From Dyadobacter flavalbus (GTDB taxonomy: Bacteria; Bacteroidota; Bacteroidia; Cytophagales; Spirosomataceae), in assembly GCF_006149045.1 (NCBI RefSeq), contig NZ_VBSN01000024.1, positions 1 to 64,000 of the forward strand: a stretch of DNA of 64,000 nt. The letters run 5' to 3'. The position numbers were made by a program, and so were the translations under genes. Below, piece by piece: positions 1 to 64,000 of this stretch. Position 1 is the first letter of the stretch. Each line of letters begins with the position of its first letter. Under the pieces are notes generated by a model. The model searched no databases and was not told where the DNA came from. It saw only the letters and a list, made by a program, of their open reading frames with translations.

Positions 1-82
<82 letters not shown>

Positions 83-253
83 AATGTTGTTGTGGCTTCT
101 GTAAACCCCTGCCCATTACAGACAGCAGCCACAGAGCCGAATTCTCCTAAACAAATCTCCTTGTTTTGCTCTCTTCATCATGTCAAAGAACTGGGCTCTG
201 ATTGCCTCAGAACTGGTGGCCTTGCCAACTGCAAAACCCATTATTCCCGATTG
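83..253 (-). other. rRNA operon leader
   Basis: This stretch lies between the proposed rRNA promoter and the 16S 5' end and holds no credible gene. A 69-residue open frame across it matches nothing and is rejected. It contains a boxA-like element (181-191), as expected for an antiterminated rRNA leader. Between the promoter and the nrdA terminator (about 300-466) I see nothing further. Confidence 0.6.
181..191 (-). promoter_or_regulatory. boxA-like antitermination element of the rRNA leader
   Basis: On the minus strand the sequence is GTTCTTTGACA, close to the classical boxA TGCTCTTTAACA bound by NusB/NusE. It lies about 100 bases before the 16S 5' end, a normal position. The match is seen directly; antitermination is inferred from the resemblance. 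Confidence 0.55.
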
Positions 254-259
254 GGAGTG

Positions 260-290
260 CAAAAGTGCAACATTAACTTTTTATACGCAA
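260..290 (-). promoter_or_regulatory. probable rRNA operon promoter (Bacteroidota type)
   Basis: Reading leftward, a TTG -33 element (288-290) is followed after 20 bases by CACTTTTG (260-267), which matches the Bacteroidota -7 consensus TAnnTTTG except at the first position. Transcription would begin near 253, about 170 bases before the 16S gene. Confidence 0.55.
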
Positions 291-466
291 GCACAGAATG
301 AAAATATTTATCGCATTTTTCCCCAAATCTCCTTAACCGGTTGATAATCAATATTAGCTAACGGAAAATAGTTCCAGAAAACTTCCTCCGACTGACTCTC
401 CCGGCAAGTACCACGAGCAGTATGCATCAGGCAGCTTCTAGATACCCCTCTTCTAAATACAGAAAC

Positions 467-493
467 AAAAAAAGGCCCCTGCTGGCAGGGACC
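467..493 (-). terminator. intrinsic terminator of nrdA
   Basis: On the minus strand the stem GGTCCCTGC / GCAGGGGCC (one G-T pair, 2-base loop) is followed by seven T residues. It starts 27 bases after the nrdA stop and separates nrdA from the co-oriented rRNA operon. Confidence 0.85.
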
Positions 494-519
494 TGATTCT
501 TAAACTTTGTATACTATGA

Positions 520-2970
520 TTATGATCCGCAAGCTTCACATCCTTCCGGATCATCCAATGAACACTGCATGTCGGATCGGTTGTCGCGCGGTACAATCGG
601 CTTTGCATGCTCTTCGGCATACTGAACGTAATTCAGCTCTTTTTCAGCGACAACAGCGGTTGCAGGCTCAAGCTGTACTTCTGCCTGCTTGCTTACTGTA
701 AACTGAACAGGATCGGAAGCCGCTCTGGTTCTCAAATAATACATTCCGGTTTTAAGCCCTTTTTTCCATGCATAGAAGTGCATGGAAGTAAGCTTTCCGA
801 AATTCGCTTCTTCCATAAAAATATTCAGCGACTGAGACTGGCAAATAAATGCGCCGCGATCGGCTGACATATCCAGCAAGCTACGCTGCTTGATTTCCCA
901 TGCCGTTTTATAAAGATCTTTGATATTCTGAGGAATGTTCGGAATGGGCTGAACCGAACCGCTTGCACGGACAAGGTTATTTTTCATTTCTTCATTCCAA
1001 AGACCCAATCTTACAAGATCTTTAAGCAGATATTTGTTTACAACAACAAATTCGCCTGAAAGGACGCGCCTTACATATATATTGGATGTAAATGGCTCAA
1101 AACATTCGTTATTTCCAAGTATCTGGCTTGTTGAAGCCGTCGGCATCGGCGCCAGCAATAATGAATTGCGAACACCGTACTGAATCACTTCTTTTCTCAG
1201 CTTGTTCCAGTCCCAGCGATTGCTTTCAGGCGTCACGCCCCACATATCAAACTGAAAAATTCCTTTTGAAATCGGACTTCCCGCCCATGTTTCATATGGT
1301 CCGTGTTGCATGGCCAACTCCATGGATGCTTCCATGGAACCAAAGTAAATGGTTTCAAACACATCTTTATTCAGCTGACGCGCTTCATCAGAATCAAAAG
1401 GCATCCGCATCATGCAAAATGCATCGGCAAGTCCTTGTACGCCGATTCCGATTGGCCGGTGTCTTTTATTGCTTTTTTCTGCTTCGGGTACCGGGTAATA
1501 ATTCAGGTCGATGATTTTGTTCAGGTTGCGTGTAATGACCTTTGTAATTTCATAGAGTTTCTTATGGTCAAAACGCATATATCCGTCCGCACCCTGTTCA
1601 ACGAACTTTGGCAATGCAATGGAAGCAAGGTTACAAACCGCCACTTCATCCGGCGCTGTGTACTCGATAATTTCGGTACAAAGGTTCGACGACTTGATCG
1701 TTCCCAGATTTTTCTGGTTTGATTTGCTGTTTGCATGGTCCTTGTACAACATATAAGGCGTGCCCGTTTCAATCTGCGATTCCATGATTGCAAACCATAA
1801 ATCCTGCGCTTTGATGGTTTTACGCGCTCTGCCTTCCAGCTCGTATTTTTCATACAGCTTTTCAAATTCCTCGCTGTGCGTATCCGAAAGTCCCGGGCAT
1901 TCGTGCGGACAGAACAATGACCACGTATCGTTTGCCTCTACGCGCTTCATAAACAAATCCGGAATCCACAAAGCATAGAAAAGGTCGCGGGCACGCTGCT
2001 CTTCTTTTCCGTGATTCTTTTTAAGATCAAGAAAATCGAATATATCCGAATGCCACGGCTCCATATAGATGGCGAAAGAACCTTTACGCTTTCCGCCGCC
2101 CTGATCAACATATCTTGCCGTGTCATTGAATACGCGAAGCATCGGAACAATACCGTTCGATTGTCCATTCGTACCTTTAATATAAGTACCCGTAGCACGC
2201 ACATCATGAATGCTGAGCCCGATACCGCCGGCAGACTGCGAAATCAATGCACAGTTTTTAAGCGTATCGTAAATTCCATTGATGCTATCTTCTTTCATCG
2301 TCAGCAGAAAGCACGAAGACATTTGCGGCTTTGGCGTTCCTGCGTTGAATAAAGTAGGCGTTGCATGTGTAAACCATTTTTCCGAAAGCAAATGATACGT
2401 TTCTATCGCAGCCTGAACATCGTCCTGGTGAATCCCGACAGCAACACGCATGAGCATATGCTGGGGTCTTTCAACGATTTTACCGTCTACCTTCAGTAAG
2501 TAAGATTTTTCAAGTGTTTTGTAACCGAAATAATCATAGGCATAATCACGGTCATATATAATAGTGGAATCAAGCAGGGAAGCATTCTGGCGGATTACAT
2601 CATAAACTTCTTTTGAAATAAGTGATGCATTTTCTCCCGTTTTGGAGTCTACGTAAGTGTAAAGCCGCTTCATCGTAGCTGAAAACGACTTCAATGTATT
2701 TTTATGAAGGTTCGAGATTGCAACCCGGGCAGCAAGAATAGCATAATCCGGATGTTTTGTGGTCATGGAAGCCGCAGTTTCGGCAGCCAGATTATCCAGT
2801 TCAGCGGTAGTAACGCCATCGTAAATGCCCGATACAACTTTCTTGGCCACTTCGATCGGCTGGATATAATTGATATCAAGCCCGTAGCTCAGTTTCTCGA
2901 TGCGTGCTGTCACCTTGTCGAACTTTACCGATTCGCGGCGGCCGTCACGCTTTATTACATACATTGACAT
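520..2970 (-). CDS. nrdA: Class Ia ribonucleoside-diphosphate reductase, alpha subunit
   Basis: This is the large catalytic subunit that reduces ribonucleoside diphosphates to deoxyribonucleotides; its partner is NrdB at 28328. The 816 residues begin with an ATP-cone allosteric domain (about 3-95), followed by the ten-stranded catalytic barrel. By family alignment from memory C220 and C446 are the active-site redox pair, C431 the thiyl radical cysteine, and N429 and E433 its helpers. The C-terminal CEAC (C811, C814) is the swinging dithiol that is re-reduced by thioredoxin. The loop [12 protein letters not shown] resembles the eukaryote-like branch of class Ia. The start gives [10 protein letters not shown]; a second ATG two codons on is possible. 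A candidate promoter lies at 3091-3118 and a terminator at 467-493. The gene is monocistronic, which is odd because nrdA and nrdB are usually adjacent. Confidence 0.97.
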
Positions 2971-3423
2971 ATGAGTAGATTGTTAAAAGGAAGTAAGTGA
3001 TGTATATTATTGAAATTTTAAGTCGGTGAAGCCTTAAAATCCCTTGAAATAACATTAAATTAACATGATTAGCAACCCCGGTTTCGGGCGCAAAATTTGT
3101 GTTATAGGGATAATGCAAATTAAGTTTCAAGTAAGATTCTTATAGCTAGCCGGTTACGGATACAGTTCCCGTAAATTGATCACAAAAAATATTTTTTATT
3201 TTTTTCAGCTTAAAAATTTGTAAACTTTTTTCAGTAACAACCTAATTTTTCCGATCAAATATTTTACATTAACATCTACTGATCAATAAGTTATAATGAT
3301 AAAAAATGTTTATGAAAATTATTTTTTGTAAACTTTATTTTTCAGGCCGGTAATTTACTTGCAAAACTTTTTGTCTCAACGAACCCTGTTATTTTAAAAT
3401 AAAGCATTAATATTCCCCCTGTT
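2971..3423. other. AT-rich divergent intergenic region
   Basis: This region separates nrdA from the isomerase gene at 3424. It holds the nrdA promoter candidate at 3091-3118. For the rightward gene I find only weak -7 matches (TAATTTAC near 3350, 6 of 8) and no confident promoter. No RNA gene, riboswitch or NrdR-type paired box is apparent by eye. Confidence 0.4.
3091..3118 (-). promoter_or_regulatory. probable nrdA promoter
   Basis: Reading leftward, TTG (3116-3118), a 17-base spacer and AAATTTTG (3091-3098) fit the Bacteroidota consensus at 7 of 8 -7 positions. The start site would be near 3084, giving an nrdA leader of about 114 bases. Confidence 0.5.
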
Positions 3424-4335
3424 ATGGATAAAACAACTGCCGTTTCCTCCCGAAGAAATTTTGTAAAAAAGAGTGCCGGGCTTATTGCAGGCCTGGCCGC
3501 CGGCCCCACTTTCGTTCAGGCTTTGACAATACAAAAACTGGACCCGCTATACTCCCTGCAGCTTGGTGTTTTTGCCGCTTATGAAAAAGCTGATTTTCTG
3601 AGAGAATCCGGGTGCAGTTATATAGAAGAGTCGGTTACCGGCTTCCTCATTCCCGACAACGGAGACACGCAGTATGCAAAAAACCTGGAACAGCTGCGAT
3701 CTGAAAACTTTCCGATCAGATCATATGTAATCCTGCTTCCCGGAAGCCTGAAAACGCTTGGGCCGGATGCCAATCATGAAGCCATTCTGCAGCGTACGGA
3801 ACTTGTGCTGAAACGTGCAAAGGAATGCAGTTCGCAATATGTTGTGTTCGGAAGCGGCGGTTCCCGGATTATTCCCGAAGGCTATGACCGCGACAAGGCA
3901 AAAGCCCAGCATATTGAACTTACAAGAAAAATGGCGCCGCTTGCCGAAAAATATGGCGTGACCATAGCCGTTGAACCTCTCAACCGCGGAGAGACCAACT
4001 TTATCAACAGCCTGGCCGAAGGCGTTGAAATCGTGGAAGCCGTGAAAAGTCCGAAAGTCAAGCTCTTATGCGACATTTACCATATGCTGAAAGAAGACGA
4101 ACCGCCTGCTGAAATTGTCAAATACGGAAAGCATATTGTGCATTGTCACATTGCAGAAAAGGAAAACCGTACGCCGCCGGGCGTAAAGGGCGATGATTTC
4201 CGGCCGTATCTCAACGCTTTGAAAAAAATAAACTACAAAGGCGGATTATCCATAGAATGCTTCGTTTATAACGATTTTGAAAAAGAAGCCAGAAGAGGGA
4301 TTCAAGTACTTAAACAGCAATTGAGTGAAGTTTAA
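3424..4335 (+). CDS. Sugar phosphate isomerase/epimerase (TIM barrel), Tat-exported
   Basis: The 303-residue protein belongs to the AP endonuclease 2 / hydroxypyruvate isomerase-like TIM-barrel family. The N-terminus SRRNFVKK (residues 9-16) followed by a hydrophobic stretch is a twin-arginine signal, so the folded protein is probably exported to the periplasm. Metal-binding features are VEPLNRGETNF (the Glu in VEPLN), CDIYHM (Asp and His), HCHIAEKENR and a C-terminal SIECF. These match the hydroxypyruvate isomerase-like branch, which acts on small keto or aldo sugars and sugar acids. The exact substrate cannot be read from the sequence. The gene stands alone between nrdA (divergent) and rpmE. 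Confidence 0.85.
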   Translation: MDKTTAVSSRRNFVKKSAGLIAGLAAGPTFVQALTIQKLDPLYSLQLGVFAAYEKADFLRESGCSYIEESVTGFLIPDNGDTQYAKNLEQLRSENFPIRSYVILLPGSLKTLGPDANHEAILQRTELVLKRAKECSSQYVVFGSGGSRIIPEGYDRDKAKAQHIELTRKMAPLAEKYGVTIAVEPLNRGETNFINSLAEGVEIVEAVKSPKVKLLCDIYHMLKEDEPPAEIVKYGKHIVHCHIAEKENRTPPGVKGDDFRPYLNALKKINYKGGLSIECFVYNDFEKEARRGIQVLKQQLSEV

Positions 4336-4389
4336 ATAAACGTTTTTGTTCGTATCGTACTAACATCAAAAAAGATAGCCTTCTTTTAC

Positions 4390-4420
4390 TTGGTTTACAA
4401 GATTAGAATTTCTACTTTTG
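4390..4420 (+). promoter_or_regulatory. rpmE promoter, perfect Bacteroidota consensus
   Basis: TTG (4390-4392), a 20-base spacer and TACTTTTG (4413-4420) match TTG / TAnnTTTG exactly. The start site would be near 4427, giving a leader of about 40 bases before the rpmE ATG at 4467. Confidence 0.8.
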
Positions 4421-4466
4421 CAATCCTTTTTGAGAATTGTATCGAAACACATAATATTATATACCA

Positions 4467-4721
4467 ATGAAAAAAGATATTCATCCCAATTACAGAGAAG
4501 TAGTTTTCTGGGATTTATCAAGCGATTATAAATTCATTACGCGCTCTACAATAGAAACCAACGAAAACATTACTTGGGAAGATGGCAAATCATACCCGGT
4601 TTATAAAGTCGAGGTTTCTTCTCAGTCACATCCTTTCTATACAGGTAAAAATGTACTTGTAGATACAGCCGGACGTGTTGACAAGTTCAGAAAACGTTAC
4701 GGACAACAAAAAGAAGCGTAA
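4467..4721 (+). CDS. rpmE2: 50S ribosomal protein bL31, type B
   Basis: The 84-residue protein starts [16 protein letters not shown] and has the bL31 core, with [21 protein letters not shown] and the basic C-terminus. It contains no cysteine, so it lacks the zinc ribbon of type A bL31 and belongs to the zinc-independent type B. It is a large-subunit protein that bridges to the small-subunit head. It has its own perfect promoter and a strong terminator, so it forms a single-gene unit. Confidence 0.96.
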
Positions 4722-4786
4722 GATCTTCTTTTCAGCTTCGGGTTATTGAATTAAAAACTTTGGCTGATCCGTTCTAAAATATTTAC

Positions 4787-4834
4787 AAAGAAGCAGTCTC
4801 CTGATAAAAGTCACAGGAGACTGCTTCTTTTTTT
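4787..4834 (+). terminator. strong intrinsic terminator of rpmE
   Basis: A perfect stem of at least 16 base pairs (4787-4803 with 4814-4830, core GAAGCAGTCTCCTG) with a 10-base loop runs into eight T residues. The T run ends in TTTG, which also forms the -33 element of the next promoter. Confidence 0.92.
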
Positions 4835-4862
4835 GTCCTGTCCGAAAAATGGACGAACTTTG
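4833..4862 (+). promoter_or_regulatory. candidate promoter overlapping the rpmE terminator T-tract
   Basis: TTG (4833-4835), a 19-base spacer and GAACTTTG (4855-4862, 7 of 8 matches to TAnnTTTG) would start transcription near 4869, about 16 bases before the ATG at 4885. The -33 element is the last bases of the terminator's T-tract plus the following G. Confidence 0.5.
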
Positions 4863-4884
4863 GCTGCACATACTTAAGTAAAAT

Positions 4885-6078
4885 ATGCTTCATACCATTC
4901 TGTTTGACGATCCTGTAATTCGTACGCAGCTTTTACCATTTACATACACCCGACCGGTTGCAGCCATTCGCTGCGGTATTGAAAAAATATACGAAAAGTG
5001 GAATGACTGGCTGAAAACGGCTGTTTCTTTTCATACGGAACCTTATTTAAGCCGTAAATTTCCGTTGACCGTTGTTGATGACAACCTTTTTATAAACGGC
5101 GGTTTATGCCCGGATGAAAAGCTGGTTGCAGCCATTCAGGATTTAGCTGTAAATACAGCTCTGACTTCGGAAAACGGCGAAATACTTGCCGTCAGAAGTT
5201 CCGCCGGTTGGCAGCCATCCATTGAATATACCCATATCACTGCTCTGACCTATTCCGGTCCGTTTACAATGATCAGAAATGTATGGGATATTTTTACATT
5301 CAACGGCGCACAGATAAAAGCTGATTTTGAGAGAATAACGGCAAACAGAAAATCCGAACCGGTTACAGATCCTTTTACGCATTGTTACCATAAAGAGCAG
5401 ATTTTCATTGAAACCGGGGCGGTGATCAAAGCGGCGGTGATCAATGCGGAAAACGGCCCTGTTTACATCGGACGAAATGCCTTGATCCAGGAAGGATCGC
5501 TTATTCAGGGGCCATTCGCCATGGGTGAAAGTTCCGTACTTGCGCAAGGTGCCAAAATACGGCCCGGTACAAGCATCGGATCTTTTTGTAAAGTTGGCGG
5601 TGAAGTAAGCAACAGTGTATTTTTCGGGTACAGCAACAAAGGCCACGACGGCTATTTAGGCAATTCGGTGCTTGGCGAATGGTGCAATCTGGGCGCAAAT
5701 ACCAATAACTCAAACCTGAAAAATGACCACAGCCCTGTAAAACTGCATAGTTACGTTTCAGGTTCGCTGGCTGATACCGGCCTGACTTTCTGCGGTTTGA
5801 TGATGGGCGATTATTCAAAAGCCGGAATTTCCACCATGTTCAACACCGGAACGGTTGTCGGCGTAAATGTCAATGTATTTGGCTCCGGGTTTCAGGCGAA
5901 GCATACGCCTTCGTTTTCATGGGGCGGCCATGCGGAAGGAATTTCAGAATACCGCCTGGAAAAAGCGCTGGCCGTTGCAAAAGACACTGTAAACCGCCGG
6001 AACATTGATTTTGAAGAAGATGATGAAAATATTTTGCGGACCGTTTTTGAACAAACCCGAAATCAGCGGATATTCTGA
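4885..6078 (+). CDS. Putative sugar nucleotidyltransferase / acyltransferase, GlmU-like
   Basis: The 397-residue protein has the layout of a Bacteroidota family distantly related to GlmU. The N-terminal half (about 1-180) looks like a nucleotidyltransferase domain but lacks a clear GxGxR signature loop; RPVAAIRCGIEKIYEKW is its most recognisable block. The C-terminal half is a left-handed beta-helix of hexapeptide repeats, with VYIGRNALIQ, ILAQGAKIRPGTSIG-like turns and the conserved GHDGYLGNSVLGEWCNLGA (about 253-271), which resembles the acetyl-transfer region of GlmU. A role in making a UDP- or other nucleotide-activated amino sugar is likely; the substrate is unknown. holB follows after 43 bases on the same strand. 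Confidence 0.75.
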   Translation: MLHTILFDDPVIRTQLLPFTYTRPVAAIRCGIEKIYEKWNDWLKTAVSFHTEPYLSRKFPLTVVDDNLFINGGLCPDEKLVAAIQDLAVNTALTSENGEILAVRSSAGWQPSIEYTHITALTYSGPFTMIRNVWDIFTFNGAQIKADFERITANRKSEPVTDPFTHCYHKEQIFIETGAVIKAAVINAENGPVYIGRNALIQEGSLIQGPFAMGESSVLAQGAKIRPGTSIGSFCKVGGEVSNSVFFGYSNKGHDGYLGNSVLGEWCNLGANTNNSNLKNDHSPVKLHSYVSGSLADTGLTFCGLMMGDYSKAGISTMFNTGTVVGVNVNVFGSGFQAKHTPSFSWGGHAEGISEYRLEKALAVAKDTVNRRNIDFEEDDENILRTVFEQTRNQRIF

Positions 6079-6121
6079 CCGGCTGCTGCGTTGATCTATA
6101 AAAGACTAATCTGACCAAACC

Positions 6122-7237
6122 GTGCTTTTTAAAGATATTCCGGGACTTGAACATATAAAATCCACGTTGAGGCGCTCGGTGAACACCAGTCATCTCGCTC
6201 ACGCACAGCTTTTTGATTCTGCTCCCGGCGGAGGCGGACTGGCTCTGGCGCTTGCCTTTTCCACTTATATCAACTGCGAAAACCGGAATGAAGAAGATGC
6301 ATGCGGCGTTTGTGCTTCCTGCTCCAAAATGGGCAAACTGATCCATCCGGATTTCCATTTCATCTTTCCCGTTGCTGCTTCCAAAAAAGCAGACGGCAAA
6401 AACAGCGAGGCTTTTTTAAATTTATGGCGTTCATTCCTGATAGAAAATCCTTACCGCATACTTCCGGAATGGCTGGATTTTATCGGCTCGGAAAACAGGC
6501 AGGGCAATATTTCGGTAGAAGAAGCACGCGGGATTCTTGGCAAACTTTCTGTCAAGTCATACGAAGGCGAATACAAAATCCTGCTGATCTGGAAACCCGA
6601 TATTATGAACGCATCGTCGGCCAATGCCATTTTGAAAATCCTGGAAGAGCCGCCTGCGAAAACCCTGTTTCTGCTCGTCAGCGATCAGTCGGACAAACTC
6701 CTTACTACGATTATTTCCCGTACGCAGCGCGTTGCAGTTCCGGCATTTTCCGACGATGAAGTCCGCACTTTCCTGAAATGGCAACATGTAAATGAAACAA
6801 CAGCAGTCCAGATCGCATACTTGTGCGACGGCAATCTTTCCGAAGCGCTGAAACTTGTTCAGGAAACCGAAGATGACCGTTCCGGCTGGTTTGCCGCATG
6901 GATGCGTTCCTGCTACAAATACGACATCTCACATCTTGTAAAGCTGGCGGATAACTTTGACGTAATGAACAAGGAACGACAGAAAGGACTGCTGGAATAC
7001 GGATTGCGGCTTTTCAGGGATATGCTCGTCTGGCGGGCAGGTGCGGGCGAGTTATTGCGTGTTCCGCAGGAAGAACTTACTTTCGTTCAGAATTTTTCCA
7101 AAACCGTCAGCTTTGAAGCGCTGGAAAGAATGATTGAAGAAGTAAACCTTTCCTATTATCATGTCGAGCGAAACGTAAGGGCCAAAATGGTTTTTCTTGA
7201 CCTGTCGCTTATCGTTGCTCAATTCTTTCAACGCTGA
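6122..7237 (+). CDS. holB: DNA polymerase III delta' subunit
   Basis: This is a 371-residue clamp-loader ATPase-like subunit. It begins with GTG (MLFKDIPGLEHIK). The N-terminal region has the AAA+ fold, but the P-loop reads SAPGGGGLALA and lacks the GKT lysine and threonine, as is usual for delta', which does not hydrolyse ATP. A zinc-binding cluster of cysteines (CENRNEEDACGVCASC, about 50-65) follows. ILEEPPAKTLFLLVSD and SRTQ give the sensor-like region. The stop overlaps the next ATG (TGATG at 7235-7239), so holB and rimB are translationally coupled. Confidence 0.9.
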   Translation: MLFKDIPGLEHIKSTLRRSVNTSHLAHAQLFDSAPGGGGLALALAFSTYINCENRNEEDACGVCASCSKMGKLIHPDFHFIFPVAASKKADGKNSEAFLNLWRSFLIENPYRILPEWLDFIGSENRQGNISVEEARGILGKLSVKSYEGEYKILLIWKPDIMNASSANAILKILEEPPAKTLFLLVSDQSDKLLTTIISRTQRVAVPAFSDDEVRTFLKWQHVNETTAVQIAYLCDGNLSEALKLVQETEDDRSGWFAAWMRSCYKYDISHLVKLADNFDVMNKERQKGLLEYGLRLFRDMLVWRAGAGELLRVPQEELTFVQNFSKTVSFEALERMIEEVNLSYYHVERNVRAKMVFLDLSLIVAQFFQR

Positions 7238-7674
7238 TGAAAAATCCCCTGGAAACGATCGGAGCTACGGATGTTGTAGACTTTCCTGACCTTGGTTGGA
7301 ACGAAGTGCCCGTACGTATCGATTCCGGTGCTGCTACTTCTGCCATTCATTGTTCGAGAGTAAAACTGGTCAAAGAAGGAGAAACGGTGAAGCTGCATTT
7401 TTATCTGGATATCCGAAAAGGTGCGCCGCAGCAATTGTTTTCTGTTACAGATTTTAAGGAAACGGTCATCCGCAATTCTTTCGGAAAAGAGGAAAAACGG
7501 TATGTGATCAAAACCGGCATCCGGATTTTCGGAAAAAAGATACGGGCCGAATTTTCACTTGCCAACCGCCGCAAAATGAGATATCCCGTGCTTCTCGGAA
7601 GAAAATTCCTGAAAAACCGTTTTATCATCGATGTATCGCAGCAAGACCTTTCGGCTAAAAAGCATTCTAAATAA
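7237..7674 (+). CDS. rimB: RimB-like retropepsin-family protease (ATP-dependent zinc protease family)
   Basis: The 145-residue protein shows VRIDSGAATSAIHC (about 24-37), the DSGA-type aspartic-protease motif of the family historically called ATP-dependent zinc protease. RYPVLLGRKFLKNRFIIDV near the end is the second conserved block. In Pseudomonas the homologue RimB trims glutamate residues added to ribosomal protein S6 by RimK, and rimK follows here 63 bases downstream. The start codon overlaps the holB stop. Function is inferred from family and context. Confidence 0.8.
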   Translation: MKNPLETIGATDVVDFPDLGWNEVPVRIDSGAATSAIHCSRVKLVKEGETVKLHFYLDIRKGAPQQLFSVTDFKETVIRNSFGKEEKRYVIKTGIRIFGKKIRAEFSLANRRKMRYPVLLGRKFLKNRFIIDVSQQDLSAKKHSK

Positions 7675-7737
7675 ACTTATCAAAATGGCAGATTTACTGC
7701 TTTTGCCTTCAACGCAATTCCATTACTCAGAACTTAT

Positions 7738-8640
7738 ATGAAAATCGCCGTATTATCCACCAATCCAGACCTTTATTCCACAAGGCGTTTGGTGGAGGCA
7801 ATAAAACAAAGAGGCCATCAGGCAGTCGTTATTGATCATATAAAATGTTTTGTAATGATTGAAGGAGGAAAACCCAGCGTTATTTACAAAGGGAAACCCG
7901 TAACCGGAATAGATGCTGTCATTCCCAGAATAGGAACTTCCGTAACGGCTTTCGGCTGCGCAGTTGTCCGCCAGATGGAGCTGATGAAAATTTTCACAAC
8001 CGTCAAATCGCAGGCCATTCTGCGTTCGCGTGATAAATTGCGGAGCATGCAGGTGCTGGCGAAATCCGGCGTTGATATTCCCAAAACCGTTTTTGCAAAG
8101 AACCCTTCACAGGTAAACGAACTGATCCATATGGTGGGCGGTCCGCCGGTCATTATCAAACTCTTGGAAGGTACGCAGGGCGTAGGCGTTGTTCTGGCAG
8201 AAACCATCAAAGCTGCAAAATCCACGATTGAGGCATTTTACGGATTAAGGGCCAATTTCCTGATACAAGAATACATTGCAGAATCAAAAAGCGCCGACAT
8301 TCGCGCCTTTGTGATTGGCAACAAAGTGGTGGCGGCCATGAAACGGCAGGGAGCCGAAGGCGATTTCCGTTCCAATCTGCATCGCGGCGGAGAAGGTTAT
8401 ATGATCGAGCTGACGCCGGAAGAAGAACATACGGCCATTTCTGCGGCCAAAGCACTGGGAATAAAAATAGCAGGCGTAGATATGCTTCAGTCCGACCGCG
8501 GACCGTTGGTTATGGAAGTGAATTCTTCGCCGGGTTTGAGAGGAATTGAGGAAGTCAGCGGGATTGATATTGCCGCACTTATTGTTGCTTATATTGAAGA
8601 TAAAATTGTTACAGACGAAAATGATACCGTGGGTGTCTGA
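7738..8640 (+). CDS. rimK: RimK-type ribosomal protein S6 glutamate ligase
   Basis: This 300-residue ATP-grasp ligase adds glutamates to the C-terminus of ribosomal protein bS6 and may also make free poly-glutamate. The N-terminal domain begins [10 protein letters not shown]. The ATP-grasp core includes [19 protein letters not shown] (about 139-157), the IQEYI segment, [20 protein letters not shown], and the metal-binding [14 protein letters not shown]. Length and motifs match full-length RimK. It lies between rimB and hemC on the same strand with short gaps, so holB-rimB-rimK-hemC may be one transcript. Confidence 0.93.
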
Positions 8641-8657
8641 AGTAAAAAGATTGAATC

Positions 8658-9596
8658 ATGCATATAAAAATAGGAACACGCGGAAGTAAACTGGCTCTTT
8701 GGCAGGCACATTATGTTGAAGCGCAGTTGCAAAAAGGCGGAATTGATACTGAAATCGTCATTATTGAAACAAAAGGGGATAAAATCCTCGACCGGTCCTT
8801 ATCCAAAATCGGCAGTAAAGGCGTTTTTACACAGGAACTGGAAGATCAGCTGAAAAACGGCAGCATTGATATCGCCGTACACAGCGCCAAAGATCTGCAG
8901 TCGCAGCTGGATGAAGCCTTTGAAATTATAGCTTATACGGAAAGAGAGAAAGCCAACGACGTGCTGGTCAGCTTTGACACCAATCTTTCATTGAAAAGCG
9001 GAGAAGCATTTGTTGTCGGTACTTCATCGACGAGAAGGATTGCTGTTTTGAAACATTTTTATCCGCATATCAGAATTGTGGATATGCGCGGCAACCTTCA
9101 GACGCGCATGAGAAAGCTGCACGAAGGCCATTGCAATGCATTGATTCTCGCTTATGCCGGCGTTCACAGAATGGAATATGACGATAAAATTGCGGAACAT
9201 TTGCTGCTGGATGAATTTACACCGGCTGTGGGGCAAGGCAGCGTTGCCATTGAATGCGCTGTTAATCTATCCGAAGAAAAGAAATCCATCCTGAAAGAAC
9301 TGCTGAATGACAAACATACCGAAACCTGTTTACGCGCTGAAAGGGCATTTCTGAAACAGCTTCAGGGCGGATGCAGCATTCCGGTTTTTGGCATGGCAAC
9401 GCTGGACGGCGAGCAAATTAATATTACAGGCGGAATCATCAGCCTGGATGGCCAGGAATTAATCCGGAAAACGCAAACCGGCTCTTCTCAATTTCCCGAA
9501 GAACTGGGCACGGCATTGGCGGATGAACTGCTAGAAGCCGGCGCAGAAAGGATATTGAAAGAAATTCGTGAAAAGAACGGCTCGGCGGTTATTTAG
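8658..9596 (+). CDS. hemC: Hydroxymethylbilane synthase (porphobilinogen deaminase)
   Basis: The enzyme joins four porphobilinogen molecules into hydroxymethylbilane in haem biosynthesis. The 312-residue protein has IGTRGSKLALWQ at the start, HSAKDL with catalytic Asp79, STRR (about 124-127), VDMRGNLQTR and the cofactor loop LQGGCSIPV, in which C239 would carry the dipyrromethane. Length is normal. It starts 17 bases after rimK. No terminator is obvious after it. Confidence 0.96.
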   Translation: MHIKIGTRGSKLALWQAHYVEAQLQKGGIDTEIVIIETKGDKILDRSLSKIGSKGVFTQELEDQLKNGSIDIAVHSAKDLQSQLDEAFEIIAYTEREKANDVLVSFDTNLSLKSGEAFVVGTSSTRRIAVLKHFYPHIRIVDMRGNLQTRMRKLHEGHCNALILAYAGVHRMEYDDKIAEHLLLDEFTPAVGQGSVAIECAVNLSEEKKSILKELLNDKHTETCLRAERAFLKQLQGGCSIPVFGMATLDGEQINITGGIISLDGQELIRKTQTGSSQFPEELGTALADELLEAGAERILKEIREKNGSAVI

Positions 9597-9702
9597 GCTG
9601 GCTATAACCGGATATTCATTGAGTACTGCCAATTGATCATTATAAAAAATTATAAAATTATAAGTTTCTAGCATTGCGGAAAATCCTAAAACTTGCATTG
9701 CT

Positions 9703-10197
9703 ATGAAAAAAATCATCTTGTTTGTTTCTTTAGTTTCATGTTTTTTAAGCTCTTGTTCAAAAGAGTCTTCTCGTGTAGAAGTTGAACCTTCAACAGATTA
9801 CGCAACAGCTTTTGCCGGAACTTACAAGTCATCTTTATTAAAGGTTACGACGGAACATCGAGCGATTACTTGGGTTATTACAAGGAAAAGTGCTACCGAA
9901 GTGAATATTGCTGAATCTGTTTTTGATGAAGGAATTCTGGATGAAAATGGTCTTGTAAAAGAGCAAAAAGCAGTATATGAAAATGTTTTGGTTAAACTAA
10001 ATGATAATAAAATTAGTGAAAATGATACATTGATTCTGGACTTCTCAAAAGCTAAAGTACAAGGCTCTAACATACAAATTTTAAAAGGCAAATCGCATTT
10101 ATTTGGCAACAGGCTTGTAAGTGACATTAACTTGAAGTCAGCAGAAGATTCGCCAATTAACAAGACTTTTGAACTCATTAATCAAAATTCTATGTAA
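9703..10197 (+). CDS. Small lipoprotein of unknown function
   Basis: The 164-residue protein has a lipoprotein signal peptide with lipobox LSSC (Cys at residue 18), so it should be lipid-anchored. The mature part starts KESSRVEVEPSTDY and is rich in Lys, Glu, Asn and Ser, with alternating strands that suggest a small beta-barrel or lipocalin-like fold. I recognise no family. Its base composition is visibly more AT-rich than its neighbours, which may mean recent acquisition or low expression. A strong terminator follows at once. Confidence 0.7.
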   Translation: MKKIILFVSLVSCFLSSCSKESSRVEVEPSTDYATAFAGTYKSSLLKVTTEHRAITWVITRKSATEVNIAESVFDEGILDENGLVKEQKAVYENVLVKLNDNKISENDTLILDFSKAKVQGSNIQILKGKSHLFGNRLVSDINLKSAEDSPINKTFELINQNSM

Positions 10198-10201
10198 AAT
10201 A

Positions 10202-10234
10202 AGAAAAGCCCGGCAATCAAACGCCGGGCTTTCT
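10202..10234. terminator. bidirectional terminator between lipoprotein and barrel genes
   Basis: Stem AGAAAAGCCCGGC (10202-10214) pairs with GCCGGGCTTTCT (10223-10234) across an 8-base loop. T-rich tracts occur in both directions. It lies between two convergent genes and probably serves both. Confidence 0.85.
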
Positions 10235-10264
10235 GGTTATCGGTTATTTAGGAATATTGATGAT

Positions 10265-13192
10265 TTAATCTCTTTTTGGCAATGAATCCGCAGGCGTAGC
10301 CGGTTTTACAGGAAGTGCTGTCGAATCCGACTTTACTGGCGACACAGGCAACACGGGTCTTGCGGTGCTGTCCGGCCTTGCGGTTGAATCCGGCGTTGCC
10401 GGAATGACGGCCGGCTTTGCAGTAGAATCCGAAGTTGCAGGAATAACAGCTGGTCTCGCCGTAGAGTCCGGCGTAAATGTTGCATTTGGCGTTACCGTTG
10501 AATCTGTTTTTACACCTTGCGTTCCTTGCTGCATTGGGGCTGCCGGCCTTCCTGCTCCGTCTGTTCTTGGTGCCATTGCCGGAGCACCGGGCCTTACTGC
10601 AGGTACTGTAATCGCAGGCTGAGCGTTTTGTGCACCTCCGCCGCCGGCATCCATTCCGCCGCTTTCACTTTTCTGATCATCATTGTTAACCGATTTCCTT
10701 CTGCGTGTTTTCTGCTCCACAAATGTCATTTTACCCAAACGATACGAGAAATTGATCCGGAAACCTCTGTTGAACAAATAATTGGTATTCATTTGTGTAA
10801 ATGTGCTGGATTCCAGACTGGTTTTCATTTTGAAAGAAGGTGCCAGGAAATTTTCCATTCCGAAACCGATGCTTCCGCGCTTGTTGGTAAAATCTTTCTT
10901 GATACCCAGATCATACATACGGAAACCGGCCTGACTTCCCTGCAACTGAACATCCCGGCCTCTGATAAATCCGCCGCCCTGCAATCCCCAGCCATTCCGG
11001 ATCGTAAGACTTGTTCTGAAACGGCCGCTTAACACAAAACCGGTGTTCGAAGCAGATAAAGAAGGGTCCGGGCTGTTATTGGAAAGATCTGCGTAGTATG
11101 CGTCAAATCCGCCGCCAATCTGCCATTTTTTGAAAAACGTCATATTTCCAAACACGTTTACACCGTAATTCTTCTTGGAACCGATGTTGCCGTAAGTCGT
11201 TGTAATAACGCCTTGTTCGCTGGTTGTACGGATGCTTTCGATTGAATTGTTTGTGAAACGGGCAAACGTGGAAACATTCACATAAAGGGAATTTTTGAAA
11301 AAGCTTGTTCCCAGTTCCACCTGATCCGTCAGCTCGGGTCTCAGCTGCGGATTTCCGACGGTGACATTCAGCGGGTTGGCTGCATTTCTGTTAGGGTTCA
11401 GGAATTGAATGCCGGGACGCTGCAAACGACGGTTATAGCCGAGTTTGAATGTCTGCCCTTTGGCAAATGTTTTGGAAAGGTTCAGGCTCGGAACCAGATT
11501 GCTGTACGACGGAATATTAAGATCGCCTTGTTCTCCCTGCGATGCATCGATACTGGTATACTCGTACCTTGATCCCGCCTTGATCGTAAATTTGTTTTTG
11601 GTAGTATAAGTATAGGAAAAATATCCGGCCGCCACATTCTGATCGTAGTTCAGGTTACTGGCTGCCTGCGGCGTAGTGATCGTATTATAATAATCGTAGT
11701 TACTCACCACCTGACGGAAAATTCCTTTACCTCCCACTTCAATCAATTGGTTATCCTTGATCGGCGTCTGATAATCGAGCTGAACGGTACTTTCCTGGTT
11801 ATGGCTTGAATTGTTGTTTCCCTGTATCCCAAGCAGTTCGCGCAGCTGATTGTTGTTCAATGAATACACATCGGTATCATAGTCATTTGTACGGTTGTTG
11901 CGGCTGTACTGTGTCGATATGCTCAGTTCCTGCTGCGGTTTGCTCAGTGTTTTGATATAATCCACATTTACATCCCACGTTCCGGAAAGGTCTTTTGTGC
12001 TTACATCCCTGAAATTGGTAGTTGTTTCGCCGCTGCTCTGTGTATTGAATGTAGACAGTTCCTGTGTATTTCTCATATTTCTCATTCCGTAGCGTACGCC
12101 GGCAGAAAGCGAAGTTTTTGAGTCAATTTCATAGTCCCAGCCGAAATTGTAAGAACCGAAAGCCATTTTATTGTCCGTATCGCTGGTCTGACGGATAGAG
12201 AACCGATCCAGTTTACCAACCTGCAGGTTTTCATATTTGCCCGGCATGTTGTAATTGAACCTTCCGAAGCCGCCGAGGCTGAATCCCATTTTCCCAACCC
12301 GGTAATTTCCTCTGAGACCAAGGTTGGAACCTCTGTTTCCTATGCCCGTATCCAAGTTCAGCGTTCCGCCTTGAATGGTGCTCTTTTTGGTAACAATATT
12401 GATAATCCCCGCAGAACCTTCCGCATCGTACTTGGCCGACGGAGACGTGATGACTTCCACCGATTTGATCATATCCGCAGGAATCTGCTTCAAAGCATCT
12501 GCTACGCTCGTGGCGATAATGGTCGAAGGCTTGTTGTTGATCAGAACCCGGACGTTGGAACTTCCTCTCAGAGAAACATTTCCGTCAAGGTCTACCGTAA
12601 GCATCGGCACTTTTTTCATGACGTCGGAAGCGTCGCCGCCTTTGCTTGTAATGTCTTTTTCGGCGTTGTAAACCAGACGGTCTACTTTTTCTTCCACCAT
12701 CTGCGCCATCCCGACTACTTCCACTTCTTTCAGCTGCACCACATCCGGACTCAGTACAACAGAACCCAGATCCAGATCTGTTTTGCGGTCTATTTTGATA
12801 TCACTGATGGTTTTTGTTTTATAGCCAATAAATGAAATCAGGATCTTGAAATTTCCGGAAGCCACTTTGGTCAATGAAAATTCCCCTTTTTCATCCGTTG
12901 TCGTGCCGTCGACGGGATTATTTGTTTTGGTATCAACCAATGCAAGTGCTGCAAATTCAACGGGTTTTTTACTGACGGAATCAACCAGAATACCGCGGAT
13001 CTTTCCGTTGCCTTTTGGTGAATCTTCCGCCGTTCCGGGAATGACGGTCTGTCGCTGCCTTTCACCACCGCGCTGAAAATCACCTCCGCCGCCCGACCTG
13101 CCGCCGCCTCCGCCACCCGGAAACTGCGCATAAGCTGTTGATGTCAAACCTATAAAAACAATGAAGAGCGAGTGTCGTAAAAAGGATTGCAT
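10265..13192 (-). CDS. Large outer-membrane beta-barrel protein (TonB-receptor-like) with repetitive tail
   Basis: The 975-residue protein has a Sec signal peptide ending STAYAQ, a Gly/Arg-rich stretch (FPGGGGGGRSGGGG), a carboxypeptidase-regulatory-like Ig domain (about 65-150), a TonB plug domain (about 170-280, with VRVLINNKPSTI and AEGSAGIINIVTKK) and a long barrel of the outer membrane beta-barrel family 3 type. After the last barrel strand (FRINFSYRLGKM, near 821) about 150 more residues follow: a basic RRRKS segment, a Gly-rich linker and a Pro/Thr/Ala tail with seven DST/DSL-centred units. Members of this family often have basic extensions, but the DST repeats are unusual. It is divergent from the LytS/LytTR pair, which may control it. 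Confidence 0.88.
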   Translation of the reverse strand: MQSFLRHSLFIVFIGLTSTAYAQFPGGGGGGRSGGGGDFQRGGERQRQTVIPGTAEDSPKGNGKIRGILVDSVSKKPVEFAALALVDTKTNNPVDGTTTDEKGEFSLTKVASGNFKILISFIGYKTKTISDIKIDRKTDLDLGSVVLSPDVVQLKEVEVVGMAQMVEEKVDRLVYNAEKDITSKGGDASDVMKKVPMLTVDLDGNVSLRGSSNVRVLINNKPSTIIATSVADALKQIPADMIKSVEVITSPSAKYDAEGSAGIINIVTKKSTIQGGTLNLDTGIGNRGSNLGLRGNYRVGKMGFSLGGFGRFNYNMPGKYENLQVGKLDRFSIRQTSDTDNKMAFGSYNFGWDYEIDSKTSLSAGVRYGMRNMRNTQELSTFNTQSSGETTTNFRDVSTKDLSGTWDVNVDYIKTLSKPQQELSISTQYSRNNRTNDYDTDVYSLNNNQLRELLGIQGNNNSSHNQESTVQLDYQTPIKDNQLIEVGGKGIFRQVVSNYDYYNTITTPQAASNLNYDQNVAAGYFSYTYTTKNKFTIKAGSRYEYTSIDASQGEQGDLNIPSYSNLVPSLNLSKTFAKGQTFKLGYNRRLQRPGIQFLNPNRNAANPLNVTVGNPQLRPELTDQVELGTSFFKNSLYVNVSTFARFTNNSIESIRTTSEQGVITTTYGNIGSKKNYGVNVFGNMTFFKKWQIGGGFDAYYADLSNNSPDPSLSASNTGFVLSGRFRTSLTIRNGWGLQGGGFIRGRDVQLQGSQAGFRMYDLGIKKDFTNKRGSIGFGMENFLAPSFKMKTSLESSTFTQMNTNYLFNRGFRINFSYRLGKMTFVEQKTRRRKSVNNDDQKSESGGMDAGGGGAQNAQPAITVPAVRPGAPAMAPRTDGAGRPAAPMQQGTQGVKTDSTVTPNATFTPDSTARPAVIPATSDSTAKPAVIPATPDSTARPDSTARPVLPVSPVKSDSTALPVKPATPADSLPKRD

Positions 13193-13532
13193 GGTTTCTG
13201 TTCTCTAATGATGTTATTATCGAAGTTCAAAATAACCACCATTTTAAGTGATATGAAAAGGCAATAGACAGAAACGACGGATACGCCGATCAACGGGTGA
13301 TTTTACACGATTAAGATGTTGAATTACTCCTTGAAAACAGTAATATAGCGGCAAAGCGTACTTCATTACATATGGAATGCATCCATTTTGCCAAATGAGC
13401 TTTATAGATTTCAGCCGTTAATCAGTCGGTATTTAAGTTCCTTTGATCGATTTGGCTAGGCACTTTGATATATTCCGTGTAAGATTGTGAATGTATGCTG
13501 CGTTTAAGCACATTGAAACTAACTAATTTCCA
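13193..13532. other. divergent intergenic region, barrel gene / LytS kinase
   Basis: About 340 bases without a gene. For the leftward barrel gene a weak -7 candidate TTATTTTG lies at 13228-13235 (7 of 8), about 29 bases before the ATG plus promoter spacing, without a good TTG at -33. For the rightward kinase I see no consensus -7. No RNA gene or strong hairpin is visible. A divergent gap beside a LytTR system is a natural place for LytTR-binding repeats, but I could not define one. Confidence 0.35.
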
Positions 13533-14603
13533 ATGAACTCGCGTAACGTTAAAAAGTATCCTCCGTTTGTCCTGCATCTTCTGGGATGGAGTTTTCTGGT
13601 AATGTTTCTGATGTGGCAGCCGCTAAGCTGGCAAATTCAGTTTCCCATGTCTTTCTGGATAAAACAGACTGTGCTTTTTGCACTGCTGATCACTATATTT
13701 TACCTTAATTATTACTATTGGTTTCCGCGGTTTCTGTCAAAAAACAGGTATGTACGCTTCATTCTGTTCAATATCGTTTCCGTCATTATGCTTGCGGTTG
13801 TGATTGAACAGGTCAAAATCCTTATCAATCACGGCGAACAGATGGACCGTGCTTTCCGCATTGCCCGAGAAGCAAACGGTGATAAAAAACAGCATGACAA
13901 ACTTGATTATTTTGCACTGCTCACGGCATTGATGATCATCGGGTTAAGTACGAGCATAGCAGCCGTCCGCAGCACACAGCTTGACAAACAATATCGCCAG
14001 AACCTTGAAAAGGAAAAGATCAATTCAGAACTTTCATTTCTGAAAGCACAGATCAATCCGCACTTTTTTTTCAACACGCTCAATAATATTTATGCACTCA
14101 CCGTCATTGACGTGGAAGCTGCAAGGGAAGCGTTGCACAAACTTTCGCGCATGATGCGCTATGTGTTATATGAAACGCAGCACGGAACTGTTTTGCTGAG
14201 CCAGGAAATCGCTTTTGCGCAGGATTACATCCAGCTTATGCAGCTGAGGCTTACGGACAAAGTCACCGTCCACCTTGATCCGCCCAATCCGCTTCATGAC
14301 GTTTCCATTGCACCCATGCTGTTTTTGCCTTTTATTGAAAATGCATTCAAACACGGTGTAAGCGCGGTTCAGCCGAGCAGGATCGACATTCAGATCCGTC
14401 AGGATAACCATAAGATTCATGTAGAAGTGAGAAATACCTTGTTTACAGATAAAAGAGCCATTCTGGATGAAAGCAACGGAATCGGGCTGGTGAATACACA
14501 GCGAAGACTGGATTTATTGTATCCGGGAAAATATCAGCTTGAAGTAACTGAAAACAAGGAAGATAAAGAATTTGAAGTACATCTGGAACTGGAAACGGCA
14601 TGA
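13533..14603 (+). CDS. LytS/YehU-family sensor histidine kinase
   Basis: The 356-residue protein has four predicted membrane helices (about 12-29, 46-66, 75-97, 125-145), a short coiled linker, and a His_kinase domain with LKAQINPHFFFNTLNNIYAL, in which H177 is the phosphorylation site. NGIGLVNTQRRLDLLYPG is the ATP-binding G-box. There is no separate extracellular sensor domain, so the signal is probably sensed in or near the membrane. Its stop overlaps the start of the LytTR regulator (ATGA at 14600-14603). Such pairs in Bacteroidota often control nearby outer-membrane or transport genes. Confidence 0.93.
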   Translation: MNSRNVKKYPPFVLHLLGWSFLVMFLMWQPLSWQIQFPMSFWIKQTVLFALLITIFYLNYYYWFPRFLSKNRYVRFILFNIVSVIMLAVVIEQVKILINHGEQMDRAFRIAREANGDKKQHDKLDYFALLTALMIIGLSTSIAAVRSTQLDKQYRQNLEKEKINSELSFLKAQINPHFFFNTLNNIYALTVIDVEAAREALHKLSRMMRYVLYETQHGTVLLSQEIAFAQDYIQLMQLRLTDKVTVHLDPPNPLHDVSIAPMLFLPFIENAFKHGVSAVQPSRIDIQIRQDNHKIHVEVRNTLFTDKRAILDESNGIGLVNTQRRLDLLYPGKYQLEVTENKEDKEFEVHLELETA

Positions 14604-15334
14604 GTATACTGAAATGCATTGCGGTGGATGACGAGCCGCTTGCGCTGGGCCTTGTCTGTGCTTTTATTGACAAAACACCTTTTCTCTCGCTCGAAGGCCG
14701 TTATTCAAGTGCCGTTGAAGCATTGCAATACATTCAGAACCAGCCGGCGGACATTCTGTTTCTGGATATTCAGATGCCGGATCTCACGGGAATCGAACTG
14801 GCAAGAATTCTTGAAAAATCAGGAACGCGCGCGCCGAGAATCATTTTTACAACTGCCTTCAATCAGTATGCACTCGACGGCTTCAGAGTTGACGCACTTG
14901 ACTATCTCCTGAAACCCTTTAATTATGAAGAGTTCCTGCGCGCTGCGTCCAGAGCGCAGGCGTATGTGGAACTTCTGCAAAAAGCTTCATTATCCGGACC
15001 CGCAGAATCCAAGGATGAATACCTTTTCCTGAAAGTTGAATATCAGCTTTTACGCATTGCATACGATGATATTCTATATATGGAAGGGCTGAAAGACTAT
15101 GTAAAAGTCCATCTGAAATCGGATTCAAAGCCGGTACTTTCACTCACAAGCCTGAAAGCACTTGAAGAAAAACTTCCTGTTTCCCGGTTCATGCGCGTGC
15201 ACCGTTCTTTTATCGTAAATCTGGACAAAATCAGTGCCGTAACCAGAAACACAATCCAGATCGGTACTACAACCATTCCGGTCAGTGATCAGTATAAGGA
15301 AGGCTTTAATCAGTTTTTGAGTAAATGGATGTAA
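14600..15334 (+). CDS. LytTR-family response regulator
   Basis: The 244-residue regulator has a receiver domain (about 4-120) with acidic pocket DDE (10-12), phospho-acceptor D56 in FLDIQMPDLTG, T84/T85 and K105 in LLKPF. A C-terminal LytTR DNA-binding domain follows (about 140-244), with LRIAYDDILYMEGLKDYVKV and FMRVHRSFIVNLDKI. It is translationally coupled to the kinase through a 4-base overlap. Targets are unknown; the divergent outer-membrane barrel gene is a candidate. Its stop is followed within a few bases by the inverted repeat array. Confidence 0.95.
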   Translation: MSILKCIAVDDEPLALGLVCAFIDKTPFLSLEGRYSSAVEALQYIQNQPADILFLDIQMPDLTGIELARILEKSGTRAPRIIFTTAFNQYALDGFRVDALDYLLKPFNYEEFLRAASRAQAYVELLQKASLSGPAESKDEYLFLKVEYQLLRIAYDDILYMEGLKDYVKVHLKSDSKPVLSLTSLKALEEKLPVSRFMRVHRSFIVNLDKISAVTRNTIQIGTTTIPVSDQYKEGFNQFLSKWM

Positions 15335-15338
15335 GTGC

Positions 15339-15671
15339 AGGATTGTAACGTGTAGTTACGGATTGTCACTGATGGTCATGGATTGTCATTCGTAGTCAGG
15401 GATTGTCAGATGATTGTCATTTATTGTCATTACGTAGTCAGGGATTGTCATGGATTGTCATTTTTAGTCATTCGTAGTTAGGGATTGTCATTTATTGTCA
15501 TTGTTGGCCATTTAGTGTTATAGCTGACAATCTATGACTATAATTGACAAACATTGACTAAAAAATAACCATGCATAACAATTAATGCCTATAACTAACA
15601 ATCCATGACTATAAATGACCAAAAACAACAATCCATGACTATAATTGACAACCCATGACTACAAGTGACAA
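15339..15671. repeat. inverted array of degenerate short repeats in a convergent gap
   Basis: About 330 bases between the LytTR gene and uvrA are almost entirely repeats. The left half (to about 15510) has about ten copies of ATTGTCA, mostly GGATTGTCATT, alternating with TAGTCA-like blocks. The right half (from about 15523) has the same words reversed: TGACAAT, ACAATCCATGACTATAA, AATTGACAA. The whole is an imperfect dyad centred near 15515 and could fold as a long hairpin in RNA from either gene. The unit is about 10 bases, or 19-20 when a pair is counted. It is not a CRISPR array. Relatives occur at 50326-50460. Confidence 0.85.
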
Positions 15672-15697
15672 CATCTTCCTACACGCAAAATTCGCCT

Positions 15698-18550
15698 CTA
15701 CTTTAACTCTTCCTTCAAGAAATACCCCGTATAGCTTCCTTTCACTTTGGAAACCTTCTCCGGCGTACCCTCAGCGATAATCCGACCGCCTTGTGCGCCG
15801 CCTTCCGGGCCTACATCAATAATGTAATCTGCTACTTTGATTACATCCAGGTTGTGCTCGATAATCAGTACGGTATTTCCTTTATCCACGAGTTTGTGCA
15901 GGACATGGAGCAAATGCCGTATATCCTGAAAATGCAGCCCTGTTGTCGGCTCATCCAGGATATAAAGCGTTTTTCCCGTATCGCGCTTTGATAATTCTTC
16001 CGAAAGTTTAACGCGCTGTGCTTCTCCTCCTGAAAGCGTTGTGGCATGCTGCCCAAGCGTGATGTAACCCAGTCCCACATCGTTCATAGTCTGTACTTTC
16101 CTTAGAATGCGGGGCATATTTTCAAAGAATTCCAGTGCCGTTTCCACAGTCATATCAAGTACATCTGCAATTGATTTTCCTTTAAACCGCACTTCAAGTG
16201 TTTCTCGGTTAAATCTTTTTCCCTTGCACGTTTCGCAATTGATATGAACATCGGGAAGAAAATCCATTTCTATCTTCTTCATTCCCGCACCTTCGCAATC
16301 TTCACAGCGCCCGCCTTTTACATTGAATGAAAAACGACCCGGTTTGTACCCACGGATTTTGGCTTCGGGCAACTCGGCAAATAAGGAACGAATGTCGGTA
16401 AAAAGGTTCGTGTAAGTCGCCGGATTGGATCTTGGCGTACGGCCAATGGGCGATTGGTCCACTTCAATAACCTTGTCGATATGTTCCAGCCCTTCAATGG
16501 ATTTGTACGGCAAAGGCTCTCTTCTCGACTTGTAAAAGTGATGGTTCAGCAACGGAAACAACGTTTCATGAATCAGTGAAGATTTTCCGCTTCCGCTTAC
16601 GCCCGTAACGCAGATCATGGTTCCGAGCGGAAAAGACATATTTACGTTTTTGAGGTTATGTCCTGTGCACCCTTTCAGTACAATCGCATTTCCGCTTCCT
16701 TTTCTGCGTTTTTTTGGAATGTCGATGGCTGTTCTGCCGCTTAGATATTCGGCCGTGAGCGATCCGTTTTCCAGAAACTGCTCCGGCGTTCCGGCGCCAA
16801 CGACATTTCCGCCATGCCGTCCGGCGCCCGGCCCGATATCCAAGATGTAATCCGAAGCAAGCATCATATCTTTATCGTGTTCTACCACCAGAACCGTATT
16901 TCCAAGATCGCGAAGGCTCTTAAGTGAATTGATCAGCCGGACATTATCGCGCTGATGCAGACCAATGCTCGGCTCATCCATAATATAAAGCACACCCGTA
17001 AGCTGCGTTCCGATTTGCGTTGCCAGCCGGATTCTTTGTGCTTCACCGCCCGAAAGCGTGCGCAATGCACGGTTGAGTGTCAGATAATCCAATCCAACGT
17101 CCAGCATAAAACCAACCCTTTTTCTGATTTCCTTAAGAACTTCATGCCCGATAACGCGCTGCCGTTCTTCCAGCCTGTCTTCCAGATTTACAAGCCAGGC
17201 GGCGAGATCTTTAATGTCGATATTGGACAGTTCGGCAATGTCTTTTTTATCTATTTTAAAATGCAGCGATTCTTTTCTGAGCCGCTTTCCGTTACATTCC
17301 GGACAGGTCTGGATGGTCATAAAATCTTTTAACCAATCCTGTATTTTATCATTGCCCGTTTCCTGCTGGCGTTTCAGAAAATTGACAATCCCGTCGAACT
17401 TGGTTTCCCATTCCGTACCCGGGTACTTTTTGGATGCAACGGGAACAGCATCTTCACTTCCGTACAATATTACTTTGATAGCTTCTGCGGGAAATTTCTC
17501 AATCGGCGTTGCAAGCGTGATTTTAAATGGCTTGAGAATAACTTCAAGCTGCTTGAAAATCCATGCATCGCGGTATTCGCCCATTGGCGCAATACCGCCT
17601 TTATTGATACTCAACGCTTTGTCCGGGATAATGGATTCTTCCGTAATTTCCTCGATCACGCCCAATCCCTGGCAAGTCGGGCACCAGCCGTAAGGTGAAT
17701 TGAAGGAAAATGCATTTGGCGCCGGATCATCGTAACTGATGCCCGATTCCGGGTCCATCAGATTTTGCGAGAAATAATAGGTTTCTCCTTTTTCGTCCAG
17801 AATCATCAATGCGCCTTTTCCCTGTTTTATGGATGTGGCAACCGACTGGCTGAGCCGGTATCTTGATTGCGGATCTTCTTCTTCAGTTTTCGGGATAACA
17901 CGGTCAATCACAATCTCGATATCGTGGACCTTGTAGCGGTCGAGCTGCATTTTGGGCGTGATTTCCTGCACTTCACCGTCCACTCTGACTTTGGTATAAC
18001 CCATTCGTGCAATCTGAACGAAAAGTTCGCGATAATGTCCTTTCCTTCCTTTTACTGCCGGCGCAAGCAGCATGATTTTCTGGCCCAGGAACTGGCTCTG
18101 AAGCTGGTTTACAATCTGGTCCTGCGACTGTTTCACCATTCTTCTTCCCGTTACATAGGAATAGGCTTCTCCTGCACGCGCATACAAAAGGCGCAGAAAG
18201 TCATAAATTTCCGTAACCGTCCCAACTGTGGACCGCGGGTTTCTGGAAGTGGTTTTTTGTTCTATACTGATTACCGGCGACAATCCGCTGATCTTGTCAA
18301 CATCCGGCCGCTCCATTTCTCCGATAAACCCGCGTGCGTACGAAGAAAAACTTTCCATATAACGGCGCTGGCCTTCCGCATAAATGGTATCAAAAGCCAG
18401 GGACGATTTCCCGCTTCCGCTTATTCCGGTTACAACAACAAGCTTGTTGCGCGGAATATTGACATCTATATTTTTAAGATTATGCTCGCGGGCACCTTCT
18501 ACTTCAATTAAGTCCTGACCTGCGAGTTCAGCTATATTCAATGGTTCCAA
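15698..18550 (-). CDS. uvrA: Excinuclease ABC subunit A
   Basis: The 950-residue DNA-damage recognition ATPase of nucleotide excision repair. It has two ABC ATPase halves: Walker A GISGSGKS (42-49) and GVSGSGKS in the second half, with [12 protein letters not shown] and [12 protein letters not shown] signatures. Zinc-binding cysteines are seen in [18 protein letters not shown] and the CEDCEGAG...CETCKGKR module. Length is typical. Stop is TAG at 15698-15700, right at the edge of the inverted repeat array that probably ends its transcript. No partner uvr gene is nearby, as is normal. Confidence 0.98.
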
Positions 18551-18859
18551 AATAATGGTTCGTGATGTTGGTTGATTCCTGAATGATGTGAATATATAGT
18601 CTAACGATAAGAATACGCTAAGAGTTGCAAATTTTTATGCCTTGATCGGTACTCGTATAGTGATCAGGGTTAATTGTTTAAAAGGTGTTCCTTAATTTTC
18701 ATAGTAACGTCCGAAGCGTATCAACGGTCAAATTACAGGCTATGTAACCGGCAATATATTAATATTTATTCATGAAATTATACAAGTAGTCGCATCAACA
18801 GTCATCTCTTTTTGTATTTTTGCTGCTAATATTGTCATTATTTAATTTTTTGTTTGTTC
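18551..18859. other. divergent intergenic region, uvrA / susC
   Basis: The gap holds a perfect -7 element (TATTTTTG at 18815-18822) for the rightward susC, but no TTG at the expected -33 position. This may mean that an activator is required. I found no clear uvrA promoter and no SOS-like box by eye. Confidence 0.4.
18815..18822 (+). promoter_or_regulatory. -7 element of first susC promoter
   Basis: TATTTTTG matches TAnnTTTG exactly. The start site would be near 18829, giving a leader of about 50 bases. No TTG is found 19-21 bases upstream. Confidence 0.5.
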
Positions 18860-18874
18860 ACATTTTACCTATTC
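18860..18874 (+). promoter_or_regulatory. susC leader element, copy 1
   Basis: ACATTTTACCTATTC ends 4 bases before the susC ATG at 18879. The same 15-mer with one change (C to T at position 10) ends 4 bases before the second susC ATG at 43915. The rest of the two leaders is not alike. This points to a translational or RNA-level control site, or a conserved ribosome-landing sequence replacing Shine-Dalgarno. Confidence 0.6.
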
Positions 18875-18878
18875 GTTT

Positions 18879-21800
18879 ATGAAACAAAATCTACGCTTCA
18901 GGGTATTGTATGCCTTGATTTTTCTGGTTGGCTTATTAGGCAGTATGTCCGTCCATGCACAGGAACATTGGGTTACCGGTAAAGTAACTTCGTCTGTAGA
19001 TAACATGGGATTGCCCGGAGTCAATGTTCAGGTAAAAAACACAACTACCGGTACTGTGACGGACGCAGACGGAAATTACTCCATTGATGTGAAGGCAAAT
19101 GACGCGGTACTCGTATTTTCTTCCATCGGTTTCGGGAAAAAAGAAGTGACTGTAGGCACGCAGTCCACGGTTAACGTATCGTTGACGGACGATGTTAAAA
19201 GCCTCAGCGAAGTGGTTGTAACCGGTTATGGCTCCCAGTCCAAAAAGGAAATAACGGGTGCCGTTGCCACGCTGGATGCCAAGCAGCTGCTCACAACACC
19301 GGCAACCAACCTTGGCCAGGCATTGCAGGGAAAAGTAGCGGGTGTGGTGATCGGAAATGAAAACAGCCCCGGCGGCGGCGTTTCGGTACGTATCCGCGGG
19401 TTCGGTACCATCAATGACAACTCGCCGCTTTATGTTGTGGACGGCGTTCCTACAAAAGGTGTTGGCGCCAATGGCGTTTCCAATACGCTGAATACGCTGA
19501 ACCTGAACGATATCGAATCCATGCAAATCCTGAAAGATGCTTCTGCTGCTTCTATTTACGGATCACGCGCCGGTAACGGGGTTGTCATCATAACCACCCG
19601 GAGAGGAAAGATCGGCAAACCTGTTTTCACCTATGACACCTACTATGGCACCCAGCGTCCGGGAAAATTGCTGGACATGCTCAACACACAGCAATATGCA
19701 GACCTGACCTGGGAAGCAAGGACCAACACGCTTAACCTCAGCAAAATGGTAAACGGCGCATTTCCTGATGGCACCACACTGACTTATCCGACACATGCCC
19801 AGTTCGGAAATGGCCAAACGCCGAAAATTCCGGATTATATTTTCCCGTCGGGCGTTTATGAAGGCGATCCGAAAGTTGCGCAGGATGCAAACGGCAATTA
19901 CATCAATTACAGTACGGACGTTAACAATGCCAATTTCAACAAAACCAAATGGCTGATTACCAAAGCAAACAAGCAGGGGACCAACTGGCTTAAAGAAATT
20001 TACCAGCCCGCTCCTATCCAGAACCACCAGATCGGGGTTTCCGGCGGAACCGAAAGCGGCCGTTATGCCATGTCGCTGAATTATTTCGACCAGCAGGGTC
20101 TGATGATCCACACCAACTTCAAACGCTACACCTTGCGCTCCAATACCGAATTCAACATCAACAAGCGCATTCGTGCAGGCCAGAACTTTCAGGTGGGTTA
20201 TGCGTCAAGGGTTGGTCAGCCAAATGGCAACAATGCGGAAAGCAACCCTACTTCTTTCGGTTATCGCGTGCCGCCGATCGTGCCGGTTTATGACGTAGCC
20301 GGAAATTTTGCAGGAACCCGCGGGGCCGATGTGGACAATTCGGTGAACCCGGTTTCGCTGCTGTACAGAAACAAGGATAATCAGCAGAAGGAAGTAAGGC
20401 TGTTCGGAAATGCCTACGCAGAAGTGGACATACTTGAAAACCTGACTGCAAAAACCAGCTTCGGTATTGACTATAACCTTTACAATTACCGCAATTACGT
20501 TCCGAGAGACATTGAATCGGCAGAAGCAAGAAGTACGCAAAGCCTGACCACAACCAACAATTACGAATGGACATGGACGTGGTATAACACCCTTACTTAC
20601 AACATTGCACTGAACAATGCGCATAAACTGAATATCATTGCCGGTACAGAATCCATTAAAAACTATTATGAAAACTTTGATGCAACACGTACCAATTATC
20701 TTGTAGATGCGCTGGATAACCGTTATCTGAGCGCAGGAACAGGCGTGCAGACCAACAACGGCGGTGCTGCCAACTGGCGCCTAGCTTCCGAATTTGCACG
20801 CGCCAGCTATGGTTACCAAAGCAAATATCTCTTTGATGCCACCATTCGCCGCGACCGTTCTTCCCGTTTTGCTGCGGCCAACCGCGTTGCCTACTTTCCG
20901 GCATTGAGCGCAGGCTGGGTTGTTTCGGATGAAAGTTTTGTAAAATCCGCTGCTTCATGGCTTTCCTATGCCAAGTTCAGAGTGGGCTGGGGACAAACCG
21001 GAAATCAGGAAATTGGTAACTATAACTCTTTTACACAATTTGCTACGAACCCTGCTTTGTCATTCTATGATTTGAACGGTGCCAAAACTTCCGCCATTGC
21101 AGGTTACGAGCTGATTCAGTTTGGCAACCAGAAAGCGAAATGGGAAACAACGACTTCCACCAACATCGGTCTGGACGCTGCTTTCTTCAAAGGAGCATTT
21201 GACCTTGCGCTGGATTGGTACACACGTACAACAACTGACATGCTGTTCCCTGTTTCACCTCCTTTGACTTCCGGCGTAGCCGCTTCGCCTTTCCAGAACA
21301 TCGGTTCCATGCGCAACCGCGGAATTGACCTTGGTCTGAACTACAACGGAAATGCTGCAAACGGCGATCTGACCTATACGCTTGGTGTCAATGTAAGTAC
21401 TTACCGCAACGTTGTAACCAGAACAAACGGCGATCCGAACACGCAATACTTCGGGATCAATGACGAACGTATCCAGAATTTCGTCGTAACGCAGCAGGGC
21501 CATCCGATTTCTTCATTCTTCGGGTACAAACACGACGGTATTTTCCAGACCGATGAAGAAGCGCAGAAAGCACCAAAAAACAATCTGGGTTCCAATGAAA
21601 ACAGAGCGGGACGTTTCAAATTTGTGGATGTGAACGGAGACAATGTCATTGATACCAAAGATTTGAGCATTATCGGCAATCCGCACCCTGACTTTACCTA
21701 CGGCGTTAACCTGAATGTGAATTACAAAGGTTTTGGCCTTGCCCTTTTCGGTGCGGGTGTTCAGGGTAACGAAATTTTCAATTATACCAAATACTGGACC

Positions 21801-22196
21801 GATTTCCCGACATTCTTTGGAAACAAGAGCACGCGCATGCTGAACGAATCGTGGAGGCCCGGAAAAACGGACGCCATTCTTCCGCAGCTGAATTCAAGCG
21901 ATCAGGTGAGTATTCTTCCTTCAGACTATTATCTTGAAAAAGGATCTTATTTCCGCTTCAAAAACATTCAGTTTACTTATTCTTTCCCGAAAGAACTGCT
22001 TTCCAAAATGGGACTCGGGCCTTGCCGGATTTATGTTCAGGGACAAAACCTGGTTACGTTCACCAAATACTCCGGAATGGACCCTGAGATCAACCTGCGT
22101 AATTATGGCGCAGGAAATGACCGGCAGATCGGTGTTGATGGCGGTTCTTATCCTGCTTCCAAACAGTATATCGTTGGCCTGAACATCAGTTTTTAA
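18879..22196 (+). CDS. susC: SusC/RagA-family TonB-dependent outer-membrane receptor (first pair)
   Basis: The 1105-residue protein has a signal peptide (ending SVHAQ), a carboxypeptidase-D-like regulatory domain (about 29-115, VTGKVTSSVDNMGLPGVNVQVKN onward), a plug domain with VRIRGFGTINDNSPLYVVDG and the SusC hallmark YGSRAGNGVVIITTRRGK (about 228-245), then a 22-strand barrel ending in IVGLNISF. SusC forms the TonB-driven pore that imports a ligand captured by the SusD lipoprotein, encoded 58 bases downstream. No glycoside hydrolase or regulator accompanies the pair, so the substrate could be an oligosaccharide or another nutrient. Confidence 0.95.
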   Translation: MKQNLRFRVLYALIFLVGLLGSMSVHAQEHWVTGKVTSSVDNMGLPGVNVQVKNTTTGTVTDADGNYSIDVKANDAVLVFSSIGFGKKEVTVGTQSTVNVSLTDDVKSLSEVVVTGYGSQSKKEITGAVATLDAKQLLTTPATNLGQALQGKVAGVVIGNENSPGGGVSVRIRGFGTINDNSPLYVVDGVPTKGVGANGVSNTLNTLNLNDIESMQILKDASAASIYGSRAGNGVVIITTRRGKIGKPVFTYDTYYGTQRPGKLLDMLNTQQYADLTWEARTNTLNLSKMVNGAFPDGTTLTYPTHAQFGNGQTPKIPDYIFPSGVYEGDPKVAQDANGNYINYSTDVNNANFNKTKWLITKANKQGTNWLKEIYQPAPIQNHQIGVSGGTESGRYAMSLNYFDQQGLMIHTNFKRYTLRSNTEFNINKRIRAGQNFQVGYASRVGQPNGNNAESNPTSFGYRVPPIVPVYDVAGNFAGTRGADVDNSVNPVSLLYRNKDNQQKEVRLFGNAYAEVDILENLTAKTSFGIDYNLYNYRNYVPRDIESAEARSTQSLTTTNNYEWTWTWYNTLTYNIALNNAHKLNIIAGTESIKNYYENFDATRTNYLVDALDNRYLSAGTGVQTNNGGAANWRLASEFARASYGYQSKYLFDATIRRDRSSRFAAANRVAYFPALSAGWVVSDESFVKSAASWLSYAKFRVGWGQTGNQEIGNYNSFTQFATNPALSFYDLNGAKTSAIAGYELIQFGNQKAKWETTTSTNIGLDAAFFKGAFDLALDWYTRTTTDMLFPVSPPLTSGVAASPFQNIGSMRNRGIDLGLNYNGNAANGDLTYTLGVNVSTYRNVVTRTNGDPNTQYFGINDERIQNFVVTQQGHPISSFFGYKHDGIFQTDEEAQKAPKNNLGSNENRAGRFKFVDVNGDNVIDTKDLSIIGNPHPDFTYGVNLNVNYKGFGLALFGAGVQGNEIFNYTKYWTDFPTFFGNKSTRMLNESWRPGKTDAILPQLNSSDQVSILPSDYYLEKGSYFRFKNIQFTYSFPKELLSKMGLGPCRIYVQGQNLVTFTKYSGMDPEINLRNYGAGNDRQIGVDGGSYPASKQYIVGLNISF

Positions 22197-22254
22197 GCAA
22201 TATGGCTTTAACTGAGAAAGATCATTTAAAAACAGAAATTCAATTTTACAAGAG

Positions 22255-23976
22255 ATGAAAAAAGTTGCATTAATATTCTCATCCGTAGCGCTAGGCATAT
22301 TAAGCTCATGCTCGGATTCCTTTCTGGATGTACAACCCAAAGCGGCGCTCAGCTCCACTATTTTACAGAACAAAACAGGTGTAAACGCGTTACTGACAGG
22401 CGCCTATGCCCTGCTCGACGGTTGGGCAACGGCCGAGGGTGCTTACCGTTCCTACAACGTCGGTGCGGATAACTGGGTTTATGGAAGCGTTGCTTCCGAC
22501 GATGCCTACAAAGGTACCAATGCCGGTGACCAGCCGCCTATTTCCCTGATCGAACAGGGCAATATTGCAGCCGACAACATTTACTTCCGCGGAAAATGGC
22601 GGGGAATGTACGACGGTATCGCACGTACGAACGATGTACTTCAGAATCTTGAAAAAGCCACCGACTTTACAGACGAAGAACGCGCACAGGTCATTGCGGA
22701 AGCCCGTTTTCTGAGAGGAAATTATCATTTTGAACTGAAAAAGATGTTCAATATGGTTCCTTATATTGATGAAAAAACGTACGATCCGAACAATCTGGAA
22801 AGTACCAAACTGCCGAACAACGCAGATATTTACCCCAAAATAGAAGAAGACCTGAAAGCCGCTTATGACGTGCTTCCCACTTCGCAGTCGCAGCCGGGCC
22901 GTCCTACCAAATGGGCTGCCGGCGCTTTGCTTTCAAAAGTTTATCTGTTCCAGAAAAAATACGCTGAGGCAAAAACAATTTTGGAAGCCATTGTAGCGAG
23001 CGGTAAATACAGGCTTGTGGACAAATATCACGACAACTTTCAGGCATCGACCAACAACAATGCGGAATCAATTTTCGAGGTTCAGTATTCTGTAAACGAC
23101 GGTGCTGCCGGTGGTGAAAACGGGAACATCGGCTCTACGCTGAATTATCCTTACGGCGGCGGTGCATTTACAACCTGCTGCGGTTTTTTCCAGCCTTCTG
23201 TGAACCTTGTTAATGCATTTAAAACGGATGCAAACGGATTGCCGCTTCTGGATACTTTCAATGATTCCGATATTCCGAATGATCAGGGAATCGAATCTAC
23301 AGATCCGAATTTTACTCCTTACAAGGGAAATCTGGATCCTCGTCTGGACTGGACAGTCGGCCGTCGCGGAATTCCTTTTCTGGACTGGGGCGTACATCCG
23401 GGCAAAGCGTACATCCGGGATCAGACGTATGGCGGGCCTTATTCACCGAAAAAGCACGTTTCGCATAAATCCGATCCTTCTTTTGCATCCAATAACCGTT
23501 TAAATGCCAACAACTTCCGCATGATTCGTTACGCGCAGGTTTTATTGTGGCTTGCAGAAATCGAAGTGGAGATCGGATCGCTTGAAAAGGCACGTGCTTA
23601 TGTAAACCAGATCCGGGCAAGAGCAGCAAAACCGGAAGGATTTGTAAAAAATGCGGACGGCACGCCTGCGGCCAATTACGTGATCAAAGAATATACAACG
23701 CCGTGGACCGATCAGGCTTTCGCACGCAAAGCAGTACGGTTTGAAGAACGCCTTGAACTCGGAATGGAAGGCAACCGCCGGTTTGACCTTGTTCGCTGGG
23801 GAATCGCCGCCGAAACCATGAACGCATATTATGCTGTAGAAAGCACCAAAAGAGCCTATCTGAAAGGTTCTCAGTTCATTAAAGGCAAACATGAATATTT
23901 CCCGATTCCGATTCAGGAAATACTGAACAGCCAGGTTGGAGGAAAAGCAACGCTGACACAAAATAACGGCTACTAG
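22255..23976 (+). CDS. susD: SusD/RagB-family surface lipoprotein (first pair)
   Basis: The 573-residue protein has a lipoprotein signal with lipobox LSSC (Cys at residue 19) followed by SDSFLDVQPKAALS, a typical SusD start. The helical TPR-like scaffold includes ARFLRGNYHFELKKMFNMVPYID (about 156-178) and the C-terminal RFEERLELGMEGNRRFDLVRWG, both hallmarks of RagB/SusD. It forms the lid over its SusC partner and binds the ligand at the cell surface. It follows susC directly and ends at a terminator. Confidence 0.95.
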   Translation: MKKVALIFSSVALGILSSCSDSFLDVQPKAALSSTILQNKTGVNALLTGAYALLDGWATAEGAYRSYNVGADNWVYGSVASDDAYKGTNAGDQPPISLIEQGNIAADNIYFRGKWRGMYDGIARTNDVLQNLEKATDFTDEERAQVIAEARFLRGNYHFELKKMFNMVPYIDEKTYDPNNLESTKLPNNADIYPKIEEDLKAAYDVLPTSQSQPGRPTKWAAGALLSKVYLFQKKYAEAKTILEAIVASGKYRLVDKYHDNFQASTNNNAESIFEVQYSVNDGAAGGENGNIGSTLNYPYGGGAFTTCCGFFQPSVNLVNAFKTDANGLPLLDTFNDSDIPNDQGIESTDPNFTPYKGNLDPRLDWTVGRRGIPFLDWGVHPGKAYIRDQTYGGPYSPKKHVSHKSDPSFASNNRLNANNFRMIRYAQVLLWLAEIEVEIGSLEKARAYVNQIRARAAKPEGFVKNADGTPAANYVIKEYTTPWTDQAFARKAVRFEERLELGMEGNRRFDLVRWGIAAETMNAYYAVESTKRAYLKGSQFIKGKHEYFPIPIQEILNSQVGGKATLTQNNGY

Positions 23977-23992
23977 ATTTTTTCATTTTGGT

Positions 23993-24025
23993 AAAAAAAA
24001 CCGGTTGGAAACAGCCGGTTTTTTT
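23993..24025 (+). terminator. terminator of the first susCD operon
   Basis: A run of A residues and AACCGGTT pairs with AGCCGGTT plus T residues around a 6-base loop. The T-tract (24019-24025) is followed by G and serves as the -33 element of the next promoter. Confidence 0.85.
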
Positions 24026-24054
24026 GTGCTTTACTGATCAATAAAATAACTTTG
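24024..24054 (+). promoter_or_regulatory. promoter of the small antitoxin-like gene, perfect consensus
   Basis: TTG (24024-24026), a 20-base spacer and TAACTTTG (24047-24054) match the Bacteroidota consensus exactly. The start site would be near 24061, 26 bases before the ATG at 24087. The TTG is made by the end of the upstream terminator T-tract. Confidence 0.75.
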
Positions 24055-24086
24055 ATAAAATTGGTTCAACAGCAAAGACTACAACT

Positions 24087-24251
24087 ATGAAAATCAGCAA
24101 CGAAAGTGAATATGAAAAAGCTTCTGAAAGAGCAGATGAAATTTACGGAGCAAAAAAAGGATCGCCGGAAGAAAAAGAACTGAAGGAACTTCTGAAAGCG
24201 ATCAAGGAATACGAAGATGACTTTGTAAAAATGCTGAAAAATATGGAATGA
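24087..24251 (+). CDS. 54-residue acidic protein resembling the N-terminal segment of HigA-type antitoxins
   Basis: The frame encodes MKISNESEYEKASERADEIY, then GAKKGSPEEKELKELLKAIK and EYEDDFVKML, ending KNME. The pattern (EYEKA, a short helix, GSPE, EL-LL-AI, EYED) resembles the region before the helix-turn-helix in HigA antitoxins, but no HTH follows. It has its own perfect promoter, a short leader and codon use like its neighbours, so it is probably a real gene. No toxin gene is adjacent. It could be a degraded antitoxin or an independent small protein; the resemblance is by eye only. Confidence 0.6.
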   Translation: MKISNESEYEKASERADEIYGAKKGSPEEKELKELLKAIKEYEDDFVKMLKNME

Positions 24252-24280
24252 GGCTTTTGCTTGCAAATACACACTTTTTA

Positions 24281-24321
24281 ATAGCTAACCGCTAAAAGCG
24301 ACTAGCTAACAGCTGTAAGCC
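24281..24321. repeat. TAGC-type extragenic repeat at the yigZ 3' end
   Basis: Units of TAGCTAAC, CGCTAAAAGCG and CAGCTGTAAGC alternate in the convergent gap between the small protein gene and yigZ. The family recurs at 31649-31679, 50268-50316 and 62163-62318, always at gene 3' ends. Confidence 0.7.
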
Positions 24322-24326
24322 AAAAA

Positions 24327-24938
24327 CTACTGCCCCAGCAACCGCACATCCAACCCTTCCACTTTCCCGCTTCGCGTTATGAATGGCTCGGTTAAAGTAA
24401 CCCGCACTTCAACGACCATTTTGCATTCCATTTCAAAGTTCTGGCTTCTGACAGGCAGTTCCATTTCTTTTACAATGCGCATGACATCATTCATCTGAAC
24501 GTAGGAAAACGTCAGTTCATACAAACTGAAAAAATGCCTTGTAACGGTTTCAGACTGATTTAAAACATCCTCCGTTGCCAGCTTGTATGCATTGATAAGC
24601 CCGGGAACTCCCAATAATGTTCCCCCGAAATACCGTACAACCACAACCAGAATATTGGTAACATTTCTGGAATAAAGCGTATTGAGAATGGGCCGTCCGG
24701 CCGTTCCCGAAGGCTCGCCGTCATCGCTCATCCGGTAACTCATGCGATCAGCGCCCAGCCGGTATGCATAGCAATGATGAACTGCTTTCGGGTGAAGCTC
24801 GTGCAATGCAGCAAGATGAAATTTTGCATCCAGTTCATTGTCAATCGGAAATGCATAAGCCAGGAACTTACTTCCTTTGTCTTTGAAAAAACCTTCCGAA
24901 GGCTTTGTTATCGTTTGGTAAGTATCGTCAAACAGCAC
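24327..24938 (-). CDS. yigZ: YigZ/IMPACT-family protein
   Basis: The frame stays open upstream to 25115, but that part lies inside the MFS gene. I place the start at the GTG at 24936-24938 (MLFDDTYQTITKPSEGFF), giving 203 residues, the usual size, and overlapping the MFS stop by 11 bases. The UPF0029/IMPACT domain is seen in KFLAYAFPI, HHCYAYRLG, SDDGEPSGTAGRPIL and VVRYFGGTLLGVPGL, and a C-terminal DUF1949-like domain follows. The biochemical role is unsettled; relatives interact with ribosome or stress regulators in other organisms. It is translationally coupled to the MFS gene. Confidence 0.88.
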   Translation of the reverse strand: MLFDDTYQTITKPSEGFFKDKGSKFLAYAFPIDNELDAKFHLAALHELHPKAVHHCYAYRLGADRMSYRMSDDGEPSGTAGRPILNTLYSRNVTNILVVVVRYFGGTLLGVPGLINAYKLATEDVLNQSETVTRHFFSLYELTFSYVQMNDVMRIVKEMELPVRSQNFEMECKMVVEVRVTLTEPFITRSGKVEGLDVRLLGQ

Positions 24939-26115
24939 GGGTTCGTCGCTTTTTAAACTGATAAATAAATATGGCGTAAACCAATGCGGCCGCCGCAAAA
25001 CCTGCCATGCTGAAAAATACCAGCGACAAATTCTGGCGTTGATTTGCAAAGAGTGCTGCCGACAGAAATGCGCCCAGCCCAATGCCTGCTTCCAGCGAAA
25101 TAAACATCGTTGCAATCGCTCTTCCCCGGTTGTCTTCGCGGCTGAGGTCCACAGTCCAGGCGGAAAGAACGGGTGAAAGGATGCCCATAGCCATGCCGAA
25201 AAATGCAGCGCCGGTCAGAAATGTCGTAACTGAATCGGCATAACCTGTAATGAGCATGGCCATAATCAGCATGGCGCATCCGGCAATGGTGACAGGCGCA
25301 CGGCCGTGTTTATCCGAAATTTTTCCGGCAAAAAGCCTTATCAAAATCGAGAAAAGGGTAAAGAACATGAAGTAATATCCACGGTTCTGCAGACCCAGGT
25401 AACCGCTGAAATCGGGTGTTACCGTTGAAACCGCGCCGTATCCGAAGTAGCAGAGGAAAGTGATCAGCGCCGGGCTGAAAACTTCCGGCTCAAAAATGTC
25501 CCGCCAGGTAATCTGAAAAGCTTTGACAGACAGGCGTTCTTTTTGTTTGAGCGTTTCCTTCATATTAAGCAATATAGCAATGGAAAGAAATGCAAACAGC
25601 GATGAAGTATAAAAAAGGGCATTCAGCGAAAAGTTAATGCTGATCATACTGCCGACTGCCGGCCCGAACGCCGATCCGACGCCCATGCACATGCCGTGAA
25701 TGCCCATGGCTTCTCCGCGCCGGTTGGCCGGAACTATGTCCGCAACGTAAGCCGAAGTTCCCGTTGGTTTGAAACCCGTTGAAAAACCATGCACAAGACG
25801 CAAAAGCAGAAAAGGCATAACCGTCGTGAAAATCGGGTACAAAAACCCGCATACAAAACATACAATGGAGCCGAATGCCATTACCGGGACTCTGCCGATC
25901 CGGTCTGTAAGCCTTCCGCTAAACGGCCTCGACAGGCCGGCCGTTAATGTAAATAACCCGATGATTGCACCTTTGTATTCGGCACCGCCCATTTGGGTAA
26001 GATAACCCGGAAGTTCGGGAATGAGCATGTTGAAACTGGAAGAAAACAAAAACGAACTTAGGCCCAGTAACCAGAATTGTGTCGTGAATATTCCTTTGGA
26101 AGCGGTATTTTGCAT
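24928..26115 (-). CDS. Major facilitator superfamily transporter
   Basis: The 395-residue protein has 12 predicted membrane helices. The loop between helices 2 and 3 carries GRLTDRIGRVPVM (about 67-79), the MFS signature, and GKISDKHGRAPV is its counterpart in the second half. It resembles drug or small-molecule efflux proteins (DHA1-like). The substrate is unknown. A perfect -7 element TAAATTTG (26120-26127) lies only 4 bases before the ATG, so the transcript may be nearly leaderless or the true start may be a later codon. Confidence 0.88.
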   Translation of the reverse strand: MQNTASKGIFTTQFWLLGLSSFLFSSSFNMLIPELPGYLTQMGGAEYKGAIIGLFTLTAGLSRPFSGRLTDRIGRVPVMAFGSIVCFVCGFLYPIFTTVMPFLLLRLVHGFSTGFKPTGTSAYVADIVPANRRGEAMGIHGMCMGVGSAFGPAVGSMISINFSLNALFYTSSLFAFLSIAILLNMKETLKQKERLSVKAFQITWRDIFEPEVFSPALITFLCYFGYGAVSTVTPDFSGYLGLQNRGYYFMFFTLFSILIRLFAGKISDKHGRAPVTIAGCAMLIMAMLITGYADSVTTFLTGAAFFGMAMGILSPVLSAWTVDLSREDNRGRAIATMFISLEAGIGLGAFLSAALFANQRQNLSLVFFSMAGFAAAALVYAIFIYQFKKRRTRAV

Positions 26116-26202
26116 CGTGCAAATTTACAATTAACTTGGCAAAAAAGGAGATATTTCATCCGGCCGCTTTCCTCCTTGTTTCTTTTTTCCCAATTTTAAA
26201 AA

Positions 26203-27147
26203 ATGGTACGCATATTTTACAAAGAGGGCAGATTAATCAAACGCGAAAACGATATCCGTGAACTGGGCAAAGTAAAAAACCTGGTTTGGGTGGATTTGCA
26301 GTCACCAACGGCCGAAGAAGAGGAATGGGTTGAGAACAAGTGCAATATCAGTTTTCAGACGCCGCAGGAAATCGTGGAAATCGAAAGCAGTTCCCGCTTT
26401 TTCGAACAGAATGATACGATCAATGCCAATTCCAACTTTCTGCGCATTGACCGGGAAGGCTATGAAACGTATCCTGTTTCTTTCATTCTTAATCAGAATG
26501 TACTTTTTACTTACCGGCGCGGCGACTCAAAGACCTTTGCGGATACGGTAAAGAAAATGAAAGTCAGTCCGGAAGGCGTGCAAGGCGGTGTGGATTTTAT
26601 GCTGCTTCTGCTCGAAACCCGGATTGAGGCAGACGCGGATTATCTGGAAGGGATTTCCCGTGAAATTTCGACCATCAGCAAAAACCTTACGCACGAACAG
26701 AAAGCAAGGCAGGAAGTGCTGATCCGGATCAGTGCACTGCAGGAAATCACCATGGTGCTCCGCGAAACAAGCATTGACAAGCAGCGCGTACTTTCCGGCA
26801 TTCTGCGCAGCCAGTATTTCCCGGAAGACCGCAAGGAACATTTGCGCATTATCCTGAAAGATATCAATTCATTGCTTGAATACACGACCTTCAATTTTGA
26901 ACGGCTCGAATATCTTCAGAATACGTTTATGGGTCTTATCAATCTGGAACAAAGCCAGGTTATCAAGATCTTTACGGTTGTAACCATCATTTTTATGCCG
27001 CCAACGCTCATTGCGGGTATTTTCGGCATGAATTACAACCATATTCCTACAACAGCCGAACCCTGGGGCTTCTGGATTTCCCTGTTGCTTATGCTTTTTT
27101 CTTCACTGATCGTTTTATGGTTTTTCAGAAGGAAACGCTGGATCTGA
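26203..27147 (+). CDS. corA: CorA-family magnesium transporter
   Basis: The 314-residue protein has a long cytoplasmic N-terminal domain with coiled helices (about 1-250), then two membrane helices (about 257-277 and 288-308) joined by the selectivity motif GMN within IAGIFGMNYNHIP. The C-terminus is basic (RRKRWI), as usual. It moves Mg2+ and related divalent ions across the inner membrane as a pentamer. It is divergent from the MFS gene and convergent with the glycosyltransferase, so it forms its own unit. Confidence 0.94.
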   Translation: MVRIFYKEGRLIKRENDIRELGKVKNLVWVDLQSPTAEEEEWVENKCNISFQTPQEIVEIESSSRFFEQNDTINANSNFLRIDREGYETYPVSFILNQNVLFTYRRGDSKTFADTVKKMKVSPEGVQGGVDFMLLLLETRIEADADYLEGISREISTISKNLTHEQKARQEVLIRISALQEITMVLRETSIDKQRVLSGILRSQYFPEDRKEHLRIILKDINSLLEYTTFNFERLEYLQNTFMGLINLEQSQVIKIFTVVTIIFMPPTLIAGIFGMNYNHIPTTAEPWGFWISLLLMLFSSLIVLWFFRRKRWI

Positions 27148-27202
27148 TGTGCTTTTTATAAACGTATTTGAGTAAAATATATATTGAATTATGGTCTGAG
27201 GC

Positions 27203-28087
27203 TTATATCATTCTGTAATTCCTGAATTCAAACAGGCGCCTGCCTGTTTTCTTTTCATACCAGTAAAGCAAGGCATCTTTAAGACGGAATTTTTTTCTGG
27301 AAATATCCAGCTGCACTTTCCAGCTTTGCTTTTTGATCCTTTCCTGCATAACGGCCGGATGCGTTCCGTCAAAAAGCTTGATGGAATCAAATTCTTCGTA
27401 ATTGAAGAAATCTTCGGACTGAAGGATTTTTCCCCATTCCTTGTCTTCATTCCAGAAACGGCTCACATTTTTCATTTTTGTTTTCATCTGCGCAGGACTT
27501 TTTACCCAGCCATAATGATAAACGGCCGCACCGGAATGCTTGACGTTCAGTTTGGTATGTCCTTTCCGGAAACCCTGCGCATCACGAAATGCCGAAATCT
27601 GCGGATTCGGAAGTTTGTTCTCATTTCTTATAATCCTGATTTCCCGGCGGTACCATTTTCTGCTGTCGCCAACGTAATCGTAAGTACCGTAAAAATGCAG
27701 GTAATCAAATATCAGCCCTTCCACCGCCAAATCATCCGCATAGCGGTTGCAGGATTCCAGAATGGCAGGATGATATTTTTCATGAACCACCTCGTCGCCC
27801 TGAATGTAAAAAGCCCAGTCAGTATCCGGTGAAATCTGCCGCAGCGCCTTGTCGGTTTCCACGGCCAGCACCTTGCCGCCGGCCCGCAGCGACATATCCC
27901 ATTCGGACTCCACAATCCTGATCTTTTCAGAAGGAATAGACCGGATCAAAGCCAGCGTATCGTCATCGCTTTTGCCGACGCTGACAAGCATTTCGTCCAC
28001 AACGGGCAGTATGGACAGGATGGCTTCTACAACCGGATAGTCGTTTATAACCGCATTTCTGATGATTGTAAATCCGGAAATCTTCAA
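27203..28087 (-). CDS. Glycosyltransferase family 2-like protein
   Basis: With the TTG at 28085-28087 the product is 294 residues and begins MKISGFTIIRNAVINDYPVV, the usual start of this family. The frame extends to an ATG at 28201, but a perfect -7 element (28154-28161) lies inside that extension, so the shorter form is preferred. FTIIRNA and the acidic motif in YIQGDEV (in place of DxD) mark the GT-A fold; it is about 300 residues with no membrane helix. It probably transfers a sugar in cell-surface polysaccharide or LPS synthesis; donor and acceptor are unknown. It stands alone. Confidence 0.75.
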   Translation of the reverse strand: MKISGFTIIRNAVINDYPVVEAILSILPVVDEMLVSVGKSDDDTLALIRSIPSEKIRIVESEWDMSLRAGGKVLAVETDKALRQISPDTDWAFYIQGDEVVHEKYHPAILESCNRYADDLAVEGLIFDYLHFYGTYDYVGDSRKWYRREIRIIRNENKLPNPQISAFRDAQGFRKGHTKLNVKHSGAAVYHYGWVKSPAQMKTKMKNVSRFWNEDKEWGKILQSEDFFNYEEFDSIKLFDGTHPAVMQERIKKQSWKVQLDISRKKFRLKDALLYWYEKKTGRRLFEFRNYRMI

Positions 28088-28153
28088 TTTTGTACGTGTT
28101 AAATGAACTTTTTTGAATGCTGTTCTACATGGCAGGCAGCCATTCGGAACCTT

Positions 28154-28161
28154 CAAAGTTA
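28154..28161 (-). promoter_or_regulatory. -7 element of the glycosyltransferase gene
   Basis: On the minus strand TAACTTTG matches TAnnTTTG exactly. The start site would be near 28147, downstream of the ATG at 28201 and 60 bases before the TTG at 28087. No TTG is present at -33. Confidence 0.45.
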
Positions 28162-28217
28162 ACTGATTCAGTACAAGAATTTTTCTAAATAAGAATTTCA
28201 ATTTGATTCGTTTCTCC

Positions 28218-28248
28218 TTGAATATTCAGCACAAAGCGTGTAGATTTG
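28218..28248 (+). promoter_or_regulatory. nrdB promoter, perfect consensus
   Basis: TTG (28218-28220), a 20-base spacer and TAGATTTG (28241-28248) match exactly. The start site would be near 28255, giving a leader of about 72 bases. Confidence 0.75.
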
Positions 28249-28327
28249 TTTTCCTTCAAACCTGCCTTTCAGGCCATGGCTTGTCAAACGTTATGAATTC
28301 TGGTCCTCGTAAATAGTCAAATTAATT

Positions 28328-29323
28328 ATGTCACAAGAACTTACCAGACAGGAACCCCTGTTGATTGAAGATCCGCTGCGGTTTGTTTTGTTCCCGATCA
28401 AACATTCCGATATATGGGAAATGTACAAGCGCCATGAAGCTTCTTTCTGGACAGCAGAAGAAATAGATTTATCACAGGATCAAAAAGACTGGGAAAACCT
28501 GAATGATGGCGAGCGTCATTTTATTTCGCATGTTCTTGCTTTCTTTGCTGCATCGGACGGCATTGTAAATGAAAACCTTGCGGTTAATTTCCTGAGTGAA
28601 GTGCAGTATGCCGAAGCAAAATGCTTTTACGGCTTTCAGGTTGCCATGGAAAACATTCATTCCGAAACCTATTCGCTGCTGATCGATACTTACATTAAAG
28701 ATCCGGTTGAAAAAGACCGTTTGTTACGCGCTATCGACACCATTCCATGTGTTCAGAAAAAAGCGGAATGGGCACTTAAATGGATCAACAGCCCTGTTTT
28801 TGCCGAACGGATCATTGCATTTGCAGCCGTAGAAGGCATTTTCTTCTCGGGTTCTTTCTGCTCTATTTTCTGGCTTAAGAAACGCGGTCTGATGCCGGGC
28901 CTTTCATTCTCCAACGAGCTGATCTCCAGAGATGAAGGCTTGCACTGCGAATTTGCATGTCTGCTTTATACCAAGCATATCATCAATCAGCTTCCGCAGG
29001 AAAGAGTCATCGAAATCATGCTGGATGCCGTCAAAATAGAGCAGGAATTTGTTACTGAAGCACTGCCGGTTTCACTGATCGGGATGAATGCGGACCTGAT
29101 GAATCAATACATTGAGTACATTGCCGATTTCTGGCTGGAACGGCTTGGCTGCCCGAAGCAGTTCGGTTCGGCAAACCCGTTTGATTTCATGGAACTGATT
29201 TCGCTTCCGGGCAAAACCAATTTCTTTGAAAAGCGTGTCGGTGAATACCAGAAAGCCGGCGTAATGAGCGGCGTAAAAGACAAAGATTCAGGACATAAAA
29301 TTTCCTTCGATTCGGATTTTTAA
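28328..29323 (+). CDS. nrdB: Class Ia ribonucleotide reductase, beta subunit
   Basis: The 331-residue radical-generating subunit of ribonucleotide reductase. By family comparison the di-iron ligands are D47, E108, H111 (in ENIHSETY), E169, E203 and H206 (in DEGLHCEF), and the radical tyrosine is Y115. All are present, so this is a conventional tyrosyl-radical enzyme rather than the tyrosine-less class Ic. It partners with NrdA at 520-2970, 25 kb away on the other strand. It has a perfect promoter and a terminator and is a single-gene unit. Confidence 0.97.
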
Positions 29324-29347
29324 AAAATCCGTTCATAAAGATTACTC

Positions 29348-29390
29348 AAAAATGTCATTCTGAACGGCTGTTCGGGATGACATTTTTATT
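29348..29390. terminator. bidirectional terminator nrdB / recX
   Basis: AAAAATGTCATTCTGAAC (29348-29365) pairs with GTTCGGGATGACATTTTT (29370-29387) with two non-Watson-Crick positions and a 4-base loop. T runs flank both ends. The GTCATTCTGA core recurs in the palindrome at 54873-54909. Confidence 0.85.
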
Positions 29391-29414
29391 GATGGGAAAT
29401 GCCGGCTCAACAAG

Positions 29415-29867
29415 CTACAGATTCTCGATTTCCTTCCAGACCAGCTCGCTTTCATAGCCTTTTCCCAACGCGAATCTTGCCAGTTTCTGTTTCAGCCTGA
29501 AAGGGTCCGTTTCGGTTTTTGCAAGAAGCATTTTCTTTTTACCCAGCAATTCCTTCAAACCGGAAATATAGGCTTCGTCCTGAATTTCATTCATGCCTTT
29601 CTGAATGCTGTATTCGCTGAGCCCTCTGCGGTGAAGTTCCTGCCGGATTTTCATTCTTCCCCAGTTTTTCACCCTGAACTTTCCTCCGGCATATGTTTTG
29701 GCAAAACGCTCTTCGCTGAGATAATTCATGGAAATCAGCTCGGCAATGATTTCATCCGCTTCTTCGCCCCATACATCCCATTTTTTAAGGCGCTGTTTTA
29801 CCTCATCCTGCGTCCGCTCCTGATAAGCGCAGTACGATGCCGCCTTCTGCAGAATAAGCCGGTCCAT
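29415..29867 (-). CDS. recX: Regulatory protein RecX
   Basis: The 150-residue protein is all-helical with the three-helix repeats of RecX: ASYCAYQERTQDEVKQRLKKW at the N-terminus, then LISMNYLSEERFAKTYAGGKFRVKNWGRMKIRQELHRRG split across the second repeat, and a basic third repeat. RecX binds RecA filaments and limits recombinase activity. recA is not in the window, which is common in Bacteroidota. It is convergent with nrdB across a shared terminator. Confidence 0.9.
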   Translation of the reverse strand: MDRLILQKAASYCAYQERTQDEVKQRLKKWDVWGEEADEIIAELISMNYLSEERFAKTYAGGKFRVKNWGRMKIRQELHRRGLSEYSIQKGMNEIQDEAYISGLKELLGKKKMLLAKTETDPFRLKQKLARFALGKGYESELVWKEIENL

Positions 29868-29990
29868 TCTGTTTTATTTAATATTAAATATCCTTAACAT
29901 GATGCAAGAATAAAGAAAATATCAGTGATGAATAACTATTTTTGAAATTATAAAACATCCTGAGCCCAAACTAACGTAACCTCACGAACC

Positions 29991-30806
29991 ATGAATTTCC
30001 AGAGACGGTCTTTTTTGAAACTGCTTCCTGCATTGCCGGCCATTCCCTATTTGTCTGAGAAAGATGAAAACCGTAACGCTGCAAAAATTTCCATGCGGTT
30101 TGTCGTTGCTTCAGATGGCCATTACGGTCAGGCGGATACGGATTTCAAAACTTTCCATTCCGATCTGATCAGCTGGGTGAATCGTGAAAAACTGCAGAAA
30201 GGCGTTGATTTTATATTCTTCAACGGCGATTTGATCCATGACGATCCGACTTTACTGTATGATTTTAAAAGTACGCTTGGAAACCTGCGGGTACCGTATT
30301 ATGTAAGCCGCGGAAATCATGACAAAGTGGGGCTGGACGTCTGGCAAAGTACGTGGGGCTATGCAACGAACCACAGTTTTGCAAAAGGCGAATATGCATT
30401 TGTCGTAGGCGATACTTCCAATGAAAAAGGCGAATACGTTTGTCCGGATGCTGCGTGGCTGCGAACTGAAATTGCCAAATATTCCGATAAGAAAGGAATT
30501 TTTGTTTTCCTGCATATCACGCCGGCAAAATGGACGGTGAACGGAATCGAATGCAAGGAAGTAATTGATCTGTTTGAAAATACGCCGAATGTAAAAGCCA
30601 TTTTCAACGGCCACGACCACGATCAGGACAGCACCAAAATGTACGGCAAAAAGCCCTATTTCTTCGATGGGCATTTCGGAGGAAACTGGGGAACGGCTTA
30701 CAAAGGGTATCGGATCGTGGAAATATATGAGGATCACACCTGGCAATCGTATCAGTACAATCCCGCCGCATCACCGATTTTGAACACTTTTTCCGGGAAA
30801 AGCTAA
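29991..30806 (+). CDS. Exported metallophosphoesterase
   Basis: The 271-residue protein starts MNFQRRSFLKLLPALPA, a twin-arginine signal. The calcineurin-like motifs are all present: D42-x-H44 in SDGHYG, GDLIHDD, RGNHDK, the His in FVFLHITPAKW and GHDHD near the end. The active site binds two metals and hydrolyses a phosphoester, probably in the periplasm. The substrate is unknown. A perfect -7 TATTTTTG lies at 29937-29944, about 47 bases before the ATG. The nucleotidyltransferase gene converges on it 7 bases after the stop. Confidence 0.88.
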   Translation: MNFQRRSFLKLLPALPAIPYLSEKDENRNAAKISMRFVVASDGHYGQADTDFKTFHSDLISWVNREKLQKGVDFIFFNGDLIHDDPTLLYDFKSTLGNLRVPYYVSRGNHDKVGLDVWQSTWGYATNHSFAKGEYAFVVGDTSNEKGEYVCPDAAWLRTEIAKYSDKKGIFVFLHITPAKWTVNGIECKEVIDLFENTPNVKAIFNGHDHDQDSTKMYGKKPYFFDGHFGGNWGTAYKGYRIVEIYEDHTWQSYQYNPAASPILNTFSGKS

Positions 30807-30813
30807 CGGATGA

Positions 30814-31260
30814 TTACTGGTCTTCATTCGTCAGATTTTCAAGATCAAGAAGATCTTGCGGACGGCCCGTAGCTCTTTTATTTTCAAGTAGTTGCTTTAA
30901 TCCAATAATGTTGACTGCAACATCCTGTAAATTCAGAATATAGCGATTTTCGTAACATTCCTGAAATGACACTCCAAGCGTAAAAGTCATAATATCTATC
31001 CAGCCATCATAACGGCCGAATGATAAGTAACTTGGAATTTTGGTAAAGTCCTCTTTTTCAAATTCATTATTGGTATATCCATATCGATACATGGCTTTAA
31101 GCAATCGTTCAGCATTTTCCTCACTTGGATTAACGAAAATATCTATGTCGCCTGTTGTCCGAAGATATCCGTGTGCAATTACAGCATGCCCTCCAAGAAT
31201 GACATATTCAACGTTTTCTTCGTTCAATAGGCGAATCAGATTTAAGTACTCCGCTTCCAT
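30814..31260 (-). CDS. Nucleotidyltransferase, toxin-like (DUF6036/AbiEii-related)
   Basis: The 148-residue protein has a nucleotidyltransferase core with GGHAVIAHGYLRTTGDIDIFV (about 23-43, split here as GGHAV and TGDIDIF), where the DxD metal-binding pair sits, and a later Asp in GWIDIMTF. It resembles small single-domain enzymes found as the toxin half of type IV-like or MNT-type toxin-antitoxin pairs. A small gene overlaps its 5' end by 53 bases, so the two are translated together. Either a toxin-antitoxin module or a housekeeping nucleotidyl transfer role is possible; the pair architecture favours the first. Confidence 0.75.
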   Translation of the reverse strand: MEAEYLNLIRLLNEENVEYVILGGHAVIAHGYLRTTGDIDIFVNPSEENAERLLKAMYRYGYTNNEFEKEDFTKIPSYLSFGRYDGWIDIMTFTLGVSFQECYENRYILNLQDVAVNIIGLKQLLENKRATGRPQDLLDLENLTNEDQ

Positions 31261-31423
31261 TTGTTAAAGGCTTGTTGTTCGGATTGGCATTATAAATTTT
31301 TTTGGCAAACTGAATTAGTTTAAGAGCAGCATTCATGCGCTCTTCAGGCGTTTTTGAACGCCAGTATGCCTTATCAGAAGCTGAAATATCCTCAAATAAA
31401 GATGATTTTTTGACGATTTTCAT
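31208..31423 (-). CDS. Small partner protein of the nucleotidyltransferase (putative antitoxin)
   Basis: The product from the ATG at 31421-31423 has 71 residues: MKIVKKSSLFEDISASDKAY then WRSKTPEERMNAALKLIQFA, and a polar, basic tail. The DKAYWRSKTPEERMNAALKL block is typical of small proteins encoded just before such nucleotidyltransferases. The open frame continues to 31546, but a perfect -7 element at 31455-31462 puts the transcript start after that, which supports the shorter form. It overlaps the next gene by 53 bases in another frame. Confidence 0.72.
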   Translation of the reverse strand: MKIVKKSSLFEDISASDKAYWRSKTPEERMNAALKLIQFAKKIYNANPNNKPLTNGSGVLKSDSPIERRKR

Positions 31424-31454
31424 AATATACGATTTTAAAATGAAGCTTCGGATC

Positions 31455-31462
31455 CAAAGATA
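31455..31462 (-). promoter_or_regulatory. -7 element of the nucleotidyltransferase module
   Basis: On the minus strand TATCTTTG matches TAnnTTTG exactly. The start site would be near 31448, about 25 bases before the ATG at 31423. No TTG is present at -33. Confidence 0.5.
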
Positions 31463-31527
31463 ACTTTTACAAATTCTGAATACTATTGCTTCGTTGAAAC
31501 TTAACAGGACTAAATCATCAAAAACAG

Positions 31528-31569
31528 AAAAAGACTCTGTCAACACAAGAATGCTTTAACAGAGTCTTT
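31528..31569 (-). terminator. terminator of tyrS
   Basis: On the minus strand AAAGACTCTGT and ACAGAGTCTTT form an 11-base-pair stem with an 18-base loop, followed by TTTCTGTTTTTG. It lies downstream of tyrS and upstream of the small module. Confidence 0.75.
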
Positions 31570-31648
31570 GAAAAACTTATAAGGAATTGACTGAAAGAAA
31601 TTCAGATGAAAGCTTTCTACAACCTTACAATATTTGTAACTCGGTAAT

Positions 31649-31679
31649 CTAACAGCTTAAAGCTAACGGCCAACAGCTA
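31649..31679. repeat. TAGC-type repeat overlapping the tyrS stop codon
   Basis: Units CTAACAGCTTAAAGCTAAC and CCAACAGCTA lie at the tyrS 3' end. The tyrS TAG stop (31677-31679) is the first triplet of a TAGCTGTTGG unit on the minus strand. Confidence 0.65.
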
Positions 31680-32981
31680 CATTTTCAATTTAATCAAGTG
31701 ATTTTTCTTGCCTTTTGAAATCAGCAAAAAACGCTCCTGAAGCAAGCTGAAATCGGTTAATGGCTGTTCTGCGGAAGTAACTTTGACCTTGTTCACGCTG
31801 ACGGCGTTCTGCTGAATGGCCCTGCGGGCCTCCCCTTTTGAAGCATAGATTTCCGAATACGTAACGGTTGAAACCAGATCTGTAATATTGGTGCAGTCGT
31901 TCCATTCCTGCAAAGTGATTTCAGTTTGCGGCACGCCGTTAAACACCGTTTCAAATTCATCCGCCGCAATGCTCTGCAACGTTTCCAGCGTGGCTTTTCC
32001 GAACAAAACCTCGGTTGCTTTCAGAACCAGCTGAAATGCACGTTCGGAATGGATTCGGGAAGTCAGTTCTTCGGCCAGCGCTTTCTGCATGATCCGTAAA
32101 TGCGGCGCTTCGGCATGGCTGCTTTCCAGTGCTTCAATTTCCTGCTTGTTTTTAAAAGAAAATACCCTCAGATAACGAGGCAAATCTTCATCGCTCTGGT
32201 TAAGCCAGAACTGGTAAAATTCATACGGAGAAGTTTTGGTGGCATCCAGCCAGATATTCCCGCCTTCACTTTTGCCGAATTTGGAACCGTCCGATTTGGT
32301 CAGGAGCGGCGTTGTCAGCGCATATGCCTTGAAATAGCCTTCTTCATCACCTTCCTTGCGACGGATAATTTCAGTTCCGGTCGTGATATTTCCCCACTGA
32401 TCGGAGCCGCCCATCTGCAGACGAACGTTTTTGTTTTTATATAAATGGTAAAAATCGTAGCCCTGCAAAAGCTGATACGAAAACTCAGTAAAGGAAATGC
32501 CCGTTTCCAGCCGTTTTTTCACCGAATCCTTGGACATCATGTAATTGACACTCAAAAACTTACCCGCATCTCTCAGAAACTGCAGAAACCCGATGTCTTT
32601 AAACCAGTCGTAATTATTGACCATTTCAGCAGAATTCGCACCGCAGTCAAAATCCAGGAATTGTTCCAGCTGTTTCCGGATACCTTCCTGATTGAAGCGC
32701 AAAGTTTCCTCATCCAGAAAAGTACGTTCCGCCGCCTTGAAAGACGGATCGCCGATCATTCCCGTTGCACCGCCGATCAGTGCATAAGGCTTGTGCCCGG
32801 CACGCTGAAAATGCACAAGCAGCATGATCGTCGCCAGATTCCCGATGTGCAGCGAAGAAGCCGTCGGGTCAAAACCGATATAGCCGGAAGTCATTTCTTT
32901 TCTGAGCTGCTCATCCGTGCCCGGCATCATATCGTGCAGCATGCCGCGCCAGCGCAGTTCTTCTGTAAAATCAATCGTCAT
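31677..32981 (-). CDS. tyrS: Tyrosyl-tRNA synthetase
   Basis: The 434-residue class I synthetase charges tRNA-Tyr. HIGN (45-48) stands for the HIGH motif and SKFGKS (near 232) for KMSKS. The tyrosine pocket includes GGSDQWGNIT and YQLLQGYDFYHLY. A C-terminal S4-like RNA-binding domain begins near 365 (KGEARRAIQQNAVSVN). Length is normal for bacterial TyrRS. The stop codon lies within a TAGC repeat. It is divergent from the GH43-like gene. Confidence 0.97.
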   Translation of the reverse strand: MTIDFTEELRWRGMLHDMMPGTDEQLRKEMTSGYIGFDPTASSLHIGNLATIMLLVHFQRAGHKPYALIGGATGMIGDPSFKAAERTFLDEETLRFNQEGIRKQLEQFLDFDCGANSAEMVNNYDWFKDIGFLQFLRDAGKFLSVNYMMSKDSVKKRLETGISFTEFSYQLLQGYDFYHLYKNKNVRLQMGGSDQWGNITTGTEIIRRKEGDEEGYFKAYALTTPLLTKSDGSKFGKSEGGNIWLDATKTSPYEFYQFWLNQSDEDLPRYLRVFSFKNKQEIEALESSHAEAPHLRIMQKALAEELTSRIHSERAFQLVLKATEVLFGKATLETLQSIAADEFETVFNGVPQTEITLQEWNDCTNITDLVSTVTYSEIYASKGEARRAIQQNAVSVNKVKVTSAEQPLTDFSLLQERFLLISKGKKNHLIKLKM

Positions 32982-33074
32982 TTTAAATACTGTTGCTTAT
33001 TTCAAAAATGGAAGCGCAAAGGTAAAGGTTATCCGTTTTAAAATCCGGCAATCCATACAGGATTTGGAAATCTG

Positions 33075-33107
33075 TTGGATTTATTACTTCAAAACTACTT
33101 AAACTTG
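33075..33107 (+). promoter_or_regulatory. possible promoter of the GH43-like gene
   Basis: TTG (33075-33077), a 22-base spacer and TAAACTTG (33100-33107, 7 of 8) would give a start near 33114, just before the ATG at 33126. The spacing is at the long end. Confidence 0.35.
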
Positions 33108-33125
33108 CATAATAATAAGATTAAT

Positions 33126-34919
33126 ATGAATCAAATTAACACATACAGACTTGTTCAGCAATTGCAGGTTTTAAGTTTATATATGCTGATTTTGCTGATG
33201 CCGGCATTAAGCAATGCGCAGACAACTTATTGTAACCCAATGGACATTGATTACAAGTACAACTTTGAGCAGCTGAATGAAAAGATCAGTTACCGTTCGG
33301 GTGCCGATCCGGTTATCATCAATCATAAAGTGGCAGGCCGCAATGAATATTTCCTTTTTGTAACGATTTCAGGCGGATACTGGCATTCCAAAGATATGCT
33401 CAACTGGAAATATATTACAGCAAACCGCTGGCCGTTTGAAGACATGTGCGCGCCCGCAGCCGTTTCCGTACGCGATACGCTGTTTCTGTTTCAGTCTACT
33501 TTTGAGTCACGGCCTATCTTATACTCCGTAGCACCGGAAAAAGGAATCTGGGAATTTTACAACCGCTGGACGCCGCGTTTGCCCAAAGACATCGGCCCTT
33601 GGGACCCGGCGCTTTTTCATGATGCGGAAACGGACAAATGGTATATGTACTGGGGTTCTTCCAATGTTTATCCCATTTTCGGATCGGAGCTGGATTATTC
33701 CAAAAGGCTTGCTTTCAAAGGCGAATACAAGGCCATGTTCTGGCTTGACCCTTATGCGCACGGCTGGGAACGCTTCGGCCCGAATCATTCCGATCCGTTC
33801 AAACCTTTTACCGAAGGAGCCTGGATGACCAAACATAAAGGAAAATATTATCTTCAGTACGGTGCGCCGGGAACGGAATACAATGTGTATGCAAACGGCA
33901 CTTATACCGCTGACGACCCGCTCGGGCCTTTTACTTATGCGCCGTACAATCCGATTTCCTACAAACCCGGCGGATTTGCAACCGGAGCCGGTCATGGCAA
34001 TACTTTTCAGGATAATTACGGCAATTACTGGAACACGGGCACTTCGTGGATCGGCCTGAACTGGGCTATGGAAAGAAGGATTGTTATGTACCCGGCGGGT
34101 TTTGATAAAGACGGACAAATGTTTTCCAACACGCGCTTTGGTGATTTTCCGCATAAAATGACGACCAAAACATGGCAGGGAAAAGGGGATGAACTGTTTA
34201 CCGGCTGGGTGCTGCTTTCCTATAAAAAGCCGGTAACGGCTTCTACGGTTCTGGATACAATGTCGGCGGCAAAAATTACGGATGAAAACCCTAGAACATT
34301 CTGGGCAGCAAAGCAGAACAAGCCGGGCGAAACGCTTACGATTGATTTACAGGCGGAACTTGATGTGAAGGCAGTTCAGGTAAATTACACGGATTACAAG
34401 TCGGATATTTTTGATAACAATCCTGCAAAGGTTTATACGCAGTTTAAAATCCTGACTTCAATAGACGGCAAAAAATGGGACGTTGCTTATGATCTTTCCA
34501 AAGAGCCAAAACGCGACCGTCCGTGCGCGTACATTGAACTTCCTCGTCCGATCCGTGCGCGTTATGTGCGTTACGAACACATGCATGTGGCTTCGCCGGT
34601 TCTGGCAATCAGTGAATTCCGGGTTTTTGGAAACGGAAGCGGCAAAGCCCCGCAAACGCCGGGAAACTTTACCGCCACAAGACAGAAAGATACGCGCAAT
34701 GCAGATCTGAAATGGGACAAAGTTCCCGGTGCCATCGGCTACAACGTACTTTGGGGCATTGCGCCGGACAAGCTTTATCAGACTTATCAGTTCTGGCATG
34801 ACGATCCGAATACGTTTGAGCTCCGGGCGCTGAATGTAGGCGTACCTTACTATTTTGCCATTGAAGCATTTAACGAAAACGGCGTTTCAGAAATGAGTGC
34901 CGTCACGGGCGTGAAGTAA
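33126..34919 (+). CDS. Secreted GH43-like glycosidase with F5/8 type C and fibronectin III domains
   Basis: The ATG at 33126 is preferred over an in-frame TTG at 33075 because it places the signal peptide (cleavage after ALSNAQ) at the right distance; the product has 597 residues. The N-terminal five-bladed propeller (about 35-370) has GADPVII, GPWDPALFHD and the WYMYWGSS blade motif of GH43/DUF-type arabinan or xylan enzymes. A discoidin-like F5/8C carbohydrate-binding domain (about 400-515) and a fibronectin III domain (about 520-597) follow. The substrate is unknown. It is secreted or surface-exposed. No SusCD pair is adjacent. Confidence 0.8.
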   Translation: MNQINTYRLVQQLQVLSLYMLILLMPALSNAQTTYCNPMDIDYKYNFEQLNEKISYRSGADPVIINHKVAGRNEYFLFVTISGGYWHSKDMLNWKYITANRWPFEDMCAPAAVSVRDTLFLFQSTFESRPILYSVAPEKGIWEFYNRWTPRLPKDIGPWDPALFHDAETDKWYMYWGSSNVYPIFGSELDYSKRLAFKGEYKAMFWLDPYAHGWERFGPNHSDPFKPFTEGAWMTKHKGKYYLQYGAPGTEYNVYANGTYTADDPLGPFTYAPYNPISYKPGGFATGAGHGNTFQDNYGNYWNTGTSWIGLNWAMERRIVMYPAGFDKDGQMFSNTRFGDFPHKMTTKTWQGKGDELFTGWVLLSYKKPVTASTVLDTMSAAKITDENPRTFWAAKQNKPGETLTIDLQAELDVKAVQVNYTDYKSDIFDNNPAKVYTQFKILTSIDGKKWDVAYDLSKEPKRDRPCAYIELPRPIRARYVRYEHMHVASPVLAISEFRVFGNGSGKAPQTPGNFTATRQKDTRNADLKWDKVPGAIGYNVLWGIAPDKLYQTYQFWHDDPNTFELRALNVGVPYYFAIEAFNENGVSEMSAVTGVK

Positions 34920-34926
34920 GTTTTGT

Positions 34927-35520
34927 TCAAATGGGATCTTCTTCCGGAATAAATACAATGCTGTCGTAAATTGCAGATAAGGGCATTTCAAAATCCAGCA
35001 ATTCAAAATGGATGACATCATCTTTGTTATCGAAAGTCTGATAATTCCAGATGTCCTTTTGATTGGTACGTGTGTAAAGTTCGACGTAAAATTCATTTTG
35101 TGAAACGAGCATGAAGTATTGAAGCGAAGCAATGTTTTTATACTGTCTCAGTTTAAAACCCCGGTCATAATTCGCAGAGGATTTGGACAACACTTCAACC
35201 AGAATAACCGGATTTTTCACAACATACGTTCCGGAAATGTCTTCTTCCGAGCAGGTTACAACAACGTCCGGATAAGGATAATAAAGATTTACAATCGCTT
35301 CCACTTTAATGTTTTCTGCAAAAACCCTGCAACCCTGCGGACGAAAAAAGCTTTTGAAAAGCGTTCGGATATTATCCACAATGTCATTATGGTTCATCGT
35401 TGTTCCTGCCATTGCAAATAATTCGCCATCATAATATTCATGGCGAACTTCGCTTTTCTCTTCCATTTCGAAGTATTCTTTAACAGAATATTTATGTTCG
35501 GAAACCTGTGCGTGGCCCAT
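34927..35520 (-). CDS. Uma2-family endonuclease-like protein (DUF820)
   Basis: The 197-residue protein carries the PD-(D/E)xK-type core of the Uma2 family: RHEYYDGELFAMAG, YPYPDVVVTC (Asp of the active site) and NPVILVEVLSKSS (Glu and later Lys). These proteins are common in Cyanobacteria and Bacteroidota, often in many copies; their role is unproven and may be nucleic acid cleavage or a mobile element. It converges on the GH43-like gene with 7 bases between stops. It may have been acquired horizontally. Confidence 0.85.
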   Translation of the reverse strand: MGHAQVSEHKYSVKEYFEMEEKSEVRHEYYDGELFAMAGTTMNHNDIVDNIRTLFKSFFRPQGCRVFAENIKVEAIVNLYYPYPDVVVTCSEEDISGTYVVKNPVILVEVLSKSSANYDRGFKLRQYKNIASLQYFMLVSQNEFYVELYTRTNQKDIWNYQTFDNKDDVIHFELLDFEMPLSAIYDSIVFIPEEDPI

Positions 35521-35697
35521 AAATTCGAGTTGCAGTTTTACAGTTTACATGAAAGTTAATGCATTTTTAAATACGTTGCTGCTGGCAATCCGCTTTAAGC
35601 TGTTTAGAATACGTATTGAAAAAAGAGTCCATGTAAAAACCGGTAATTCCTGCAAGTTTTAAGCAAAGGCTTAACCCGGAATACAAGAACTTTCCAA

Positions 35698-36957
35698 TCA
35701 AGGCCGCCAGAGCAAAGAAGAATCGCCGTAACTCAGAAACCTGTAATCCTGCGCCATGGCTTCGGAATAAATCCGTTTCCAGTCGTTGCCGACAAAAGCA
35801 GCAACAAGCAGAATCAGCGTGGAACCGGGTTGGTGATAATTGGTGACAAGTCCTTTGCACAAGCGGAATTTGTAGCCTGGAAAAATAAAGATTTCTGTTT
35901 CACCTGTAATGGAATCCAGCTTTTCTGCATTCATATAATCTGCAATGGCGGTCAGCGATTCGGCGGCAGACGGAAGTTCATTATCTTCAAAAGGGTACGG
36001 ATACAGTTTTTCAATGTGAAAACCGGTTGTTTCATTCCTGAAAAGCTTGACGCCAAACCAGTAAAGACTTTCCAGCGAACGCAGCGAAGTTGTGCCGACT
36101 GCAACAATATGATCAGTGCTTTTCAGTAAATCCTGAATTAAATCTCTGGAAAATACCACCTGTTCCGAATGCATGCGGTGTTCTGTCACCGAATCAACCT
36201 TGATCGGCTGAAAAGTGCCTGCGCCCACATGCAGCGTCAGAAAAGATTTCCTGATTCCTTTGGATTTCAGTGTTTCAAATACATTTTCGGTAAAATGCAG
36301 CCCGGCTGTCGGCGCCGCCACTGCTCCGTCCTGATTGGCATAAACCGTTTGATAACTGGAAACATCCCGTTCTTCCGTATCGCGGTTCAGGTAAGGCGGC
36401 AGCGGAATTTCACCAAGTGCCTTTACAATATCCAGAAAAACAATATCCTTGTCCCAGGAAAGGTTTACATGGTTCCGCTCGTAATCCGCATAAGTTATTT
36501 CCAGGTGAACAGCTTCTCCGTTCACTTGGATTTCAGTCGAAAGGGCATCCTTTATTTTCCAGCGTTTTTTGTTGCCGATCATGCATTCCCATACGCAGGA
36601 ATGTTTTACAAGCATCGCATCATTGATAATCCGCGAAGGAAGCTCCGGATGAAGCAGCAGGATTTCAATAACGGCACCCGTTTCTTTTCTGAAGTAAGCT
36701 CTTGCGGGAATTACTTTCGTATCGTTGAACACAAGCAGCGTTTCTGCCGGAAGATTCTCAGCAAGTTCAAAGAAATGCCGGTGCTGAATCAGTCCGTTTT
36801 TGTAAACAAGCAACCTGGATTCATCCCTTTTTTCCAGCGGATAACGCGCAATGCGTTCATCGGGCAGGTTGTATGTAAATTCTTCCAGCCGGATCGATTC
36901 TGCATCTGAAAGCCAGTCGCTTTTCATGGACGCTTCCTGCAAGTTTGATTCTTCCAT
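35698..36957 (-). CDS. queA: S-adenosylmethionine:tRNA ribosyltransferase-isomerase, long form
   Basis: The 419-residue protein has QueA motifs: LLVFNDTKVIPAR, GAVIEILLLHP, QTVYANQDGAVAAPTAGLHF, LHVGAGTFQPI, VGTTSLRSLES and CKGLVTNYHQPGSTLILLVAAF. QueA transfers ribose from S-adenosylmethionine to 7-aminomethyl-deazaguanine in tRNA, making epoxyqueuosine. At 419 residues it is longer than the 350-residue QueA of E. coli; Bacteroidota carry this long paralogue, sometimes in addition to a short one. Whether it makes queuosine or a related modification cannot be told from sequence. The upstream membrane-protein gene ends 11 bases before its start. Confidence 0.85.
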   Translation of the reverse strand: MEESNLQEASMKSDWLSDAESIRLEEFTYNLPDERIARYPLEKRDESRLLVYKNGLIQHRHFFELAENLPAETLLVFNDTKVIPARAYFRKETGAVIEILLLHPELPSRIINDAMLVKHSCVWECMIGNKKRWKIKDALSTEIQVNGEAVHLEITYADYERNHVNLSWDKDIVFLDIVKALGEIPLPPYLNRDTEERDVSSYQTVYANQDGAVAAPTAGLHFTENVFETLKSKGIRKSFLTLHVGAGTFQPIKVDSVTEHRMHSEQVVFSRDLIQDLLKSTDHIVAVGTTSLRSLESLYWFGVKLFRNETTGFHIEKLYPYPFEDNELPSAAESLTAIADYMNAEKLDSITGETEIFIFPGYKFRLCKGLVTNYHQPGSTLILLVAAFVGNDWKRIYSEAMAQDYRFLSYGDSSLLWRP

Positions 36958-36968
36958 CCTTTAACAGA

Positions 36969-37481
36969 TTACAGCCTGTCCTCGGGAACAGGCGTTGACA
37001 AAAGCCGAAACGGAAGCAGAAGCACGATTACAAGCAAGGCAATGCCTATGTAATACAGCCAGGAAAAATCAAAAACGTCTACTTTGTAATTTGTGCTGTT
37101 GATCGTTGCCAGAGAAAAAAGACTGAAACCGATAACCGTATTGATAGCGGCCACAAGGCAATTGAACCAGTTGACCAGGTGTTCGTTCAGCGCTTCGCGG
37201 TGCTGCGCCCATATTCTCTTCTTCGGGATCGGAAGATGCATCGGATCGGCACTGGACACCAACTTTGCAAACCTCGCTATCAGCACGTTATTGACCAGAA
37301 ACAAGGCCATGACAATGTAAAAAATATGTTCTTTGGGCAGATAAATTTCCGCCAGACCGCTGTCTGAAAAATCGACCGCAACCATTTGCGGAAATACCGA
37401 ATACGTCCATACCAAAGCCCCGATTACCAGCACAACGGATAACCAGCGCCAGACTTTTATTGCAAATGTTGTAACTTTCAT
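36969..37481 (-). CDS. Conserved membrane protein of unknown function
   Basis: The 170-residue protein has four predicted membrane helices (about 8-30, 50-70, 104-126, 137-158). A soluble loop in the middle reads LPIPKKRIWAQHREALNEHL, a conserved-looking block in Bacteroidota proteins of this size. I do not recognise a named family. It is followed 11 bases later by the queA-type gene and may be co-transcribed with it. A perfect -7 element lies upstream at 37529-37536. Confidence 0.7.
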   Translation of the reverse strand: MKVTTFAIKVWRWLSVVLVIGALVWTYSVFPQMVAVDFSDSGLAEIYLPKEHIFYIVMALFLVNNVLIARFAKLVSSADPMHLPIPKKRIWAQHREALNEHLVNWFNCLVAAINTVIGFSLFSLATINSTNYKVDVFDFSWLYYIGIALLVIVLLLPFRLLSTPVPEDRL

Positions 37482-37528
37482 GAGTCAGTAACCTGTTACA
37501 GGTTTTTCGCCGTATAAAAAATAGGGTG

Positions 37529-37536
37529 CAAAATTA
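37529..37536 (-). promoter_or_regulatory. -7 element upstream of the membrane protein and queA-type genes
   Basis: On the minus strand TAATTTTG matches TAnnTTTG exactly; the start would be near 37522, about 40 bases before the ATG at 37481. No TTG is present at the right distance. Confidence 0.45.
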
Positions 37537-37593
37537 GGCCCGGGAGTTTCCAAAACCTAATTGAAAACCTTAAAGTTTATTTCAAATACCATC

Positions 37594-38142
37594 ATGAAAA
37601 TATACACCAAAACAGGTGACAAAGGCACCACTTCCCTGATCGGAGGCACACGCCTGAGCAAGGCACACGTCCGGATCGATGCCTACGGAACCGTTGATGA
37701 GCTGAACAGTTACATCGGAATGCTGCGCGACCAGCCCGTAAATGAAAACCGAAAGGATCTCCTGAAAGAAATTCAGGACCGGCTATTTACAATCGGGTCA
37801 CACCTTGCTTCAGAGTCGGACCAGACCAAGCGCATTCTTCCGGACTTGTCCGAAAATGATGTTACAATACTGGAAAGTGCAATGGATTTTATTGACTCAC
37901 AGGTTCCGCCGCTCCGGGCATTTGTCCTGCCGGGCGGACATCCGTCCGTTTCCTTCGGCCACATTGCCCGAACGGTGTGCCGCCGGGCCGAACGCGCCGT
38001 TATTCATCTGCAGCAGGGCGAAGAAGTAGAAGAAATTGTGATCCGTTATCTCAACCGTCTTTCCGACTATCTTTTCATGCTTTGCCGCGCCATGACTTAT
38101 GAATTGAATATTGAAGAAGTTACCTGGAAACCACGCATTTAG
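37594..38142 (+). CDS. ATP:cob(I)alamin adenosyltransferase, PduO type
   Basis: From the ATG at 37594 the product has 182 residues and begins MKIYTKTGDKGTTSLIGG, the ATP-binding motif of PduO-type enzymes. An in-frame TTG at 37561 would add 11 unconserved residues. FVLPGGHPSVSFGHIARTVCRRAERAV is the second conserved block (here split at its Gly-Gly), and YLNRLSDYLFMLCRAM the third. The enzyme makes adenosylcobalamin. No cobalamin riboswitch or B12-dependent enzyme is near it. Confidence 0.93.
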   Translation: MKIYTKTGDKGTTSLIGGTRLSKAHVRIDAYGTVDELNSYIGMLRDQPVNENRKDLLKEIQDRLFTIGSHLASESDQTKRILPDLSENDVTILESAMDFIDSQVPPLRAFVLPGGHPSVSFGHIARTVCRRAERAVIHLQQGEEVEEIVIRYLNRLSDYLFMLCRAMTYELNIEEVTWKPRI

Positions 38143-38246
38143 GCATAAAAATAATTGTTGTACTAAATATCAGGAACTTATTGAAATAATTCAGTAAATT
38201 GCGGAAATCAGGCAAGATGAAAAATCAATATTAAATTTTTGGCACC

Positions 38247-39314
38247 ATGACAGCCGACACAGTACAAATTGAGGTTCAGCAGACGTCAAAGTCACGTCTG
38301 CATGAGGTTGATTTCAACAATCTCGTTTTCGGACGGAATATTTCCGACCACATGTTTATCGCAGAATACCGCGAGGGTCAATGGCAGGATCTCCGGATCG
38401 TCCCTTACGGCGACCTTTCGCTAAGCCCAGCAACTGCGGCCCTTCATTACGGACAAGCTATTTTTGAAGGGATGAAAGCCTATAAAAATGAGGATAATGA
38501 AGTGCTGCTCTTCCGTGCCATCGATAACTGGAAAAGGCTCAACAAATCGGCTGAAAGGCTTTGCATGCCAACAATTCCTGAGGAAATTTTCATGAACGGA
38601 CTGACAGAACTGCTGCGCTTGGATTCGGAATGGGTTCCTTCTCAGGACGGCTGCTCGCTGTATATTCGTCCATATATGTTTGCAACGGATCCTTACATTG
38701 GCGTAAAGCCGTCGGATTCGTACTATTTTATCATTTTCACAAGCCCGGTTGGAACGTATTACGCCAAGCCTCCGCGCGTAAAAGTGGAAATTCATTTTAT
38801 CCGTGCTGCGGAAGGCGGCGTGGGCGCAACCAAATGTGCCGGAAATTATGCCGGCTCGCTTTATCCTGCCAAACTTGCACAGCAGGAAGGTTACGACCAG
38901 CTGATCTGGACGGACGCCCGCGAGCATGCCTATATTGAAGAATCGGGCACGATGAACATCATGTTCATACTGAACGGCAAACTGGTTACGCCTTACGTTT
39001 CCGAAACAACGCTTGACGGTGTTACGCGTAAAAGCATTGTTGCCATTGCACAGCACTGGGGAATTCCGGTTGAGGAACGCAGGGTAAGTGTCAAGGAAAT
39101 TATTGATGGCCTGAAAGACGGAAGCCTTGAAGCGGCATTCGGCGCAGGAACGGCGGTTGTGATTTCTCCGTTCGCAAGCATTGCTTATGAAGGCGTGGAT
39201 TATGCATTGCCGGAAATCAAGGAAGATTCTTTTGTTAACAAGATCAAAAAATACCTGACCGACCTTCGTACGGGAAAAGAAGAAGACGTTTTTGGCTGGA
39301 TGCTGAAAGTGTAG
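38247..39314 (+). CDS. ilvE: Branched-chain amino acid aminotransferase
   Basis: The 355-residue fold-type IV PLP enzyme transfers the amino group of leucine, isoleucine and valine to 2-oxoglutarate. The PLP lysine lies in NYAGSLYPAKLAQQEGYDQ (about 205-223), and YIEESGTMNIMFI and TAVVISPFASI are the cofactor-binding blocks. Length matches the BCAT long type. No other branched-chain biosynthesis gene is adjacent. A terminator follows. Confidence 0.94.
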   Translation: MTADTVQIEVQQTSKSRLHEVDFNNLVFGRNISDHMFIAEYREGQWQDLRIVPYGDLSLSPATAALHYGQAIFEGMKAYKNEDNEVLLFRAIDNWKRLNKSAERLCMPTIPEEIFMNGLTELLRLDSEWVPSQDGCSLYIRPYMFATDPYIGVKPSDSYYFIIFTSPVGTYYAKPPRVKVEIHFIRAAEGGVGATKCAGNYAGSLYPAKLAQQEGYDQLIWTDAREHAYIEESGTMNIMFILNGKLVTPYVSETTLDGVTRKSIVAIAQHWGIPVEERRVSVKEIIDGLKDGSLEAAFGAGTAVVISPFASIAYEGVDYALPEIKEDSFVNKIKKYLTDLRTGKEEDVFGWMLKV

Positions 39315-39342
39315 TCTGAAAAAGACCGGAAGTTCATACTTT

Positions 39343-39399
39343 AAAGTTCAAAGCACGGATTGACAGCTTTTTGCAGTTTCCGGCTTTGAACTTTTCTGT
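39343..39399. terminator. bidirectional terminator ilvE / araC-type gene
   Basis: AAAGTTCAAAGC (39343-39354) pairs with GCTTTGAACTTT (39383-39394), with an inner CGGA/TCCG helix. T-rich sequence follows on the plus strand (TTTTCTGTTTT). It lies between two convergent genes. Confidence 0.7.
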
Positions 39400-39400
39400 T

Positions 39401-40291
39401 TTATATAAATGTCCTTGTGCCGGAATAATTATCGCGAAATTCTTTTGGCGTGCAGCCGTTTTTGTTCTTGAAAATCCGGTTGAAATAAGAAAGATTATTG
39501 AACCCGCACTTGTATGCAATTTCCGAAATCGTATTGGACGTATTGATCAGCGACCGGGAAGCATGGCCAAGTCGGATTTCGTTCAGACTTTCAATAAAGG
39601 TTTTGCCTGTCCTTTTTTTGATAAACCGGCTGAAAGAAACTTCCGACATTCCCGCCAGCTTGGATACGACTTCCAGATTTATTTCCTTGTCGTAATTGTC
39701 GCGCATATGGGCGAATACCTTTTCGATCCGGCGGCTGTTGTAATTGATTTTTTCATCAATAAAAGTACTGTTGGACAAGGTGCGCATGTTTCTGGAAACG
39801 GACAGATCATGCAAAATCGACATCAGTTCCAGAATGGAGTCAAATCCGCTTTTCTGTACAAGCGCTTTCAGCCGTGGAACAATGCGTTCGATGGTTTCCT
39901 TGGAGAATGAAATTCCTTTCGCAGACTTTTCCAGCAGTGAACGTATAAAAAACAACTGGTTGCGGCGCAGGAATTTATCATCAAAAAGATCGCGGTGAAA
40001 CTGTACGGTGATTTCGTAAACTTCGGGCATTCCTTCCTGCCACTTGTAATTATGATTCATCCAGCAATGCGAAAGGTTATTTCCTACAAGCACAAGCTCT
40101 TCGTTATCAATAACTTCGGTATGATCGCCTACAATTCTCTTCACACCTTTGCCGCCGATAATGAGATTCAGCTCAAACTCATCATGATTATGCAGCGGAA
40201 AGTCAAAGAACGTTTTGTTTCTGGCAAAGATCGTAAAACAGTCGTATTGGGTCAAAGGGGTAATTTCGCGGTAAATTTCACTCATAGACAT
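39401..40291 (-). CDS. AraC-family transcriptional regulator
   Basis: The 296-residue protein has an N-terminal cupin sensor domain (about 15-140; FPLHNHDEFELNLII) and a C-terminal double helix-turn-helix (about 195-290; LAGMSEVSFSRFIKKRTGKTFIE and the typical ISEIAYKCGFNNLSYFNRIFKN block, here given in parts). It is divergent from the symporter gene across 268 bases, so it most likely controls the symporter, the GH130 phosphorylase and perhaps the following susCD genes in response to a sugar. Confidence 0.92.
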   Translation of the reverse strand: MSMSEIYREITPLTQYDCFTIFARNKTFFDFPLHNHDEFELNLIIGGKGVKRIVGDHTEVIDNEELVLVGNNLSHCWMNHNYKWQEGMPEVYEITVQFHRDLFDDKFLRRNQLFFIRSLLEKSAKGISFSKETIERIVPRLKALVQKSGFDSILELMSILHDLSVSRNMRTLSNSTFIDEKINYNSRRIEKVFAHMRDNYDKEINLEVVSKLAGMSEVSFSRFIKKRTGKTFIESLNEIRLGHASRSLINTSNTISEIAYKCGFNNLSYFNRIFKNKNGCTPKEFRDNYSGTRTFI

Positions 40292-40515
40292 TCAGATTAT
40301 AGGTATATACAGGTACGGTAACCGGGAGCAAGTAAAGTATCATACAAAATTAGCTTGCATTAAGAATATAAATCAATTAAATATTACAAAATTTTAAGTT
40401 ATTTATTGAGATAAGACAAATTAATCCTCCAATTTCGCAATATGTTACTTACTAAATAGTCATTTTTACTTTAATCCTAGATAAGATAGTATTATACAAA
40501 TACGGAATCAGCAGA

Positions 40516-40523
40516 TACTTTTG
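40516..40523 (+). promoter_or_regulatory. -7 element of the symporter-phosphorylase operon
   Basis: TACTTTTG matches exactly; the start site would be near 40530, 30 bases before the ATG at 40560. No TTG lies at -33, which fits a promoter that needs the AraC protein as activator. An upstream in-frame TTG at 40521 lies inside this element and cannot be the start codon. Confidence 0.6.
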
Positions 40524-40559
40524 CAGATGTTTGTGGCTGATTCCGGAAAACACAACCGC

Positions 40560-42392
40560 ATGAAGATACAATCCATTGATTTGCTAGTCATTATCCTATA
40601 TCTCATTTTGGTAACCATCATCGGTGTCATACTTAAAAAGCAGGCGACAAAAAGCAAGAATGATTATTTGCTTGGCGGAAAATCAATGCCTTACTGGATG
40701 CTTGGCATTTCCAATGCATCGGGAATGTTCGACATTTCAGGGACGGTATGGATGGTTGCAATCATGTTTGTTTACGGTCTTAAAAGCATTTGGCTTCCGT
40801 GGCTGTGGCCCGTTTTCAATCAGGTTTTCATGATGGTTTATCTGTCCATATGGCTGCGCCGTTCCAATGTTTCCACCGGGGCCGAATGGATGCTTACCCG
40901 TTTCGGCAACAAGCGTAACGCGCAGCCGGCGCACCGGGTAATCGTTGCATTTGCATTGCTGAGCTGTCTTAGTTTTATGACTTACGGGTTTATCGGTTTG
41001 GGAAAATTCCTTGAAATATTCATTCCCTGGCAATCGGTTCAGCCTTACGTTTCATTTATACACATTGCACCGGAATACGTACCGCATGTTTACGGAATTG
41101 TGTTCACCTTGTTTACCGTTTTTTACTCTTTGCTGGGCGGGATGAAAAGCATTGTATGGGTGGATCTGATCCATTATATCATCATGGTGATTGTATCCGT
41201 TAGCGTTGCCGGCATTGCCATGAATGCATTGCATAAAGCCGGAAGCCTGCCGGTTCCGGACGGATGGCATCATCTGTTTTTCGGCAAGGAACTGGGGCTG
41301 AACTGGAACGGGTATATTTCGGATGTAAACAGGAAAATTGAAACGGACGGATTTTCACCTTTCGGCTATTTCTTTGCACTGATGTCGGCAAAAGGGATTC
41401 TGGCCAGCCTTGCCGGTCCGGCGCCGAATTATGACATGCAGAAGATCCTTTCGACAAAATCGCCGCGCGAAGCCGCGCTGATGAGCATGATCGTGAACGT
41501 TGTGCTGCTGCCGACGCGCTATCTTTTCATCATCGGAGTTACCGTAATCGGTTTGCTTTTTTACCGTGACCTCAACATTTCCTCTGCAAACGGGACGGAT
41601 TTCGAACGCATTCTGCCGGCTGTTTTGAACACGTACATTCCGCCGGGACTGCTTGGTTTGGTACTCATCGGCTTGATGGGTGCTTTTATGGGCACTTTTG
41701 CGGGTACTTTCAATGCGGCACAGGCTTATCTCGTCAACGATATTTACCTGAAATCGGTCAATCCGGATGCCAGCGACAAACAGGTTACAAGAATGAATTA
41801 CATGCTCGGAATGGCCGTTGTTCTCATCAGTATCCTGCTCGGTTTTCTGGCAAAGGATGTGAACAGCATCCTGCAATGGATTGTCTCCGCGCTGTTTGGC
41901 GGCTACATTGCTTCAAACGTATTGAAATGGCACTGGTGGCGGCTGAACAGTACCGGTTTTTTCTGGGGAATGCTGGCAGGCATCGTGTCGGCCATGATTT
42001 TCCCGTATCTTTTTCCGGGCGCTTTGCCATTGTTCTACTTTCCGGCCATACTGCTTGTTTCTGCTGCCGGCGCTATTGCGGGATCCTTGCTGACACCCGC
42101 GACGGATATGGAAGTACTCACCAAGTTTTACAGAAATGTAATGCCGTGGGGATTCTGGAAGCCTGTGCGGGAGGCCATTCAGCGGGAAGATCACTCCTTT
42201 GCTCCCGATATGAATTTCAGGAAAGATCTGTTCAACGTAGCAGTCGGAGTTGTTGCGCAGACTGCCATTACCGTATTACCTGTATTTTTTATACTGATGA
42301 TGCCTGTTCAAACCTGCATTGCTGCTTTGGTGCTGGTGGTCTGCATACTTGTGCTCTGGAAAACGTGGTACCGGAAACTGCCGCTGAACTGA
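40560..42392 (+). CDS. Sodium:solute symporter (SSS family), probably for a mannoside disaccharide
   Basis: From the ATG at 40560 the product has 610 residues and about 13-14 membrane helices. The start [18 protein letters not shown] is followed by the SSS motifs [15 protein letters not shown] and [44 protein letters not shown] carries the conserved region near the sodium site. It imports a solute with Na+ across the inner membrane. The GH130 gene starts 29 bases after its stop, and in Bacteroides a cation-sugar symporter is likewise linked to the mannosylglucose pathway. Substrate assignment is from context only. Confidence 0.85.
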
Positions 42393-42421
42393 CTTTTATT
42401 TACCCTTACCTTAAAAACGTG

Positions 42422-43618
42422 ATGACTGAATTTCAGAATCGCCTCGCACAGATTACAGCCGTAAAGGAAGAATTGCTGCTCAGACCGAATGTCCGGGTCG
42501 TACCGGGAAACGGAAATTACGACCGGTACAGATTCCCGGTTCTTACCAGCGCGCATGCACCGCTTATCTGGGAGTACGACCTGAACCCGGAAACCAACCC
42601 TTACTTCACAAAGCGGTTCGGGATCAATTCGGTATTCAATGCGGCGGCAATGCGGTTTGAGGGTAAATATATGGTAGTAGCGCGGGTAGAAGGCTATGAC
42701 CGGAAATCGTTCTTTGCCGTTGCCGAAAGCCCGAACGGCATCGACAATTTCAGGTTCTGGGAATACCCGGTAAACATGCCGGAAACCGAAGTTCCCGACG
42801 GCAATATTTATGACATGCGGCTTACTGCGCATGAAGACGGATGGATTTACGGACTTTTCTGTACCGAACGCAAAGATCCCGGCGCAATGCCCGGCGACGA
42901 GTCGGCTGCCATAGCGCAGTGCGGGATTGCCCGTACAAAAAACCTGAAAAACTGGGAAAGGCTGAAAGATCTTGTAACGCCGTCCGCACAGCAGCGGAAC
43001 GTGGTGCTGCATCCGGAATTCGTTGACGGCAAATACGCCTTTTACACACGTCCGCAGGATGGTTTTATAGAAGCAGGAACAGGCGGCGGCATCGGACTGG
43101 GCTTATCGGCAAGCATTGAAAATGCAGTAATTGACAAAGAATATATCATAGATCAGAAAAAGTATCATACCATTTATGAAGCCAAGAACGGACTGGGCCC
43201 GGCGCCTGTCAAAACGGACAAAGGATGGCTGCATCTGGCGCACGGCGTCAGGAAAACGGCTGCCGGGCTGCGGTATGTCCTTTATCTTTTTATGACTGAC
43301 TTGCAGGATCTTACAAAAATAACGCATAAGCCGGCCGGTTACTTTTTAGCTCCGGAAGACGAAGAACGCATCGGTGATGTACCGAATGTTGTTTTCTGCA
43401 ACGGATGGATTCCGGATGATGACGGAAATATATACATTTATTATGCGTCTTCCGACACAAGGCTTCATGTTGCCACTTCTACGCTGGACAAACTCTGCGA
43501 TTATGTAATCAACACGCCGGAAGACGGATTAAGATCAGCCACTTCACTGCAGACATTAAATGCCCTTATTGACCGGAACAAAACTTACCTCAGCAGCATT
43601 CAGCCGGTCATTACCTGA
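42422..43618 (+). CDS. 4-O-beta-D-mannosyl-D-glucose phosphorylase (GH130)
   Basis: The 398-residue protein from the ATG at 42422 closely resembles the Bacteroides fragilis mannosylglucose phosphorylase in size and sequence. The catalytic Asp is D131 in GNIYDMRLT, the same number as in the Bacteroides enzyme. [20 protein letters not shown], split here at residue 80, [10 protein letters not shown] and [18 protein letters not shown] are other family blocks of GH130 subfamily 1. It splits Man-beta-1,4-Glc with phosphate into mannose 1-phosphate and glucose. The frame is open further upstream, but inside the symporter gene; a GTG one codon earlier is an alternative start. Confidence 0.92.
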
Positions 43619-43841
43619 AAAAATAGTACAGATTCCGATTATACCTGAAAGCGTATATGCTGCATCAAATTTGCACATCTGCTTTTCGCAACCTATTTCG
43701 GCCACAAAGCGTATACTACTTTAAGTTACACCGAATCATCCCATTTTTCAAAGGCATAATTTCATAATTAAATCATTAAAGTGCTAAAAATGTGTTATTT
43801 TCAGATAAAAAATAACTATATACAGAACATATGAAAATTGG

Positions 43842-43855
43842 TATATTTGATCAAA
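43842..43855 (+). promoter_or_regulatory. -7 element and overlapping palindrome upstream of second susC
   Basis: TATATTTG (43842-43849) matches TAnnTTTG exactly; start near 43856, 59 bases before the ATG. No TTG is at -33. The 12-base perfect palindrome ATTTGATCAAAT (43844-43855) overlaps it and could be an operator. A CCTG-TTAT-CAGG hairpin follows in the leader at 43870-43881. Confidence 0.5.
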
Positions 43856-43895
43856 TTTTATAACAATAACCTGTTATCAGGTAGTCCATTTATCT

Positions 43896-43910
43896 ACATT
43901 TTACTTATTC
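43896..43910 (+). promoter_or_regulatory. susC leader element, copy 2
   Basis: ACATTTTACTTATTC ends 4 bases before the ATG at 43915. It is identical at 14 of 15 positions, and in spacing, to the element before the first susC at 18860-18874. Confidence 0.6.
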
Positions 43911-43914
43911 AATA

Positions 43915-46900
43915 ATGCGTATGAAAAAACAAATACTGTTTATGGTATTGTTACTTCTTTCCATGCTTTCAATGCACAGTTATGCCCAGGAAATGACAGT
44001 AACAGGTAAAGTAACCGAAGAAGCGGGAGGAGAAGTGGCCGGGGTCAACGTAGTGGTAAAAGGTTCCAGCCGCGGTACAACTACAAACGACAAAGGCGAA
44101 TACAGTATCAGTGTTGAAAAAGGCAAAATCCTGACCTTCAGTTTTATTGGTTTCAATTCCAGGGAAGTAACAGTTGGCAGTGAGTCCGTAATAAACGTTT
44201 CACTCACACCGGAAGCAACAGCTTTAAATGAAGTTGTGGTAACTGCTTTGGGTATCAAAAAAGAGAAAAAAGCACTGGGTTATTCTGTTTCGGAAATAAA
44301 AGGCGAAGAACTGGTTCAGGCGCGCTCCACCAATATTGCCAATACGCTTGTGGGAAAAGTGGCCGGTCTGAATATTACAGGAACAGCAACTGGCCCGGGT
44401 GGATCCACGCGTATAACACTGCGCGGAAACGGCTCCATTGACGGCACTAATCAACCTCTGATTGTTGTAGACGGTATTCCCATCAACAATGACAACCTTG
44501 GAGCAGCCGGTATGTGGGGTGGCGGCGACCGCGGCGACGGAATTTCCAGCCTTAACCCTTCTGAAATTGCAAATATCAGCGTACTGAAAGGTGCCACGGC
44601 AGCTGCACTTTACGGATCACGTGCATCCAATGGCGCCATTCTGGTAACAACCAAAGGCGGTGTTGCCGGTAAAGGGATCGGCGTAGAGATCAACTCCAAT
44701 TTCACTACCGATAATTTGCTGATTACTAAGTTCAAGGATTTTCAGTATGAATATGGAATGGGAAGAAATGGTGTAAAACCAACTACACAGGAGCAGGCCA
44801 TGAGTTCATCCAGCTTTGGTGCCAAACTGGACGGATCAAGTGTTATTCAGTATGATGGTGTTTCAAGGCCCTACTCTGCTGTAAAAGACAATCTTACCAA
44901 ATTTTACAAGACGGGAAATACTTTCAATAACTCGGTTGCCCTGACCGGTGCAACTGAAAAAGTAACTTACCGCGTATCGCTTGCCAACCTGAGCAACAAA
45001 GGTCTGGTTCCGGACAATACACTGGACCGACAGAACTATGCAGTTAACTTAAACGCAAACCTGAGCAAGAACCTTTCTATGCTGGGGAATGTCAAGTATA
45101 CGCATGAGAAGAATCACAACAGGCCGAAAGTTTCCGATTCTCCGGGAAATGCCAATTACACGCTGATTAACATGCCGACTTCACTTAGTGTTGAAACGAT
45201 GAAGCAAAGCATGTTGGATGACCGCGGTTATGAAATGGTATGGGGAGACAATATTTACGTAGACAATGCATATTATGCAGCGACCCAGTTCAAGCAGGAT
45301 GATAATAAAGATCGTTTTATTGTATCTTTTGAACCCAAGTATAATTTCACGGACTGGTTGTATGCAAAGGCACGTGTAGGTTTTGACAAGTATTTTTACA
45401 ACTATACAGCCATTACGCCAACCGGAGTTCCTTATCAGCCGCTGGGCGGATATGATAAAAACGTTCAGTCGTTTTCAGAGGTAAACTCCGAACTTCTTTT
45501 CGGATTGAACAGAAAGCTTGTTGGTGACCTGAATCTAAATATGCTGGTTGCAGGAAACCTGATGAAGCAAGTTATTCGTCAGGATTACATCAGTGGTTCC
45601 AGCTTCAACATTCCGTTTTTTTACGATATAACCAACATCAGTCCGGCATCACGCAACGCATCTTACAATTACATCGAAAAAAGGATCAATTCTGTTTACG
45701 GATCGGCTGAATTTTCATACAAAAGCTATGCATACCTGACCGTAACTGGGCGAAATGATTGGTTCTCAACATTAGCACGAGGGAAAAACAGTTTATTTTA
45801 TCCTTCCATAGCAGGTAGTTTTGTACTGTCAGAAGCGGTAAGATTGCCGTCTGCAATAAGCTATGCCAAACTGAGAGGTTCGTGGGCAAAAGCCGGCGGC
45901 GATACCAATCCTTACAGACTTTCACTTTACTACGGACTTTCCGGTGCGCACATAGGATCTCCATTGGCACAAATCAGTGGAAGCACAGTTCCGTATGCAG
46001 GTCTTCAGCCTTTAAGAAGTTATACTTACGAATTTGGACTGGAAAGCAGGCTTTTCAACAGCAAGCTTGGTGTTGATTTCACTTATTACGATCGCCAGAC
46101 CAAGGATGATATCGTTGCTGCCTCCATTTCGGGAACATCCGGATTTACAAGCGTACTGCTTAATATCGGACAAATATCCAATCGTGGTGTTGAATTAATG
46201 CTGAATTACGATCTGATCAAAACCAACAACTTCACCTGGGATATTTCCTACAATCTGGGCTACAACAAGAGCAAGGTAGTATTTCTCGGCGATGGCCTGG
46301 ACAATATACAAGTTGACAATCCGCGTTCTCAGACTGCTTATGTATTTCAGGAAGTTGGCCAGCCTTTCAGCTTGATTAAAGCAGCTTCTTTTGTAAGGGA
46401 TGAGCAGGGAAGAATTGTATACAATGCACAAGGTATGCCGCTGAAAGGCGACCTGAAACCTTATGGAACCGGAATCTCTCCTTATACAATGGGCTTCACT
46501 ACCAATTTCAGATACAAAGGCGTTGGTCTTTCTGTTTTGTTTGACGGACGCTTTGGCGGCCATATCTACTCCGGTACCAATGCACTGGCAACAAGATACG
46601 GCTTGTCCAAAGAGTCACTTGTCGGTCGTGAAACAGGCGTTGTGGGCGAAGGTGTAAATGAAGAAGGAGAAATCAATACGGTAAGCGTACCGGCTACTCA
46701 GTATTATGAAAACCTATACAATTTTGGTGAGCCTTTCATTTATAAGTCGGATTTCATCAAGCTTCGTCAGGTAATTCTTGATTACAGCATTCCTTCCAAA
46801 GTACTGGGCAGATCACCGTTCAGAGGTATCTCCGTTTCGCTTGTAGGAAGAAACCTTGCAATCCTGATGAAGAAAACGCCGAATATCGATCCGGAATCGA

Positions 46901-46989
46901 CTTACGGAAACGGTAACGCACAAGGCTATGAATTTGCCGGTGTGCCTACAACTCGCAGCATTGGTGTTAACCTTAACCTGAAATTCTGA
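43915..46989 (+). CDS. susC: SusC/RagA-family TonB-dependent outer-membrane receptor (second pair)
   Basis: The 1024-residue protein begins MRMKKQILFMVLL; a second ATG two codons on is possible. It has a signal peptide (ending HSYAQ), a carboxypeptidase-D-like domain (about 28-110), a plug domain with ITLRGNGSIDGTNQPLIVVDG (here split) and the SusC signature YGSRASNGAILVTTKGG (about 237-253), then a barrel ending GVNLNLKF. With the SusD downstream it should import an oligosaccharide. Its place after the symporter and GH130 genes suggests a mannoside, but the 296-base gap with its own promoter means it could belong to another pathway. Confidence 0.95.
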   Translation: MRMKKQILFMVLLLLSMLSMHSYAQEMTVTGKVTEEAGGEVAGVNVVVKGSSRGTTTNDKGEYSISVEKGKILTFSFIGFNSREVTVGSESVINVSLTPEATALNEVVVTALGIKKEKKALGYSVSEIKGEELVQARSTNIANTLVGKVAGLNITGTATGPGGSTRITLRGNGSIDGTNQPLIVVDGIPINNDNLGAAGMWGGGDRGDGISSLNPSEIANISVLKGATAAALYGSRASNGAILVTTKGGVAGKGIGVEINSNFTTDNLLITKFKDFQYEYGMGRNGVKPTTQEQAMSSSSFGAKLDGSSVIQYDGVSRPYSAVKDNLTKFYKTGNTFNNSVALTGATEKVTYRVSLANLSNKGLVPDNTLDRQNYAVNLNANLSKNLSMLGNVKYTHEKNHNRPKVSDSPGNANYTLINMPTSLSVETMKQSMLDDRGYEMVWGDNIYVDNAYYAATQFKQDDNKDRFIVSFEPKYNFTDWLYAKARVGFDKYFYNYTAITPTGVPYQPLGGYDKNVQSFSEVNSELLFGLNRKLVGDLNLNMLVAGNLMKQVIRQDYISGSSFNIPFFYDITNISPASRNASYNYIEKRINSVYGSAEFSYKSYAYLTVTGRNDWFSTLARGKNSLFYPSIAGSFVLSEAVRLPSAISYAKLRGSWAKAGGDTNPYRLSLYYGLSGAHIGSPLAQISGSTVPYAGLQPLRSYTYEFGLESRLFNSKLGVDFTYYDRQTKDDIVAASISGTSGFTSVLLNIGQISNRGVELMLNYDLIKTNNFTWDISYNLGYNKSKVVFLGDGLDNIQVDNPRSQTAYVFQEVGQPFSLIKAASFVRDEQGRIVYNAQGMPLKGDLKPYGTGISPYTMGFTTNFRYKGVGLSVLFDGRFGGHIYSGTNALATRYGLSKESLVGRETGVVGEGVNEEGEINTVSVPATQYYENLYNFGEPFIYKSDFIKLRQVILDYSIPSKVLGRSPFRGISVSLVGRNLAILMKKTPNIDPESTYGNGNAQGYEFAGVPTTRSIGVNLNLKF

Positions 46990-47018
46990 TCCGGACCTTT
47001 TCAGGAAATTATAAAAAC

Positions 47019-48584
47019 ATGACTATAAAGATTCTTATGATACGAAAAATAGCAGTTGTGCTTGCCCTTACGCTCGGAGCCGGTGCATGTACAAAAGATT
47101 TTGAAAAAATTAACGTAAATCCTACTTCTCCTTCAGAAGTTCCGCTGGATTACTTGCTTGGACAAGCCCAGTTGCAGATTTCGGGCTCGGCGGGCGATCC
47201 GGGGTATAAAGTATGGCGCGGCAATTTCATTTACTCAGGGACTATCGTTCAGCAGCTTGCATCGGTAGATGACTACTACGCTGGTGACAAATACACTTAC
47301 AATGCAGACAACAGCGGAGCGTATTTTGCTGATTCCTATGTTAATTCAGTAAAGAGCCTTGCAGATATCATTTCACAGGCATCCGAAGATCCTGCCGATG
47401 TCAACATTCTTTCCATGGCAAGGATATTAAAGGTACTTCAAATGCATATCATTACAGATTTGTATGGCGACGTTCCTTATTCAGAAGCCGGAAAGGGATT
47501 CATCAGTCAGATCTATAAACCTAAATACGACCCGCAGCAGGCTATTTATGCCGACATGCTGAAAGAACTGGACGAAGCCGGCACTGCGCTGAATGCATCC
47601 GCTTATGTTCCTACCGCAGCCGATTTTGTGTATAAGGGCGATATTTCAAAATGGAAAAAGGCTGCCAATTCGCTTATGCTCCGCCTCGCCATGCGCATGC
47701 AGAAAGCAGATCCGGCTGCGGCTCAGACCTGGGCTAAAAAGGCAATCGACGGCGGGTTAATGGCTTCCAACGATGATACTTTCAAATTCATCCATACCGA
47801 AGGATCAACGGCCAGCCGCAACCCGAATTCCTATAACCTAGGCATTGGCCGCGGTTTGATCAAAGGTGATAATTTCCAGTGGTCGAAAACGTTGATTGAC
47901 ATGATGAAGGCCCGAAAAGATCCGCGTATCAGCATTATTTCCCAGCTTGCAAACGGCGACAAAACAGTTGCCAATCAGAAAGGTTTGCCGAATGGCCTTG
48001 ACAAAAGCAGCGGGCCAAACGGGCTGGTTACAAAAACAGGCGACGGAAATATCAAGAACTATTCCCGTCCGACCGACCTGATGTATGACGACGATGATCC
48101 GAATATTCTTCTGACTTTTGCAGAAACCAAATTCCTTACTGCCGAAGCCATTGAAAGAGGATGGGCAACAGCCGGAACTGCCAAGGATGCTTTTGAAGCT
48201 GGCCAGAAAGCGGCCGTAACGCAACTTGCTGCCTTTGATGCAACAGCGGGAGTTGTAAGTCCGGCGAATGCGCAGGCTTATGTTACTGCAAACCCGTATC
48301 CCGTAGCCGGAACGCTGGCTGATAAACTGACGCAGATCCATTCTGAAATGTTCATTCTTACCGCCTCCACTTTCAATCATTATGAAGGCTGGTCGAACTG
48401 GCGCAGAACGGGTATTCCTGCACTGACACCGACCAACTATCCGGGAAACCTGACGGGCGGCGTTATTCCGCGCAGACTTATATTTCCGATCAGCGAGCTG
48501 GCCGTTAATGAAGCCAATTACAAGGAAGGCGTTGCCAGAATGGGCAAAGATGATTTCCTGACCCGTGTCTGGTGGGACAAATAA
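47019..48584 (+). CDS. susD: SusD-like surface lipoprotein (second pair)
   Basis: The 521-residue protein has a lipoprotein signal with a lipobox GAGAC ahead of TKDFEKINVNPTSPSEVP, a start typical of the SusD-like 2 family. An alternative ATG at 47037 (MIRKIAVVLALTL) gives a more usual signal peptide. ITDLYGDVPYSEA, WKKAANSLMLRLAMRM and WSNWRRTGIPAL are the conserved blocks. It follows susC by 29 bases and ends at a terminator, so susCD is a two-gene operon. Confidence 0.94.
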   Translation: MTIKILMIRKIAVVLALTLGAGACTKDFEKINVNPTSPSEVPLDYLLGQAQLQISGSAGDPGYKVWRGNFIYSGTIVQQLASVDDYYAGDKYTYNADNSGAYFADSYVNSVKSLADIISQASEDPADVNILSMARILKVLQMHIITDLYGDVPYSEAGKGFISQIYKPKYDPQQAIYADMLKELDEAGTALNASAYVPTAADFVYKGDISKWKKAANSLMLRLAMRMQKADPAAAQTWAKKAIDGGLMASNDDTFKFIHTEGSTASRNPNSYNLGIGRGLIKGDNFQWSKTLIDMMKARKDPRISIISQLANGDKTVANQKGLPNGLDKSSGPNGLVTKTGDGNIKNYSRPTDLMYDDDDPNILLTFAETKFLTAEAIERGWATAGTAKDAFEAGQKAAVTQLAAFDATAGVVSPANAQAYVTANPYPVAGTLADKLTQIHSEMFILTASTFNHYEGWSNWRRTGIPALTPTNYPGNLTGGVIPRRLIFPISELAVNEANYKEGVARMGKDDFLTRVWWDK

Positions 48585-48607
48585 GTATAAATTAGTAGAT
48601 ATAATTC

Positions 48608-48648
48608 AAAAGGTGCCCTGAATATTTTGGGGCATCTTTTTGTTTTTT
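48608..48648 (+). terminator. terminator of the second susCD operon
   Basis: AAAAGGTGCCC pairs with GGGGCATCTTTT (one G-T pair) around a 10-base loop, followed by TTTTTGTTTTTT. Confidence 0.82.
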
Positions 48649-48652
48649 ATTC

Positions 48653-48660
48653 TAATTTTG
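48653..48660 (+). promoter_or_regulatory. -7 element of the cupin gene
   Basis: TAATTTTG matches exactly and gives a start near 48667, 29 bases before the ATG at 48696. No TTG lies at the usual distance. Confidence 0.45.
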
Positions 48661-48695
48661 AAATTCTACATTTTCACATTTGTAATACAATTGGT

Positions 48696-49211
48696 ATGAT
48701 ACAGTCATTTACAGAAACGGCCGATAAGGAAGTTGTTTTTGAAAAAGTTCAGCAGTTTATAGATGAACAGGGATTTACGGTTGTCAGTAAAGATCATTCG
48801 CGGCCTTGGGGCGGATTTTTTGTGCTCGAGGAAAGTGAAGCGCCCAAGTTCATTGCTACTTTTTTCCCGCATCTTTCCATTCAGGATTTTGCCGGCTACG
48901 AAAAACTCAGCCCGAAAATACTGGTTGTAGCGCCCAACAAGCGTTTATCATGGCAGTATCACCATCGCCGTGCTGAAATCTGGAAAGTAATCGGCGGAAA
49001 TGCAGGAATCGTGATCAGTGATACAGACGAGGAAACAGCATTGCAGCAGCTTCCGATCGGAACGGTTATCGACCTCAAAAAAGGAGAACGCCACAGGCTT
49101 GTCGGTGTGGACGAATGGGGAATTGTGGCTGAAATATGGCAGCATACCGACCCGTCCAATCCTTCGGACGAAGATGATATTGTACGCGTTCAGGATGATT
49201 TCGGAAGATAG
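48696..49211 (+). CDS. Cupin protein resembling type II mannose-6-phosphate isomerase
   Basis: From the ATG at 48696 the product has 171 residues (MIQSFTETADKEVVFEKVQ). The frame is open to 48627, but the -7 element at 48653-48660 lies inside that extension. RPWGGFFVLEES followed by LSWQYHHRRAEIWKVIGG and KKGERHRLVG gives the cupin metal ligands (two His, a Glu and a later His). The W-G-x-F-x-VL block is shared with the isomerase domain of mannose-1-phosphate guanylyltransferase fusions. A role in mannose phosphate metabolism fits its neighbours, but activity is inferred. Confidence 0.78.
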   Translation: MIQSFTETADKEVVFEKVQQFIDEQGFTVVSKDHSRPWGGFFVLEESEAPKFIATFFPHLSIQDFAGYEKLSPKILVVAPNKRLSWQYHHRRAEIWKVIGGNAGIVISDTDEETALQQLPIGTVIDLKKGERHRLVGVDEWGIVAEIWQHTDPSNPSDEDDIVRVQDDFGR

Positions 49212-49240
49212 ATTTCCGGAATGAAACGCCGTTTAAATAG

Positions 49241-49356
49241 CTGTCTCAAAAATCAGATTGCCGTTCAGAACCGGTCAGTATAAAGAAATTTGTTGACTGT
49301 AACCCATTCTGAACGCTTCGGACATGTGCCGGACTGATTTTTGAGGCAGTTTTTAT
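49241..49356 (+). terminator. large nested hairpin terminator after the cupin gene
   Basis: CTGTCTCAAAAATCAG (49241-49256) pairs with CTGATTTTTGAGGCAG (49334-49349), 15 of 16, and an inner GTTCAGAA/TTCTGAAC helix (49263-49270 with 49307-49314) closes within it. A T-rich tract (GTTTTTATTT) follows. It is much larger than an ordinary terminator. Confidence 0.65.
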
Positions 49357-49372
49357 TTAAAACTGTTTTGAT

Positions 49373-50269
49373 ATGAAATTCGGCAAAGTAGAGCATCCGG
49401 GCAATATTGATTTTACAATGCCTGCGGATTTACCCGAAAATAAAATCCTTCTGCAGAAAAAAGGACTCAAAGGCAAACCAAACGTATATGTTGGCAGCCC
49501 AAGCTGGAACCGGGCGGATCTGAAAAATTTTTATCCCAAAGGAACCCGCGATGAACTGACGTATTATGCAAGCCGTTTCAACTCCATTGAAATGAACGCT
49601 ACATTTTACTCCAACTTCACGCCTCATATCATTGAAGGCTGGCACAACAGAACACCCGCTGACTTCCGCTTTTTCCCGAAAGTTCATCAGAGTGTAAGTC
49701 ACTTTAAAAGGTTGTATGACGCCAAGGCAATAACAGATTTGTATCTGGACGGAATCGCGCATCTGCAGGAAAAACTGGGCATGCTGTTTCTTCAGCTGCC
49801 CGACAATTTCAGTCCGGCAAACTTTCAAACGCTGAAAAATTACCTGAAAGACTGGCCGTCGGGATTTCCGCTTGCCATTGAACTGAGGCATTCCGGCTGG
49901 TATGACGGCTCATGGAATACGGAACCGCTCTATGAAGTACTTGAAAACTACAACATAACGCAGCTGATTACCGACACACCGGGCCGCAGGGATGTACTGC
50001 ATATGCGGCTGAGCACGGCAAATACGTTCGTCCGGTTCAACAGCATCAATGCAGAGGCCGATTATGCAAGGCTGAACGACTGGGTAAAACGCCTGAAATC
50101 ATGGGTTGATAACGGACTCGAAAATATTTACTTCTTCGTACATCAGGACCTTGAAAAACCAATGCCTTTACTATCCGGCTATTTTATCAAAAAACTGAAT
50201 GAAGAACTGGGCACAAACCTGAAAATCCCGATCATCCAAAGTACAAACACGCAAATGGAGCTTTTTTGA
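49373..50269 (+). CDS. DUF72 family protein
   Basis: The 298-residue protein has the DUF72 TIM-barrel-like fold: VYVGSPSWNRADLKNFYP (about 38-55), YYASRFNSIEMNATFY, FRFFPKVHQSVSH, LGMLFLQLPDNFSP and IELRHSGWY. The function of the family is not established. The TGA stop (50267-50269) is followed directly by a TAGC-type repeat. It stands on the plus strand alone, after the large hairpin. Confidence 0.9.
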   Translation: MKFGKVEHPGNIDFTMPADLPENKILLQKKGLKGKPNVYVGSPSWNRADLKNFYPKGTRDELTYYASRFNSIEMNATFYSNFTPHIIEGWHNRTPADFRFFPKVHQSVSHFKRLYDAKAITDLYLDGIAHLQEKLGMLFLQLPDNFSPANFQTLKNYLKDWPSGFPLAIELRHSGWYDGSWNTEPLYEVLENYNITQLITDTPGRRDVLHMRLSTANTFVRFNSINAEADYARLNDWVKRLKSWVDNGLENIYFFVHQDLEKPMPLLSGYFIKKLNEELGTNLKIPIIQSTNTQMELF

Positions 50270-50316
50270 TTAGCTATTAGCCGCCAGCTTTTAGCGATTA
50301 GGATATTGGCTAAAAA
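50268..50316. repeat. TAGC-type repeat after the DUF72 gene
   Basis: GATTAGCTATTAGCC, CAGCTTTTAGCGATTAGG and TTGGCTAAAAACC are units of the TAGC family seen at other gene ends. It starts within the stop codon region of DUF72. Confidence 0.6.
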
Positions 50317-50325
50317 CCCAACTAC

Positions 50326-50460
50326 CCATGACGCGAAGCAAATGACAAAAATTCCAAAAACTTCACCCTTAACAATCCATGACGCGCAGCAAATGACAAA
50401 AAAACCAACCGCTAAAATCTCAGCACCCAGCAACCCATAACGCGCAGCAAATGACAAAAA
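50326..50460. repeat. three copies of a 26-base repeat
   Basis: CCATGACGCG, A or C, AGCAAATGACAAAAA occurs at 50326-50351, 50377-50402 and 50435-50460 (the last with CCATAACG). The 25- and 32-base spacers resemble each other. AACAATCCATGAC before copy 2 also occurs in the inverted array at 15339-15671, so the two loci are related. The last copy ends at the stop of the phosphodiesterase gene. Confidence 0.8.
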
Positions 50461-51414
50461 CTACTTAATTTCAAACCCAATCCCCTGTTCCGGAAAAATC
50501 AGGTTCAGTCCGAGCTTGTTTTCCGATGCGAGTTGCTCTTTGATTTTTTCTTCGCTGTTTCCTGCCGGTTTTATATGCGTGACAACGACGTTCAGATTAC
50601 GCATTTTGTCTTTGCCGGCCAGTTCAGCCAGCTTGTTCATTTCCTGCATAAACCATTTTGGAGTCAGATGCCCGAACAGCTTTTCATCCGGCTGCTCATT
50701 GGCATAGGAAACTTCCAGAAAAATCCCTTTCAGTTTTCCCGACCGGATCAGCGGAGCGGCTGCATTCCAGATTTGCTGCATATAATCCGTTTTCTCGATC
50801 TCGTCCGGGCCCGTATCGCCAAAATAGAGCACATAATTTCCGTTATTCTCAAAAAGAAAGGCCGCACTTTCACCCGGCTTTGAATGACTGAGCTTCAATG
50901 CTCTTACGGTCATTTCCGTTTGCTCAACCCTTGTATCAATTCCGGGTTTCAGGACTTTATATGTGTACTTTTTCAAAGCCGGGCTGTTTCCTTCATTTCC
51001 CATATTCGGCCAGCTTTTCCAGTTGAAATAATGATCGGTTATGGTGCGGATACAATCCGGAAAAGCATAAATATTTTTAGCCGTATCTTCCACAGAATTG
51101 ATGATCATACCGGAAATATGGTCCAGATGCGGATGTGAAATAAAATACGCCCTGATGTATTTTTTAAGAACCTCTTCGGCAGAAACCTTGAATGCACCAT
51201 TTGAAACAGCCTTTTGAATTCCTGCATTAATTGTACCCGCATCCAGACAGACATAGGCTTCGGATTGCAGCGGAGCAAGCATGTAAGCAGATAAATTCCC
51301 GTCTTCCACCCCGCCTTTTACACCAAGCGGAACTACTTTAAAGCCTTGCTGGGCAAAAGAATCAGCAACAGAAAAAAGGAATATCAATAGAAATACGGAA
51401 CTGAATCGACTCAT
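50461..51414 (-). CDS. Class II cyclic-nucleotide phosphodiesterase (metallo-beta-lactamase fold), secreted
   Basis: The 317-residue protein has a Sec signal peptide ending DSFAQQ. The metallo-beta-lactamase motif is SHPHLDHISG (near 95), with later metal ligands in FGDTGPD and THIKP. This matches class II (PDE1-like) cAMP phosphodiesterases, which cleave 3',5'-cyclic nucleotides outside or in the periplasm. Its stop codon abuts the last 26-base repeat. An alternative role as another phosphoester hydrolase cannot be ruled out. Confidence 0.82.
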   Translation of the reverse strand: MSRFSSVFLLIFLFSVADSFAQQGFKVVPLGVKGGVEDGNLSAYMLAPLQSEAYVCLDAGTINAGIQKAVSNGAFKVSAEEVLKKYIRAYFISHPHLDHISGMIINSVEDTAKNIYAFPDCIRTITDHYFNWKSWPNMGNEGNSPALKKYTYKVLKPGIDTRVEQTEMTVRALKLSHSKPGESAAFLFENNGNYVLYFGDTGPDEIEKTDYMQQIWNAAAPLIRSGKLKGIFLEVSYANEQPDEKLFGHLTPKWFMQEMNKLAELAGKDKMRNLNVVVTHIKPAGNSEEKIKEQLASENKLGLNLIFPEQGIGFEIK

Positions 51415-51508
51415 ATACGCTGAACAGATTTGGGCACGTTTGCCGGGAATGATTATTTATGATCTTAAAATTATTGTTTAATCTTTAACTGCGGGTGAAT
51501 TTTCAAAT

Positions 51509-51655
51509 ATGATCAAAAAATCGGATTTGCCCGTTAAAATGTGCCCGGTTTGCAATCGCAGTTTTACGTGGCGCAAGAAATGGGAAAAAGTGTGGGACGA
51601 AGTAAAATACTGCAGTGATAAATGCCGCTCAAATAAAAACAAAGCTGTTCAATGA
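51509..51655 (+). CDS. DUF2256 small zinc-ribbon-like protein
   Basis: The 48-residue protein is MIKKSDLPVKMCPVCNRSFT followed by WRKKWEKVWDEVKYCSDKCR and SNKNKAVQ. The two CxxC-type pairs (CPVC and CSDKC) and the WRKKWE core are the DUF2256 signature and suggest one bound zinc. Its stop overlaps the ATG of the photolyase-like gene (ATGA at 51652-51655), so the two are translationally coupled. The protein is short enough to be missed by gene callers. Its role is unknown. Confidence 0.88.
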   Translation: MIKKSDLPVKMCPVCNRSFTWRKKWEKVWDEVKYCSDKCRSNKNKAVQ

Positions 51656-53145
51656 AAGCCGTTACGTTGTTGTTCCCGCATCAGTTGTTCAAGGACAATC
51701 CCGCTGTTGATAAAGAAAGAAGCATTGTTCTCGTTGAGGAATTCCTGTTTTTTAACCAGTTCAATTTTCACAGACAAAAGCTGTTTCATCACCGCGCGTC
51801 CATGCAATGCTACAAAGCCCAGCTTGTTCAGAATAATCATCAGGTCGAATACATTGAAGCGCAAGAAGAACATGCCGACATCCGGAAGCTGATCCCGTTT
51901 CTTAAAGAAAAAGGCATTTCAGAAATTCATTATGTGGATGTGACCGACAACTGGCTGCTTAAAAGAATGAGCAACGCTGCAAAAAAAGCGGATATCACGC
52001 TCGTAGAACATGCCACGCCGATGTTCCTGAATACAAAGGAAGACCTGGAATTATATTTCATGAACAAGAAGCGATATTTCCAGGCTGATTTTTATACGGT
52101 ACAGCGCAAAAGACTGAACATTCTGCTGGATGAAAATGAGCAGCCGGAAGGTGGCAGATGGAGTTTTGATACGGAAAACAGAGTCAAATACCCGAGAAAA
52201 AAGGTACCGCCGCAAATCCGTTTTCCTGAAGAAGATGCATTTTATACCGAAGCTGTAAAATACATCGACACGCATTACAAAGACAATTACGGCCGGATTC
52301 CTGAAAATGCAAGGTTTCCGGTCAGTGCTGTGCAAAGTGAAAAATGGCTGGAACAGTTTCTTGAAAACCGTTTTGAAGAATTCGGCAGGTATGAAGATGC
52401 CATGGTGATGACCGAGCATTTCCTGCATCACGGCGTGCTTACGCCCATGCTTAATACGGGTTTGCTGACGCCGCGTTATGTCGTTAAAAAAACACTGAAG
52501 TTTGCAGCAGACAGGAATGTTCCGCTGAATTCCGTGGAAGGTTTCATCCGGCAGATTATCGGATGGCGTGAGTTCATGCGGGGCGTTTACGAAGTAAAAG
52601 GAACGGCAGAACGTACACGCAATTACTGGGGCTTTACCCGGAAAATCCCGGAAGCGTTCTGGAATGGAACAACGGGCATTGAACCTGTGGATGTTGTCAT
52701 TAAAAAAGTCCTGAAAATCGGCTATTGCCACCATATCGAGCGGCTGATGGTGCTGGGAAATTTTATGCTGCTTTGTGAATTTGATCCCGATGAGGTTTAT
52801 AAATGGTTTATGGAGCTGTTTATCGATTCGTACGACTGGGTGATGGTTCCCAACGTTTACGGCATGAGCCAGTTTGCCGACGGCGGTTTAATGGCCACCA
52901 AACCTTACATCAGCAGCAGCAATTATCTGATGAAAATGAGTGATTTCCAGAAAGGCGAATGGCAGCAGATCTGGGACGGATTGTTCTGGCGGTTTATGGA
53001 CAAACAGAGAAAGTTTTTCGGCCAGAACCCGCGTATCGGCATGCTGCTCAACACTTTCGACAATATGCCGGAAGAAAAACAGCAGGAACATCTGCTGCAT
53101 GCCGATTCATTCCTGAAAAAACTTGACAACGGGCTTGCTTTGTAA
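51652..53145 (+). CDS. Cryptochrome/photolyase-family protein of the FeS-BCP branch, cluster cysteines absent
   Basis: The 497-residue protein has the deoxyribodipyrimidine photolyase-related N-terminal domain (TLLFPHQLFKDNP) and the C-terminal FAD domain (GWREFMRGVY, YCHHIERLMVLGNFMLL, MSQFADGGLMATKPYISSSN given in parts). In the PhrB-like branch four Cys bind a 4Fe-4S cluster. Here the protein has only three cysteines (C53, C359, C376), and the segment that should carry CxxC reads MSDFQKGEWQQIWDGLFW (about 429-446). It therefore cannot bind the cluster in the usual way. Photorepair of (6-4) lesions or a light-sensing role are both possible. It is coupled to DUF2256. Confidence 0.88.
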   Translation: MKAVTLLFPHQLFKDNPAVDKERSIVLVEEFLFFNQFNFHRQKLFHHRASMQCYKAQLVQNNHQVEYIEAQEEHADIRKLIPFLKEKGISEIHYVDVTDNWLLKRMSNAAKKADITLVEHATPMFLNTKEDLELYFMNKKRYFQADFYTVQRKRLNILLDENEQPEGGRWSFDTENRVKYPRKKVPPQIRFPEEDAFYTEAVKYIDTHYKDNYGRIPENARFPVSAVQSEKWLEQFLENRFEEFGRYEDAMVMTEHFLHHGVLTPMLNTGLLTPRYVVKKTLKFAADRNVPLNSVEGFIRQIIGWREFMRGVYEVKGTAERTRNYWGFTRKIPEAFWNGTTGIEPVDVVIKKVLKIGYCHHIERLMVLGNFMLLCEFDPDEVYKWFMELFIDSYDWVMVPNVYGMSQFADGGLMATKPYISSSNYLMKMSDFQKGEWQQIWDGLFWRFMDKQRKFFGQNPRIGMLLNTFDNMPEEKQQEHLLHADSFLKKLDNGLAL

Positions 53146-53189
53146 TCCGGAAAGACGGTGTAAATTAAGTCGTTTTAAGACCATTATTT

Positions 53190-53636
53190 ATGATTCAACT
53201 TTACAGAACAAACAGTGAACATCCCGAATTTACAAGACTGACCAGCTTGCTGGACGATGCATTGTGCATGATTTATAACACCCGTAAGGAAGATTATGAA
53301 GAGTACAATCGCATTACCGGACTACCGACTGTGGTGCTTGCCATGGAAGGAAATGCTGCCGTTGCATGCGGATGCTTTAAAATTGCCGGCGATTCGACAA
53401 TAGAATTAAAGCGCATGTTTGTAGACCCGGCTTTCAGAAACAAGGGAATTGCATCGGCTATCGTCCGTGAACTTGAAAACTGGGCAAAAGAAACCGGTTA
53501 TGAACATGCGATACTGGAGACCGGGAAAGGACAGCCGGAAGCCATTGCCATGTACGGCAAACTGGGCTATTCAATTGTTGATGACAGTGATTCGGCCAGT
53601 TCAGAAAGAAGCGTGTGCATGAAAAAGAAATTGTAA
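53190..53636 (+). CDS. GNAT-family N-acetyltransferase
   Basis: The 148-residue protein has the GNAT fold with the acetyl-CoA binding motif FRNKGIASAIV (about 81-91) and a C-terminal AIAMYGKLGYSIV block. It transfers an acetyl group to an amine of unknown identity. It lies between the photolyase-like and AI-2E-type genes on the plus strand. The gap after it holds a degenerate TAGC-like sequence near 53654-53674. Confidence 0.88.
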   Translation: MIQLYRTNSEHPEFTRLTSLLDDALCMIYNTRKEDYEEYNRITGLPTVVLAMEGNAAVACGCFKIAGDSTIELKRMFVDPAFRNKGIASAIVRELENWAKETGYEHAILETGKGQPEAIAMYGKLGYSIVDDSDSASSERSVCMKKKL

Positions 53637-53715
53637 TTACAGCAATGCACCAATCAGCTGACAGCTAAAAGCCGGCACCCACTTATTCAATAAAATTTAA
53701 ACCTCAAATCAAGTA

Positions 53716-54831
53716 ATGACTTCACTGGACCCTCCTCCGTTTTATCAGAAATTCGCACTTTCATTACTTGGAATCGGCATCCTGATGCTGGGAATTTATC
53801 TCGGTCAGGATATTCTTGTTCCGCTGGCACTTGCCGGACTGATCGCTGTTTTGCTGCGGCCTGTTGAAAACATGCTGGTCCGTATCGGATTACCCAAATT
53901 AATAGCCATCAGTCTGGCGGTATTGCTTGCCGTACTCATTGTTTCCGCCATCGGTGTTTTGCTTTCCATGCAGATTTCCGATTTTTCAGAAGAACTTCCG
54001 AAACTCAAAAGAAACATCAATGATTTTTACCGGGATGCGAGGCGCTGGATCAGAAATGAATACAGCGTAAGTTACCGGCAGCAGGAACAATACCTGAAAA
54101 ATGCACAATCCAAAACACTGGAAAACTTTCAGGGCGCTGATACGCTCGGCATTGTAACCGGTCCGCTCGGAACGCTGATCCTGATTCCGATTTACACCTT
54201 TTTACTGCTGTATTACCGCACGATGCTGCTGCACTTCATGGTGGTTCTGTTTGCAGAAAAACACAAAGCGCAGGTGCTGGAAGTGCTCGCGGAAATCAAG
54301 TCGATTATCCAGAGCTATATGGTTGGATTGTTGCTGGAAACCACGGTTGTGGCAGTTCTTAATTCAGTCGGTTTGCTGATCCTGCATGTGCAGTATGCCA
54401 TTTTGCTGGGCATTATGGCCGCTATTCTGAATTTGATCCCTTATATCGGCGGACTGGTGGCTACGGCGCTGGCGGTTATGGTCACTTTCATCAGTCATCC
54501 GGAAATCAATGTTATTTTTGGCGTTGTCGGGGTTTTTATAGCCGTTCAGCTTATTGATAATAATGTTCTGGTTCCGCTTATTGTTGCCTCCAAGGTAAAA
54601 ATCAATGCGCTGGTTTCCATAGTTGGTGTTCTGGTCGGCGGCGCACTTGCAGGTTTTTCAGGAATGTTTCTGTCCATTCCGGCCATCGCAATCATGAAGG
54701 CCATTTTTGACCGGGTAGAAAACCTTAAACCATGGGGAATCTTGCTTGGCGACCAGACGCCCAAACAGGCAAGCAACGATATATTCAGGCTGGTAAAAAA
54801 GAAGAAACCAAAGCCGGAAGCGGAAGCATGA
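53716..54831 (+). CDS. AI-2E family transporter
   Basis: The 371-residue protein has about eight membrane helices with a soluble segment near 85-150 (SEELPKLKRNINDFY). ILNLIPYIGGLVATALAVMV and GALAGFSGMFLSIPAIAIMK are the conserved C-terminal blocks of the family. Members include the E. coli TqsA exporter and Na+/H+ antiporters, so the substrate cannot be assigned. A perfect palindromic terminator-like sequence follows. Confidence 0.88.
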   Translation: MTSLDPPPFYQKFALSLLGIGILMLGIYLGQDILVPLALAGLIAVLLRPVENMLVRIGLPKLIAISLAVLLAVLIVSAIGVLLSMQISDFSEELPKLKRNINDFYRDARRWIRNEYSVSYRQQEQYLKNAQSKTLENFQGADTLGIVTGPLGTLILIPIYTFLLLYYRTMLLHFMVVLFAEKHKAQVLEVLAEIKSIIQSYMVGLLLETTVVAVLNSVGLLILHVQYAILLGIMAAILNLIPYIGGLVATALAVMVTFISHPEINVIFGVVGVFIAVQLIDNNVLVPLIVASKVKINALVSIVGVLVGGALAGFSGMFLSIPAIAIMKAIFDRVENLKPWGILLGDQTPKQASNDIFRLVKKKKPKPEAEA

Positions 54832-54872
54832 GCTTTGTTGATGTAAATCTTAAAACTGTGCAGTTAATATAA

Positions 54873-54909
54873 AAATTGTCATTCTGAGCATGGCTCAGAA
54901 TGACAATTT
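54873..54909. terminator. palindromic terminator between AI-2E and AarF genes
   Basis: AAATTGTCATTCTGAGC (54873-54889) and GCTCAGAATGACAATTT (54893-54909) are a perfect 17-base inverted repeat with a 3-base loop. The minus strand gives AATTTTTAT after the stem; the plus strand lacks a strong T run. It shares GTCATTCTGA with the terminator at 29348-29390. Confidence 0.8.
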
Positions 54910-54950
54910 ATTGCAATTCACAGAATTTTCAACAGCTATAAAAAAATACT

Positions 54951-56252
54951 TTACACCAGAACCTGTCTGGTTTCAATATTGGCTTTCAGGTCGTGAAGCA
55001 GGCTGAACAAACCGAAAAAAGTACGGTTGATGTAAATAAAATGCTTCGAACCGCGGTTCACGTTCATTTTCCTCAGCTCCTTGTCATTCGCATACTTTTC
55101 ACCCAGTGCCGCCAGCTTTCCGAAAAACTGTTCATCCGCAAAATCAAATGTTTCGGACTGAAAAGGCTGCGTAAAAAGCATCAGAATTTCCCTGAACAGA
55201 TTGGAAAAATAAACCGTTTCTGCCGGTGTATCCTTGCTCGTCAGTATTTCGAGCGCAGTCAGTCTGGAATGGAAAAACGCTTTGTCATTCAGGTTTTCCG
55301 GCTCGGCAAGTTCAAAATAAGGAACATAAAACGACTCGGGAATTTCTTTCATACAGCCAAAATCAATCGCAATCAGATTTCCCTGTTCGTCGACAAGGAA
55401 ATTACCCGGATGCGGATCGGCATGCACCTTGCGCAATTCATGAACCTGAAACATATAAAAATCCCAAAGCGCCTGCCCTATTTTGTTGGCCGTTTCCTGA
55501 TCCGGGCTGGACCTGCAAAATTCGGATAAATGTTTTCCGTTCATCCAGTCCATTGTAATTACACGTTCACAGGAAAATTCAGGATAATAATCCGGAAATT
55601 TCAGGTTCGGAATGTGTGCACAAGCCTGCGCCACTTCGTTGCTCTGCGCAATTTCCAGAATGTAATTGGTTTCTTCGGTAAGCTTTGTTTCTACTTCCTT
55701 GAAATACTTGTCAGAGTCTTTTGCCTGAATATTGAACATTTTCATGGCAATGGGTTTCACAAGCGCAAGGTCTGTTGAAATACTTTCCGCAACGCCGGGA
55801 TACTGGATTTTCACCGCCAGTTCCTTTCCGTTCAGCGTAGCTTTATGCACTTGACCAATACTTGCCGCATTGATCGCGTTGGCGTCAAAGGAATCAAACA
55901 GATCGAGCGGCGCTTTGCCGAAATATTTTTTGAATGTCTTGACAACCAGCGGTGCAGACAAAGGCGGTACGGAAAACTGTGACAATGAAAACTTCTCCAC
56001 ATACGCCTGCGGCAGGAAGTTCTTTTCCATGCTCAGCATCTGCGCCAGTTTCAAAGCACTGCCTTTCAGGTTTTTCAGACCGTCATAAATATCCTCGGCA
56101 TTGTTACTGTTCAGGTTATCCCTTGCCGATTCCGGATTGGTGATTTTCTCGCCGTAATATTTGAGGTAATTCCCTCCTATTTTTACTCCTGTTGAAATCA
56201 GTTTGCCTGCACGCTGGATTTTGGAAGTAGGTATGCTGTCTATGGTCTCCAT
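54951..56252 (-). CDS. AarF/ABC1/UbiB-family kinase-like protein
   Basis: The 433-residue protein has family features: KGSALKLAQMLS (KxGQ-like motif), AASIGQVHKA (Ala-rich loop), AVKIQYPG (ATP-binding Lys), HADPHPGNFLV and IDFGCMK (metal site). UbiB proteins support quinone biosynthesis or lipid homeostasis by atypical ATPase activity. Bacteroidota make menaquinone, so the role here is uncertain. It follows the TetR gene by 2 bases on the same strand, and the pair is probably one operon. Confidence 0.88.
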   Translation of the reverse strand: METIDSIPTSKIQRAGKLISTGVKIGGNYLKYYGEKITNPESARDNLNSNNAEDIYDGLKNLKGSALKLAQMLSMEKNFLPQAYVEKFSLSQFSVPPLSAPLVVKTFKKYFGKAPLDLFDSFDANAINAASIGQVHKATLNGKELAVKIQYPGVAESISTDLALVKPIAMKMFNIQAKDSDKYFKEVETKLTEETNYILEIAQSNEVAQACAHIPNLKFPDYYPEFSCERVITMDWMNGKHLSEFCRSSPDQETANKIGQALWDFYMFQVHELRKVHADPHPGNFLVDEQGNLIAIDFGCMKEIPESFYVPYFELAEPENLNDKAFFHSRLTALEILTSKDTPAETVYFSNLFREILMLFTQPFQSETFDFADEQFFGKLAALGEKYANDKELRKMNVNRGSKHFIYINRTFFGLFSLLHDLKANIETRQVLV

Positions 56253-56254
56253 TC

Positions 56255-56929
56255 CTACTTTAATTTTTCTTTGATTAAAAATTTACCAAAATCGATCACG
56301 CTTTCAAATGGCGTTATATCAATCAGATCAAAAGTAGCGCGAATCGATTTTTCTATAAAAAGGTCCGTTTTCTCAAAACCGATGGACTCATCGTCCAGCC
56401 AGAAACGCAATGTAACCAGAAACTGAACCCAGGCTCCTTCTTCCAGCGCTTTCTGCTGCGCATTGCGGATGCGGTCGTTTGTCAGTTTAAGATAACCGGC
56501 GCTTATTTCGGCAATGAAGGCTTTGAAATGCTTTTTAAATTCCTGCAGTTTCGCGGAGTTATGCAGCCTTGTTTTTTCATCTTTCAGATCAAAAACAACG
56601 TAGCTCCGGTTGGCGGTCAGAATCTCGAAATACGTGTAATAATAAGTAAGCAGCTTGTCCCGGAAACCAAGCGTTTCCGTTTCACCGCTTTGATTGATCA
56701 GATTGACAGCCATTTTGTGAAAGCTTACAAACACGCTTTTTTCAATGGAATCAATGGAAGAAAAAAACCTGTAAAACTCCTTTTCAACAATTCCGTTCTG
56801 CTTGCAGAACAGATAAACCGACTCGGGCTTTCTGTTATTTTCAAGGCAGTAATGCATATATAACTCGGTTATCTTTTCCGAAGTGAGTGGCTCCGGCTCA
56901 GAAGTAACACCTATTATTTTTGTTGCCAT
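56255..56929 (-). CDS. TetR-family transcriptional regulator
   Basis: From the ATG at 56927-56929 the product has 224 residues and begins MATKIIGVTSEPEPLTSEKI; an ATG at 56950 would add seven residues. The N-terminal helices (about 13-60, with ITELYMHYCLENNRKPESVYLFCKQNG given in parts) fit the TetR helix-turn-helix only loosely, and the region is more diverged than usual. The C-terminal half is a helical ligand-binding domain. It lies 2 bases before aarF and may sense a lipid or quinone-related signal. The assignment is moderate. Confidence 0.72.
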   Translation of the reverse strand: MATKIIGVTSEPEPLTSEKITELYMHYCLENNRKPESVYLFCKQNGIVEKEFYRFFSSIDSIEKSVFVSFHKMAVNLINQSGETETLGFRDKLLTYYYTYFEILTANRSYVVFDLKDEKTRLHNSAKLQEFKKHFKAFIAEISAGYLKLTNDRIRNAQQKALEEGAWVQFLVTLRFWLDDESIGFEKTDLFIEKSIRATFDLIDITPFESVIDFGKFLIKEKLK

Positions 56930-57090
56930 TATGTTAATTTGGTTTAGCAAACTGGATGATTTACTTAAATTTCAAACGCTGAAGAGGGCTTTTTTCTTAC
57001 ACTCAGGCATTTTTCTGAAAGATTTACGGACTAATGAAAATTCCTGATTCAATCATCAAATAACCGGTGTGCGTATTTATAATACAACAA

Positions 57091-57128
57091 AAAATACAGC
57101 CGGAATATTCATTTTCCGGCTGTATTTT
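57091..57128 (-). terminator. terminator of the sugar oxidase gene
   Basis: AAAATACAGCCGGAA (57091-57105) pairs perfectly with TTCCGGCTGTATTTT (57114-57128) across an 8-base loop; on the minus strand the T run is TTTTTTGTTG. Confidence 0.88.
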
Positions 57129-57148
57129 ACGTAAGATTTCAGCGTAAT

Positions 57149-58495
57149 TCAGGATCTGAAAATATTCAGGTTCAGGAACTCGTTCCTGAATTTTCCTTTC
57201 GGGTCATATTCCTTTGCAAGCTGCCTGAATTCCTGCATTTTCACATATCTCTTTTCCAGCTCGTCCGGCGGAATTGTAAACAGCTTTCCCCAGTGCGGGC
57301 GCACGTTGTAAGGTGCCAGTTCCTTTTCAATTACGGGAAGCAGTTTGCTGACGGCCGGCCAGTCCTGTTTCCACGTAAAATGAATGGCAACGCTGTCCTG
57401 CCTGTAGCATGGGCTCATCCAGAAATTATCCGCTGCAATCGTCCGGATTTCGGAAGTAAGCAGATGCGGCCCGACTTTGTCGCCAAGCCGGGAAATTGCC
57501 ATAATGGCATCGACCGCATTTTGGGAAGACACAAAATACTCCGACTGCAGTTCCACGCCGCTGCTGGGCGTAAAGCCCATTTTGAAATGCGGCATGCGGT
57601 CGTACCACGGCGCGGCAACACCCATCTGATCCGTGCAGTTCTCGGCTGAAAGCTCCGGAATGGGATGCAGGTTTTTGGTCGCCAGCTTTGCCCCGAAGAA
57701 CTCCGGTTCCGCTTTTAAGGGCTGGTCGTTTTCAATTTTTTGCTTGATCCACACCTCGGCAATATCCCTGCTTTGCCAGTTTGTAAACAGACTTACACTG
57801 TATCCGCTGGCCTGTATCCTTTCAAAATTGTTTTTCAGCTGTTCAAACGAAAGATGCTCGTAAACGTACTGGCCCATCATGAATGTAGGCTGAAGATCGA
57901 GTGTGATTTTGGTTACGACGCCCAGTGCGCCCAGATGCACAACAGCCGCATTGAACTTTTCACCGTCCTTTTCATGACTGAGATTTAGGATTTCGCCGTT
58001 CGCCAGAATCATTTCCATTGCCGATACAGCCGTGGCCAGATTCCCGTTTTTTGCGCCTGAACCGTGCGTGGCTGTTGCGCAGGCACCGGCAATGGAAATA
58101 TGCGGCAAGGAAGCCAGATTATGCAGCGCAAAACCTTTTTCGTGCAGATACGGGCTTAACCGTCCGTATTTCATGCCCGAGTTGACGGTCACTGTTTTCT
58201 TTGCGGTATCCAGCCGGATTTCGTCTTCCATTTCAACAAGTGAAACAAATTCATTCTTTGTGTCCGCAATGTTGTTGAAGCAATGGCGCGTACCCAGCAC
58301 TTTGAATCTGTCGTGCGTTTTTACAAATTCCCTGACCTGATTGATCGACTTGGCGTTTTCAAGCTTGTCTGAACTGTATTCCAGGTTTCCTGCCCAGTTT
58401 TTCAGTTTGGTGCCTGCTGCCCAGCCGGTCAGCGGTGAAAATAAAGGAGCTGCCATTAATGCTGAAGATAGTTTTATAAAAGTTCTTTTTTTCAT
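57149..58495 (-). CDS. FAD-linked sugar-lactone/alditol oxidase, exported
   Basis: The 448-residue protein has a signal peptide (MKKRTFIKLSSALMAAP, ending GWAAG) and the vanillyl-alcohol-oxidase-type FAD domain: VLGTRHCFNNIADT, where the His may carry FAD covalently, IAGACATATHGSG and GALGVVTKITLDL. The C-terminal HWGKLFTIPP (near 410) is the D-arabinono-1,4-lactone oxidase signature. Related enzymes oxidise alditols or gulono/galactono lactones and make H2O2. The exact substrate is unknown; alditol oxidase is a good guess. Confidence 0.85.
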   Translation of the reverse strand: MKKRTFIKLSSALMAAPLFSPLTGWAAGTKLKNWAGNLEYSSDKLENAKSINQVREFVKTHDRFKVLGTRHCFNNIADTKNEFVSLVEMEDEIRLDTAKKTVTVNSGMKYGRLSPYLHEKGFALHNLASLPHISIAGACATATHGSGAKNGNLATAVSAMEMILANGEILNLSHEKDGEKFNAAVVHLGALGVVTKITLDLQPTFMMGQYVYEHLSFEQLKNNFERIQASGYSVSLFTNWQSRDIAEVWIKQKIENDQPLKAEPEFFGAKLATKNLHPIPELSAENCTDQMGVAAPWYDRMPHFKMGFTPSSGVELQSEYFVSSQNAVDAIMAISRLGDKVGPHLLTSEIRTIAADNFWMSPCYRQDSVAIHFTWKQDWPAVSKLLPVIEKELAPYNVRPHWGKLFTIPPDELEKRYVKMQEFRQLAKEYDPKGKFRNEFLNLNIFRS

Positions 58496-58587
58496 AAGCA
58501 GGATTAAAACATAGCTGCCGTCAGCTGCAAGTTGAAATCCTAATTTAGTTTAATAATTTCTGATTTCAATTCCATTCCGGGCGATGT

Positions 58588-60075
58588 TCACGTTTTGTTT
58601 TCAAGCGCTTCTTTCATGATACCGATGGCTTCATTCAGTTCGTGTTCATTCAGGTTTCCGAACCCGAGCCGCACTGCACTCAGCTGGCCGGTCTGGAAAA
58701 GCAGCGTTTGCGGAAGCAGCAGATCTTTTTTCAGACAAGCTTTGCTGAGCCGCATGAGATTAATGTCCTTTTGCCATTCCGTCCAGATCGCCAGTCCGCC
58801 CGGCGGCGACGTAAAATTCAGGTATTCACTCAAATGCCGCGTCAGCAATGTACTCAGCAAATCCCTGCGCTGGTGATAAACTTTCTGCGCTTTTTTGATA
58901 TGCCGCTGTATTTCGCCTTCGTCCAGAAGCTCGGCCAAAGCCTGTTCCATCAACAGATCACTCTGCCGGTCAATGATGCGCCGGAATTTACCGAGTTCTG
59001 AAATCAGGTTTTGCGGCGCCACAATGTACCCGCTACGAAGGCCGGGCGCCAGTGCCTTGCAGAATGACCCGACATAAACAACCATTCCCGCACTGTCTGC
59101 GCTTGCCAAAGGTAACACCGGACTGCTGTTGTAATGAAAATCATAATCATGGTCATCTTCCAGAATGATAAATCCGTACTGCACCGAGAGGTTCAGCAGT
59201 TCCACACGACGGCCGGCACTGAGGGTAACCGTTGTGGGATAATGATGATGCGGTGTAATGTAAAGCATCCGGATGGACTTTGTCAGGCATAGCTTCCTGA
59301 CTGCCTCTACTGAAATCCCCTGATCGTCCACAGGAACGGAAATAATATTGGCACCCGCCTGCTGAAAAATCATATTTGCCGTATAGTAACTGAGATTGCC
59401 CACAACTACATGATCGCCTTTTCGGATCAGCAGCATGGAAGCGAGGTAAATGCCCATCTGAATACCGCGGGTTGTAATGATATTTTCCCTGCTGATATGC
59501 AGGCCGCGCGTATTGTTGAGGTAAATGGCCAGTTTGTCGCGGAAATACGTGTTGCCTTCCACATGCGCATAATTCAGATACTTGCGGTTGTTGCTCCTTT
59601 TCAGAACGCTGGAATACGCTTTTGCCAGCTTGTCCATCGGCGCAAGACGAACGTCCGGCAGCCCGTCTGTAAATTCCAGTCCCGTTCCTGAAACCGATAC
59701 CGGCCTGTCGAGCAGCATGCTTTGCTCAAATGAAAAACCCGTTTTTTCAGGATAACTGACCAGATTTTCTGCACTGAAAGGCAATGAACCCGCTTTCGGA
59801 ACCGGCGACTTGTCGGTCACAAATGTGCCTTTGTTCGGCAGCATTTCAATCCAGCCCTGCGCATCGAGTTCGTTGTACGCAGCAACGACGGTTTTACGGT
59901 GCACCTCCAGTATTTCGGACAGTGTACGCGTGCCGGGCAGTTTTACGCCTTTGTTCAGCACCCCGCGCTGAATGGCATTGATCATTTGCCGTGCAATCTG
60001 AAGGTAAACGGGCGTTGCCGTTCCGCGTTCCAGCAGAATGACACTTTTAAAAGGAATTTCAACCGGACTACTCAT
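58588..60075 (-). CDS. MocR-type GntR regulator with aminotransferase domain
   Basis: The 495-residue protein combines an N-terminal GntR winged helix (about 15-85; IARQMINAIQRGVLNKGVKL, given in part) with a fold-type I aminotransferase domain (about 120-490). The PLP lysine is in VGSFCKALAPGLRSGY; LEDDHDYDFHY is the PLP-ring motif. MocR proteins use PLP to sense pyridoxal, GABA or other amino compounds. It is divergent from the TonB receptor gene across 123 bases and may regulate it. Confidence 0.92.
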   Translation of the reverse strand: MSSPVEIPFKSVILLERGTATPVYLQIARQMINAIQRGVLNKGVKLPGTRTLSEILEVHRKTVVAAYNELDAQGWIEMLPNKGTFVTDKSPVPKAGSLPFSAENLVSYPEKTGFSFEQSMLLDRPVSVSGTGLEFTDGLPDVRLAPMDKLAKAYSSVLKRSNNRKYLNYAHVEGNTYFRDKLAIYLNNTRGLHISRENIITTRGIQMGIYLASMLLIRKGDHVVVGNLSYYTANMIFQQAGANIISVPVDDQGISVEAVRKLCLTKSIRMLYITPHHHYPTTVTLSAGRRVELLNLSVQYGFIILEDDHDYDFHYNSSPVLPLASADSAGMVVYVGSFCKALAPGLRSGYIVAPQNLISELGKFRRIIDRQSDLLMEQALAELLDEGEIQRHIKKAQKVYHQRRDLLSTLLTRHLSEYLNFTSPPGGLAIWTEWQKDINLMRLSKACLKKDLLLPQTLLFQTGQLSAVRLGFGNLNEHELNEAIGIMKEALENKT

Positions 60076-60115
60076 TATATCAAAACCGGAGTATGTGAAC
60101 AGTCCGGCAAGGTAT

Positions 60116-60123
60116 TAGTTTTG
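60116..60123 (+). promoter_or_regulatory. -7 element of the TonB receptor gene
   Basis: TAGTTTTG matches TAnnTTTG exactly; the start site would be near 60130. ATG replaces TTG at the -33 position, 20 bases upstream. Confidence 0.5.
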
Positions 60124-60198
60124 AAGAAAACAGTGAAATGTTACAGTGAAATGATGTTTAATAAAACACTTAATTCCGACTTGAAAAGTCACGTTTCA

Positions 60199-62166
60199 AT
60201 GCATTCTATGCATATTTCAGTTCTTTCAAAAATCTTCTTTTTCTGTATTTTCCTGCTTGGTTGTCAGAAAGCCGTAGCGCAGGAAATTTCGCTGGACCCG
60301 GTTACGGTTACTTCTTCCATAACAGAAAAAAGGGCGTCACAAACGGGCCGCAACATTGCCGTGATCAAAGGCGAATACTTTCAGGATCTTCCGGTAAACA
60401 GTATTGATGAACTTCTGCGCTATGTGCCGGGTGTGGAAATGCAGGCACGCGGGCCAATGGGTTCCCAAAGCGATATTGTACTGCGTGGCGGTACGTTCCA
60501 GCAGGTGCTGGTTATCCTGGACGGGCTTCGCCTGAACGATCCGAATACGGGCCATTTTAACAGCTACATTCCCGTTGCCGCTTCTGAAATTGACCGTATC
60601 GAGGTTCTGAAAGGTGCCTCGTCCGCCATTTACGGTTCGGATGCCGTGGGCGGCGTTATCCATGTGATTACCAAAACTTTCTCGGCCAGACTGCATGCTG
60701 AAAATCCGCAGGAAAATATCCGGAAAACGACGGTTAATGCAGCCGTAACCGGCGGACAATACGGACTTTTCAATGTGAATGCAGGCGCTTTTATCCAAAG
60801 AAACAAACTGGCCCTTTCCGGCGGATTGATCACAAATAATGCTTCCGGCGTGCAGCAGCGCGGGATTAAAGGCTATTTCAACAACAATACGGCGTCTCTT
60901 TCGCTTTCTTACGCCATTTCGCCAAACTGGGAAGCAGCCGTGCGAAGCTCTTACGACCACCGCGATTTTGCCGCACAGAATTTTTATACCGTCATTAAAT
61001 CGGATACGGCGAGTGAAATCGTAAAAACTTCCTGGAACCAGTTCCGGATCGGTTATAAAAAAAGCAGCACAAATGTTTCTTTTAGCGGCGGTTACAAAGC
61101 TGTAAATGACCGGTATCAGTTTAATCCGCATGCCATTGCAAACAACAGCAAGTCGCAGTTATGGCAGGGTTTGCTGACATGGCAGCAGACATTAAGCCAG
61201 CATACAAGTCTTATCAGCGGAATCAATTACCAGAACAGGAAAATTTCTTCCAACGACCGCGGAAACCATACAATCAATCAACTGGCACCGTTTGTTTCAT
61301 TGTCTCAGAACATTGGTGAAAACGTTACGGTAAGTCCGTCCGTTCGCTTGGACTGGCGTGAAAATATCGGTACGGAGCTCGTGCCGCAGATTAATGTGTC
61401 CTACAAAAAAGGAAGCTGGCAACTGCGCGGAAGTGCCGGAAAAACAATCCGCGATGCCGATTTTACGGAAAGGTTCAACAATTACAACAAAGCCATTGTA
61501 ACAGGCGGCAACGTCGGAAATCCGGATTTGAGCGCGGAGAAGTCGTTCAGTTACGAAGCAGGAGCCGACTGGTTCCTGACCAAAAGCAATGCAACGCAGC
61601 TCAAAATCTCGGGCACCTTTTTTCAAAGACTGCAAAACGATCTCATTGATTATGTAATTACGCCCTATGCACAAATGCCGAGAAAAGACAATCTTTCACC
61701 GACGGGAACATTCGGTCTGGCCAGAAATATCGCAAATGTAAATACGACCGGATTGGAACTGGATATGCAGCTTGTAAATGCTTTCAGTGAAAACCGGAAA
61801 CTGATCCTGAATTCCGGACTGACGTGGCTCGACAGTGAAAGCGGCGAGGCAGTAACTTCATTCTATATTTCCTCACATGCCAAGTTTCTGACCAATTTTT
61901 CAGCGATTTACCAGCATTCAAACTTTTCTTTCAGTATCAATGGCATTTATAAAGCAAGAGCTGCGCGCGAAGCATCTGCTATCGAAGCTGCCATTACAAA
62001 GGAATATTTTGTTTTGAACGCCAGAGCAGAATATGCATTTTACAGCAGAAAACTGGCAGCTTTTGTGCAGGCAGACAATGCATTTGATACCCAATACAGC
62101 GACTTGCTGGGTTCCCGAATGCCGGGACGCTGGCTGATGGGCGGGTTGAAATTCAGTATTGATTAG
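60199..62166 (+). CDS. TonB-dependent receptor (BtuB/ferric siderophore-like)
   Basis: The start chosen (ATG at 60199) gives 655 residues with a signal peptide MHSMHISVLSKIFFFCIFLL and cleavage near KAVAQ; ATGs at 60151 and 60208 are alternatives. The plug domain follows (about 40-155; RNIAVIKGEYFQDLP, IDELLRYVPGVEMQARG, GSDAVGGVIHVITK), then a 22-strand barrel ending in an aromatic-rich last strand (WLMGGLKFSID). It lacks the carboxypeptidase-like domain of SusC, so it is a classical receptor for a metal chelate or vitamin. The TAG stop lies within the first unit of a repeat array. Confidence 0.9.
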   Translation: MHSMHISVLSKIFFFCIFLLGCQKAVAQEISLDPVTVTSSITEKRASQTGRNIAVIKGEYFQDLPVNSIDELLRYVPGVEMQARGPMGSQSDIVLRGGTFQQVLVILDGLRLNDPNTGHFNSYIPVAASEIDRIEVLKGASSAIYGSDAVGGVIHVITKTFSARLHAENPQENIRKTTVNAAVTGGQYGLFNVNAGAFIQRNKLALSGGLITNNASGVQQRGIKGYFNNNTASLSLSYAISPNWEAAVRSSYDHRDFAAQNFYTVIKSDTASEIVKTSWNQFRIGYKKSSTNVSFSGGYKAVNDRYQFNPHAIANNSKSQLWQGLLTWQQTLSQHTSLISGINYQNRKISSNDRGNHTINQLAPFVSLSQNIGENVTVSPSVRLDWRENIGTELVPQINVSYKKGSWQLRGSAGKTIRDADFTERFNNYNKAIVTGGNVGNPDLSAEKSFSYEAGADWFLTKSNATQLKISGTFFQRLQNDLIDYVITPYAQMPRKDNLSPTGTFGLARNIANVNTTGLELDMQLVNAFSENRKLILNSGLTWLDSESGEAVTSFYISSHAKFLTNFSAIYQHSNFSFSINGIYKARAAREASAIEAAITKEYFVLNARAEYAFYSRKLAAFVQADNAFDTQYSDLLGSRMPGRWLMGGLKFSID

Positions 62167-62318
62167 CTTTTAGCAGTTAGCGTTCAGCTTTTAGCGGTTA
62201 GCTTTTAGCAATTAGCGGTTAACGATTTAAAAGTATAATAGCTAACAACTAGTTGCCAACAGCTAATCGCTAATAGCCAACAGCTAATAGCTAGTCGCTA
62301 ATCGCTAATAGCCAGCAA
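62163..62318. repeat. TAGC-type repeat array supplying both convergent stop codons
   Basis: The left part has units such as TTAGCTTTTAGC and AGCGGTTAGC; the right part has the inverse AGCTAATCGCTAATAGCC, so the array is an imperfect dyad centred near 62240. At its left end GATTAG holds the receptor's stop; at its right end the minus-strand sequence CTGGCTATTAGCGATTAG encodes the last residues (LAISD) and stop of the oxidoreductase. Confidence 0.85.
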
Positions 62319-63290
62319 AACAATTTTCCCGATATGGCTTCCGTCTTCCATCAATTCATGCGCCATGGAAGCTTCGGCAAGCGGGAATTGGGCAAAAATA
62401 ACCGGCTTAAACCGGCCGCTTTCCATGACGGGCCATACATTTTTTCTGATTTCTTTGGTCAGCGCTGCTTTGAAAGCAGCATTCCTGTTGCGTAAAGTAC
62501 TGCCTGTAATAGTGAGCCGGTTGCGCATAACGAGACTGAAATCCAGCGGATCTTCCAAAGATTTCACCGTGCTTCCGTTCATCATATTGATAAAAACCAG
62601 TCTTCCGTCCGTGTTGAGCAAGCGGATATTTTTTGGAATGTAACCGCCTCCGACCATATCCAGAATGACGTCAACGCCATGGTTTTTCAGTTCTGTTTCA
62701 AAATCGGCGGCTTTGTAATTAATGCTCAAATCGGCGCCGAGTTCATCACATGCCTTGCATTTCTCGTCTGAGCCGGCCGTTGTAAATACTTTTGCACCGA
62801 AAGCCTTTGCAAGCTGTATAGCCGTGATCCCGATGCCGCTGCTTCCGCCGTGCACAAGAAAATGTTCGCCTTGCTGCAAACTGCCTCTCTGAAATACATT
62901 ATGCCAGACGGTAAAAACGGTTTCCGGTAAAGATGCCGCCTCGGCAAAGCTGAACCCGGCCGGTATGGGCAAACAATGTCGTGCATTTACCTTTACAAAT
63001 TCCGCATATCCGCCGCCCGCAAGCAATGCGCAGACTTTATCACCCATTTTCCAGCCCGTAACATCGCTGCCCGTTTGTTCAATAATACCGGCTACTTCCA
63101 GCCCGGGAATATCCTGCGGCGCACCCGGAGGCGCGGGATAATTTCCTTTTCGCTGAAACACGTCCGGGCGGTTGACGCCGGCTGCATACACTTTTATTAA
63201 AACTTCATCGGCACCGATTTCCGGAACGGGCCGCTCCTGAATTTCCAGTACGTTGGGCGCGCCCGGATTCGTAATTACAACAGCTTTCAT
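62298..63290 (-). CDS. NAD(P)H-quinone oxidoreductase, zinc-independent MDR family
   Basis: The 330-residue protein resembles quinone oxidoreductase / PIG3 proteins. The N-terminal GroES-like domain (MKAVVITNPGAPNVLEI, VNRPDVFQRKGNYP) has no zinc-ligand cysteine cluster. The Rossmann domain has VHGGSSGIGITAIQLAKAFG (about 147-166), which binds NADPH. It reduces quinones or similar acceptors. The last four residues and the stop are encoded by a TAGC repeat array, so the C-terminus has been altered by repeat sequence. It starts 22 bases after yccF. Confidence 0.9.
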   Translation of the reverse strand: MKAVVITNPGAPNVLEIQERPVPEIGADEVLIKVYAAGVNRPDVFQRKGNYPAPPGAPQDIPGLEVAGIIEQTGSDVTGWKMGDKVCALLAGGGYAEFVKVNARHCLPIPAGFSFAEAASLPETVFTVWHNVFQRGSLQQGEHFLVHGGSSGIGITAIQLAKAFGAKVFTTAGSDEKCKACDELGADLSINYKAADFETELKNHGVDVILDMVGGGYIPKNIRLLNTDGRLVFINMMNGSTVKSLEDPLDFSLVMRNRLTITGSTLRNRNAAFKAALTKEIRKNVWPVMESGRFKPVIFAQFPLAEASMAHELMEDGSHIGKIVLLAISD

Positions 63291-63312
63291 GCTTTGGATT
63301 TTGGTACAATAA

Positions 63313-63681
63313 CTAATAGATTTCTTTGCCGAAAGGTGTAAATGACAGGCTCATGAGCTTGAAATGCTGCCTGGCAAAAGGCAATCCGATAATGGTTATT
63401 GCAAGAAGTATTCCAAAGATCAGATGCGTAAGCGCGATCCAGATACCGCCGATGCAGATCCAGATAATGTTGAACAGTGTAGACAGGCAGCCGGTTTCAC
63501 CGGGAACTTCACGAACCTGCTGTCCGAAGGGAAATAAAGTAAGCATGCCGATTTTAAAACATTGGATGCCGAACGGAATCCCGATGATGGTTATACAAAG
63601 CAGAAATCCTGCGATCATGTATTCAAGAAATACGATAAATCCGCCAAATACAAGCCATATAATGTTTCCGATCAGGTTCAT
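63313..63681 (-). CDS. yccF: YccF domain membrane protein
   Basis: The 122-residue protein has two similar halves, each with NIIW-x-GG and GIPFGIQCFK / GLPFARQHFK motifs and hydrophobic helices. This is the YccF (DUF307) family, inner-membrane proteins of unknown function. It lies between the RsuA-type gene and the oxidoreductase on the minus strand with short gaps (about 80 and 22 bases), suggesting co-transcription. Confidence 0.88.
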   Translation of the reverse strand: MNLIGNIIWLVFGGFIVFLEYMIAGFLLCITIIGIPFGIQCFKIGMLTLFPFGQQVREVPGETGCLSTLFNIIWICIGGIWIALTHLIFGILLAITIIGLPFARQHFKLMSLSFTPFGKEIY

Positions 63682-63759
63682 GCCGTTAAATGTTTGATGT
63701 CCGAAATGATATAAACCAATGCATGAATTTAAATTTATCGGAGGATGAAGAACCGCGTT

Positions 63760-64000
63760 TTATACCGGCGGTGCGAGCGCAAGATCACCGGAGGAAACGC
63801 CGGATTTCCAGTTACGGATTTTGAGCAGACGAAAAAATGCATCTTCTTCTATTTCCCTTACGCCGCCGGGTTCAAGTCCGTCGAGCTGAAGATCTTCTAT
63901 GCTTGTCCGTACCAGACGCCTGCAGCGATGCCCGGCGGTACGCACCATTTTTCTGACCTGATGATATTTTCCTTCCGTCAGTGAAATCCGCAGCCATGTA
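63760..64000 (-). CDS. RsuA/RluE-type rRNA pseudouridine synthase, C-terminal part only
   Basis: The gene enters from the right edge. The visible 79 residues include RISLTEGKYHQVRKM, RTAGHRCRRLVRTSI, DLQLDGLEPGGVREI and end LKIRNWKSG...LALAPPV. The L-T-E-G-K-x-H-Q-V-R-K-M block and LxRxSIxxLxLdgLxPG pattern are the C-terminal signature of RsuA-like pseudouridine synthases acting on rRNA. The catalytic Asp and any S4 domain lie outside the window. It is probably the first gene of a unit with yccF and the oxidoreductase. Confidence 0.88.
   Translation of the reverse strand, partial: TWLRISLTEGKYHQVRKMVRTAGHRCRRLVRTSIEDLQLDGLEPGGVREIEEDAFFRLLKIRNWKSGVSSGDLALAPPV

Follow-up and report, generated by a model that had tools for sequence, protein, structure and literature searches.

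A G-poor, ACC-rich leader and a UAC triplet in the coding sequence mark susC start regions in Dyadobacter and some relatives

Background

The first 64,000 nucleotides of contig NZ_VBSN01000024.1 of Dyadobacter flavalbus (hereafter the window) contain two susC genes, susC1 and susC2, whose leaders carry almost the same 15 bases: ACATTTTACCTATTC (18860-18874), 4 bases upstream of the ATG at 18879, and ACATTTTACTTATTC (43896-43910), 4 bases upstream of the ATG at 43915. An earlier note on this DNA suggested that the pair, at the place where a ribosome would land, is a translational control site or a susC-specific initiation signal. Is the 15-mer such a signal, and if it is not, is there anything else that susC start regions have in common?

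A precedent for control at this level exists in Bacteroides thetaiotaomicron, where the FopS small RNAs pair with the susC start and repress translation, and the protein RbpB antagonises them; the paper describes FopS as conserved within Bacteroidaceae (PMC11697453). The host of the present genes is a Dyadobacter, so that this precedent is an analogy across orders. Initiation has also been analysed in Flavobacterium johnsoniae, where high initiation goes along with low structure and with adenines close to the start; the determinants are adenines at -3, -6, -12 and -13, and C and G show virtually no significant difference (PMC6847099). Within the titles and abstract openings of the open-licence literature, we found nothing on a coding-region motif of susC or on susC translation in Cytophagales.

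Methods

The 65 susC starts of the Dyadobacter genome come from 67 genes over the TIGR04057 cut-off. Two were left out as unusual starts (C28:15763, in a frame of 587 aa, and C36:27087, in a frame of 812 aa), and four sub-threshold genes (L097-L100) as well as a sub-threshold gene of the window, at 60586, stand outside the counts. Signal peptides guided the choice of these starts, which was made by eye and preceded the TAC test described below; an automatic rule agrees with the chosen starts in 61 of 65 cases. In the other genomes the starts were set by this rule, and some look doubtful (for example L374 and L388). Background starts in the Dyadobacter genome and in G080 (same order, other family) are the first ATG of each open frame; the sets from G080 and G048 include a few short open frames. 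Matches over the cut-off were used to the extent of 10 of 16 in G061, 16 of 21 in G048 and 12 of 18 in G068. Four loci (L281, L341, L333, L185) are without a usable start, the gene start is missing in L192 and L206, and L417 and L420, which have no annotation, were excluded. The Bacteroidales set consists of 21 susC genes from 23 records opened among 160 matching records filed as plasmids. The record L428 (NZ_OY725757.1) is listed as a plasmid of Parabacteroides distasonis but looks chromosomal, since it contains rpoB, rpoC, tuf and genes for ribosomal proteins.

The two susC loci

Coordinates are collected in Table 1. Among named relatives, the one closest to susC1 is its counterpart in D. 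sediminis, which is 99% identical; the other susC1 orthologs are 69-89% identical at the protein level, and they do not keep the 15-mer in place. Elsewhere in the window, positions 59899-62166 hold a TonB-receptor-like gene with a SusC signature of 39.5 bits, below the cut-off, and positions 1-81 of the minus strand hold the 5' end of a 16S rRNA gene.

The start of susC2 can be read in two ways. All eight orthologs examined besides that of D. sediminis (62-82% identity) begin at query residue 3, which corresponds to the ATG at 43921, and the start may therefore lie there. The fixed 4-base spacing claimed in the earlier note accordingly holds for susC1, while for susC2 it becomes 10 bases if translation begins at 43921. 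A weight matrix of susC starts mildly prefers 43915 (6.5 vs 4.8 for 43921), its training having included susC2 read from 43915; a TAC at +14 is seen in this gene only when it is read from 43921.

Table 1. Features of the two susC loci in the window
Feature	Position	Strand	Remark
susC1	18879..22196	+	SusC/RagA TonB-linked outer membrane protein, 1105 aa
15-mer in susC1 leader	18860..18874	+	ACC at 18867-18869 (-12 to -10) is in line with the ACC-rich character of susC leaders in general
susC1 leader	18845..18878	+	G-poor, 3 G in 34 bases
TAC of susC1	18892..18894	+	At +14, codons CTA CGC; coding-region part of the start signature
susC2	43915..46989	+	SusC/RagA signature over the cut-off, 1024 aa
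15-mer in susC2 leader	43896..43910	+	Without ACC
Two in-frame ATGs of susC2	43915..43923	+	Six bases apart, at 43915 and 43921
TAC of susC2	43934..43936	+	At +14 from ATG 43921, codons ATA CTG

The paired 15-mers

Both strings are where they had been reported, each 4 bases before an ATG, and no other gene of the window has them, all remaining matches in the window showing at least 2 mismatches. In the whole genome (6.48 Mb) there are exactly two exact copies, both before these susC genes. Six copies with 1 mismatch occur genome-wide, none of them before a susC start, and matches with up to 2 mismatches number 106 (100 of them itemised) vs 140 for a reversed control. A repetitive tract, at G000:C21:12862-12925, is an ACATTTT tandem repeat, with eight pattern matches at 7-base steps.

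If the 15-mer were a susC element, it should recur before other susC genes, and this is not what the leaders show. Within positions -100 to -1 of the 65 starts, two leaders have all 14 fixed positions and the remaining 63 reach at most 11 of 14, so that the recurrence at fixed spacing was found in 2 of 65 leaders. Among the 2080 leader pairs, the pair from the window is the best same-offset match (14/15), and when leader columns are permuted among genes, 8 of 200 trials reach 14/15. For a top hit among 65 leaders this is borderline; had this pair been singled out in advance, such a match would be much more improbable.

Conservation is equally restricted. The genus offers ten susC1 orthologs besides that of our genome: the 15-mer is exact in D. 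sediminis, four orthologs retain 11-12 of the 14 positions but place them at -21/-22, not at -19, and five keep fewer. In the nine susC2 orthologs read, D. sediminis has 13 of 14 positions, and the remaining eight all fall below 11, in unrelated leaders. Outside the genus, the susC1 ortholog of Spirosoma sp. 48-14 (L209) has ACATTTTACTAATTC, with 13 of 14 positions, at about -26.

The idea of the 15-mer itself as a control site specific to susC can call on the restriction of its exact copies to two susC leaders, on its persistence in D. sediminis (14 and 13 of 14) and on the Spirosoma ortholog, where the spacing differs. With the remaining 63 of 65 leaders at 11/14 or below, uncertain spacing, and orthologs other than those of D. 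sediminis lacking it in place, we consider this idea highly improbable. The earlier note had itself named absence from the other susC leaders as grounds for giving it up, and as an element the 15-mer is rejected here on the 2/65 leaders, the permutation control and the slight conservation in orthologs. The most likely account of the pair is a chance-level resemblance between two leaders that have a biased composition in common; this strain and D. sediminis have both retained it.

A start-region signature in the Dyadobacter genome

What susC starts do share became visible in the alignment of susC1 orthologs, which provided the lead for a TAC triplet inside the coding sequence: it is present at all 11 loci of the genus and in 23 of 33 orthologs from named genomes; five of these belong to Dyadobacter and for the most part duplicate the loci of the genus. 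In the Dyadobacter genome, TAC starting at +13 to +15, a window set from the distribution in this same genome, is found in 26/65 susC genes vs 18/258 other genes (p 5.5e-10) and vs 4/53 signal-peptide-like genes (p 3.5e-5). In an unrestricted scan across 3-mers and positions (5812 features), TAC within a 4-base window from +13 ranks first (28/65 vs 25/258, p 3.5e-9), and 500 label permutations of the scan gave a best p of 1.7e-7.

Upstream of the AUG the bias is compositional. At -20 to -10, G makes up 3.8% of susC leaders vs 12.9% in other genes (258 genes, 400 kb), and the C content of susC leaders is 27.1% vs 19.1%. ACC within -25 to -5 is found in 41/65 susC genes vs 60/258 others, and ACCTAA within -45 to -1 in 12/65 vs 1/258. 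The motif search over leaders that the earlier note had proposed yielded a soft AAACC-type motif, modestly above background samples and without fixed spacing; a single leader motif at a fixed position was rejected. TAC and ACC stand together in 17/65 susC genes vs 4/258 others in this genome and in 15/50 vs 6/130 in G080; no co-occurrence above expectation was seen (p 0.12). For susC genes with and without a long N-terminal extension, TAC counts are 4/14 vs 22/51, numbers too small to use.

The susC starts of Dyadobacter and some relatives, then, share a G-poor leader with ACC and a UAC in the coding region, as a statistical enrichment. A susC-specific signal at the ribosome landing site thus survives from the earlier note, in this form and not as the 15-mer.

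Low structure around the AUG is another property of these starts. The MFE of -35 to +35 is -5.6 for susC vs -7.7 for other genes (p 2e-4), and in G080 it is -5.1 vs -6.5 (p 2e-3). Because susC starts are less structured, an intrinsic preference of initiation is the main rival to an RNA-level regulator site: an unstructured, G-poor start with an A-run and a UAC would be favoured by the ribosome as such, with no dedicated regulator. The weaker MFE in both genomes agrees with such an enhancer, as does the rise of initiation in F. johnsoniae with low structure and adenines (PMC6847099). Yet the susD starts of the same genome are at least as open (MFE -4.5) and have TAC in 1/30 and ACC in 4/30, and the rarity of the triplets in these open starts favours something specific to SusC. 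The F. johnsoniae determinants also speak against the enhancer, being adenines, with virtually no significant effect of C or G (PMC6847099). An intrinsic enhancer is in our opinion possible, but not probable. The TAC mark may not be exclusive to SusC, given that TAC was counted in 5/19 and ACC in 3/19 of the presumed non-SusC TonB receptors of this genome, a control group taken from weak profile rows in which the family is presumed and some starts look wrong.

Nucleotide or protein signal

Codons 5 and 6, where TAC falls, lie in the n-region of the SusC signal peptide, and a constraint on the protein might produce the pattern. Leu-Leu, Leu-Arg and Leu-Gln are indeed common at these codons, and in G080 the enrichment is confined to the frame nTA|C (18/50 vs 3/130), the other two frames showing none (0/50 and 3/50 vs 4/130 and 7/130). 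In the Dyadobacter genome, however, TAC is enriched in three frames: as a Tyr codon (5/65 vs 4/258, p 0.02), across nTA|C (13/65 vs 9/258, p 3e-5) and across nnT|AC (8/65 vs 5/258, p 1e-3), and the triplet is carried by 22 different residue pairs.

Synonymous codons, where the residue is fixed, also speak against a protein constraint. Over 144 Cytophagales susC genes, Leu and Val codons end in A in 47/57 cases at codon 5 vs 98/394 at codons 8-16 (p 5e-17), and in G080 alone the counts at codon 5 are 21/24 vs 41/142; two background gene sets have no significant bias of this kind (p 0.06 and 0.67). Arg and Leu codons at position 6, where they follow nTA, begin with C in 25/27 cases vs 253/394 (p 1e-3). 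What fits less well is that A-ending Leu exceeds the level of later codons also at codons 4 and 6-8, in milder form (7/11, 17/41, 15/33 and 15/30 at codons 4, 6, 7 and 8, as compared with 41/49 at codon 5). Since TAC is enriched in three frames in the Dyadobacter genome and synonymous codons are chosen accordingly in the pooled Cytophagales, UAC is probably selected as a nucleotide sequence, a conclusion that we regard as well supported. Pure signal-peptide coding is an unlikely cause of the pattern at codons 5-6, and we give little credence to an explanation of these codons by protein-level constraint.

Distribution in other genomes

Because the +13 to +15 window was set after the Dyadobacter genome had been seen, G080 provides the cleaner test. 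TAC is found there in 21/50 susC genes vs 14/130 others (p 7e-6) and ACC in 35/50 vs 46/130 (p 2.7e-5), and the weight matrix from the Dyadobacter genome separates G080 susC from G080 genes with an AUC of 0.83. Measured against the same G080 genes, the AUC of this matrix is 0.86 for G061, 0.82 for G048 and 0.68 for G079.

Other genomes give a mixed picture. Within the same order, G061 has TAC in 6/10 and ACC in 10/10 (six of these genes were seen before the others were added), G079 has TAC in 1/12 and ACC in 8/12, and four small genomes pooled have TAC in 1/7. In other orders, G048 has TAC in 1/15 and ACC in 10/15, and G068 has TAC in 3/12 and ACC in 4/12, with a matrix AUC of 0.56; five single genes at the class level have TAC in 3/5 and ACC in 0/5. 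The 21 annotated susC genes of Bacteroidales are not enriched in either triplet (TAC 2/21 and ACC 3/21 vs 5/72 and 9/72 in other genes). This last result counts against a regulator as the reader of the signature, because it is in Bacteroidales that control of susC by small RNAs has been proven.

Discussion

An RNA-level role at translation initiation is the most likely function of the coding triplet, because UAC is placed relative to the AUG. The enriched signature comprises a nearly G-free leader of A, C and U with ACC (often AACC) in -25 to -5, an A-run after the AUG and, within the coding sequence, the UAC that starts at +13 to +15. We propose that it is a bipartite recognition site. Its position, tied to the AUG, suggests action on the mRNA at initiation. 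Both parts might be read by a common factor, a FopS-type small RNA or an RNA-binding protein, which would tune the translation of many SusC importers together. An element acting in DNA, such as an operator or a transcription pause site across the start, could also be built from these parts, as ACC and TAC are short and are present in DNA as well. The UAC, however, stays within about 1 base of a place set by the AUG, a constraint that a transcription factor would not be expected to obey, and a DNA-level element is in our view quite improbable.

We tentatively prefer the reading of the signature as an RNA-level site for the control of SusC translation, which may well apply and resembles FopS control only by analogy, the factor itself being putative. 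A stronger version, in which one factor, a family of small RNAs or the single RRM protein of the genome, acts through ACC and a UAC written into synonymous codons and sets dozens of nutrient importers in a SusC-wide translational regulon, appears doubtful to us.

Predicted pairing with FopS bears on the RNA-level site to some degree. The pairing energy of the FopS seed averages -12.6 kcal/mol at susC starts of the Dyadobacter genome vs -10.5 kcal/mol at other starts (p 1e-6), with -13.0 vs -11.3 in G080 (p 5e-3) and -14.8 vs -11.1 in Bacteroidales (p 2e-3); a reversed seed gives susC no advantage in the Dyadobacter genome (-8.7 vs -9.0). This is weak evidence, to which A-rich starts contribute. 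The complement of the seed in B. thetaiotaomicron has AACC upstream of ATGAAAAAC, and susC leaders here often have AACC; the Dyadobacter UAC at +13 to +15, on the other hand, lies beyond the reach of the published 35-nt FopS query.

As to the factor, a scan of the window plus 400 kb of the 6.48 Mb genome with 4227 Rfam models, which may not include FopS, returned one rRNA and eight tRNAs, and no small RNA or protein partner for the signature was found in these 464 kb. A search of the window and 400 kb for an antisense small RNA pattern, as the earlier note had advised, gave three sites, none convincing. The genome has one match to RRM_1 (PF00076), at 77.5 bits, a candidate for an RbpB-type protein. 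The earlier note was right about the Bacteroides precedent, in which susC starts are acted on by small RNAs and an RNA-binding protein (PMC11697453), but the precedent belongs to a host other than Dyadobacter, where no such small RNA was found in the part scanned.

Among known systems, the Kozak-like context of Bacteroidota (PMC6847099) is similar in that its starts lack a Shine-Dalgarno sequence, are G-poor and are weakly structured; it differs in that its adenines and low structure act genome-wide, whereas ACC and the coding UAC mark susC against other genes. In Pseudomonas, Hfq/Crc controls catabolic mRNAs, and the likeness is that a short motif common to many nutrient-uptake gene starts is read by a global RNA-binding factor. 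The Hfq/Crc motif is A-rich, unlike ACC/UAC.

SusC is a large family, with 67 genes over the cut-off in this genome, and among the papers found, post-transcriptional control of susC is described only in B. thetaiotaomicron. A near-fixed nucleotide mark in the coding sequence of susC offers a mutable handle for a factor search in a different order, and it makes careless recoding of the N-terminal susC codons inadvisable in expression work. If the stronger version with one common factor is true, part of the code of the SusC regulon would sit inside protein-coding sequence.
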